In this document: positions 1 through 39,893 of the stretch, in pieces | How the letters are laid out: each line of letters starts with the position of its first letter | How positions within the stretch are numbered: position 1 is the stretch's first letter | Assembly: GCA_905480575.1 (NCBI GenBank) | Contig: CAJQQZ010000034.1 | Span: forward strand, 1 to 39,893 | Direction of reading: 5' to 3' | Source of the DNA: an uncultured Alphaproteobacteria bacterium | Lineage (GTDB): Bacteria > Pseudomonadota > Alphaproteobacteria > UBA7985 > CAJQQZ01 | DNA length: 39,893 nucleotides | Notes under the pieces: model-generated | The model's database searches: none | Seen by the model: the letters and a program-made list of their open reading frames with translations, nothing else | Told to the model about the DNA's origin: nothing | Position numbers and translations under genes: made by a program

Positions 1-138
1 CATCAGTGGCGCGATACCAAACCAGGCGAAGAAGCAGGAAAAGAATGCAAACCACGTCATGTGGAACGTCCTCATCTGCACCATCCGGACGTTGAAGAAG
101 TTGCTCCAAAGCCTTGTTGCCTTGTTCTGAAGTTCCAT
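1..138 (-). CDS. narK: NarK/NasA-type nitrate/nitrite transporter, N-terminal 46 residues
   Basis: The minus strand from the ATG at 138 encodes 46 residues before the window ends. They include MRTFHMTWFAFFSCFFAWFG, the conserved first membrane segment of the NarK/NasA branch of the major facilitator superfamily, which moves nitrate and nitrite across the inner membrane. An AGGAC ribosome site lies just upstream of the ATG. The gene is divergent from a NarR-like regulator, as narK is in Paracoccus, and a perfect FNR-type box lies about 100 bases upstream of the start. Only the first helix is visible, so NarK1 or NarK2 type and intactness cannot be judged. The family call is sound because this segment is very characteristic. 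Confidence 0.85.
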   Translation of the reverse strand, partial: MELQNKATRLWSNFFNVRMVQMRTFHMTWFAFFSCFFAWFGIAPLM

Positions 139-238
139 TGCCAATGTCCTTTTATTTAGGCGGGGCAAATGACTTCAATATCTTGCCCAGATCCTATTTA
201 TGCTTGCCAAGTGCTACTTGAGGCGAAGTCGTCGCTGT

Positions 239-252
239 TTGATCCAGATCAA
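239..252. promoter_or_regulatory. FNR/NarR-type operator, perfect TTGAT-N4-ATCAA
   Basis: TTGATCCAGATCAA is an exact match to the FNR/ANR/DNR consensus. It lies in the divergent region between the narK-like gene (start at 138) and the narR-like gene (start at 406). Its centre is about 107 bases from the narK start, leaving room for a class II promoter firing toward narK. It could also activate rightward transcription. Confidence 0.8.
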
Positions 253-372
253 GTGGAGGAAAAAAACATTGCAAATCAAAAGCTAATTGATTTTCTTTAG
301 GGTACAGGTGGGAAATCCTCTCTCGTAGATAAGATAAGTTTGAAACCCCGTTTGACAGTTGCTGCAAACTAA

Positions 373-386
373 TTGATAAACATCAA
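373..386. promoter_or_regulatory. Second FNR-type operator, next to the narR-like start
   Basis: TTGATAAACATCAA is also a perfect FNR consensus dyad. It ends 19 bases before the ATG at 406 and just before the CAGGAG ribosome site. A protein bound here would sit downstream of, or on, any rightward transcription start, so it more likely represses the regulator gene (autoregulation) than activates it. The position is seen; the repression is inferred. Confidence 0.75.
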
Positions 387-405
387 TTACAGTTCAGGAG
401 TCTTA

Positions 406-1095
406 ATGCCGCAGAAAAATTTTGATGAAATTCGAGAACTCGACTTATTTTCCAAACTGAAGGACGAAAGCTTTTCAAAGCTCATGCGTGGCGCGTATTT
501 CAAGCAATTCCCACCGCAAATTGAACTTATTGATGAAGGGGACAGTGCGGACTTCCTCCATATTTTAACGTCAGGAGCGGTAGAGCTTTTTAGCCGTTGG
601 GAGAATAGAGAGACCACGCTAGCCACGGTCTTTCCGATCTCCACTTTCATATTAGCGGCGACGATGACGGATTTGGCCTATCTGATGTCCGCCCGAACTT
701 TGGAGAAGTCGCAGATTATCTTGATACCTTCAGAGGACGTGCGTGCTGTGTTTTCAGAGGACCGCGATTTCGCTAACGCCATCGTTCTCGAGCTAGCACG
801 ATGTTATCGTGGTGTTGTCAGGACGACTAAGAATCTAAAACTACGAAGCGCGTCTGAACGTTTGGCCAATCACTTGCTCGTTCTTCATAAAAGGATGGAT
901 CGAAGGAACAGCCTAACCTTGCCGTATGAAAAACGCAGGCTGGCGTCATATCTGGGGATGACTGCTGAAAACCTGTCGCGGACTTTCACTCTGTTGGCTG
1001 AAAATGGTGTCGAGGTGCATGGCAAGGAAGTTGTGATTTCTGATCTTGGAAAATTGGAAGCTTTCGCCCGCCCGACCAGCCTGATTGATGGCTGA
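406..1095 (+). CDS. narR: Crp/Fnr-family regulator without Fe-S cysteines, NarR-like
   Basis: A 229-residue protein with an N-terminal cNMP-binding-type beta-roll (about residues 15-120), a dimer helix and a C-terminal winged helix. The recognition helix carries E188-x2-S191-R192, the residues FNR uses to read TTGAT. It has only one cysteine (in ARCYRG) and no N-terminal cysteine cluster, so it is not an oxygen-sensing [4Fe-4S] FNR. It belongs with the NarR/DNR/NnrR types that respond to nitrate, nitrite or NO. Divergence from narK favours NarR. I chose the ATG at 406, behind CAGGAG, because an upstream TTG at 373 lies inside the FNR box. DNR or NnrR remain possible. Confidence 0.7.
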   Translation: MPQKNFDEIRELDLFSKLKDESFSKLMRGAYFKQFPPQIELIDEGDSADFLHILTSGAVELFSRWENRETTLATVFPISTFILAATMTDLAYLMSARTLEKSQIILIPSEDVRAVFSEDRDFANAIVLELARCYRGVVRTTKNLKLRSASERLANHLLVLHKRMDRRNSLTLPYEKRRLASYLGMTAENLSRTFTLLAENGVEVHGKEVVISDLGKLEAFARPTSLIDG

Positions 1096-1166
1096 CGAAA
1101 GCCGAGACATCACAGGCTGTCTTCCGAAGTATTCCGTGTAAACATAGGCTTGGTTGTTTTATTAAG

Positions 1167-1178
1167 TTTATGCATAAA
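1167..1178. promoter_or_regulatory. 12-bp perfect palindrome upstream of the anthraniloyl-CoA operon
   Basis: TTTATGCATAAA is a perfect self-complementary 12-mer in an AT-rich stretch 100 bases before the first gene of the operon. The operon encodes a MarR-family regulator, and MarR proteins bind short AT-rich palindromes, so this is a candidate operator. No second copy was seen nearby. The link to that regulator is inference. Confidence 0.4.
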
Positions 1179-1277
1179 ATATTTGAACTTGAACCTTTTG
1201 GCTTTGTCTGATTAACTGTCTTTACACAACACGAATTAGAAACTCCCAAAAGTATGGGTTGTTCGGGAGGGCTTGAT

Positions 1278-3569
1278 ATGAAAGTAGCCTGCATAGGTGG
1301 AGGACCAGCTGGTCTGTATTTTGCAATTTCAATGAAATTACGACAACCTTCCCACCAGGTTGTCGTGTTTGAGCGAAATAAATCTGGCGACACTTTTGGT
1401 TGGGGTGTTGTGCTTTCTGATGAAACACTCGAAAATCTTTCTGAAAATGATCCAGTTTCCGCGGAGGTTATTCGTAATCATTTCGCTTATTGGGATGATA
1501 TCGTCGTTGAGTTCAAGGGCGAGAGATTACTTTCCACCGGACATGGGTTCTGCGGTATTGGTCGCCACCGACTGCTGTCAATTCTAGAAGAAAGAGCCCG
1601 CGAACTTGGTGTTGAAATAAGGTTTGAAACCGAAGTTGATAGTGCGCTTGATTGCGCAGAAGAATTCGATCTCGTCGTCGCTGCTGATGGGCTAAATTCT
1701 AGGACAAGAAGTCTGCTAGCAGAAGAATTTCGCCCAGATATTGAGGTTCGAAAATGCCAGTTTGTTTGGCTTGGAACTCACCAAAAATTTGATGATGCTT
1801 TTACCTTTATCTTTGAGGAAACAGAGCACGGCTGGATCTGGGCTCATGCTTATCAATTCGATCCCGATACGGCGACTTTCATCATAGAATGCAGTCAAGA
1901 CACGTGGGAGAAATTTGGTTTTGGCACCATGAGCCAAGCGGAAACCATTGGAGTCTGTGAAAGAATTTTCGCTCATCAACTGGGTGGCCATTCTTTGAAG
2001 ACGAACGCCAATCACATTCGAGGCTCGGCATGGATTCAGTTCCCTCGAGTACTATGCGAGAGATGGTCTCATGAAAACATTGTGTTGATGGGAGACGCTG
2101 CGGCTACTGCTCATTTCTCAATAGGGTCTGGCAGTAAGTTGGCACTCGAAAGCGCCATTGCACTGGCGAACTATTTACATAATGAGGAGACGATAAGCGC
2201 AGCCTTTGAAAAATATGAAGATGAGCGGCGCTTAGAAGTTTTGCGCCTGCAATCCGCGGCCCGGAATTCGCTGGAATGGTTTGAGGATATTGAGCGCTAT
2301 TTTTCTCTCGACCCCGTACAGTTCAACTATTCGCTTCTCACCCGGTCTCAAAGAATCAGTCATGAAAATTTGCGGCTAAGAGACCCGGAATGGTTGGAAG
2401 GCGCTGAGGCTTGGTTCCAAAGGGAAGCAGGGGCCGATGCGAATGAGCAAATCAGAGCACCTATGTTTGCTCCTTTTTCGCTTCGTGCCTTAGAATTGAA
2501 AAATCGGATCGTTGTTTCCCCCATGGCACAATACAAAGCGGAAGCTGGGTGCCCAACAGACTGGCACTTAGTTCACTATGCTGAGAGAGCTAAAGGAGGG
2601 GCGGGGCTCGTCTTTACGGAAATGACCTGTGTATCGCCTGAAGGGCGTATCACGCCAGGGTGCCCTTGCCTCTGTTCCGACCTCCAAGAGGCGGCTTGGA
2701 AACGGATTGTCGATTTCGTGCACCTGGAAACGGAAGCGAAGATTTGCATGCAAATTGGCCATGCTGGTCCCAAAGGGTCCACACAAGTTGGTTGGGCAGA
2801 AATGGATGCCCCGCTAGTGTCCGATAACTGGCTGTTGTTGGCCGCTTCCGACATTCCTTGGTCCGATGCCAATCAAGTACCCAAATCTGCCAGCCTTGAA
2901 GACCTCAGTGAGGTGACAAAGCTTTTCGTTGATACAGCGATCCGAGCGGAGCGTGCCGGATTTGACATGATAGAAATTCATGCGGCCCACGGTTATCTGC
3001 TTTCCTCATTTATCACGCCGTTGACGAATAAACGCAACGATAGATACGGTGGAAGCCTCGAAAATAGAATGCGGTTTCCAATTGAAGTTTTTGAAGCAGT
3101 GAGAGCGGTTTGGCCAGAACACAAGCCAATTTCGATGCGAATTTCGGCCACGGATTGGGTTGAAGACGGAGTGACACCAGAAGAAGCGGTAAAGATTGCA
3201 AGATTGCTAAAAGAAGCTGGTGTCGACATTTGCGATGTGTCGGCTGGACAAACGTCAACTCAGGCAAATCCTGTTTATGGCCGCATGTTTCAAACGCCTT
3301 TCTCAGACCGAATCAGAAATGAAGTTGGAATTCCGACGATGGCTGTCGGCAACATTTTTGAAGCCGACCACGTTAATTCGATCCTGATGGCTGGGCGGGC
3401 GGATCTAGTTTGTCTTGCGCGGCCTCATCTTGCTGATCCTTATTGGACTTTGCATGCTGCGGCGGAGTTGGGTGATCGTCAGGAAGTTTGGCCAATACCC
3501 TATGAAGCCGGTAGAGATCAGCTCTGGCGGTTGGGCGACAAAGCAGGCCAAGTAATTGGAAAACTATAG
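1278..3569 (+). CDS. 2-aminobenzoyl-CoA monooxygenase/reductase (fusion flavoprotein)
   Basis: A 763-residue two-domain flavoprotein. Residues 1-385 form a salicylate-hydroxylase-type FAD monooxygenase: GGGPAG dinucleotide motif at 7-12 and [12 protein letters not shown] motif near 272. Residues from about 396 form an old-yellow-enzyme barrel with [11 protein letters not shown] at 568 and RYGGSLENR after it. This fusion is the hallmark of the enzyme (EC 1.14.13.40) first described in Azoarcus evansii. It hydroxylates and reduces anthraniloyl-CoA to the non-aromatic 2-amino-5-oxocyclohex-1-ene-1-carbonyl-CoA. The ATG at 1278 follows GGGAGG by seven bases and begins exactly at the Rossmann strand, so I prefer it to the ATG at 1254. 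It heads the operon. Salicylyl-CoA 5-hydroxylase is a near relative, but the downstream ligase and dioxygenase favour anthranilate. Confidence 0.85.
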
Positions 3570-4318
3570 TGATTGATCTAAACGGCAAAAAAGTTTTGGT
3601 GACTGGTGGCGGTACGGGTGTTGGAGCCGCAATCGCCACAAGATTGGCAGAAGTCGGCGCATCTGTCGTCATTACAGGGCGGCGGCAAGAACCATTGGCT
3701 ACGCTGGCAAGCGACCATGAAAAAATCGATTGGAAAGTTTGCGATGTCACAGATTCTTCTGCTGTCGCCCGGCTTTTTGACGAAATTGGCCGCGTGGACA
3801 TCACCGTTGCAAATGCAGGCAGTGCGACAAGCATGCCGTTCTCCAAAATGTCCCACGATGATTTCGGCGCAATGTTGGATGTAAATTTGACGGGCGTTTT
3901 TTCAGTTTGGAAAGCAGCTCTTAACGGTTTGGAATCTGATAGCTGGGGCAGATTGATTGCAATCGCTTCGACCGCTGGGTTGAAGGGCTACCACTACACA
4001 GCGGGCTATTGTGCCGCAAAACATGGTGTAATCGGACTGACGAAATCATTAGCCCTAGAACTCGCCCGTTCGAACGTTACTGTCAATGCAGTTTGTCCAG
4101 GGTTCGTTGATACGCCGCTGCTTGAGGGCGCGATAAAAAACATAGTGGAAACAACGGGCAGATCGCCAGCAGATGCAGAGAAAATGTTACGTAAGAACAG
4201 CCCGCAAAACAAGTTTGTTCAACCCGAAGAGGTTGCCGAGACTGTTCTTTGGTTGTGCGGATCTCAATCAGGATCGATAACCGGCCAAGCCATCGCTCTT
4301 TCAGGAGGTGAAATATGA
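3569..4318 (+). CDS. Short-chain dehydrogenase/reductase, anthraniloyl-CoA pathway
   Basis: A 249-residue classical SDR with TGGGTGVG cofactor motif (12-19), NAG (82-84) and catalytic S134, Y147, K151. It starts with GTG that shares one base with the stop of the upstream monooxygenase gene, so translation is probably coupled. The Azoarcus 2-aminobenzoate cluster also contains genes for beta-oxidation-type enzymes. Here the likely job is oxidation or reduction of the hydroxy/oxo group of an alicyclic CoA thioester, for example the 5-oxo group made by the fusion enzyme. The exact step is inference; the fold is certain. Confidence 0.85.
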   Translation: MIDLNGKKVLVTGGGTGVGAAIATRLAEVGASVVITGRRQEPLATLASDHEKIDWKVCDVTDSSAVARLFDEIGRVDITVANAGSATSMPFSKMSHDDFGAMLDVNLTGVFSVWKAALNGLESDSWGRLIAIASTAGLKGYHYTAGYCAAKHGVIGLTKSLALELARSNVTVNAVCPGFVDTPLLEGAIKNIVETTGRSPADAEKMLRKNSPQNKFVQPEEVAETVLWLCGSQSGSITGQAIALSGGEI

Positions 4319-4815
4319 GTTTCAACAATCTGGAACAACAAAACTTTCCTATGGCAACAGAGCCCCTGTCTAAAACCAGGCTCCGTCTTTGGCTGAAAAT
4401 TTTGAAGACGTCTCGATCCATTGAAGCGGAGGTGCGGGAAAAGCTTCGTGCTGAGTTCGGTTCGACACTACCCCGGTTCGACGTTTTGGCAGCGTTACAC
4501 CGTTCAGAAGAAGGTCTCAAGATGGGTGACCTGTCAGCGGAACTCAAGGTTTCGAACGGCAATGTAACGGGAATTGTTGAGCGGTTGGTCAAAGACGGCA
4601 TGGTGTTGCGGGTGCCGGTTCCAGAGGACAGAAGAGCATTGTTGGTTAGACTCACCCAAAAAGGCAAAGAATATTTCTTGGTACAGGCGGAGGCTCATGA
4701 AGGTTGGATAGATCAGCATTTGAGCGCCTTTGATGAGCAGGAAGCAAACCAGTTACAAAGTCTTCTTAGTCTTGCTGACAATCAAGTTCATGACGATGAG
4801 AGGATCAATGTATGA
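4315..4815 (+). CDS. MarR-family regulator of the anthraniloyl-CoA operon
   Basis: A 166-residue MarR protein with a winged helix ([20 protein letters not shown] recognition region, then the DRRALLV wing). Its ATG overlaps the SDR stop and follows a strong AGGAGGTG ribosome site. It is embedded inside the operon, as a MarR-like gene is in the Azoarcus 2-aminobenzoate cluster. By analogy with aromatic-CoA regulators such as BadR and CouR it probably represses the operon until a CoA-thioester ligand appears. The ligand is inferred. The palindrome at 1167 is a candidate site. Confidence 0.85.
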
Positions 4816-5624
4816 GTGATATGCTCGACTATCAAGCGACACATTTTAAATGTCGCGCAGAAGGGCCTGTGGCTGTTGTCTCCCTTGACCGACCGGACCG
4901 CAAAAACCCTTTGACCTTTGAGAGCTATGCTGAACTCAGAGATTATTTCAGAGCACTCGCCTATGCGGATGATGTCAACGCGATTGTCTTCACCTCTAAC
5001 GGAGGGAACTTTAGCTCAGGCGGTGACGTACACGATATCATTGGTCCTTTGCTTCAGCGTGATATGAAAGGGTTGCTTGAGTTCACTCGTATGACTGGCG
5101 ATCTGGTTAAAGCCATGAACGCTTGTGGCAAGCCGATTATTGCGGCTGTTGACGGTGTTTGTGTTGGCGCCGGTGCAATCATCGCCATGGCATCCGACAT
5201 GAGGCTGGCGACGCCGGAAGCCAAGACCGCCTTCCTGTTTACCCGTGTTGGGCTCGCTGGATGTGACATGGGTGCTTGCGCCATTCTTCCTCGTATTATC
5301 GGTCAAGCGAGAGCAGCCGAGCTGCTCTATACGGGGCGTTCAATGAGTGCGGATGAAGGCGAACGTTGGGGCTTCTTCAGTCGGGTCGTTGACCAAGACA
5401 GCCTTGAAAGTGAAGCTATGAAACTGGCGACAAGGGTTGCCTCTGGGCCGACCTTTGGCAACATGATCACAAAAACAATGTTGGCGCAAGAATGGAACAT
5501 GAGCATTGATCAGGCCATAGAGGCCGAGGCACAGGCGCAAGCTATTTGTATGCAAACTGAAGATTTTAAACGGGCCTACGAAGCTTTCGTGGCGAAACGT
5601 AAACCGATCTTTGAGGGCAACTGA
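4812..5624 (+). CDS. Crotonase-fold enzyme, possible ring-opening hydrolase
   Basis: A 270-residue enoyl-CoA hydratase/isomerase family protein. The oxyanion-hole segment [10 protein letters not shown] (64-73) and the second one, DGVCVGAGA (114-122), are intact. The two glutamates of true hydratases (rat Glu144 and Glu164) align with I123 and about F143, so neither is present. D152 in GCDMG may act instead. This argues against simple hydration and suits another crotonase reaction, such as BadI-like hydrolytic cleavage of a 2-oxocyclohexane-carbonyl-CoA. The Azoarcus pathway is thought to need ring cleavage between C1 and C2. The ATG overlaps the marR stop. Family certain; ring opening is a hypothesis. 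Confidence 0.8.
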
Positions 5625-6787
5625 TGGCAGATAAGTCCTTCCTACATTGGCCATTCTTTGAGCAGCGCCACAGGGAACTAGCAGAGCATCTCGAAAAGTG
5701 GGCGACTGACAATCTCAATGAAATTGACCATTCGAATGTTGATGAATCTTGCATAGAACTGGTTGCAAAACTAGGCAATGATGGCTGGCTAAAGCATTCT
5801 GCAATTGACCCTGAAGACCCTTTGTCAAAATTGGATGTTCGCAGCCTCTGCCTTATCAGGGAAACTTTGGCCCGGTTTGATGGATTGGCTGACTTTGCCT
5901 TTGCCATGCAGGGGCTTGGGGCAGGTGCCATCTCCTTGTTTGGGACAGACGAGCAGAAACTGACATGGTTGTCCAGAACACGAAGCGGCCAAGCTCTTTC
6001 CGCCTTTGCACTCAGTGAGCCTAGATCTGGGTCTGACGTTGCAAACATGGACCTAGCCGCCGTTGCTGACGGCTCGACCTACATTCTAAACGGCGAGAAA
6101 ACCTGGATATCCAATGGCGGTATTGCCGATGTTTACTGTGTTTTTGCTCGCACCGGTGAAGCGCCTGGGGCTAAAGGCATCTCCGCCTTCATAGTGCCAG
6201 CCGATACACCGGGGCTGGTTATCGCTGAAAGATTAGAAACAGTTGCACCTCACCCTTTGGCTCGATTGTCTTTTGAGGATTGCCGCGTTCCAGCCAGTGC
6301 TTTGATAGGTCAACCTGGGGCTGGCTTTCGTGTGTCGATGTCGGTTCTAGATGTTTTTCGTTCAACGGTGGCCGCTGCGGCTCTCGGGTTTGCACGTCGT
6401 GCGCTAGATGAGGCCGTTTCGAGGGCGTCAAAGCGGGAGCTGTTTGGTGCGCCCCTGAGTGAGCTGCAGATGGTGCAGGGGCATATTGCGGACATGGCGC
6501 TTGATGTCGATGCTTCCGCTTTGCTTATCTACCGCGCCGCTTGGCTCAAGGACTCTGGCGCGGCCAGAGTGAGCCGCGAGGCCGCTATGGCGAAACTGTT
6601 CTCAACGGATCAGGCGCAAATCGTTATCGATAAAGCGGTACAAATTCATGGTGGAGACGGCGTTCGCAAGGGCCATATCATGGAAAGGCTTTACCGTGAT
6701 ATTCGTGCGCTCAGGATCTATGAGGGAGCGTCCGACGTTCAAAAAGTGATCATAGCCCGACAGACTTTGGGAGCAGCCAGTGGTTGA
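5624..6787 (+). CDS. Acyl-CoA dehydrogenase, anthraniloyl-CoA pathway
   Basis: A 387-residue acyl-CoA dehydrogenase of normal length. Visible motifs are FALSEPRSGSDVANM (FAD and substrate contact), WISNGG, the HGGDGVRKGH signature and IYEGASDVQ, whose glutamate is the usual catalytic base. It would introduce a double bond alpha-beta to the CoA ester in an alicyclic or ring-opened intermediate and pass electrons to ETF. The ATG shares a base with the crotonase stop, and its own end overlaps the next gene by eight bases. The enzyme class is clear; the substrate is inferred from the operon. Confidence 0.87.
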   Translation: MADKSFLHWPFFEQRHRELAEHLEKWATDNLNEIDHSNVDESCIELVAKLGNDGWLKHSAIDPEDPLSKLDVRSLCLIRETLARFDGLADFAFAMQGLGAGAISLFGTDEQKLTWLSRTRSGQALSAFALSEPRSGSDVANMDLAAVADGSTYILNGEKTWISNGGIADVYCVFARTGEAPGAKGISAFIVPADTPGLVIAERLETVAPHPLARLSFEDCRVPASALIGQPGAGFRVSMSVLDVFRSTVAAAALGFARRALDEAVSRASKRELFGAPLSELQMVQGHIADMALDVDASALLIYRAAWLKDSGAARVSREAAMAKLFSTDQAQIVIDKAVQIHGGDGVRKGHIMERLYRDIRALRIYEGASDVQKVIIARQTLGAASG

Positions 6788-7613
6788 GCCTTATGATCCG
6801 TTAAATGATGGCGCGGAAATGTCGTTTAAGTCTCAAATGTCATATGGCGATTATCTACATCTTGATGACGTCCTGAATTCTCAACATCCTTTGTCAACGG
6901 CTCATGATGAGATGTTGTTTATTGTTCAGCATCAAGCCTCTGAACTTTGGATGAAGCTGCTCTTGCACGAACTGTTTTTTGCTAGAGAGTCCTTGAACTC
7001 AGATAAGCTACCCCAAACTCTCAAATCATTAAGTAGGGTTTCAAGGATTTTTGAGAACCTAAACTCGGCCTGGGACGTTTTGCGCACGATGACACCCAGC
7101 GATTATACAAAATTCCGTGAAACCTTATCGCAGTCCAGCGGCTTCCAATCTCACCAATATCGCCTTATTGAATTTGCACTCGGGAATCGCAACGAAGCAA
7201 TGTTGGGCCCCCATCAGCATCGACCAGATCTTATGGCACAGCTGCAAGCGGAGTTATCCAAGCCTAGTTTGTACACTGAAGTCTTGCGGTATGCCCATCG
7301 TCTAGGAATGCAGATTAACGAACAGGCACTTTCGGTTCAGAAAACACCCCGATCTTCTGACGAAACGATCGTTGACATGTGGCACAAAGTTTACCTGAAT
7401 CCTGAGGATTGTTGGTCGCTTTACGAGTTGGCTGAAAAGCTGATTGACTTAGAAGATTATTTCCGCCGTTGGCGATTTAATCATGTGACGACAGTTGAAA
7501 GGATCATCGGTTTTAAGCGCGGTACAGGCGGTACTGCTGGGGTCAGTTATCTCAAGAAAATGCTCGACGTTGAACTCTTTCCAGAGCTTTGGCGTGTGCG
7601 GTCTGTCCTATAG
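6780..7613 (+). CDS. kynA: Tryptophan 2,3-dioxygenase
   Basis: A 277-residue haem dioxygenase of the TDO family: MSYGDYLHLDDVL near the start, LFIVQHQASELWMKLLLHEL, and the C-terminal block RWRFNHVTTVERIIGFKRGT, in which H235 is the haem ligand. It opens the indole ring of tryptophan to N-formylkynurenine. A GTG at 6780 with GGGAG six bases before it is the chosen start; an ATG at 6819 would also keep all motifs. It lies inside the anthraniloyl-CoA operon, just before the ligase, which links the operon to the kynurenine route. Formamidase and kynureninase genes are not in the window and would be needed elsewhere. Confidence 0.93.
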   Translation: MVEPYDPLNDGAEMSFKSQMSYGDYLHLDDVLNSQHPLSTAHDEMLFIVQHQASELWMKLLLHELFFARESLNSDKLPQTLKSLSRVSRIFENLNSAWDVLRTMTPSDYTKFRETLSQSSGFQSHQYRLIEFALGNRNEAMLGPHQHRPDLMAQLQAELSKPSLYTEVLRYAHRLGMQINEQALSVQKTPRSSDETIVDMWHKVYLNPEDCWSLYELAEKLIDLEDYFRRWRFNHVTTVERIIGFKRGTGGTAGVSYLKKMLDVELFPELWRVRSVL

Positions 7614-7625
7614 AAGGAGTAGAGT

Positions 7626-9245
7626 ATGATGTTAGGTCCAACTTCCCATGTCGACAGCTTTGCTCGCGATAATCTACCACCATCAGAGCTCTGTCCTGAG
7701 TTCCTTCTAGAGGGGGTTGATTACCCTGATCGATTGAATGTTGCGGTAGAGCTAACGGACAAAATAGTTGATCAAGGAATGGGCGATAACATAGCCCTCA
7801 TCGGCAACGGCCGTCAACGCACCTATAAAGAGCTTACCGATTGGACTAACCGTTTGGCTCATGCGCTGATTGAAGAATACGGCGTCAAACCTGGCAACCG
7901 TGTTCTGATACGCTCAGCGAATAACCCTGCAATGGTGGCTTGTTGGCTGGCCGCGACCAAAGCCGGAGCCGTGGTGGTTAACACCATGCCGATGTTGAGG
8001 GCTGGGGAGCTTACCAAGATCGTGGACAAAGCAGAAATCACTCTGGCGCTTTGTGATACGCGTTTGATGGATGAATTGGTATCCTGCGCCAAAACCAGCG
8101 ATTTTCTGAAACTGGTAATAGGATTTGATGGAACCGCAAATCACGACGCTGAGTTAGATCGCGCAGCCCTTAACAAACCGGTTAAATTCACCTCCGTTGA
8201 TACAGGTAGGGATGATGTCGCTTTGTTAGGGTTCACGTCAGGGACCACCGGAGAACCAAAAGCAACCATGCATTTCCATCGTGATTTGTTGATCATTGCT
8301 GATGGTTATGCGCGTGAAGTTTTGGGTGTGACCCAGGACGATGTTTTTATTGGGTCGCCGCCTTTGGCATTCACTTTTGGGCTCGGCGGTCTAGCGGTCT
8401 TCCCTCTACGGTTTGGAGCCACCGCGACGCTCCTCGAGGCGGCCTCGCCAGAAAACATGATTGAGATAATAGAGACCTACAAAGCGACTGTGTGTTTCAC
8501 GGCACCAACGGCTTATCGTGTTATGCTGGCAGCGATGGAAGAAGGTGCAGATCTGTCATCGCTGAGAGCGGCTGTTTCAGCTGGTGAAACCTTGCCCGCG
8601 CCGGTTTACGACGCCTGGATCGCGAAGACCGGCAAGCCAATGTTGGATGGAATTGGTGCAACGGAGATGCTGCATATTTTCATCTCAAATCGTTTTGAAG
8701 ATTCTAAAGCGGCTTGTACAGGGAAGCCTGTGAGAGGTTATCGGGCAAAAATTGTTGATGATGAGATGAATGAAGTGCCGGTCGGCACAACGGGAAAGTT
8801 GGTGGTGAAGGGGCCTACTGGCTGTCGCTACTTAGCCGATGATAGACAGCAATCCTATGTTCGAGAAGGCTGGAATCTGACGGGCGATTCCTTTTACCAA
8901 GATGATGAAGGATACTTTCATTTTGCGGCGAGAAGTGACGATATGATTGTCTCCTCCGGTTACAACATTGCAGGCCCTGAAGTAGAAGCAGCTCTCCTTT
9001 CCCACCCCGCTGTACTGGAATGTGGCGTCGTGGCCGCACCAGATGAGATGCGTGGACACATCGTTCAAGCACACGTCGTTTTGACGCCCGAGTTCACCGC
9101 AAACGACGAGACGAAGAAGTCATTACAAGACCATGTCAAAGCTTCTATTGCCCCCTACAAATATCCACGTTCTGTCGTGTTCATAGATGCATTGCCAAAA
9201 ACCCAAACAGGAAAAATTCAGCGGTTCCGCTTGAAGCAACAATAG
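7626..9245 (+). CDS. abmG: 2-aminobenzoate-CoA ligase
   Basis: A 539-residue acyl-adenylate-forming enzyme of the benzoate-CoA-ligase branch. It shows the P-loop FTSGTTGEPK (about 203-212), the YNIAGPEVEAALLSHP hinge region and the C-terminal catalytic lysine in TGKIQRF (K530). It would activate anthranilate with ATP and CoA to anthraniloyl-CoA, the substrate of the fusion enzyme six genes upstream. AGGAG lies six bases before the ATG. Benzoate- or salicylate-CoA ligase is the main alternative on sequence alone; operon content favours 2-aminobenzoate (EC 6.2.1.32). Confidence 0.8.
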   Translation: MMLGPTSHVDSFARDNLPPSELCPEFLLEGVDYPDRLNVAVELTDKIVDQGMGDNIALIGNGRQRTYKELTDWTNRLAHALIEEYGVKPGNRVLIRSANNPAMVACWLAATKAGAVVVNTMPMLRAGELTKIVDKAEITLALCDTRLMDELVSCAKTSDFLKLVIGFDGTANHDAELDRAALNKPVKFTSVDTGRDDVALLGFTSGTTGEPKATMHFHRDLLIIADGYAREVLGVTQDDVFIGSPPLAFTFGLGGLAVFPLRFGATATLLEAASPENMIEIIETYKATVCFTAPTAYRVMLAAMEEGADLSSLRAAVSAGETLPAPVYDAWIAKTGKPMLDGIGATEMLHIFISNRFEDSKAACTGKPVRGYRAKIVDDEMNEVPVGTTGKLVVKGPTGCRYLADDRQQSYVREGWNLTGDSFYQDDEGYFHFAARSDDMIVSSGYNIAGPEVEAALLSHPAVLECGVVAAPDEMRGHIVQAHVVLTPEFTANDETKKSLQDHVKASIAPYKYPRSVVFIDALPKTQTGKIQRFRLKQQ

Positions 9246-9262
9246 AAAACCAGGAGATCAAC

Positions 9263-9658
9263 GTGACAAAAGCTATTCATCCAGAAGGTTGGGCAACGGC
9301 TAAGGGCTATGCCAACGGCATTGTTGCAGAGGGCAAAACTTTGTTTGTTGGCGGTCAGATTGGATGGAACAAGGATCAAGTTTTCGAAACTGACGATTTT
9401 GTTGGCCAGGTTAGGCAGACTCTTATGAACATTGTCGACGTAGTGGACGCTGCAGGGGGACAAGTTGAGAATATCGCCCGAATGACTTGGTTTATCAAAG
9501 ACAAGCAAGTTTACGTCGCTAGACAGAAAGAATTAGGAAAGGTCTACCGCGAAGTGATTGGCCGACATTTTCCAGCCATGAGTTTGCTCGTTGTGGCTGA
9601 TCTTCTCGAGGATCGGGCTCTCGTAGAAATTGAGGCAACTGCTGTCTTGGACGCTTGA
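9263..9658 (+). CDS. RidA/YjgF-family protein lacking the canonical arginine
   Basis: A 131-residue Rid-family protein starting with GTG behind AGGAG. RidA proteins form trimers and hydrolyse enamines and imines with an arginine in a PARS-type motif. Here the equivalent stretch is FPAMSLLVV, so methionine replaces that arginine, although the final VEIEATAV strand is kept. The Azoarcus 2-aminobenzoate cluster also encodes a protein of this family, then called a putative translation inhibitor. Since the ring-reduced intermediate is an enamine, a role in its hydrolysis and ammonia release is attractive. The missing arginine means the chemistry must differ or the protein does something else. Confidence 0.85.
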   Translation: MTKAIHPEGWATAKGYANGIVAEGKTLFVGGQIGWNKDQVFETDDFVGQVRQTLMNIVDVVDAAGGQVENIARMTWFIKDKQVYVARQKELGKVYREVIGRHFPAMSLLVVADLLEDRALVEIEATAVLDA

Positions 9659-9882
9659 TCTGGCAGATTTCTCCAGCAACAGATTTCAAGCAATCTAGCT
9701 GTTTAACTATTCGGTTTTTCTGGCGGTGGTATCAAGCAACGTCACTAAATCCGGAATGACGGTCAAACAGCTGTCGATACAAGAAAATTCGAGTTGACTC
9801 AATCAATCTGGGTTAAAGAATAAGCAACTAATCCGAAATTGATATTAAAGAATTCATCGACCTGAATTCAAGGAGGTTATTC

Positions 9883-10770
9883 ATGGCGTTTGAAATTGCA
9901 TTGGTTGGCGCTGGCGCCATGGGAGGTGCTATTGGAAAGCGCTTGTTGGAGACGGGAAACAGATTAACGGTTTTTGACCTGGACCCAGAGAAGATGGCGG
10001 CTTTGGTTGCTGTTGGAGCGGAAGCGTCCAGCTCTGGCGCCGACGCCAGTTCGAGAGCTGACTACGTGATAACGAGTCTGAACTCTGCGACAATTGTTGA
10101 GCGCGCTGTTTTTGGCGACAAAGGCGCGGCAGAGGGTGCTCGACCTGGCGCTCTGATCATCGATATGTCCTCGATTGACCCCGAGGCCACTGCACGGTTG
10201 GCAGCGAAAGCCAGCGACAATGGTTTGGGTTGGGTCGACAGCCCTTTGTCAGGTGGTGCTCCAAAAGCTAAAACTGGTCAGTTAACCTTGATGGTTGGCG
10301 GTGAAGCAAAAAACGTTGAAAAAGCGGAGAAGGTTCTTAGTCACCTCGCTAGCAATATCACCCACATGGGAAAGACTGGTGCTGGTCAAACCACAAAGTT
10401 AATCAACCAAGTGCTGTGCGGATTGGGCTTCATGGCTGTGGCCGAGGCCACTCAATTGGCTTTAGATGCGGGAATAGACGCGGCAAAGATTCCGGAAGCT
10501 TTGAAAGGAGGCCGGGCGGACTCGGCTCTTTTGCAGGAGTATCTCCCCCGATTTGTGGCCAAAGATTACACCCGGACGGGACGCTTGGATAATATGGTCA
10601 AAGACTTGAATGCGGCTCAGGACTTGGCGCGGAAAACACATACGTCTATGCCGTTGACTGCTTTATGCGCAGAAATTCATCGCATGTTAACAGCTGCTGG
10701 TCTCGGCGGGGAAGACCAAGCTGCGCTCATGGAATATTTTTCGGGCACTAAAGAGAGTTTTCCAGATTAG
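9883..10770 (+). CDS. 3-hydroxyisobutyrate dehydrogenase-family oxidoreductase
   Basis: A 295-residue beta-hydroxyacid dehydrogenase: N-terminal VGAGAMGG NAD(P) motif, substrate motif DSPLSGGAPKAKTG and catalytic lysine in GAGQTTKLINQVL. Relatives include 3-hydroxyisobutyrate dehydrogenase, tartronate semialdehyde reductase (GlxR) and other 2- or 3-hydroxyacid enzymes. A strong AAGGAGG ribosome site precedes the ATG. It follows a 224-base gap after the anthranilate operon and is convergent with the panB-like/phyH/citE-like operon, ending 21 bases from it. It may serve that neighbouring pathway. The precise substrate cannot be read from the sequence. Confidence 0.8.
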   Translation: MAFEIALVGAGAMGGAIGKRLLETGNRLTVFDLDPEKMAALVAVGAEASSSGADASSRADYVITSLNSATIVERAVFGDKGAAEGARPGALIIDMSSIDPEATARLAAKASDNGLGWVDSPLSGGAPKAKTGQLTLMVGGEAKNVEKAEKVLSHLASNITHMGKTGAGQTTKLINQVLCGLGFMAVAEATQLALDAGIDAAKIPEALKGGRADSALLQEYLPRFVAKDYTRTGRLDNMVKDLNAAQDLARKTHTSMPLTALCAEIHRMLTAAGLGGEDQAALMEYFSGTKESFPD

Positions 10771-10791
10771 GCTTGTGCCAATCGAAAGGGC

Positions 10792-11652
10792 TTAGCTTTT
10801 CACGCGTTCAGCGATCGCGAGAACACGATACATCTCTCGCAACACAGGCTTTTCGATGAGTTTGCCGTCAATCACAACGAGGCCGGTGTCGGCTTCTTCA
10901 AAGGTTGTCGTGATACGTCGCGCTTTAGCGATGGTCGCTTCATCGGGAGTGAACACCTCATTGAGTGCTGCGATCTGTTTAGGGTGAACGGAACCTTTGC
11001 CTGAGAATCCAAGATCTTTTGCTTGTTCCGCTGCAATCCGCATGCCCCCTGGATCTTCAAGATCAAGGTAAGGTACGTCGATAGCATCTATCCCTGCTGC
11101 GGCTGCCGCATGGACCACACGAGACCGGGCGTAGAGCAAAGGCTCCCAGGCGAGTTTACAACGTAATTCTGCCGCCATATCAACACCGCCAAAAAACAAA
11201 GCATCGATACGAGAGCTGCAGGCGGCAATATCAAAAGCAGCTTCTAACCCAGCGTTAGTTTCGATAATTACATGTAAGCGAGTGGCGTGTCCGCGCTCAG
11301 TCAACAGATTGTCGAGCATAACGACTTCGTCAGGTGTGCGGACTTTGGGCAACATCAATGCCGGCGGTGGCGTGTTGGCGGCAAGAATAGCTTGAACGTC
11401 AAGAATGCCGAATTGTTCGCGCAGCGAATTAATCCGCACTATACGCTCAACCCCGTCATTGGCTTGTGGTTGTTCAAAGAGTGCGAGACCTTTCTTTCGT
11501 GCTTCCTCTTTGTCCTTTGGCGCAATGCCGTCTTCTAACTCAATGCAAACAATGTCGGTTCCGGAGGCTAGGGCCTTTGGGTACATGTCTGGGCGCAAAC
11601 CAGGTGTGAAAATAAATGAGCGGCGAGGTCGGATGATACGTTCTTCGGTCAT
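10792..11652 (-). CDS. HpcH/HpaI aldolase, CitE-like CoA lyase or thioesterase
   Basis: A 286-residue CitE-like TIM-barrel protein: RSFIFTPGLRPDMYPKAL start, IELEDGIAPKDKEEAR, and the Mg ligands in VIIETNAGL and FFGGVDMAAEL, then GKGSVHPKQIAALN. The family includes citrate lyase beta chain, malyl-CoA and citramalyl-CoA lyases and malyl-CoA thioesterases. It cleaves or hydrolyses 3-hydroxy-dicarboxylyl-CoA-type molecules. Its ATG shares one base with the stop of the phyH-like gene, so it is the third gene of a tight minus-strand operon. No citrate lyase alpha or gamma genes are near, so it is not part of a citrate lyase complex. Substrate unknown. Confidence 0.8.
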   Translation of the reverse strand: MTEERIIRPRRSFIFTPGLRPDMYPKALASGTDIVCIELEDGIAPKDKEEARKKGLALFEQPQANDGVERIVRINSLREQFGILDVQAILAANTPPPALMLPKVRTPDEVVMLDNLLTERGHATRLHVIIETNAGLEAAFDIAACSSRIDALFFGGVDMAAELRCKLAWEPLLYARSRVVHAAAAAGIDAIDVPYLDLEDPGGMRIAAEQAKDLGFSGKGSVHPKQIAALNEVFTPDEATIAKARRITTTFEEADTGLVVIDGKLIEKPVLREMYRVLAIAERVKS

Positions 11653-12557
11653 TACATCATGCCTCCGACTTTTTCTTCCACCTCACTAGCTTGAGCAGCG
11701 TAAATCGAAGTGTATCCACCAGACCAATCGGGTGGGATCTGACAAGGCCGCGGGTCGTGGTGAGCCCACTTAACTGCTTTGCCCCGAACGACTTTGTAGG
11801 CGTTAATAGAGGGATCGGGGTGCGGTGTGTACGGTTTAGCATCCGCTGAAGTATAACAGTTCAACAGCAACGGTCTTGGTTGATCAGATTTTGATGCGGG
11901 AGAGTAGTGGAGGGCTCTTGCATTGTGAATAGTAATAGAACCTGCTTTTCCCGTCAGATACTCAACGCGGCTCATGTCTACACCAGCCGCATCCTCGTCA
12001 CTCAACATGCCTGTCCAGTTGTCGTTGGCATCATATTGATCGTAAAGCGGTTGATCATGAGATCCTTTAAGAACCGCAAGCGGGCCATTGTTCATATCTG
12101 TGTCGGCCAAATAGCACCCGATGGTGAAGACGTTGTAGTTGGTATGGGGAAAGAATTGAATGTCCTGGTGCCATTTCACTGTGTCGCTCGCGTCGAACCA
12201 TTTGAAATTCAGCTTGGAGTGATGAAAGACCACGTTGGGGCCAGCAAGGTCGGCGGCAACGTCGGCCATTAGCCCATTGGAAAAATTCCAGTAGGCGTCA
12301 TGTTGTTCATCCGGTTTCTTCAATCGGCGAAGAACGGGGTTGTCAGCTGAATGACCGGGGCCGATGTCAAAAACTTTGCCGGGCTCTGTTTCCTTGCGGC
12401 TTTGGTCGACAAAATCATTGGTCACAGCAATCAGGTCATCGAGTATCTCTTTCGACACCAGACTTTCTACGCCAACATAGCCGTGTTCAAAATAGTGTTC
12501 ACGTTGAACTTGGGTCAAAACGCGAGCGGGGTGTTTCAGAATTTCTTCAGGGGTCAT
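11652..12557 (-). CDS. Phytanoyl-CoA dioxygenase (PhyH)-family oxygenase
   Basis: A 301-residue Fe(II)/2-oxoglutarate oxygenase of the PhyH family. The facial triad is visible as KWHQDIQF (H-x-D) and the later histidine in SITIHNARALHYSPASK; a following QPRPLLLNCY supplies the arginine expected to bind 2-oxoglutarate. Such enzymes hydroxylate free small molecules as often as CoA esters. The gene overlaps the panB-like gene before it by 11 bases and the citE-like gene after it by one, so the three are co-translated. Ectoine hydroxylase is a relative, but no ectoine gene is present. Substrate unknown. Confidence 0.82.
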   Translation of the reverse strand: MTPEEILKHPARVLTQVQREHYFEHGYVGVESLVSKEILDDLIAVTNDFVDQSRKETEPGKVFDIGPGHSADNPVLRRLKKPDEQHDAYWNFSNGLMADVAADLAGPNVVFHHSKLNFKWFDASDTVKWHQDIQFFPHTNYNVFTIGCYLADTDMNNGPLAVLKGSHDQPLYDQYDANDNWTGMLSDEDAAGVDMSRVEYLTGKAGSITIHNARALHYSPASKSDQPRPLLLNCYTSADAKPYTPHPDPSINAYKVVRGKAVKWAHHDPRPCQIPPDWSGGYTSIYAAQASEVEEKVGGMM

Positions 12558-13419
12558 GATTGTTCCTTTTCGAGAGCACAGTTGCTAGCTTCTCTGCTTC
12601 TGCGGGCTTCATTTTGTATGAATGGTCGGCGTCTGGGAAAGTTCCAGCCCTAACGTCGGCGGCATAGTCGGCAAATGCTTTGGTGGCGACTTCAGCAATG
12701 TTTCCATAACGCTTAGCGAATTTAGGTTTGAACGTATCGAAAGCACCAATCAGGTCATAGCCGTTAAGCAGCTGGCAAGTGCCAGCGGACCCAGCGCCAA
12801 TTGAGAACGTGAAGATCGAAACTGCTTCATCGACAGCCTTGGCCACTTCGTGGGGCATTGCCTCGATCTCAAGCCCAATAGCGCCTGCTTCTTCGATGGC
12901 TTTGGCATTGTCGATAATGTGCAGCGCGTCTTCAACGGTTTTGCCCTGCATTTTAAAACCGCCATAGCGATGAACGTAATGAGGGAGCAGGCCCACGTGG
13001 CTCATGACGGGAACACCTGCATCAGCAACTGCTTTGATGATATGGAACATCTCTCTGCCGCCTTGCAGCTTTACGGCATCCGAACCACTTTCCTTCATCA
13101 GGCGGACCGCGTTGGTTACCGCCATATCAGGTGTGGCGTAAGAGCCGTAAGGCATGGAGACAAGAGTAAGGGTGTTGGGCGCACCACGGCGAACGGCGCG
13201 GCTATGCTCTATCATCTGGTCAACTGTCATGGGTAACGTGTTCTCATGCCCATAGAGTGTCATGCCTAGACTATCACCAACGCCGATGATGTCGACCCCG
13301 GCGCGTTCAGCCCAGGCTGCGCTCATCGCTTCACCCACAGCGACCATGACAAGCTTCTCGCCCTCTGTTTTTTTAGTAGCCAAATCTGGGATTGTGAGCT
13401 TTTTGGTTGCCGCAGCCAT
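12547..13419 (-). CDS. PanB-family (ketopantoate hydroxymethyltransferase-like) enzyme with altered metal site
   Basis: A 290-residue PEP-mutase/isocitrate-lyase-superfamily barrel of the PanB family: GVGDSLGMTLYGHENTLPMT, PVMSHVGLLPHYVHRYGGF and SIGAG are all recognisable. Compared with E. coli PanB, the metal ligand Asp84 is S88 (in LVSMPYGSY) and Glu114 is Q119 (in VKLQGG), while Asp45 (D49), Lys112 (K117) and the catalytic Glu181 region (LEIEAMP) are kept. It leads a catabolic-looking operon and is not next to panC. It probably catalyses a related C-C bond reaction on a 2-oxo acid rather than vitamin B5 synthesis. The residue changes are seen, based on recalled E. coli numbering; the altered role is inference. 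Confidence 0.8.
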   Translation of the reverse strand: MAAATKKLTIPDLATKKTEGEKLVMVAVGEAMSAAWAERAGVDIIGVGDSLGMTLYGHENTLPMTVDQMIEHSRAVRRGAPNTLTLVSMPYGSYATPDMAVTNAVRLMKESGSDAVKLQGGREMFHIIKAVADAGVPVMSHVGLLPHYVHRYGGFKMQGKTVEDALHIIDNAKAIEEAGAIGLEIEAMPHEVAKAVDEAVSIFTFSIGAGSAGTCQLLNGYDLIGAFDTFKPKFAKRYGNIAEVATKAFADYAADVRAGTFPDADHSYKMKPAEAEKLATVLSKRNNHDP

Positions 13420-13440
13420 TATCTTAGTTTATCAAAATAT

Positions 13441-13456
13441 TGTTCCATTTGGAACA
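13441..13456. promoter_or_regulatory. 6-4-6 inverted repeat, candidate MarR operator
   Basis: TGTTCC-ATTT-GGAACA is a perfect dyad in the 121-base gap between the divergent panB-like gene (start 13419) and the MarR gene (start 13541). Its location fits a shared operator that would let the MarR protein control both directions. No other dyad of this quality is seen in the gap. Confidence 0.6.
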
Positions 13457-13540
13457 TTGTTAGCGGTTCTGTCTTCTTTGTCAAGCATGACCGCTTTGTT
13501 TATCGTTGAGGCAGTTTGTGACGCTGTGGCGGGATAACTA

Positions 13541-14008
13541 ATGAGTAATAAGGAAAGGCCTGATCTGACGAAGATCATCGAGAGAATTGAGTTTCCTGAC
13601 TCCTACCGTATGTCATTTATCATCAATACACTTGTTTTACCGGCCTACGACGATATCAAACAGCGTTTGGGGTTCAATCGAGGTGACTGTATTCTGCTTA
13701 TGTGTTTGGCTCATTATGAGGAGCTAACGGCGCAAGATGTCGTTGCCATGTCCCGCCGTCCCCGCAACTCTATTTCGCGTTCTGTCCATCGGATGTTGGA
13801 GGAAGGCTATTTGAGCCGTTCTCCGCACGCAGAAGATAAGCGACAGGTGTGGCTTCGTATTACCGATAAAGGTCGACAGCTTCATCAGGAATTGATTAGA
13901 AACTTCATTGAGCTAGAACAAGGTTTCTTCGGCGTCCTGTCTGAAGAAGAACATACAAACCTCGACAAAATCTTGACTAAGCTGTCACTTCATGCAGCGG
14001 ATCTTTGA
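13541..14008 (+). CDS. MarR-family regulator, divergent from the panB-like operon
   Basis: A 155-residue MarR-type winged-helix protein with the TAQDVVAMSRRPRNSISRSV recognition region and a DKRQVWLRIT wing. It is divergent from the panB-like/phyH/citE-like operon and is followed 18 bases later by a DmdA-related gene, so it probably controls both. The dyad at 13441 is the natural candidate operator. A different subgroup from the MarR gene at 4315: little similarity outside the fold. The ligand cannot be inferred. Confidence 0.85.
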   Translation: MSNKERPDLTKIIERIEFPDSYRMSFIINTLVLPAYDDIKQRLGFNRGDCILLMCLAHYEELTAQDVVAMSRRPRNSISRSVHRMLEEGYLSRSPHAEDKRQVWLRITDKGRQLHQELIRNFIELEQGFFGVLSEEEHTNLDKILTKLSLHAADL

Positions 14009-14026
14009 AGCCAGAAGGAGAATTCT

Positions 14027-15199
14027 GTGGGCAACTTTCAAGAAGCAACTGACCTTTCCAGTACAGTCGACATAAGCGCGCGGCGTTTTGAGGAAAGCCC
14101 CTTTATCGAGCGTACTGATGGCCCTGGAATGGTGCGCGGCGTGTATGCTGGTCGGTACTTTGCCATCTCCATGGGCGAGGATGAAGATGTTCTTCACAAA
14201 TATTGGACCCTTCGACGTAAGGCCCTGATTTTTGATGTGCCCGAAAAGCCGATTGAGATCTATGGTCCGGATGCTGTGCCTTTTCTTAACAAGGTGCTGG
14301 CCAGAAACGTTGCAAAGATGAAAGAAGGTCGCGGATACTACGCCATTGCTTGTACCCCACAAGGCGGCATTTTCATGGATGGTGTTGTTTTCAAGTTCAG
14401 TGAAGATCGCTTTTGGTATGTTCAAGCAGATGGTCCTTTTGAAACTTGGTTGCTCGCTCATAGTGGCGGATTTGACGTCACCATTATTGATCCGAATTCG
14501 CGTGTTATACAAATTCAGGGTCCTGCCTCTATAGACATTATGACTGCCGCTTCTGACGGGCAAATAGATGAGACGATGAAATACTTCTGCTCTGGCTTCT
14601 TTGAGCTCGGCGGCCAGAACCTTTATGTTTCTCGAACGGGTTTCACCAATGAACTTGGATTTGAAATCTATTGTGATGGAGCTACAATCGACCACCTCGC
14701 ACTTTGGGATCATCTGATGGCTTGTGGACAGCCGCACGGTATGGAGTTTTCTTCAACTCGTGCCATGACAACCCGTCGTATCGAAGGGGGAATACTTGGC
14801 AATATCACAGATATCGACACAACGATGACACCTTTCGAGGCCGGGTTAGAGCCCTTTGTGGATATGAGCAAAGGCGATTTCATCGGGCGGGATGCGTTGG
14901 ATGGCAGAGACCGTCGATCTTTGTTACACGGGCTCACTTGTATGGACGAAACGCCAACATCGCAGAGCGAAATCTTAGATGGCGATGAAGTTGTGGGGCG
15001 GATCACAGCGGGTATCCATTCACCAACACTGAATTGCGGCATTGGTTATGCGCGCTTTGCTCGGCCTGGAAACTGGGTCGGACGGAAACTGAGTTTGAGA
15101 TTGAAGGAAGGAGGCACTTACACTGCTGAGATCGTTGACCTTCCGTTCTTTGACCGAGAGAAGAATATCGTACGAGGCATCGATCGAACAATTCCGTAG
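14027..15199 (+). CDS. DmdA-related GcvT-fold, tetrahydrofolate-dependent demethylase-like protein
   Basis: A 390-residue GcvT-family protein, starting at GTG behind AAGGAG. The N-terminal folate-binding domain has IFDVPEKPIEIYGPDAVPFL and TPQGGIFMDGVVF, where D118 sits at the catalytic aspartate of T-proteins. RRIEGGILG, TPFEAGLEPFVD and FIGRDAL follow. The layout matches DMSP demethylase DmdA better than the glycine-cleavage T-protein: no gcvH or gcvP is near and the spacing of motifs follows DmdA. Members of this wider group move methyl groups from sulfonium, amine or ether substrates to tetrahydrofolate. A paralog lies at 34004. True DmdA activity is possible but not shown. Confidence 0.75.
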   Translation: MGNFQEATDLSSTVDISARRFEESPFIERTDGPGMVRGVYAGRYFAISMGEDEDVLHKYWTLRRKALIFDVPEKPIEIYGPDAVPFLNKVLARNVAKMKEGRGYYAIACTPQGGIFMDGVVFKFSEDRFWYVQADGPFETWLLAHSGGFDVTIIDPNSRVIQIQGPASIDIMTAASDGQIDETMKYFCSGFFELGGQNLYVSRTGFTNELGFEIYCDGATIDHLALWDHLMACGQPHGMEFSSTRAMTTRRIEGGILGNITDIDTTMTPFEAGLEPFVDMSKGDFIGRDALDGRDRRSLLHGLTCMDETPTSQSEILDGDEVVGRITAGIHSPTLNCGIGYARFARPGNWVGRKLSLRLKEGGTYTAEIVDLPFFDREKNIVRGIDRTIP

Positions 15200-15232
15200 C
15201 CTATTGTCGGCTGTTTGAAAGTAAAAAGAAAG

Positions 15233-16144
15233 ATGTTCTCGAAAAATTGGTCGGACCAAAGTTTAAGCATTGCATTGGCTCTAAGTGCTGCGGCGTGGGG
15301 CCTTTATTGGTATCCATTGCGAACCATTGAAGCCATTGGCATGACGGGTTCGTGGAGCGTTGCTTTCTTCAATGCTGTTCCTCTGATCTTGCTTTGCCCG
15401 CTCCTGATATTCAACTTCAAAAAACTTGCAGGGGTTCTTGGTCCCACTTTGCTCGCTGCTATTATGATTGGCATGGCGTTCACGCTTTATGCAAACGGGC
15501 TTGTTGAAACGACGGTAACAAGAGCAACCTTGCTCTATTATTTAACGCCTGTGTGGTCGACGATTCTAGGGGTGGTTTGGCTTTCAGAGCGGCTGACTAA
15601 GGCTAGGATTGCTGCCATAGCAGTTGCATTCTTTGGGCTTTATTTGCTGTTATCAAACGGTGACTCTGCACGCTATCCGCTGAACATCGGCGACTTGTAC
15701 AGCCTGGCTTCGGGCATGTTCTGGGCAGTCGGAGTTGCGACGCTTAATCGCTGGTCGAATATACCTTTGTTGCCGTTAACAACATTTATCTTTCTTTCAA
15801 CCACCTGCATCTCCGCCGTTTTTGCAGGCGGATTCTACGCCGATCCTTTGCCGGATTTAGTGATGATGAAAGCTGCATTCTTGACAGCTGCTTTTTGGTC
15901 CATCTGCGTGTTGCTGCCGAGCTTTCTCGTGATCTTCAGGGTCTCGCAGGTTCTCTTTCCCGGACGCGTCGGTATCCTGACTATGTCGGAAGTCATTGTG
16001 GCCGTGGTAAGCGCGGCAATTTTGCTGCCAGAAGAAACCATGTTGCCGATACAATGGCTTGGGGCATTGGCGATTGTCATGGCTGGACTGATCGAAGTAC
16101 TGTTTGGGTACAGCAGAAAAGACAAACAGAATCTATCGTCTTGA
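15233..16144 (+). CDS. EamA/DMT-family membrane transporter
   Basis: A 303-residue protein with about ten hydrophobic helices in two EamA repeats; the first begins at LSIALALSAAAWGLYWYPLR and LLYYLTPVWSTILGVVWLSE is the typical end-of-repeat segment. It is an inner-membrane drug/metabolite exporter-type carrier. The ATG at 15233 is preferred over an in-frame TTG at 15215. It follows the DmdA-related gene by about 30 bases and is probably co-transcribed, which suggests it moves that enzyme's substrate or product. Direction and substrate are unknown. Confidence 0.82.
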   Translation: MFSKNWSDQSLSIALALSAAAWGLYWYPLRTIEAIGMTGSWSVAFFNAVPLILLCPLLIFNFKKLAGVLGPTLLAAIMIGMAFTLYANGLVETTVTRATLLYYLTPVWSTILGVVWLSERLTKARIAAIAVAFFGLYLLLSNGDSARYPLNIGDLYSLASGMFWAVGVATLNRWSNIPLLPLTTFIFLSTTCISAVFAGGFYADPLPDLVMMKAAFLTAAFWSICVLLPSFLVIFRVSQVLFPGRVGILTMSEVIVAVVSAAILLPEETMLPIQWLGALAIVMAGLIEVLFGYSRKDKQNLSS

Positions 16145-16164
16145 AAATAGGAAGCTGCAACATC

Positions 16165-16905
16165 TCATAGAGAAAGTGCAGTGGCTACTTTACCCGCCAA
16201 TTTCATCAATTGTGCACCCACTTCCGTACGTCGTTCTTCTGTGAATCGTCGTACTGGCCCAGTGGCACCAATTGAAAAAGTGACGCCGATTGATCCAACC
16301 CGGATGGGAGCCGCAACGGAGGATACACCGAGTTCAATTTCTTCGACACATTCGGCAAAGCCTGTATCCTGAATGGCGTCAAACTCAGCACGAAGAAGGT
16401 CGGCTGAACACTTAGTCTGCTCAGTGTAAATCTTCATCGGTCCGGTCAAAATTTCTTCCCGAAAGCTCTCGTCCCCAAAGGCGGCAATAACCTTCGAGCA
16501 AGAGCAAGCATGCATAGGTCTGAAGCCCAGACCAGGGTGTATGAAAGAGCGCGCAGGATCTCGGGGCATTTCTACATGAATGATTTCAACACCACCGTTG
16601 CGAAATCTTGAAAGAAAAACAGCTTCGCCAAACTCAACCGCAGCTTCTTGCATAATAGGGGCGGCAGCACGGTGGATATCAACGTCTGTTTGTCCCAGCA
16701 CCGCTAAGCGTGTCAGACGATAGCCAATGACATAGCGAGAGCCACTGTCGTCGGCTTCCAACAAGCGGTGTTCGGTCAGAGTCTGCACAAGACGGTAGCA
16801 AGTAGGTCGTGGCAGATTGATGGCCTTTTGCAGCTCGGGCACCGAAATCGGCCTTCCCGCTGATGCCACTGTCTCCAAAACCAGAATTAAACGATCTAAA
16901 TGCAT
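16165..16905 (-). CDS. IclR-family regulator
   Basis: A 246-residue IclR protein: N-terminal winged helix (SVPELQKAINLPRPTCYRLV recognition helix, then RYVIGYRLTRLA) and a C-terminal effector domain with HACSCSKVIAAF and ECVEEIELGVSSVAAPI. It is divergent from the SBP56-like sulfur operon, with an 84-base shared gap carrying direct repeats, so it most likely controls that operon. It could also act on the EamA/DmdA-related genes, which converge on it. The effector is unknown. Confidence 0.88.
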   Translation of the reverse strand: MHLDRLILVLETVASAGRPISVPELQKAINLPRPTCYRLVQTLTEHRLLEADDSGSRYVIGYRLTRLAVLGQTDVDIHRAAAPIMQEAAVEFGEAVFLSRFRNGGVEIIHVEMPRDPARSFIHPGLGFRPMHACSCSKVIAAFGDESFREEILTGPMKIYTEQTKCSADLLRAEFDAIQDTGFAECVEEIELGVSSVAAPIRVGSIGVTFSIGATGPVRRFTEERRTEVGAQLMKLAGKVATALSL

Positions 16906-16915
16906 GCTAATTCAC

Positions 16916-16943
16916 TTGTCTCACTTTACAGACATTTGTCTCA
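16916..16943. promoter_or_regulatory. Direct repeat TTGTCTCA x2, candidate IclR operator
   Basis: TTGTCTCA occurs at 16916-16923 and again at 16936-16943, exactly 20 bases apart, about two helical turns. A TGTCT-N8-AGACA inverted repeat overlaps it (16917-16934). The repeats flank and enter the spacer of the proposed promoter of the SBP56-like gene. This is where an IclR dimer or tetramer could act. Confidence 0.5.
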
Positions 16944-16952
16944 TGTTATAAG
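16925..16952 (+). promoter_or_regulatory. Sigma-70-type promoter for the SBP56-like operon
   Basis: TTTACA (16925-16930) and TATAAG (16947-16952) are separated by 16 bases; each matches five of six consensus bases. The -10 box is about 38 bases before the ATG at 16990. The proposed IclR repeats overlap it. Confidence 0.5.
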
Positions 16953-16989
16953 GTCTTGTCAAGATAACATAAATTGATTGAGGGAAGCT

Positions 16990-18345
16990 ATGACGAAAGC
17001 TTGTTGTGGACCAGGCTACGCCAGTCCAGCGGAGGCTATGAAAGCACCGCGCGAAAAATTGCTTTACACAATCGCCATTTACACGGGTACCGGTATCCAA
17101 AAGCCGGACTATCTTTGCACCATCGACAATGACCCTGACAGTCCAACCTATTCACAAGTGATCTCGCGTTGTGAAATGCCGGGTATTGGTGACGAGCTGC
17201 ATCACATGGGCTGGAATGCTTGTTCGTCATGCTTCGATGATTCATCGATGGCGCGGAAGTATATGATTGTTCCTGGTGTGCGCTCGACCAATCTGCACAT
17301 CATTGATTGCGCGACGGATCCTCGAAATCCATCTTTGTTCAAGGTGATCTCAGGTGACGAGATCAAAGCGAAGACAAACCTTTCGGCACCACACACCGTT
17401 CACTGTCTGGGATCTGATATTATCATCTCCATGCTGGGTGATGCGAAGGGTGAGGCACCGGGTGGCTATCTTCATCTCAACAAAGACTTCGAGATTGTTG
17501 GCCGTTGGGAAAACTCGATGGGAGACATTCCGTTCGGTTATGATTTTTGGTACCAACCACGCCACAATGTGATGGTCAGTTCCGAGTGGGCTGCACCGAA
17601 TACTTTCATGCCGGGCTTTGACTTGGAAGAAGTAGGCCATTTGAAATACGGTCGCCGCCTTCATCTTTGGGACTTTGAAAAGAAAGAGCCCATGCAGACT
17701 ATGTACTTGGGCGAAGATGGTTTGATTCCTTTGGAAGTCAGATTCCATCATGATCCTGATTCTACCCACGGTTTCTGCGGTGCAGCTCTGTCAGCTAACA
17801 TCATCCATTGGTGGAAAGATGACGATGGTGAATGGGTGTGGGAAAAGATCATTGATGTGGAGAACGAACCACATCCAGAGTGGCCGATCCCAGTACCTGG
17901 TGTGATTTCTGTCATCTTGTTGTCGATGGACGATAAGTATCTTTACCTCTGTAACTGGTTGCACGGCGACATCCGCCAATATGATATCTCCGATCCTCAC
18001 AAGCCCGTTTTGACAGGGCAGGTTTGGATGGGTGGTCTGCTGAACAAAGCACCAGAAGTGAATGGTGTTAAGGTGACGGGCGGCCCACAAATGATCCAGC
18101 TCTCCCTGGACGGCAAACGTCTCTATGTGACGACATCGCTATTCTCGACATGGGATAATCAGTTCTATCCCGAAATCCGCACCAACGGTGGCTGTATGTT
18201 GATGGTCAATTGTGACACCGAGAATGGTGGAATGGAAATCGATCCGGACTTTGTCGTTGATTTCGGTAAAGAACCCAACGGTCCGTCTCGTTGTCACGAG
18301 ACCCGCTATCCTGGTGGTGATTGCACAAGCGATATTTGGATATGA
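16990..18345 (+). CDS. mtoX: SBP56-family protein, methanethiol oxidase-like
   Basis: A 451-residue member of the selenium-binding-protein (SBP56) family, close to full family length. Conserved histidine and cysteine stretches are visible: HHMGWNACSSC (about 72-82), APHTVHCLG, EVRFHHDPDSTHGFCG. Bacterial members such as Hyphomicrobium MtoX oxidise methanethiol to formaldehyde, sulfide and peroxide and bind copper. The ATG at 16990 follows GAGGGAAG; an upstream TTG at 16978 is less likely. No Sec-type signal peptide is obvious, unlike periplasmic MtoX, and the SCO1/MauG-type partner genes known for MtoX are absent. The operon instead carries ferredoxin, CoA-binding and rhodanese genes. Symbol is tentative. 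Confidence 0.75.
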   Translation: MTKACCGPGYASPAEAMKAPREKLLYTIAIYTGTGIQKPDYLCTIDNDPDSPTYSQVISRCEMPGIGDELHHMGWNACSSCFDDSSMARKYMIVPGVRSTNLHIIDCATDPRNPSLFKVISGDEIKAKTNLSAPHTVHCLGSDIIISMLGDAKGEAPGGYLHLNKDFEIVGRWENSMGDIPFGYDFWYQPRHNVMVSSEWAAPNTFMPGFDLEEVGHLKYGRRLHLWDFEKKEPMQTMYLGEDGLIPLEVRFHHDPDSTHGFCGAALSANIIHWWKDDDGEWVWEKIIDVENEPHPEWPIPVPGVISVILLSMDDKYLYLCNWLHGDIRQYDISDPHKPVLTGQVWMGGLLNKAPEVNGVKVTGGPQMIQLSLDGKRLYVTTSLFSTWDNQFYPEIRTNGGCMLMVNCDTENGGMEIDPDFVVDFGKEPNGPSRCHETRYPGGDCTSDIWI

Positions 18346-18722
18346 GCGATAATCGCAGGACCCATACGATCACACTCGCCAACCGTGAGGGTGCCACTTA
18401 CAAAGTGAACCAGCACAAGCCCTTGTTGGATCAGTTGCGAGAGCAGGGTGTTGATTTGCCCTATGGCTGTAAGTACGGCGGCTGCATAACTTGTGCCGCT
18501 AAACTGACCGATGGTGAGATTGATCAACGAGCTCAGGTAGCGTTGAACAATCGCCAAATTAATGACGGCTACGTTATTCTTTGCGTTGCGCGCGCTATGA
18601 GCGATTGCACATTTGAGATTGGAGTGGAAAGCCACGACAAGCTTTACCGCAATCCATTCCTTGATCCCCTAAAGCCACACGAACTCAAGGCTGACATAGC
18701 CTCTCCTGTAAAGGAAACTTGA
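18342..18722 (+). CDS. Plant-type [2Fe-2S] ferredoxin
   Basis: A 126-residue protein with the plant-type cluster motif C43-x4-C48-x2-C51 and C81 near LCVARA. The ATG overlaps the stop of the SBP56-like gene (ATGA), so production is coupled. An extra C-terminal tail of about 35 residues follows the ferredoxin fold. It could carry electrons for the SBP56-like protein or for one of the oxygenases in the window; the tight coupling favours the former. Partner not provable here. Confidence 0.87.
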   Translation: MSDNRRTHTITLANREGATYKVNQHKPLLDQLREQGVDLPYGCKYGGCITCAAKLTDGEIDQRAQVALNNRQINDGYVILCVARAMSDCTFEIGVESHDKLYRNPFLDPLKPHELKADIASPVKET

Positions 18723-18724
18723 AA

Positions 18725-19201
18725 ATGACAACACTTGCAGACTTGTCTCACACCAATCACGACGAACCCTACAGCGAAGATTACCTTCAGACGATTCTGA
18801 AGTCGGTCAAGACCATAGCCATGGTTGGTGCTAGTGCGGACAAAACCAAATTCTCCTATGGTGTATTGAGAGTGTTGCATGAAACGGGGTACGACATGGT
18901 TCCGGTTAATCCTCGTTTAGCAGGTGGAGAGATCCGCGGCTTGAAGGTCTATGGCTCGTTGGAGGAAATCGATCGTCCAGTAGATATGGTAGAGGTTTTC
19001 CGAAGCGCTGATGCCTTACTGGGAGTAGCTCATGAAGCGGTCGCTATTGGTGCCAAAGTACTTTGGGGCCAAATCGGTGTTGTTAACGCCGAGGCCGCGA
19101 GAGTGGCGGAAGAGGCAGGCATGAAGGTCGTTATGGATCGTTGTCCTAAGATTGAGCTCTTCCGTCCCTTCTGGAAGCCAAAATTACACTTGAAAATCTG
19201 A
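18725..19201 (+). CDS. YccU-like CoA-binding domain protein
   Basis: A 158-residue Rossmann-like protein of the CoA_binding_2 family: TIAMVGASADKTKFSYGV, then YDMVPVNPRLAGGEIRG, VDMVEVFRS and DRCPKIELFRP at the end. Family members bind CoA but their role is poorly known. It starts a few bases after the ferredoxin stop (ATG at 18725, with an alternative TTG at 18719) and is followed by a rhodanese gene, so it belongs to the sulfur operon. A role in sensing or handling a CoA persulfide or thioester is only a guess. Confidence 0.8.
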   Translation: MTTLADLSHTNHDEPYSEDYLQTILKSVKTIAMVGASADKTKFSYGVLRVLHETGYDMVPVNPRLAGGEIRGLKVYGSLEEIDRPVDMVEVFRSADALLGVAHEAVAIGAKVLWGQIGVVNAEAARVAEEAGMKVVMDRCPKIELFRPFWKPKLHLKI

Positions 19202-19251
19202 CACAGCTGCCACACAACTGACCAACATTTTTACAGAAGCGAGAAGAAACA

Positions 19252-19641
19252 ATGGCTCAGAACATAACCAAGGGATTCAAAGAAATACTTGGCGCAGCGA
19301 TGAAAGCCGTACCAGCTATTTCAGTTGATGAAGCCTTGGAACTGGTTGATTCAGATGATCATGTTTTTGTCGACTTGCGAGACGGTAACGAGCAGGAAGC
19401 AAGTGGCCGCATTCCGGGTGCTATCGCCTCTTCCCGTGGGTTGATGGAGTTTCACATCGACCCTGAAAGCCCAGCCCACAAACCGGCTTTTAATCAAGAT
19501 AAGACCTATGTCTTCTATTGTGCTTCGGGTGGCCGTTCAGCGCTAGCAGCTCAAGTGGCCATGGACATGGGCTTGTCTCCTGTCGTGAACATGAGCGGCG
19601 GTTTTGGCGCTTGGAAAAAGGCTGGCGGTCCATCAGAGTAG
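19252..19641 (+). CDS. Rhodanese-domain sulfurtransferase
   Basis: A 129-residue single-domain rhodanese. The active-site loop is C90-A-S-G-G-R within VFYCASGGRSALAA; FVDLRDGNEQEASGRIPGA is the usual upstream motif. It has no signal peptide and is probably cytoplasmic. As the last gene of the SBP56-like operon it fits transfer or detoxification of sulfide or persulfide released upstream. The ribosome site is GAGAAG before the ATG. Confidence 0.87.
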   Translation: MAQNITKGFKEILGAAMKAVPAISVDEALELVDSDDHVFVDLRDGNEQEASGRIPGAIASSRGLMEFHIDPESPAHKPAFNQDKTYVFYCASGGRSALAAQVAMDMGLSPVVNMSGGFGAWKKAGGPSE

Positions 19642-19660
19642 AGAAGACGTAACGTTCTCT
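19640..19660 (+). terminator. Possible weak terminator after the rhodanese gene
   Basis: AGAGAA and TTCTCT arms flank a nine-base loop immediately at the stop codon, followed by ATAAGTTTGTTTT. The stem is AT-rich and short, so termination is uncertain. Confidence 0.3.
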
Positions 19661-19729
19661 ATAAGTTTGTTTTCCCCTCGTTATCCCTGTAATCGATTCG
19701 TGTCTTGGCTCACAAATTGAGGCCAGGGA

Positions 19730-19758
19730 TTGACATTGTTCTCCAGAAACGTTGTGAT
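19730..19758 (+). promoter_or_regulatory. Possible promoter of the Pot-type operon
   Basis: A perfect TTGACA at 19730-19735 is followed after 17 bases by TGTGAT, which matches four of six bases of a -10 box, 27 bases before the start of the binding-protein gene. Another nearby -10 could be the real one. Confidence 0.4.
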
Positions 19759-19784
19759 GCAACGGAACATTTTGGGAGAATAAA

Positions 19785-20900
19785 ATGACAAAATTCACAA
19801 CAGGCCTAAAGGCCGTTTGCTTGGGCGCTGCTGCTCTGGCTGTTTCTGTTGGTACTACCGCTGCGCAAGAGCGCGTGCTGAAAGTCACCAATTGGGCCGA
19901 ATACATCGGCGAAGAAACCATTGCCAATTTTGAAAAAGAGTATGGCATTAAGGTTATCTACGACAATTATGATTCAGTTGAAGCAATTGACGCTAAGCTT
20001 TTGGCTGGTGACAGTGGCTACGATGTTGTTTCTCACGCGGCTTCACAGATCGCACGCCTCATTCAAGCAGGTGGCATTCTTCAGCCAATCGACAAGTCAA
20101 AGCTCGATAATGTTAAGCACATGGATTCTGCCGTGATGGCTCAGTTGTCAGGTAAGTGGGACCCAGACAACCAGTACGTTGTGCCATACATGTGGGGTAC
20201 ACATGGCGTAACCTATAACAAGGAACTGGTCCTTGAAACCTACCCTGACGCGCCAATCGGTTCGATTGAAATGATTTTCAATCCTGTCCATATGAAAGAG
20301 ATCGCGAAGTGCGGTGTTTCTTTCCTCGATTCACCAACGGACATGGTCCCGATGGCTTTGACCTATCTTGGCTTTCAGCCAGATTCAACCGACAAAGCTG
20401 ACTACGAAAAAGTAGCAGCCTTGTTCGCTGAGATCCGTCCATACATCAAGACGTTCGATAACTACGCTTACCAGAGAATGCCTCAGAAGGAATTCTGTGT
20501 TTCAACAACATGGGGTCCAGATGGCCTGTTGGCACTTTCCGGTGCCGAAGAAGCGAACACTGGTGTAGAACTTGATTTCTTCCTACCTGTTAATCCAGGC
20601 AAGGCGAACTTCTGGGTCGATGGTTGGGTTATTCCAGCTGACGCAGAAAACGTTGAGGATGCACATTTGTTCCTTAACTACATGATGCGTCCAGAAGTTG
20701 CTGCTGGTGACTCAAACTATTCCTGGTACGCGTCTGCAAATGCAACAGCCAAGCCGATGATTGATGAGGCTGTTACTTCCAGTACAGCAGCCTATCCAAC
20801 ACCTGAGCAAGTTGCAGAGATGTATACTCTCAACCCATTGCCACCGAGAGCTGAAAAGGTTCGTACGAGAACCTGGACCAACTTCAAAGCTGGCAACTAA
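19785..20900 (+). CDS. Polyamine ABC transporter substrate-binding protein, PotF/PotD-like
   Basis: A 371-residue periplasmic protein with a clear Sec signal peptide (positive start, hydrophobic core, cleavage probably near TTAAQ at residues 24-28). The mature start RVLKVTNWAEYIGEET is the polyamine-binding (PotF) signature. YDVVSHAASQIARLI, YVVPYMWGTHGVTYN and NFWVDGWVIPADAENVEDAH follow. The family binds putrescine, spermidine or, in relatives, other cationic amines and betaines. GGGAG precedes the ATG. It heads an operon with the ATPase and two permeases. The nearby demethylase genes make a methylated amine a plausible ligand. Confidence 0.87.
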   Translation: MTKFTTGLKAVCLGAAALAVSVGTTAAQERVLKVTNWAEYIGEETIANFEKEYGIKVIYDNYDSVEAIDAKLLAGDSGYDVVSHAASQIARLIQAGGILQPIDKSKLDNVKHMDSAVMAQLSGKWDPDNQYVVPYMWGTHGVTYNKELVLETYPDAPIGSIEMIFNPVHMKEIAKCGVSFLDSPTDMVPMALTYLGFQPDSTDKADYEKVAALFAEIRPYIKTFDNYAYQRMPQKEFCVSTTWGPDGLLALSGAEEANTGVELDFFLPVNPGKANFWVDGWVIPADAENVEDAHLFLNYMMRPEVAAGDSNYSWYASANATAKPMIDEAVTSSTAAYPTPEQVAEMYTLNPLPPRAEKVRTRTWTNFKAGN

Positions 20901-20914
20901 ACAGGCCTAGTATT

Positions 20915-20946
20915 ACGGCGGCACCCACCTTGGGGCCGCCGTTTTT
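20915..20946 (+). terminator. Strong hairpin plus T-run between binding-protein and ATPase genes
   Basis: ACGGCGGC (20915-20922) pairs with GCCGCCGT (20935-20942), with an inner CCC/GGG extension, and runs into TTTTT. It is a textbook intrinsic terminator but lies inside the transport operon. Such attenuators often raise binding-protein levels over the membrane parts. Confidence 0.85.
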
Positions 20947-20981
20947 CTTTCGATAAATCATACTAAAATACGAGGTCGAAG

Positions 20982-22121
20982 ATGGTCGAACCTGTGACCA
21001 CGAGTGACACACCTTGGCTTGAAGCAGATGCAGAGCCTTTGATCCGCATCAAGGGAGTGTCAAAAAAATTCGGTGATTTTACCGCCGTGAACAATGTAGA
21101 TCTCGATATTTACCAAGGCGAACTCTTTTGCCTGCTGGGCGGATCAGGCTGTGGCAAAACAACTTTGCTCAGAATGTTAGCTGGTTTTGAAACGCCGACG
21201 GCTGGTCAAATTTTCATCGATGGCGTCGATATGGTGGATGTGCCGCCTTATGAGCGCCCCACGAACATGATGTTTCAAAGTTATGCGCTTTTCCCGCACA
21301 TGACGGTAGAGAAGAATGTGGCTTTTGGTTTGAAACAGGACAAAGTGCCGAAAGACGAAATAGCGGAACGTGTTCACAACATTCTTAAGCTTGTCGAACT
21401 CGAAGAATTCAAGAAGCGCAAGCCACAGCAGCTTTCTGGCGGACAGCGACAACGCGTGGCTCTTGCCAGAGCGCTCGTAAAAGAACCCAAAGTCCTTTTG
21501 CTCGACGAGCCTTTAGCAGCGCTCGACAAAAAACTGCGCGAACAGACCCAGTTTGAGCTGGCTAATATTCAAGAGCAGGTTGGCGTTACCTTTGTTGTCG
21601 TGACACATGACCAGGAAGAGGCCATGACCCTCTCCACTAGAATTGCGGTCATGGACAAGGGAGAGTTCCAGCAGATTGGAACTCCTACAGAAATTTACGA
21701 ATTCCCTGACAATCGTTTTGTTGCAGACTTCATTGGCTCTGCCAACATCGTTGAAGGCAAAGTAATTGAAGATGGCTCCGACTATGTGTTGGTTTCAACA
21801 GATCTTGGTGACGTTCATATTGATCATGAAGATTCCGTAAAGGAAGGCAGCCAGGTTTGGGTCGCTATTCGACCTGAGAAAATCCAACTCAGTAAAACTG
21901 ATCCCGGGAAATCTGGGCCCAATCACATAACAGGTAAGGTTGATGATATTGGCTATTTGGGGGAGATGTCGATTTACCTCGTACGCCTTGAATCCGGTCA
22001 AATCGTTGATGTTACTTCGCCAAATCAGATCAGGCCTCGGACCAAATCTCAAGGCATAACCTGGGAAGACGAAGTTTATCTTAGCTGGGAATCATCCAGT
22101 GTCATGTTGTTGAACAAGTGA
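20982..22121 (+). CDS. Polyamine ABC transporter ATP-binding protein, PotA/PotG-like
   Basis: A 379-residue ABC ATPase: Walker A GGSGCGKTT (53-61), signature LSGGQRQRVALARA (about 151), Walker B LLLDEPLAALD and the switch histidine in VVVTHDQEEAMTL. A C-terminal TOBE domain (about 285-379) is typical of PotA/PotG. It energises uptake through the two permeases encoded next. Its stop overlaps the start region of the following gene. Confidence 0.9.
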   Translation: MVEPVTTSDTPWLEADAEPLIRIKGVSKKFGDFTAVNNVDLDIYQGELFCLLGGSGCGKTTLLRMLAGFETPTAGQIFIDGVDMVDVPPYERPTNMMFQSYALFPHMTVEKNVAFGLKQDKVPKDEIAERVHNILKLVELEEFKKRKPQQLSGGQRQRVALARALVKEPKVLLLDEPLAALDKKLREQTQFELANIQEQVGVTFVVVTHDQEEAMTLSTRIAVMDKGEFQQIGTPTEIYEFPDNRFVADFIGSANIVEGKVIEDGSDYVLVSTDLGDVHIDHEDSVKEGSQVWVAIRPEKIQLSKTDPGKSGPNHITGKVDDIGYLGEMSIYLVRLESGQIVDVTSPNQIRPRTKSQGITWEDEVYLSWESSSVMLLNK

Positions 22122-22126
22122 TCAAA

Positions 22127-23083
22127 ATGTCTCAGAGCACAGCCAACACATCGCATATAGGATCACAAGGGTTGCTAGCACGCTTATTAAGAAAAATGCA
22201 GTCTAAGTGGCGGACGATTGTAATCGTCATACCGTTTATTTGGTTGCTTTTGTTTTTTCTCGCACCCTTCTTTATCGTTGGGAAAATCAGCTTAGCAGAA
22301 CTGAAAATTGCCAGCCCACCTTTCACAGAAATGTTTGATTGGAAAGATGGTGGTTTTCCTAAAATTCGACTGGTGTTCGACAACTACCTCTACCTTTGGG
22401 AAGATAGCCTCTATTTTCGCACATATCTCAATTCGCTCAAGATCTCGATAATCTCGACATTTATCTGCTTGTTGATCGGATATCCAATTGCTTACGGTAT
22501 TGTGCGTTCAGGACCGATTACAAAACAGTTGCTGCTTTTCGCTGTTATCTTGCCGTTCTGGACGTCGTTCTTACTTCGTGTTTACGCCTGGATGGGGTTG
22601 CTGGCGGATCAAGGCACCATCAACAACTTACTCATCTGGATCGGTCTGATCGACGAACCGATCCGTATGTTGTACAACGAATTCGCTGTCTACGTTGGTA
22701 TTGTCTATACCTACATGCCTTTCATGATCCTACCGCTTTACGCCAATATGGAGAAACTGGACGGGACATTGAATGAGGCAGCAGCGGATCTCGGTTCAAA
22801 GCCAACCAACACCTTCTTTAACGTTACACTGCCGTTGACGATGCCGGGTATTATCGCTGGTTCCTTGTTGGTCTTTATTCCGGCAACCGGTGAGTATGTA
22901 ATCCCTGATTTGCTAGGAGGCGGCAACGTCCTCATGATTGGTCGATTGCTTTTTAACGAGTTCTCCGCCAACACGGACTGGCCCTTGGCTTCAGCAGTCG
23001 CAGTTGTACTGCTTATCCTCTTGGTTCTACCGATGACAATCTATCAGTATTACCAAGGCAAGGCGACGGAGGCTGAGGCGTAG
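22127..23083 (+). CDS. Polyamine ABC transporter permease, PotB/PotH-like
   Basis: A 318-residue inner-membrane permease with six predicted helices and the ABC permease EAA-type loop (NEAAADLGSKPTNTFFNVTL). It has a long periplasmic segment after helix 1, as PotH does. An ATG at 22127 is chosen; a GTG at 22118, overlapping the ATPase stop, would add three residues. It pairs with the next permease. Confidence 0.88.
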   Translation: MSQSTANTSHIGSQGLLARLLRKMQSKWRTIVIVIPFIWLLLFFLAPFFIVGKISLAELKIASPPFTEMFDWKDGGFPKIRLVFDNYLYLWEDSLYFRTYLNSLKISIISTFICLLIGYPIAYGIVRSGPITKQLLLFAVILPFWTSFLLRVYAWMGLLADQGTINNLLIWIGLIDEPIRMLYNEFAVYVGIVYTYMPFMILPLYANMEKLDGTLNEAAADLGSKPTNTFFNVTLPLTMPGIIAGSLLVFIPATGEYVIPDLLGGGNVLMIGRLLFNEFSANTDWPLASAVAVVLLILLVLPMTIYQYYQGKATEAEA

Positions 23084-23085
23084 AT

Positions 23086-23922
23086 ATGTACAACAAACGC
23101 TCCAAGTTCCTCACCTTCATGGTGACTGCCGGGATGGTATTCTTCTACGTGCCGATCATCCTATTGATTATCTACTCCTTCAACTACTCAAAGCTAGTAC
23201 CCGTTTGGGGTGGCTGGTCGACCCGCTGGTATGACGTGCTTTTCCAGTCAGAAGCGCTTTGGAATGCGGTTAGCTTAAGTCTTAGAATAGCGATTGTGAA
23301 CGCGACTTTTGCAACGATTCTCGGAACGCTGGCTGGGCTCGCTATGGTGCGCTTTGGGAGGTTCAGAGGGCGCACCCTTTTTGGAGGTATGTTAGTTGCA
23401 CCCTTGGTGATGCCAGAGGTGATTACAGGCCTTTCGTTGCTATTACTTTTTATTACTTTGAAACAACTCATAGGCTGGCCTTCCGAACGAGGGTTTACCA
23501 CCATCACGATCGCACACATCACTTTCTCCCTAGCCTATGTTGCCGTTATTATTCAGGCCAGGCTTGCTGGGATGGGTCAGACATTGGAGGAGGCAGCGCT
23601 CGATTTAGGGGCAAAACCATTCCGCGTTTTAATTGATATTACGTTGCCGCGCCTTGCGCCGGGCATGGCCGCTGGATGGTTGCTGGCTTTTACGCTTTCA
23701 CTGGATGATCTTGTTATTTCCCGTTTTGTGACTGGTCCAGGGGGTAACACTTTGCCAATTCTGATCTATTCTCGGATAAAGACTGGATTGAAGCCTGATA
23801 TAAATGCGCTGGCGACAATCATGATACTTTTTGTGGCGGCCTGTGTTGCTATCGCGGCTTTGATAATGTTTAGACAGCACAAAAAAACTATGCAGGACGA
23901 GCTAATCGCCAACCAGTCTTAG
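23086..23922 (+). CDS. Polyamine ABC transporter permease, PotC/PotI-like
   Basis: A 278-residue permease with six helices and the loop EEAALDLGAKPFRVLIDITL, the ATPase docking motif. SLDDLVISRFVTGPG is a well-kept PotC/PotI stretch. It starts two bases after the preceding stop codon and completes the four-part importer. Confidence 0.9.
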   Translation: MYNKRSKFLTFMVTAGMVFFYVPIILLIIYSFNYSKLVPVWGGWSTRWYDVLFQSEALWNAVSLSLRIAIVNATFATILGTLAGLAMVRFGRFRGRTLFGGMLVAPLVMPEVITGLSLLLLFITLKQLIGWPSERGFTTITIAHITFSLAYVAVIIQARLAGMGQTLEEAALDLGAKPFRVLIDITLPRLAPGMAAGWLLAFTLSLDDLVISRFVTGPGGNTLPILIYSRIKTGLKPDINALATIMILFVAACVAIAALIMFRQHKKTMQDELIANQS

Positions 23923-23952
23923 TTTCAGTTCGTTTCGCCGTGGAGAGATAGT

Positions 23953-25230
23953 TTGAGCTATCCAAACTCAGTTTATGCTGCAACAGCGGCACCGTTCTTG
24001 AAGCGACCATCATTGGCAGACGAAGTCAGCCATGACGTTTGTGTTGTTGGCGGCGGTTTTACTGGCTTGTCTACAGCTCTTCATCTGGCCACGCGAGGAT
24101 ACAGTGTCGCCTTGCTTGAAGCTGAAAAAGTCGGCTGGGGTGCCTCAGGGCGCAACGGTGGTCAACTCGGCGTAGCGCAGGTTGATTTGCAACCCGACCT
24201 GATGAAGCTTTATGGCCATGACAGCGCCCGGAAGCTTTGGGATATCGCCGATGAAGCGAGGATCTTGGTTAAGAATCTGATCAACGATAACGGCATTGAT
24301 TGTGACTTTAGAGACGGAAACTTGGGCTGTGCCGTGACCCAAAGCGACTTTGATGAATTCAAGGTGCATGCCGACTTTGTAGAGAAGAACTACAACTATC
24401 AAAACTACGGTGTTCTCGAAGCCAGCGAGTTGGCGGATACCGTCGGCTATGGAGGCTATTGTGGCGGGCTGCTTGATATGAGTGCTGGCCATTTGCATCC
24501 GCTAAACTATGTTTTGGGTTTGGCGAGAGCGGCCATGGAAGCGGGTGTTGCGATTTATGAGAACAGTCGTGTTCAGTCTATTCAAAAGGGTGACAAAGCC
24601 TCAGCGCAAACTGACAAAGGGAATGTCATCGCTGATTTTGTTGTTCTTGGCTGCAATGGGTACCTCGGCAGGCTAGCACCAAAAATATCGTCCGAAATTT
24701 TGCCTGCTGATAACTATCAGATAGCAACGGCGCCGCTAGACCAAGAAACAGTGCATTCTATTCTGACAAATAATACCGCTGCTTGGGATACCTCCAAGCA
24801 GGTCTACTACTACCGCAAAACTCCAGACGGACGCCTGATTTTCGGTGGTGGGGTTGGATATCCAGGCCACGAACCCATCGACATTGCAGAGCAAGTGAGG
24901 CATCATCTTTGTAATATTTATCCGCAACTCGCCTCTGTTCAGATCGACTACGCCTGGACTGGAACCTTCGCCGCCACAAGAAACAGACTTCCTTGTTTTG
25001 GGCGGTTAGCCCCTAATGTGCTTTATGCCCACGGCTACACAGGTCATGGGGTTGGGTTGGCAACGATGGCCGGTCGAATCATGGCTGATTGTGTTGCAGG
25101 AACGGCTGAACGATTTGATTTTTTGTCAGCAATGCCAAGGCGTCGTTTCCCTGGGGACGGGCGTTTCAATTATCCAATTTTAACGCTGGGCTTTTTCTAC
25201 ATTTGGCTGATGGATAAAATCAGACTCTAA
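23953..25230 (+). CDS. FAD-dependent amine oxidase, PuuB/OrdL-like
   Basis: A 425-residue DAO-family flavoprotein. It begins with TTG behind GGAGAG; the N-terminal SYPNSVYAATA segment is typical of gamma-glutamylputrescine oxidase (PuuB) and relatives, which supports that start. The FAD motif is VCVVGGGFTGLSTALHLA, followed by GWGASGRNGGQLGVAQ and, near the end, YAHGYTGHGVGLATMAG. It would oxidise a secondary or primary amine to an imine plus peroxide. Position directly after the polyamine importer supports an amine substrate. No glutamyl-putrescine synthetase (PuuA) is present, so the substrate may be a free or N-methylated amine. Confidence 0.82.
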   Translation: MSYPNSVYAATAAPFLKRPSLADEVSHDVCVVGGGFTGLSTALHLATRGYSVALLEAEKVGWGASGRNGGQLGVAQVDLQPDLMKLYGHDSARKLWDIADEARILVKNLINDNGIDCDFRDGNLGCAVTQSDFDEFKVHADFVEKNYNYQNYGVLEASELADTVGYGGYCGGLLDMSAGHLHPLNYVLGLARAAMEAGVAIYENSRVQSIQKGDKASAQTDKGNVIADFVVLGCNGYLGRLAPKISSEILPADNYQIATAPLDQETVHSILTNNTAAWDTSKQVYYYRKTPDGRLIFGGGVGYPGHEPIDIAEQVRHHLCNIYPQLASVQIDYAWTGTFAATRNRLPCFGRLAPNVLYAHGYTGHGVGLATMAGRIMADCVAGTAERFDFLSAMPRRRFPGDGRFNYPILTLGFFYIWLMDKIRL

Positions 25231-25255
25231 CTGTGAGGTATGAAGGATACAGGCT

Positions 25256-27202
25256 GTGAAACATCTCTTTGAACCTCTAAAAATCAGATCAGTCGAGTTG
25301 CGCAACCGTATCCTTTCGACTGGGCATCAAACCTATCTCGCCAAAAATAACCAGGTGTCTGATGAGTTGATTGCTTATCACGAAGCTAGGGCCAAAGGTG
25401 GTGTTGGTTTGATCATCACAGAGGCGGCGCGGTTTCATGAAACAGCTCTGACGCAAACACCTGAAATTCAACTGCTCTCAGACGAGGGGATCGAAGGCTA
25501 CCAACGTTTGGCTGACGCTGTACATCGTCATGGTGCCAAAATCATTTCACAGCTCTCCCATGCCGGGCGTTGTAGTGCCAGACAGATCAACGGAGTGAGG
25601 GAGGTGGTTTATGCGCCGTCCGCCGTGCCTGATCATCGCTTCCACACGATGCCGCGTGAAATGCCAGAAGAGTTGGTGACCGAAATCATTGAAGCCTGTG
25701 GGCAAGGGGCCGACCGTCTAGCGCGATCCGGCGTCGACGGTGTTGAGCTGATGGCCAGCCATGGTCTTCTCTTTGCGCAATTCCTTAATCCCTACACGAA
25801 CCGCCGCGATGATGCTTATGGCGGCGATTTTGAGCGACGCCTTCGCCCACTGGCGGACAGTCTACGGTTAGCAAGAAAGGCTGTAGGTGAAGACCGCCTT
25901 GTCGGCCTCCGTATTTCCGCCGAAGAAGGAGAAGAAGGGGGAATGGATGCAGCGCTGGTGAAGCAGGTGATTGTTGCACTGAGCGAACAAGGCTTGATTG
26001 ATTATGTCAACACGACCTTTGGTTCGATGGCAGGGTTGGGTGGCTCCATCCATGTCGTGCCACCCATGGAGATAGAGCATGGCTACTTGGCGGGGAAGTC
26101 CGCGGCGATCAAGGCTGTCACGAAATTGCCAGTGTTCGTCGCTGGTCGAATAAACCAACCGCAATTGGCGGAACAGATCTTGGCAGCGGGACAGGCCGAT
26201 GTTTGTGGCATGACAAGAGCTTTGATCACTGATCCTGAAATGCCAAACAAGGCAGCAAAGGAACAATTCGACGGCATTAAGGCCTGTATTGGCTGTAATC
26301 AGGGTTGTATTGGCCACTTTCACCAAGGAGCCTCCATTACCTGTATTCAAAACCCCTGGTCGGGGCGGGAGTTGACATTGGCTGCTCCAGCGGTGGTCAA
26401 GCGGAAAAAATCCGTTCTGGTCGCTGGTGGTGGGCCGGGAGGCTTGAAAGCCGCTCTTGTCGCGGCTGAAAGAGGCCACAAAGTTAGTCTGCATGAAGCT
26501 GGGGCCAAACTGGGTGGACAGGCTAACTTAGCGGCCATGTTGCCAGATCGATCCGAATTTGGTGGTTTGGTCACTAACCTGCAGACTGAACTGGCGACCA
26601 GCTCAGTCGAAATCGTCTTGAACTCAACAGTTGATCTTGATCTCGTTCGCAAAACTGCTCCTGATGAAACTGTTGTCGCGACTGGTTCAACGGCCTATTG
26701 GCCCGAATTAGCGGGCGAAGACGACGCTCATACTTTGGACGCTAGACAGGTTCTATCGGGAGCAAACGTTGGCTCGTCAGTCCTCGTGGCGGATTGGCGT
26801 TGTGACTGGGTGGGCATAGGCATCGCTGAAAAGCTAGCAAGAGAAGGTCACTATGTTCGGTTGGCAGTCAATGGTTTGCATCCAGGCCAGGAACTACAAC
26901 CCTATTTGAGGGATACTCTTGCAGCCAAGCTGCACAAGACAGGCGTTGAGATAATTCCTTACGCTCGGGTTATGGGCCTAGACAGCGAGACCGCCTACCT
27001 AACCCATATAGCCTCTGGAGAACACATCATCTTAGAAGGGGTGGACACAACAGTTCTCGCCTACGGTGGTAAAGCGGAAAGAACGCTGGAGCTTGAGCTC
27101 AGAAATGCGGGGATTGCTCATCATTTGATTGGCGATTGCCTTTCCCCCCGGACTGCAGAGGAGGCTGTCTTGGAAGGAGCTAAGGTTGGGCTTAAGTTGT
27201 AA
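25256..27202 (+). CDS. OYE/[4Fe-4S] flavoprotein of the DgcA/StcD N-demethylase type
   Basis: A 648-residue NADH:flavin oxidoreductase in the TMADH/2,4-dienoyl-CoA reductase superfamily. An OYE barrel (1-335; NRILSTGHQTYLAK, ELMASHGLLFAQFLNPYTNR) is followed by the cluster motif C-x2-C-x3-C with a fourth cysteine in ITCIQNP, then FAD/NAD domains with LVAGGGPGGLKAAL and a closing IGDCLSPRTAEEAV. The RILSTGH start resembles dimethylglycine and N-methylproline (stachydrine) demethylases rather than dienoyl reductases. GTG start with AAGGA upstream. It probably demethylates an amine imported or processed by the neighbours. Substrate not determined. Confidence 0.78.
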   Translation: MKHLFEPLKIRSVELRNRILSTGHQTYLAKNNQVSDELIAYHEARAKGGVGLIITEAARFHETALTQTPEIQLLSDEGIEGYQRLADAVHRHGAKIISQLSHAGRCSARQINGVREVVYAPSAVPDHRFHTMPREMPEELVTEIIEACGQGADRLARSGVDGVELMASHGLLFAQFLNPYTNRRDDAYGGDFERRLRPLADSLRLARKAVGEDRLVGLRISAEEGEEGGMDAALVKQVIVALSEQGLIDYVNTTFGSMAGLGGSIHVVPPMEIEHGYLAGKSAAIKAVTKLPVFVAGRINQPQLAEQILAAGQADVCGMTRALITDPEMPNKAAKEQFDGIKACIGCNQGCIGHFHQGASITCIQNPWSGRELTLAAPAVVKRKKSVLVAGGGPGGLKAALVAAERGHKVSLHEAGAKLGGQANLAAMLPDRSEFGGLVTNLQTELATSSVEIVLNSTVDLDLVRKTAPDETVVATGSTAYWPELAGEDDAHTLDARQVLSGANVGSSVLVADWRCDWVGIGIAEKLAREGHYVRLAVNGLHPGQELQPYLRDTLAAKLHKTGVEIIPYARVMGLDSETAYLTHIASGEHIILEGVDTTVLAYGGKAERTLELELRNAGIAHHLIGDCLSPRTAEEAVLEGAKVGLKL

Positions 27203-27221
27203 GCATAAGGATTAGATTGTA

Positions 27222-27734
27222 GTGGCCACGACAGAACCTTCAAAAACTTACTTGAAAACCCTTTTGCAGTATTATGAAGAAGAGATTGAAGGAGCAGCAT
27301 ACTTTGATACTTTGGCAGAACGTTTGAACGAACCAGATCAAAGGAAGAAGATGGTTTTGATGGCCGATGTTGAACGCTATGCTTCGGCGGCCGTTGAACC
27401 TTTGCTTGAGAAATATGATCTGAAACCGCAGGCGAAAGAACAGCTTTTTAAGTCAGGGAACAACCAGGCTACTGCTTCCTCCCTTAATTGGACCGCAATA
27501 CTAGAGGGAATGATCAAAACATTTCCTGGCTATATTGAGATGTTCAAGGATCTCGAAGCCATGGCCCCGGCTGAAGATCGGCCTATGCTTGAGGTCTTGA
27601 CCGCCCATGAAGTGGCGGCACTGGAGTTTTTACATTTGGAGTCACAGCTTGATCCTTCGTCAACTTTGCCGATGATGCACTATCTCAAAACTGGGACGGC
27701 TGAGACGCCTGGCGACGCTAAAGAGCAAACCTGA
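27222..27734 (+). CDS. Ferritin-like all-helical protein of unknown function
   Basis: A 170-residue, predicted all-alpha protein starting with GTG. Helix 1 has YYEEEIEGAAYF, a middle helix MADVERYASAAVEPLL, and a late helix TAHEVAALEFLHLE. These carboxylates and histidines at helix spacing recall diiron ferritin-like/rubrerythrin folds. I do not recognise a named family. It lies 19 bases after the DgcA-like flavoprotein gene and before a GFA-family gene, so it likely works in the same amine pathway, perhaps as a small oxygenase, peroxide-handling or electron-carrier protein. All of that is inference. Confidence 0.6.
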   Translation: MATTEPSKTYLKTLLQYYEEEIEGAAYFDTLAERLNEPDQRKKMVLMADVERYASAAVEPLLEKYDLKPQAKEQLFKSGNNQATASSLNWTAILEGMIKTFPGYIEMFKDLEAMAPAEDRPMLEVLTAHEVAALEFLHLESQLDPSSTLPMMHYLKTGTAETPGDAKEQT

Positions 27735-27768
27735 TTTCTCTGGCGAAAGACTTAGAGAACAAAAACTA

Positions 27769-28209
27769 ATGAGGAACGAAGAGATCGCGATTGTACTTAC
27801 TGGACGGTGCTACTGTGGAGCTATCACTTTCACAATGACCCAAAAGCCGCAAACAGTTGCCTATTGTCATTGCGACGATTGTCGGCGGGCAACAGGTGGG
27901 CCGGTTGCAGCCTTTGCCGCTATGGATGAAAGGGCGGTAAACTTTTCTCCAGATGAGGGTCGGTTAGTGAACGCAAACCCGGGTGTGAAACGTACATTCT
28001 GTTCTGATTGTGGGTCGTCACTGACTGGGCGCTACGACTACCTCCCTGGGCAAGTTTACATATCGCTGGGCGTTATTGATCAAGCCAACGATCTCGCACC
28101 CGAAATTCACTCCCACGAGTCAGAGCGATTTACATGGCTTCACATTGATGATGATTTAGAACGGATTGCATCAACAGCGCGTTCTGAGATTAACGATGCA
28201 GCTGTCTAG
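27769..28209 (+). CDS. GFA-family (CENP-V/GFA) zinc protein
   Basis: A 146-residue protein with the zinc-cysteine pattern GRCYCGAITF, YCHCDDCRRATGG and FCSDCGSSLTG, the signature of the glutathione-dependent formaldehyde-activating family. Only some members truly act on S-hydroxymethylglutathione. Formaldehyde would be released by the demethylases around it, so the family fits the context. It ends four bases inside the convergent gene at 28206. Confidence 0.8.
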   Translation: MRNEEIAIVLTGRCYCGAITFTMTQKPQTVAYCHCDDCRRATGGPVAAFAAMDERAVNFSPDEGRLVNANPGVKRTFCSDCGSSLTGRYDYLPGQVYISLGVIDQANDLAPEIHSHESERFTWLHIDDDLERIASTARSEINDAAV

Positions 28210-28538
28210 TCTAGATCTCGCCAGAAAAGAAATATAGGTTCTCTAACAGCGGAAACGACATGGTTATGCGGCTGTATCGCGGGCCCAATATTACGCAAGA
28301 TCTCTTCGTAAGCCGCTTCAGACTGGTCTCTATCCCGAAAGGACATGATCGCAAAATAGCGCTGTTTACGATCTGTATCCGTGTCCAGGTTGGATTGAGG
28401 CTCACGCAAACCAAGAGGGCTCGTTGATACGACAAGATCTTGCTTCGACAATCTCGCTACAAGAGTGCGATAGTCCTGTTTAAACTGCTCAATTGTGTGG
28501 CCTTCGTTGAGGTCAAACCATGACAACATATGGTACAT
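28206..28538 (-). CDS. Small alpha+beta protein, third gene of the BetI-like operon
   Basis: A 110-residue protein beginning MYHMLSWFDLNEG and containing a YFAIMSFRDRDQSEAAYEEI stretch. The pattern recalls dimeric ferredoxin-like barrels (EthD/Dabb type), but I cannot name the family. It follows the TMADH-like gene on the minus strand by nine bases and is surely in the same operon. A role as a small accessory or isomerase-like enzyme is possible; nothing in the sequence proves it. Confidence 0.65.
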   Translation of the reverse strand: MYHMLSWFDLNEGHTIEQFKQDYRTLVARLSKQDLVVSTSPLGLREPQSNLDTDTDRKQRYFAIMSFRDRDQSEAAYEEILRNIGPAIQPHNHVVSAVREPIFLFWRDLD

Positions 28539-28547
28539 CTCGATCTC

Positions 28548-30605
28548 CTAAACCTGAACAACCTGGTCTCGTCTGACAGTCAGGTGATAGCTTTCCGGTT
28601 CTTCCAGTTCTCTTGCGTATTTATGACCTGCATAAACGGCTGTCGCAATGATACCTGGCGCGAGACAATCGCCAATGCGCTGAATAGATTTGATTGTTGT
28701 ATTCTTTGTTTGAACCAAAGTCTGTGTTTCATAGAACAAACTATCGTTGGGCAGTCTCGCGGTGACTAGCACCAGGGCGTCCGCTTCGACTTCTCTTTCT
28801 TTACCGCTGTAGGAACAGGCAAGTTTGGTGAGTGAGCTATCAACGGATGTCAAGTTGTGGGCGAGAAGAAGATTAATACCGAGTTCCATCAAACGGGCCT
28901 GAGTTCTTGCTTGTTCGCTGGTGTAGCTAGTGAACGGTGCAACACAGTTGTCTGGCGTTACATAGGTGACTTCACGGCCCTCCAACTTAAGGCGCTCGGC
29001 TAGAACGGCAGCCATGTAGTAACCATCGTCATCGAAAACAACAACACGCCCTTTTGGAAGACGGCCACTCATAATATCGTCGGGGGTGAAGATCCGAGCC
29101 TGGTTGGACAGCTTCGGTATCCCCTTTTGATTAGAACGCCCGAGACCATCGGCACGCCAAGTTGAGCCGGTTGCAATGGCGATGTGTTCAACGTCTGCCT
29201 CAAGGATGTTTTTAGAGGTGAGTTTGCTTTCAAGGAAGGTATCAACAGTTGTCATTGTTTGGAGCTTCAGGAGACGATGGTCTTTGACCCTTGCCCATTC
29301 GCTCAAGCCTGGCAATCGCGATTCAAAATTCACTCTGCCGCCTAACTCACTCGACGCTTCAGACAACATGACAGTGTATCCACGCTGGCCCAGGGACATA
29401 GCACACTCCATCCCGGCAGGTCCGCCGCCAACGACAAGTACGTTGGCATTCGATTTTTTGGGCTGAATTTTTTCAGGATGCCAACCACGACGCCATTCTT
29501 CGCCCATGGTCGGGTTTTGCGTGCAGCGAATGGGAACACCCTGGCCGTCTCCAGAATAACAAATGTTGCAACCGATGCACTCGCGGATTTCATCAATCCG
29601 TCCTTCTTCGATTTTCTTTGGCAAAAAGGGATCGGCGATTGAAGGGCGGGCAGCCCCAATGAAATCAACAATGCCACGCTTTATCTGCGAGACCATCGTG
29701 TCGGGTGACGTAAAACGACCAACTGTAACAACCGGCTTTGATGTCGCCGATTTCACGAATTGAACATAGGGTTCAAGCGCGCCCTGTTTGACGAAACGAG
29801 ACACACCCATCTCGTAAGAATAGTCTCTGACACTGACGTCCCAAAGGTCCGGAAGTTCCGCCAGAAGAGAGAACATCTCGCGGCTTTCTTTTTGAACCGG
29901 TGTTCCGTCGGCACCGCCGCCATCGTCGATTGAGAAACGGACGGCGACGGCACATTTCTCCCCCACCGCTTCTTTGGTTTCTTCAATCAGTTCCCGCACG
30001 ATACGTGTACGGTTTTCTATTGAGCCTCCATACTCGTCTGTCCTGCTGTTGACGTCCGCTCTTAAGAAATTTGATAACAAGTAGCCGTGGGTGGCGTAGA
30101 CATAGATGATATCAAAACCTGCCTGCTTTGCTCTAATTGCGGCGTCGCGGTGCCATTGGCGCAAGTTCTTTATGTCTTGTTTGTCCATGGCTCTGCTTTG
30201 TGCTGGGTAACCGTTAGCGATAGGCAGACTGGCGATATCCATGCCAACTTCGCGGGTGTAGAGGTTGTCAGAACGGCTGCCGCCATGCCACAGCTCAACC
30301 CCTGCCAGTGCGCCATGCGCATGGACTGCATCGGTCATCATGGCATTGGCCTTTACGTCGGCATCATCCCAGAGGCTGGCATAAGGGAAGGGCAGATCGT
30401 CCGAGGTTGGATGGATGGAACAATACTCGGTGTTCACCACACCCCAGCCGCCCTCTGCCTTGATGCCACGCATTGTAGCCAGCGTATTAGGACGCAGCCA
30501 TCCCATACCCGTACAATGCGGTACTTGATAGAATCTGTTTTTTGCCTGCACTGGTCCAATCTTGACGGGTTCGAACAGAATATCGTAGCGGGTGTCACCA
30601 GCCAT
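28548..30605 (-). CDS. TMADH/DMADH-like iron-sulfur flavoprotein
   Basis: A 685-residue member of the trimethylamine/dimethylamine dehydrogenase group. The barrel starts YDILFEPVKIGPVQAKNRFY; active-site segments IIYVYATHGYLLSNF and RTDEYGGSIENR follow; the [4Fe-4S] motif is ECIGCNICYSG with a fourth cysteine in IRCTQNPTMGEEW; the C-terminal part has VVGGGPAGMECA and ends IGDCLAPGIIATAVYAGH. The ATG at 30605 lies five bases after a strong GGAGG, so upstream in-frame ATGs are not needed. It sits between betI-like and a small gene in one operon and is paralogous to the gene at 31520. Probably an oxidative N-demethylase; substrate unknown. Confidence 0.82.
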   Translation of the reverse strand: MAGDTRYDILFEPVKIGPVQAKNRFYQVPHCTGMGWLRPNTLATMRGIKAEGGWGVVNTEYCSIHPTSDDLPFPYASLWDDADVKANAMMTDAVHAHGALAGVELWHGGSRSDNLYTREVGMDIASLPIANGYPAQSRAMDKQDIKNLRQWHRDAAIRAKQAGFDIIYVYATHGYLLSNFLRADVNSRTDEYGGSIENRTRIVRELIEETKEAVGEKCAVAVRFSIDDGGGADGTPVQKESREMFSLLAELPDLWDVSVRDYSYEMGVSRFVKQGALEPYVQFVKSATSKPVVTVGRFTSPDTMVSQIKRGIVDFIGAARPSIADPFLPKKIEEGRIDEIRECIGCNICYSGDGQGVPIRCTQNPTMGEEWRRGWHPEKIQPKKSNANVLVVGGGPAGMECAMSLGQRGYTVMLSEASSELGGRVNFESRLPGLSEWARVKDHRLLKLQTMTTVDTFLESKLTSKNILEADVEHIAIATGSTWRADGLGRSNQKGIPKLSNQARIFTPDDIMSGRLPKGRVVVFDDDGYYMAAVLAERLKLEGREVTYVTPDNCVAPFTSYTSEQARTQARLMELGINLLLAHNLTSVDSSLTKLACSYSGKEREVEADALVLVTARLPNDSLFYETQTLVQTKNTTIKSIQRIGDCLAPGIIATAVYAGHKYARELEEPESYHLTVRRDQVVQV

Positions 30606-30621
30606 GTTGGCCTCCGAAAAG

Positions 30622-31272
30622 TTACAGCGGTTGGAGTGGGAAATGTTGTGGGAAAACTTCTGACAAATATTCGAAAGCATCAACCCTTGCCGATTGGCGA
30701 GTGACAGTTTCTGGGTACAGCAGCATGCTCAACCAAAGGCCGTCGATTAAAGCTTCGAATCGTTGCGCGATAGCACTGGGTTTGGCTAACAAGTAACCAC
30801 CCTCTTCGTTGATCTGGGAACAGAGCCGTTCTATTTCACCGCCACGCTCCCCATCAAACTGACTACATATCTCGAGATAAAGAGGGCGATAATTGGCATG
30901 GGCCCAAAAAGAAAACCAAACAGCAAGCTTTTGTGGTGAGACAATCTCCAACTTGAAGTCAACTTCAACGATGGCAGCCAACCGGGCATTTGCGTCGTTA
31001 GGCGCGTTTTTTATACCTTCTAACCAAAGCCGATAGTGCTGCTCCGCAAGGAAACGAAGGGTTTCTTCGAGCAGGTTTTCTTTACTTGGGAAATGTAAGT
31101 TTACAGTACCGTGGGCGACGCCAGCACGTTTGGCGACAGAACCAAGAGTGGTGTTTGACATACCTAACTCAGCGATTGAAGCGATGGTCGCATCAATTAG
31201 TTGTCTTCGACGAACCTCTTTACTTTCTGTTCTGCGTTTGGGTTTTTCCACTAAAATGTTTGAGTTTTTCAT
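30622..31272 (-). CDS. BetI-like TetR-family repressor
   Basis: A 216-residue TetR-family protein: helix-turn-helix RRQLIDATIASIAELGMSN through VAKRAGVAHGTVNLHFPSKE, then a BetI-type ligand domain with KLAVWFSFWAHANYRPLY and EALIDGLWLSMLL. BetI responds to choline. This homolog heads a minus-strand operon with a TMADH-like gene 16 bases downstream and is divergent from a second demethylase operon, so it probably controls both from the dyad at 31357. The ligand is likely a quaternary or tertiary amine, by inference. Confidence 0.8.
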   Translation of the reverse strand: MKNSNILVEKPKRRTESKEVRRRQLIDATIASIAELGMSNTTLGSVAKRAGVAHGTVNLHFPSKENLLEETLRFLAEQHYRLWLEGIKNAPNDANARLAAIVEVDFKLEIVSPQKLAVWFSFWAHANYRPLYLEICSQFDGERGGEIERLCSQINEEGGYLLAKPSAIAQRFEALIDGLWLSMLLYPETVTRQSARVDAFEYLSEVFPQHFPLQPL

Positions 31273-31356
31273 GAAACGGCTTTTCGAGTTTCCATTGACG
31301 AGTCTTGGACTACCGGACGGTTTGGTCGGAGGAGTAATAAGAAATTATATTGACTG

Positions 31357-31370
31357 ACTGATCATTCAGT
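31357..31370. promoter_or_regulatory. Dyad ACTGA-TCAT-TCAGT, candidate operator of the BetI-like repressor
   Basis: Perfect five-base arms around TCAT lie inside TTGACTGACTGATCATTCAG and the following TGATTGA, in the 247-base gap between the divergent betI-like gene and the demethylase operon. TetR-family repressors bind such dyads, and the ATTGA flanks resemble known BetI boxes. The rest of the gap has no gene. Confidence 0.5.
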
Positions 31371-31519
31371 GATTGATAAGTGGAGAACGATGTTAAGTCA
31401 ATTCGCAATGAGCCTTCAAAGAACCTACGGATCCTCGATTTTCATGAGTTGGTTCAAAGATTTCGGGCAGATCTTTGTGGTTGGGCTCAACGGAAGAACA
31501 CGGGGTTGTAGAGAATTTA

Positions 31520-33412
31520 ATGGAAGCACATCACAAAATCCTTTTTGAGCCGGTTAGAATTGGACCCAAAGTCGCTCGAAACCGTTTCTATCAAGTGCCA
31601 CACTGCAACGGTATGGGCCATCGTTGGCCTCGCACTATGGCTGAGATGCGCGGCGTCAAAGCGGAAGGAGGATGGGCCGTTGTTTGTACAGAAGAATGCT
31701 CGATCCATCCAACCAGTGACCTGACGCCAGCGACCCTTATGCGCCTTTGGGATGACAGCGATTTACCTGTCCATGAGTTGATGGTGAACAAGGTTCATGA
31801 ACATGGATCGCTAGCGGGCATCCAGTTGGTTCACAATGGCCAGTCGGTTAGTAACTATCTCACGCGTATGCCCTCGATGGCGCCCTCCGCTGCACCTACT
31901 GACGCCTACAACTCTACACAAGCCAGAGCAATGGACAAGGCTGATATTAAAGCCTTTCGCGGCTGGTATAAAGAGGCTGCGCTTCGAGCCAAACGTGCGG
32001 GCTATGACATTGTCTACGTTTACGCTGCCCACGGCATCATGACTTTGCTCTACCAGTTTCTGGTTCCGCGCTTCAACCATCGAACTGATGAGTACGGCGG
32101 TACTTTAAAGAACCGAGTGCGCCTGGTGCGAGAAGTGTTGGAGGACACTAGAGAGGCTGTTGGCGGTGAATGTGCGATTGCTTTTAGGTTTGCGGTCGAC
32201 GAGTTGCTGGGCAAAGATGGAATGAACAAAGCAGAGGCGGAAGACATCGTCGGCGCTCTGGCTGATCTACCAGATCTTTGGGATGTCAATGTTGCGGACT
32301 GGGCCAATGATTCTCTACCGTCTCGATTTGGCAGCGAAGGGTTTCAAGAAGATTACATCAAATTTGTGAAGAACATTACCGACAAACCTGTCGTTGGCGT
32401 GGGCCGTTTTACTTCACCGGATACAATGGTTTCTCAAATCAAGCGTGGGGTGTTGGATTTCATCGGTGCTGCTCGCCCTTCTATTGCTGATCCGTTTTTG
32501 CCCAACAAAATTTTAGAAGGCAGAGCGGACGAAATTCGCGAGTGTATTGGTTGTAACATGTGTACAACGGGAGACTATCTGGCTTATCCCATGCGCTGCA
32601 CCCAAAACCCAACCATGGGTGAGGAATGGCGCAAGGGCTGGCACCCGGCGAAAATTGCAAAAGCGAAATCCAAAGATCGGGTCATGGTGCTTGGCGGTGG
32701 TCCAGCCGGTCTTGAAGCCGCATTGGCTTTGTCAAACCGTGGTTATGAAGTTACCTTGGCAGAAGCGAAAGCAGAGTTGGGTGGACGTGTCGTTCAGGAA
32801 AGTAATCTGAAGCCTCTTTCTGAATGGAAGAGGGTGAGCGATCATCGGATCCACATGCTGTCATCCCGTGGCAATGTACAGACATTTACCAATAGTTCGA
32901 TGAATGTCGATGCTCTGTTGGAAATGGGATGTGAACACATCGCTATCGCAACCGGGTCGAAATGGCGGACAGACTTGCTCGGGATCTACCATCGATTCCC
33001 ACTGGAAACGGCAGCCAAAGATATGATGATCGCACCAGAGGCTATTCTTGACGGTCAAAGACCAAAAGACCGTGTTTTGGTCTATGATGACGATCATTAT
33101 TATTTGGGGTCAGCGATCGCCGAACAGCTTGCTGAGGAAGGAGCCGAGGTTACGATTGTAACTCCTGAGGCTGATTTGGCCGGTTGGACCCACAACACAC
33201 TTGAACATGGCCATATTCACACAAGGCTCAGAGAACTCGGTGTCGAGATTATTTGTAACAAGGCCATTGCCTGCATTGAGCAAGGGAAGGTTACTCTCGA
33301 ATGCGTCTTTGTCGGCAAAGAAAGCGCTTTGGATATTGATCACATCGTTCCTGTCACGTCGCGTTCGTCAATTGATGAAACTTTTTCTGGGTTGATCAGG
33401 CGTCAGAATTAA
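31520..33412 (+). CDS. TMADH-like flavoprotein, truncated by an in-frame TAA
   Basis: A 630-residue product of the same family as the gene at 28548: YDIVYVYAAHGIMTLLYQFL, RTDEYGGTLKNR, ECIGCNMCTTGD, MRCTQNPTMGEEW, VLGGGPAGLEAALAL. The ATG at 31520 begins right at the conserved KILFEPVRIG; an upstream ATG at 31475 adds a non-conserved tail. Translation stops at TAA 33410-33412, yet the same frame continues with the missing C-terminal flavin-binding segment (separate entry). Read through, the length is 687 codons against 685 for the intact paralog. HGIM replaces HGYL at the active site, so its substrate may differ. First gene of a five-gene operon. Confidence 0.75.
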   Translation: MEAHHKILFEPVRIGPKVARNRFYQVPHCNGMGHRWPRTMAEMRGVKAEGGWAVVCTEECSIHPTSDLTPATLMRLWDDSDLPVHELMVNKVHEHGSLAGIQLVHNGQSVSNYLTRMPSMAPSAAPTDAYNSTQARAMDKADIKAFRGWYKEAALRAKRAGYDIVYVYAAHGIMTLLYQFLVPRFNHRTDEYGGTLKNRVRLVREVLEDTREAVGGECAIAFRFAVDELLGKDGMNKAEAEDIVGALADLPDLWDVNVADWANDSLPSRFGSEGFQEDYIKFVKNITDKPVVGVGRFTSPDTMVSQIKRGVLDFIGAARPSIADPFLPNKILEGRADEIRECIGCNMCTTGDYLAYPMRCTQNPTMGEEWRKGWHPAKIAKAKSKDRVMVLGGGPAGLEAALALSNRGYEVTLAEAKAELGGRVVQESNLKPLSEWKRVSDHRIHMLSSRGNVQTFTNSSMNVDALLEMGCEHIAIATGSKWRTDLLGIYHRFPLETAAKDMMIAPEAILDGQRPKDRVLVYDDDHYYLGSAIAEQLAEEGAEVTIVTPEADLAGWTHNTLEHGHIHTRLRELGVEIICNKAIACIEQGKVTLECVFVGKESALDIDHIVPVTSRSSIDETFSGLIRRQN

Positions 33413-33583
33413 TGGCGAGACCATGGTATCAAAACAGTCACCCAGATCGGGGACTGTCTAGCACCCGGAACTATTGCAATGGCGGTTTATGCAGGGCATG
33501 AGTTTGCTCGGAACCTGGAGCTCTCACCTGAAGACGCGGTTTTCTTCAAGCGGGAAAATGATTTTGAAATTGGACGCAAATAG
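33413..33583 (+). pseudogene. Detached C-terminal segment of the TMADH-like gene
   Basis: In the same frame as the upstream gene, directly after its TAA, 56 codons read WRDHGIKTVTQIGDCLAPGT, then IAMAVYAGHEFARNLE, up to TAG at 33581. This matches the C-terminus of the paralog at 28548 (IGDCLAPGIIATAVYAGH). So one base substitution, such as GAA or CAA to TAA, or a sequencing error, separates it from the main body. No start codon or ribosome site is evident for separate translation. Confidence 0.8.
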
Positions 33584-33598
33584 GAAGACGATAAGCTG

Positions 33599-33982
33599 AT
33601 GATTGGTTATGTAATGGTTGGAACGAGCGATCTTAAACGCTCTGTTGATTTTTATGACGCAATACTGGCTCCACTCGGTTTGGCGAAATCCGAAGTGCAA
33701 GATGATTATGTTGGTTACGCGCCGATCTCTATGCCCGACGAGATCGAGTTTTATGTCACGAAGCCTTTTAATCAGGAGCCGCCGTCAGCCGGCAATGGTA
33801 CGATGATAGCGCTTGGTGCCAGCTCTTTAGAAGCACTGAAAAAGTTCCATTCCACAGCCCTAGAAAAGGGTGGTACGGACGAAGGCGCGCCTGGTCCAAG
33901 AGACGGCACTGCGATCCATTATGCTTACGTTCGTGATTATGATGGGAACAAGATCTGCGCGTTCTTTGACATGGCAAGCTAG
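33599..33982 (+). CDS. VOC (glyoxalase/bleomycin-resistance) family protein
   Basis: A 127-residue vicinal-oxygen-chelate protein with two beta-alpha-beta-beta-beta modules: MIGYVMVGTSDLKRSVDFYD and HYAYVRDYDGNKICAFFD. It starts 15 bases after the end of the TMADH-like reading frame and leads into the DmdA-related gene, all in one operon. Members do many jobs (lyase, isomerase, dioxygenase, aldehyde adduct removal). A link to formaldehyde or glyoxal-type by-products is only a guess. Confidence 0.8.
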   Translation: MIGYVMVGTSDLKRSVDFYDAILAPLGLAKSEVQDDYVGYAPISMPDEIEFYVTKPFNQEPPSAGNGTMIALGASSLEALKKFHSTALEKGGTDEGAPGPRDGTAIHYAYVRDYDGNKICAFFDMAS

Positions 33983-34003
33983 GCAGGTCAGGTTGCTGAT
34001 TCG

Positions 34004-35152
34004 ATGAAGAAGAAGTCAACAACTGTTCAAAACAACATTCATAGAGTTTTTGGTGGCGGCACAGCGCTGTCACCCTTTCATGAATGCTACGCTACGGACA
34101 AGACTGTGCTCAGGACTTGTGCAGGGCGGTTCTTCGTCCATGATAACGGTGAAGACTCTGACAAGGCTTACTGGGCTCTAAGGCAATCTTGCGCAATCTT
34201 TGATGTGCCCGAACGTCCGTGGGAGATCGCCGGGCCCGATGTTGTTCCTTTCTTGGAGAAACTGTTTGCACGTAGAATCTCGCAGCTGAAGGTGAACCGT
34301 GGTTGTTATGCCATCGCTTGCACGCCTAAAGGCAAGATTTTCATGGATGGTGTCCTGTTTCGTCTGGCCGAAGACCGTTTCTGGTATGTTCAGCCCGATG
34401 GAGACTTCAATACCTGGGCCTTAGCACATGATACAGGATTTGACGTGGTGATCTCTGATCCGCATTCACGTGTTTTGCAGATTCAGGGGCCAAAGTCCTT
34501 CGGTGTTATGAATGCAGCTTCTGATGGATCCATAACCCGTGAAATGGGATATTATCACTCAGGCTTTTTCAGTTTAGGCGGGCAGGAGGTCTTTGTTTCT
34601 AGAACTGGCTGGACAGGAGAGTTGGGATATGAGGTTTACACCTTGGGCGATGCAACAGATTGTCCGCGACTTTGGAATCATCTCTTAAGTTCTGGTTTTA
34701 TGCAGGAAATAGTGGTTGGCGCTATGCAGTCCATGAACATACGCCGTATTGAGGCTGGTGTTCTTGATTGTGGGGGTGATTTTGACACTTCGATGACACC
34801 TTTCGAGGCGGGGCTCGGGAAGTTTGTAGATCTAACTAAGGAAGGTTTCATTGGGCGCGAGCCTTTGCTTGACGCCGGTCAGGAAAAGAGGATCTATGGG
34901 CTTGTTTGTAGGGACCTTGTACCGACTGTAGGAAGCAAAGTAGTCAGCGGTGATAAAGAAGTTGGTATCGTCACCACGGGCGCACATTCGCCCTTTTTGG
35001 AGACTGGCATTGGGTATGTTAGATTTCATGAAGTCGGGCCATGGCCAGGGCAAAAGTTGACCCTCATAAAGGGCGACATTACCACCAAATGTGACATCAT
35101 CGATCCACCCTTCTATGATCGAGACAAAGAACTTGTGAGAGGACTGAAATGA
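34004..35152 (+). CDS. DmdA-related GcvT-fold demethylase-like protein (second copy)
   Basis: A 382-residue paralog of the protein at 14027, with IFDVPERPWEIAGPDVVPFL, ACTPKGKIFMDGVLF (D115 at the catalytic position), EDRFWYVQPDGDFNTWALAH, SRTGWTGELGYEVY, NIRRIEAGVL and TPFEAGLGKFVD. It would accept a methyl or one-carbon unit onto tetrahydrofolate. Its stop overlaps the ATG of the Rieske gene (ATGA), implying coupled production, so the two probably handle successive demethylations of one substrate. No glycine cleavage partner genes are near. DMSP demethylation cannot be excluded. Confidence 0.78.
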   Translation: MKKKSTTVQNNIHRVFGGGTALSPFHECYATDKTVLRTCAGRFFVHDNGEDSDKAYWALRQSCAIFDVPERPWEIAGPDVVPFLEKLFARRISQLKVNRGCYAIACTPKGKIFMDGVLFRLAEDRFWYVQPDGDFNTWALAHDTGFDVVISDPHSRVLQIQGPKSFGVMNAASDGSITREMGYYHSGFFSLGGQEVFVSRTGWTGELGYEVYTLGDATDCPRLWNHLLSSGFMQEIVVGAMQSMNIRRIEAGVLDCGGDFDTSMTPFEAGLGKFVDLTKEGFIGREPLLDAGQEKRIYGLVCRDLVPTVGSKVVSGDKEVGIVTTGAHSPFLETGIGYVRFHEVGPWPGQKLTLIKGDITTKCDIIDPPFYDRDKELVRGLK

Positions 35153-36357
35153 AACTGGATGGAAAGCCAATTGGTCAGGACTGGGATCGTTCTGGGTTAC
35201 CGGGATGGACCTATTTTTCAGAGGAGCTGCACGAGATAGAGCGAGAAGAGGTCTTCCGTAAAATGTGGCAGCTGGTTTGCCATGTGAATGATGTTCCTGA
35301 ATCCGGCGATTTCATGACAATGGATATCGCCGGCGAACGCGGCTTTGTTGTCCGTGGCAATGACGGACAGGTTCGTGCTTTCCACAACCTTTGTCGTCAT
35401 CGAGGTGCACGGGTTGTTGCAGAGGAGCAGGGATCTTGCGGATCAGTTATCACCTGCCCATTTCATGGCTGGACGTACAATCTGGACGGCAGCCTGCGTG
35501 GTATGGCGGTCAAAAATTCCTTTCCCGGCGACGTAGACAAAGCTCAGTTTGGGCTCAAGCCTTTGGAGATGGAGATCTGGCACGGTTTCATTTTTGTACG
35601 TTTCAAACCTTCTGAACAGGCTTCGGTGAAGGAATTGCTCTCCGGTTTTGAAGAGGAGGCATCTCACTATAACCTCGAGGAGCTCCTGCCAACTGGAGAG
35701 GAGATGTGGGTTGACGAGATTCCGGTCAATTGGAAGGCGGTGCGCGACGTTGATAATGAGGGCTATCATGTAAAGCAGGCTCATCCCGGTCTGGAAGACC
35801 TTTATGGTGGTGGGTACTACGACGAAGTCTTTTCCAACGGAACATCGCGGTCAATTGGTGTCTTTCGCGAGGGGGCGGCTTCACTCTGGTCTGTTCAAGC
35901 CTACCGTTCAATTCTGCCGGAAGCCACTTGGTTGCCGGAAAGCCATCGCAACATGTGGGTCTACATCGGACTGTTCCCGAACCTGGTTATTGGCCTCTAC
36001 CCGGACTCGGTAACTTTTTACCAGGAACTCCCCGTTTCACCGACGAGAACGATCCAGCGAGGCACCGTCTACAAGTTTGCTCATGAAGATCGGCAGTTAA
36101 AGGCCGCACGCTATCTATCGGGTCGGATTGATCGTGATACTGTAGAGGAAGATCAAATGCTGACGGTCTGGTCATGCGAGGGTGCACAATCTTCTGCTTT
36201 TGACGGCATCTTTCTTTCGGATTTGGAATACGGCCTGAAAAGCCACCACGATCAATTGAGGTCAGTGATACCGGTCATGACGCAAAAGGATGAACCGGCT
36301 CCTGGCTCTGTAGCAAAACTCAATCGGTCTTTGAAACAGGAAAATCCTAGGGCATGA
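35149..36357 (+). CDS. Rieske-type oxygenase alpha subunit, quaternary-amine demethylase-like
   Basis: A 402-residue ring-hydroxylating-type oxygenase. The Rieske cluster is C82-x-H84 and C103-x2-H106 (CPFHGWTYNLDGS). The mononuclear iron site shows NWKAVRDVDNEGYHVKQAH with H207 and H212. The residue three before the first histidine is E204; most Rieske oxygenases have aspartate there, while carnitine monooxygenase CntA uses glutamate. That, and the amine-related neighbours, suggest N-demethylation or C-N cleavage of a betaine-like substrate (GbcA, stachydrine demethylase and CntA are relatives). No reductase gene is in the operon; the ferredoxin at 18342 or an outside reductase must serve. 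Confidence 0.85.
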   Translation: MKLDGKPIGQDWDRSGLPGWTYFSEELHEIEREEVFRKMWQLVCHVNDVPESGDFMTMDIAGERGFVVRGNDGQVRAFHNLCRHRGARVVAEEQGSCGSVITCPFHGWTYNLDGSLRGMAVKNSFPGDVDKAQFGLKPLEMEIWHGFIFVRFKPSEQASVKELLSGFEEEASHYNLEELLPTGEEMWVDEIPVNWKAVRDVDNEGYHVKQAHPGLEDLYGGGYYDEVFSNGTSRSIGVFREGAASLWSVQAYRSILPEATWLPESHRNMWVYIGLFPNLVIGLYPDSVTFYQELPVSPTRTIQRGTVYKFAHEDRQLKAARYLSGRIDRDTVEEDQMLTVWSCEGAQSSAFDGIFLSDLEYGLKSHHDQLRSVIPVMTQKDEPAPGSVAKLNRSLKQENPRA

Positions 36358-37358
36358 CACCAAAACAGGCAGGCTTTTACATGCCGGCAGAATGGACACC
36401 GCACGAACGTTGCTGGATGATGTGGCCCTGTCGTCGTGAAGTCTGGCCAGACATAGAAGCAACCATGAAGGACTTCGTGGCCGTTGCCCACGCCATTCGT
36501 GAATTCGAGCCTGTGACGATGGTTGCCCACCCAAGGGACGAAGCCATGGCTCGATCGATGTTGGGCAGCGATATCGATGTGCTGACCTCACAGATCGACG
36601 ATTCATGGTCGCGCGACGCTGGGCCTTGTTTTCTGATTGATGATCAGGGCAATCATGCTGGTGTCAATTTTGAATTCAACGCCTGGGGTGGCAAATACGC
36701 CCCTTACGATGGAGACAACCGGTTTTCATCATTCGTGCTTGAGCAGGCTGGTGTGCGTCAGTTCTCATCTAAACTGATTGCAGAGGGCGGTGGTATTTCT
36801 GTTGACGGGGAAGGGACAATTCTGACCACTGAATTTTGCTTTCCAAACTCAAACCGCAATCCAGACTGGACAAGAGAGCAAATTGAACAAGAACTGATGG
36901 AGGTGCTGGGCGGGGCGAAGGTGATCTGGTTACCAGGGGACTGGGACGAGATTGAAACGGATGGCCATGTTGATGGTATCGCGGCATTCGTTGCGCCAGG
37001 GAAAGTATTGGCGGAGATACCGGGAGATCCAAACGCTGAACATTACAACATCATGGTTGAGAACTATGAAACGTTGAAAGGCCAGACGGACGCAAGAGGT
37101 CGGGAGCTGGAGTTGGTTCAGCTGCGTGACGCCAGTGATGCGGATGCTGTCGGTGATACTTTCTGTAATTGTTACGTCAACTCATACCTGGCCAACGGTG
37201 GAGTTGTGATGCCCAAATATGATATCCCGGCCGATGAAGCCGCCGCTGAAATCTATCAAGACTTGTTTCCGGACAGAACCGTTTCTCAGGTGTCTATCAA
37301 CAACATTGCTCTTGGCGGTGGTGGCATTCACTGTATTACCCAACAACAACCGCTTTAG
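36354..37358 (+). CDS. aguA: Agmatine deiminase-family enzyme
   Basis: A 334-residue guanidine-modifying enzyme of the agmatine deiminase/PAD_porph family. DSWSRDAGPCFL, FEFNAWGGKY, TDGHVDGIAAF (H205) and the catalytic C327 in GGGGIHCITQQ are all present. Agmatine deiminase turns agmatine into N-carbamoylputrescine and ammonia. The protein is somewhat shorter than typical AguA. Its ATG overlaps the Rieske stop (ATGA), an unusual partner: it suggests that the demethylated product is a guanidine, perhaps agmatine from a methylated derivative. No N-carbamoylputrescine amidase (AguB) is in the window. Confidence 0.82.
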   Translation: MTPKQAGFYMPAEWTPHERCWMMWPCRREVWPDIEATMKDFVAVAHAIREFEPVTMVAHPRDEAMARSMLGSDIDVLTSQIDDSWSRDAGPCFLIDDQGNHAGVNFEFNAWGGKYAPYDGDNRFSSFVLEQAGVRQFSSKLIAEGGGISVDGEGTILTTEFCFPNSNRNPDWTREQIEQELMEVLGGAKVIWLPGDWDEIETDGHVDGIAAFVAPGKVLAEIPGDPNAEHYNIMVENYETLKGQTDARGRELELVQLRDASDADAVGDTFCNCYVNSYLANGGVVMPKYDIPADEAAAEIYQDLFPDRTVSQVSINNIALGGGGIHCITQQQPL

Positions 37359-37609
37359 AGCTAGCTTCCTTCCTTCCCTCAAGTTCCGGCTAGTGTGGCG
37401 TTGACCTGTGCTGTCGTAAGCGAGTTCTCATCATTGGGACTGATGTTTTGGGAATTTCCTCAGCCCTTAGCCAAAATTAAGGCACCTCTCCAAGGAACTA
37501 GCTCAATAGGATCGGCGCACCTGCAAAATTTGCCCTAAATTGGTTGCCCAGAACTGCTAGTTTTGACTCCTGCAAAGCCTGAAATTCCCCAGTGGTTATT
37601 GGGTGATTC

Positions 37610-37635
37610 GTTTTACTTGAGACTCCAAGTAAAAC
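37610..37635. repeat. Inverted repeat GTTTTACTTG-N6-CAAGTAAAAC, likely upstream activator site
   Basis: Two perfect ten-base arms flank AGACTC. The dyad is about 95-120 bases upstream of the start expected from the sigma-54 promoter, the usual place for an enhancer-binding protein. A third half-site, AAGTAAAAC, is at 37671-37679 and an inverted TTTTACTT at 37824-37831. No T-run follows, so it is not a terminator. The binding protein is not encoded in the window. Confidence 0.65.
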
Positions 37636-37703
37636 CAGGTGTATGTGCGCGGATTTCTTTATAAAATCTTAAGTAAAACAAGCAGTTGTGCCTGAAATAC
37701 TCT

Positions 37704-37719
37704 TGGCACGCCCCTTGCT
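37704..37719 (+). promoter_or_regulatory. Sigma-54 (RpoN) promoter, -24/-12 elements
   Basis: TTGGCACGCCCCTTGCT has the GG and GC dinucleotides of the -24 and -12 elements separated by exactly ten bases and matches the consensus YTGGCACG-N4-TTGCW throughout. Transcription should begin near 37730, pointing at the large exported-protein gene. Confidence 0.85.
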
Positions 37720-37908
37720 ACTTCAGTTTTATTACAATTTGTAAATATTGAGAGTTTGAGGAAAAACAAGGGGCTGACTACTTCGATAGAAGCATAAAAA
37801 GAAAAATAACAACAAGATAGAGCTTTTACTTAATCTATTGAATTAGGAAAAAAGGTACCAACTAAAAACCTTCGATACGCAATTTAGACAGCATTTTGGG
37901 GACTACCT

Positions 37909-39893
37909 GTGCATTTCGCGAATCGACTAAGCCTTTCTTTCATCCACAAAGCTTTGCGCTTTTTGGAATTGCTGGATCGAAGGGAAAAAAATACTTCTAA
38001 TTCGAGCCATTCGAGTTCTTGCAGTGTTGAGCAAGCTACCAGAATTACGCAACGTCTTGGGTCTGTGCTCAAATCGGGTTTGGCTTGTCTAGCAGCAATT
38101 CTCTTTTCTGTTGTGATTATGACGGCCCTGAGCAGTACTGCTGAGGCACAGTGTGCGTCGACGACCGGCCCCAGCCTTTGCCTGCACAAGACAAACTCAG
38201 GTATTGTTGAGCAAAATCCTGGGGCCAATGACAATCTTTATTATACCGACTGGCAGATCAAGTTGGTTAACAACGGTAACATTGCTATCGAGTGGTCGGA
38301 ATTCACCGATGATTTTCAGACTATAAATCCAACCGGGGTCGTCTTTAGTTTTGACGGTAGTTATCCCGCAGGAGGTACTAGCCCCAGTCTGATTACTTCC
38401 TTTGTTGTTACAGGATCGCCTAGTTCCACACCGACGCAAAATTCGGCGTGGAACAGTTCGACGGCCAACGAATTGTTGGTAAGCCAGTTTTCCGGCAACA
38501 GCATGGACGGTGATTCGACCAATGATACAACTCATATTACCCTACAGCCCGCCGATGAGGTCAACGTTGTCGTCAGAACCTACTATCAGCTTGCAGTTAG
38601 CACAATCTACAACGAAACAGATGCTGCTGCGCGTTACCACGATGGTACATCCTATCAACCCGTCCCAATTACCATTGCAACAGAGTCGGCTGGCGGTTTA
38701 CCAGGTGCGTTACCAAGTGCGCAAATCAAGAAACAAAGGAATCATTACGCTGAAGATGTCTACTACGACGTAGCTAGTGGGAATTTTGTTATCGATTTTA
38801 CACTACTCGTTAACAACGATGGCCCAGTACCATTGACTGATTTGTCTATTGTTGATCCTTTTTCGACGATGGACACAGAGCATGGTACATTTAGTTTGTT
38901 ATCAGCTGAAGTCACAGATACCAATGTCTACGAATTCATCGGCAGCCTTTCAACAAGTGCTTCGACAGCTCAGGACTTGACCGGGCTGACCCTAGCAGCG
39001 AACCCAGATCGCTTTGGATTGGGCAATCAAGGAACTTACGACGGAACGCCCGTTAATCCAGAGGTGCTGGATGACGGGAACCCAGCCACTGTTCCGGCAC
39101 TGGACCCAGACGAGTTGCTTGAAGTAAAAATTCGCTACATTGTTGATGCTGTTCCCGATGGAACCAGCTCAACCGCGTTGGATTGTATGGCCATCTACAA
39201 CTACTTCACCCTTAACTCCAATGGCGGCGATATCGATCTGACGACTCCGAGCGCGGCGGGTACAGCCAATGTTGCTGGCTTTTCACAACTCCACCAAGCA
39301 GTACTTTGCGAACCATCGCTCACAAAAACTTTAACTTCTATTACTCTTACATCTTTCGGTACAGGAGGGGCACCCAACGAATACACAGCCCGTTATACGA
39401 TTGATTTAAGACTGCCGTTTGGAAACAAAGGCGATGTTTCGTTACTAGACAACTACGAAACCCCCAATACAGCAATTGGTGTAGAAGTTCTCAGTACTTC
39501 GGTTGGAACCCAAGGCACTACGAGAAGATTCCGCAGATTTCCGGAATCAAATCCTTTCTATACGGTTTGGACCGACACTTGGGACGGCGAAACACCTTAT
39601 GCTGCTGGGCACACAAGCACTACCCCTAACGACGAACTTCTAAATCAAGGATCAACAATTGATCCGAGGTACATTCAATATGTCACAAGTTTCGACGTTG
39701 AATTTTCTGCAACTGACCCTAATGGCACCGTTTGTAATGACGTGACCTTTACCGCAGATTTGCCGGACGTGTTGGGAAGTTCGCAAGTACTAACATTGAC
39801 TGATACAGATGACGGTTGTGGTGGGGGAGGCGGAGCACTGCCAGGCGGTGTTCCTAGTGCACAAATCAAAAAGCAAAGAGATCACTATGCTAA
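37909..39893 (+). CDS. Large exported repeat protein with DUF11-like beta-sandwich domains (3' end outside window)
   Basis: An uninterrupted frame of 661 codons running off the window. Start GTG 37909 follows GGGGA by six bases. Residues 53-80 (VLKSGLACLAAILFSVVIMT, then ALSSTAEA, QC) are a Sec signal peptide preceded by an unusually long 52-residue lead; a GTG at 38065 would give a normal-length signal. The mature part is acidic, rich in Thr, Ser, Asn and Asp, with segments such as FVIDFTLLVNNDGPVPLTDL and YTARYTIDLRLPFGNKGDVS that resemble DUF11-like domains of surface proteins. A linker, PSAQIKKQR, recurs 380 residues apart. Probably cell-surface or secreted, perhaps adhesive; driven by the sigma-54 promoter. 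Confidence 0.8.
   Translation, partial: MHFANRLSLSFIHKALRFLELLDRREKNTSNSSHSSSCSVEQATRITQRLGSVLKSGLACLAAILFSVVIMTALSSTAEAQCASTTGPSLCLHKTNSGIVEQNPGANDNLYYTDWQIKLVNNGNIAIEWSEFTDDFQTINPTGVVFSFDGSYPAGGTSPSLITSFVVTGSPSSTPTQNSAWNSSTANELLVSQFSGNSMDGDSTNDTTHITLQPADEVNVVVRTYYQLAVSTIYNETDAAARYHDGTSYQPVPITIATESAGGLPGALPSAQIKKQRNHYAEDVYYDVASGNFVIDFTLLVNNDGPVPLTDLSIVDPFSTMDTEHGTFSLLSAEVTDTNVYEFIGSLSTSASTAQDLTGLTLAANPDRFGLGNQGTYDGTPVNPEVLDDGNPATVPALDPDELLEVKIRYIVDAVPDGTSSTALDCMAIYNYFTLNSNGGDIDLTTPSAAGTANVAGFSQLHQAVLCEPSLTKTLTSITLTSFGTGGAPNEYTARYTIDLRLPFGNKGDVSLLDNYETPNTAIGVEVLSTSVGTQGTTRRFRRFPESNPFYTVWTDTWDGETPYAAGHTSTTPNDELLNQGSTIDPRYIQYVTSFDVEFSATDPNGTVCNDVTFTADLPDVLGSSQVLTLTDTDDGCGGGGGALPGGVPSAQIKKQRDHYA
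38701..38751 (+). repeat. Linker repeat copy 1 in the exported protein
   Basis: 17 codons reading PGALPSAQIKKQRNHYA, just after a first folded region. Copy 2 lies exactly 1140 bases downstream. Many codons differ only at third positions, so the peptide, not the DNA, is conserved. Confidence 0.8.
39841..39891 (+). repeat. Linker repeat copy 2 in the exported protein
   Basis: 17 codons reading PGGVPSAQIKKQRDHYA, following a glycine run (CGGGGGAL). It matches copy 1 in 14 of 17 residues. The window ends here, so further units of about 380 residues may follow. Confidence 0.8.

Follow-up and report, generated by a model that had tools for sequence, protein, structure and literature searches.

A sigma-54 promoter of a large exported repeat protein in a probable RpoN surface regulon with CcrM-site-rich upstream regions

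How is the gene at the right-hand end of the window controlled, and which of the elements in front of it does it share with other genes? The window is the whole stretch of DNA analysed here, 39,893 nucleotides, and corresponds to all of contig C34 in a genome of 4.03 Mb and 189 contigs. An earlier, sequence-only reading had described a near-perfect -24/-12 element with a transcription start near 37730, and both points are borne out. The element TGGCACGCCCCTTGC matches the consensus TGGCAC-N5-TTGC at 10 of 10 bases with the correct GG/GC spacing, and its position predicts a +1 at about 37730, which would give a leader of about 180 nt ahead of the GTG start (Table 1). Our preferred reading, to which we assign a probability of roughly 0.72, is that this is the sigma-54 promoter of a large exported repeat protein which belongs to an RpoN surface regulon with upstream regions rich in CcrM sites.

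The encoded protein has a long N-terminal region of about 55 residues followed by a signal-peptide-like hydrophobic stretch. It had been taken for a giant DUF11-like exported protein. Large and exported it appears to be, but the reading frame (at least 661 codons) leaves the contig end before the C-terminus, where any PEP-CTERM sorting signal would sit, so 661 residues is a minimum and 'giant' is unproven, and the DUF11-type matches fall below curated cut-offs: 17.5 bits against 24 for the DUF11-type repeat model TIGR01451 and 21.5 bits against 27 for DUF7507, with no match to PF01345. We found no relatives of the protein in 61 relatives, the order, plasmids or genome contigs. A possible homology between the leader of this gene and that of the large-protein gene on contig C44 was considered and rejected, since outside the ribosome-binding and start region it was not significant over shuffled sequences. 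Elsewhere in the window, three Old Yellow Enzyme-type NADH:flavin oxidoreductases are encoded within 8 kb (25256-33412), two of which are separated by a TetR-type regulator.

Table 1. Features of the window, with the genes of the proposed RpoN set and ccrM. Positions refer to the window unless a genome contig is named.
Feature	Position	Strand	Remarks
GANTC (GACTC), third candidate CcrM site	37565..37569		farther upstream
GANTC (GATTC), candidate CcrM site	37605..37609		directly left of dyad
Perfect 10-bp inverted repeat GTTTTACTTG-agactc-CAAGTAAAAC	37610..37635		probable gene-specific operator or part of upstream activator region
GANTC (GACTC), candidate CcrM site	37621..37625		in dyad loop, 16 bp from GATTC 37605
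Half-site TTTTACTT	37671..37678	-	between dyad and promoter
Sigma-54 promoter TGGCACGCCCCTTGC	37704..37718	+	-24 TGGCAC, -12 TTGC, exact consensus
Half-site TTTTACTT	37824..37831	+	downstream of +1, within predicted 5' leader
Shine-Dalgarno-like GGGGA	37898..37902	+	direct reading; same TTTGGGGAC precedes C44 large-protein start
Large exported repeat protein, GTG start	37909..39891	+	661 aa up to contig end, truncated
ccrM, 5' part	G000:C6:1-273		contig edge; five GANTC counted upstream
rpoN	G000:C54:107621		position is that of the exact -24/-12 site, 31 bp before gene, kept in sister species
amtB, ammonium transporter			sigma-54 site upstream; transporter of marine subtype
C2 small exported protein			134 aa; sigma-54 site upstream
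C34 large exported protein (window gene)			sigma-54 site upstream
C44 large exported protein			at least 1966 aa; sigma-54 site upstream; passes PF01345 strongly
C74 large exported protein			1260 aa to in-frame stop; sigma-54 site upstream; passes PF01345 strongly
C44 pilin, spore-coat-U-type			passes PF05229; PapD-type chaperone gene next
C185 pilin, spore-coat-U-type			passes PF05229
C126 pilin, spore-coat-U-type			likeness by eye only

The pattern TGGCAYN5TTGC occurs 34 times in the genome, compared with 14 matches for a reversed control pattern. We excluded intragenic sites by means of a simple gene caller based on codon usage, whose gene calls are approximate; nine of the 34 are then intergenic and correctly oriented upstream of genes (P ~1.5e-5). 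These nine precede rpoN, the ammonium transporter gene amtB and genes for three large exported proteins, three spore-coat-U-type pilins and one small exported protein. It could be argued that the window element is a chance match, with the gene read from an unrecognised promoter and the dyad being a neutral palindrome; the control matches indicate that some matches are random, and many exact ones fall inside genes. Against this, a simple scan found no sigma-70-like site in 37340-37960, and the well-placed intergenic sites are not only enriched but precede genes that form a coherent set, and we regard a chance match as very improbable.

Comparison with a sister species, represented by one same-genus genome (G001), points in the same direction. 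Matching sites are found there before five of the nine regulon genes: those before rpoN, amtB, the C74 large-protein gene (C74/C29) and the C185 pilin gene (C185/C373) are identical, and that before the C44 large-protein gene (C44/C55) is exact with an altered spacer. An orthologue of the window gene was not found in this search, so the promoter comparison covers these five other members of the set. DUF11 proteins in other families of the order are generally not preceded by such sigma-54 sites. Taken together, the sequence comparisons give good support to the window -24/-12 element as a real sigma-54 promoter and a member of the RpoN set. Judging from its gene content, this small set serves chiefly the genes of surface proteins and pilins in this marine-type alphaproteobacterium, and the site before rpoN suggests autoregulation. 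The earlier proposal that RpoN governs a large exported protein is supported and can be widened, the predicted regulon also including pilin-like genes and other large DUF11 genes, a content that would fit a surface lifestyle or one of attachment, as had been suggested.

Three further observations concern contigs that carry members of the set. The leader of the C44/C55 large-protein gene, about 190 nt long, is much better conserved across the two species than the DNA above the promoter, and this difference suggests a functional 5' leader RNA for that gene. The C44 large DUF11 protein meets a stop (~53410) within or just before another DUF11 repeat near the contig end, which may reflect truncation or an assembly error. 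Finally, about 72 kb of contig C54 (G000:C54, parts of 20001-100000) are given as N.

A sigma-54 promoter requires an activator of the enhancer-binding type, and the sequence-only reading had postulated one that was not seen in the window. That activator may well be among the proteins of this genome, which encodes RpoN and only three true enhancer-binding proteins by PF00158 (plus one weak match). Two of these pass family cut-offs, as NtrC and NtrX, and contig C162 carries the neighbourhood ntrB-ntrC-ntrY-ntrX-trkA-hfq-hflX, an indication of an alphaproteobacterium, as are the CcrM gene and the depletion of GANTC in coding DNA. The third is nearest to LuxO, at 635.7 bits against a Vibrio LuxO cut-off of 800, and its gene (G000:C154:12741-14228) is interrupted by one in-frame TAA near the Walker A region. 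The sister species has an uninterrupted orthologue with 94% identity; the TAA may be a sequencing error or a real nonsense change. The three activators are therefore of the NtrC, NtrX and LuxO types, the last with the reservations just given. None is a PrsR-type response regulator by TIGR02915, the best of the three reaching 366.9 bits against a cut-off of 502.6. We also considered the LuxO-like regulator as the binder of a motif, TGGANTCG, and rejected this; the copy upstream of its gene is unconserved in the sister species and the region scores below most controls.

The dyad had been read as a control element of the promoter, with further copies to be looked for beside other sigma-54 promoters. 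It is certainly present: the repeat is perfect, its centre lies about 107 bp upstream of the predicted +1 (about 100 bases had been claimed), and both of the extra half-sites, at 37671 and 37824, are where they had been placed. As a regulon enhancer it does not survive, however. A search of the whole 4.03 Mb genome for the 18-base core, allowing as many as three mismatches, returned the window dyad as the sole match, so that the further dyads expected beside other sigma-54 promoters are absent. Given this single copy, half-sites that are not conserved at related promoters, and a shared feature that is instead GANTC, we conclude that the dyad is not the shared enhancer of the regulon. Nor did it emerge as a regulon motif more widely: among about 85,000 genomes scanned there were 29 matches, four in Janthinobacterium fluminis and the rest scattered. 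In Janthinobacterium fluminis the core GTTTTACTTG-N6-CAAGTAAAAC lies midway in a long, REP-like repeated palindrome which starts GGGGTCAGGTCTAGACATGG, is present in at least four copies and is unrelated to sigma-54. Perfect intergenic inverted repeats with arms of at least 10 are not rare in the genome of the window, where 14 were found; most resemble GC-rich terminators, and the window dyad has the lowest GC of all (0.35). A role as a transcription terminator was rejected, as no T run follows it and its RNA does not fold better than shuffled sequences do (z-score -0.55).

What the dyad might do at this one gene can be read in two ways. The first is that it is the site of this gene's own sigma-54 activator, with the half-sites as auxiliary contacts and the GANTC sites incidental. 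A perfect palindrome at this position has a normal enhancer distance, and the local cluster of at least three TTTTACTT inside 250 bp was seen nowhere else in the approximately 0.8 Mb of genome examined (P ~5e-6). Set against these points, a single copy in the genome is hard to square with three activators serving at least nine promoters, and an exact half-site near the C44 promoter is missing from its orthologue; we think this reading somewhat unlikely. The second is that a dimeric repressor, or some other regulator superimposed on the sigma-54 promoter, uses the dyad as an operator specific to this gene. The half-sites stand on either side of the promoter, one of them in the leader, as would suit a looping or roadblock repressor, and uniqueness in the genome suits a regulator with a single target. 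We found no candidate regulator, though, and no orthologue of the gene from which conservation could be judged, and the operator is accordingly only a tentative possibility, if a slightly better one than the activator site. In either case the dyad is a real local feature, with a gene-specific operator as its likeliest role.

What the promoters do have in common is GANTC, which is the methylation site of CcrM. The seven surface promoters contain 24 GANTC in 1400 bp (seven 200-bp regions), where the rate in 67 kb of this genome's intergenic DNA predicts 4.8 (P 4e-10, or 3.5e-9 with the window left out), an enrichment that is partly post hoc because it came from a motif search and was tested on largely the same promoters. 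Among all gapped 4-base words GANTC is the most enriched, the next reaching 2.7e-4. Pairs of GANTC 15-17 bp apart are also in excess (5 observed against 0.97 expected, P 0.002), and in each of three orthologous promoter pairs one or two GANTC keep their offset from the -24 element while their flanks have diverged. One such pair lies in the window, with GATTC 37605 just outside the left arm of the dyad and GACTC 37621 in the loop; the window promoter's count of three GANTC within 200 bp above -24 is only mildly unusual (P 0.03). The rpoN and amtB promoters have one GANTC each. GANTC is also depleted in coding relative to intergenic DNA (1.7 vs 3.5 per kb), which fits the pattern. Two observations temper it: clusters also occur upstream of genes with no sigma-54 site, and the excess in three surface promoters of the sister genome is weak (P 0.06).

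The motif search itself was unsupervised and covered 200-220 bp above the -24 elements, with the C185 promoter outside the discovery set. It returned TGGAGTCG, with GANTC as its core, above shuffled controls at most widths, and a similar motif came back in 6 of 7 leave-one-out runs. Held-out promoters that scored well with this motif were those of C74, the C44 pilin and C126; those of C185, the window gene and the C44 large protein did not score well. The window sequence TGGAGTCT, at GACTC 37621, is a weak match to TGGAGTCG and on its own is not significant: with the window held out, 18 of the 62 controls reached as good a score. A likeness between the dyad region of the window and the GANTC pair in the putative enhancer of the C44 pilin gene was likewise rejected, being not significant beyond GANTC itself.

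CcrM is encoded in the genome, the start of its gene matching PDB 6pbd (3e-33). The enrichment could in principle have to do with an additional sigma-70 promoter in these regions, under GcrA/CcrM control, and not with a sigma-54 enhancer. GANTC methylation does boost GcrA binding in Caulobacter (PMC3667746), but the simple scan of the window region yielded no sigma-70-like site, and we judge this explanation to be decidedly unlikely. We return, then, to the sigma-54 promoter with its GANTC-rich upstream region, which is the best candidate for the enhancer. In the mechanism that we envisage, sigma-54 RNA polymerase would bind the -24/-12 element and start near the predicted +1, activated by an enhancer-binding protein acting from sites about 60-140 bp upstream of the start. 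The activator would most likely be NtrX or the LuxO-like protein, NtrC being less likely, and the GANTC-packed region would serve as the enhancer. Since CcrM methylates GANTC, sensitivity to methylation suggests itself as a hypothesis: binding of the activator, or of a repressor, at GANTC would probably respond to methylation, by analogy with GcrA (PMC3667746) and MucR (PMC5172544). The methylation state would then couple surface-protein expression either to the cell cycle or to a heritable on/off state.

Each part of this arrangement has counterparts in known systems. In floc-forming bacteria, the PEP-CTERM surface protein genes governed by PrsK/PrsR are RpoN-dependent and are involved in aggregation (PMC9850573). 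The likeness is that RpoN drives exported surface proteins; the difference is that DUF11-type repeat proteins and spore-coat-U pilins take their place here and that none of the activators passes the PrsR cut-off. The methylation-dependent CcrM/GcrA promoters of Alphaproteobacteria resemble the present ones in that GANTC is concentrated in promoters and CcrM is encoded, and the window promoter, with three GANTC within 200 bp of -24 in a CcrM-encoding genome, has the features of that class; GcrA, however, targets mainly cell-cycle genes (PMC3667746), whereas the promoters considered here are sigma-54 promoters of surface genes. MucR shields hypomethylated GANTC promoters in which GANTC overlaps regulator sites and responds to regulator occupancy (PMC5172544), as might also be the case here, but the text of that study contains neither sigma-54 nor RpoN.

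Taken separately, sigma-54 promoters and methylation by CcrM are both familiar. The combination of GANTC, CcrM and sigma-54 was not found in the full-text literature beyond a Paracoccus genome description, with few uses of each term. A further parallel is the switching of pap pili by Dam/Lrp in Escherichia coli, in which paired methylation sites lie within activator sites upstream of adhesive-pilus genes. Paired methylation sites upstream of pilus genes are common to both; the methylase and the regulator are different, and switching in the present organism is hypothetical. The full extension of the idea, an epigenetic sigma-54 surface regulon in which paired GANTC in the enhancers of pilin and large-protein genes make surface display methylation-dependent and either cell-cycle-timed or heritable, is speculative and on present evidence rather unlikely. 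It does give a direct, genome-wide prediction for methylome data. With promoters so unusually rich in GANTC, surface display in this organism may follow the cell cycle or an on/off switch, and if the enhancers are methylation-sensitive, the regulon would be an alphaproteobacterial equivalent of the pilus switches that Dam controls in enteric bacteria.
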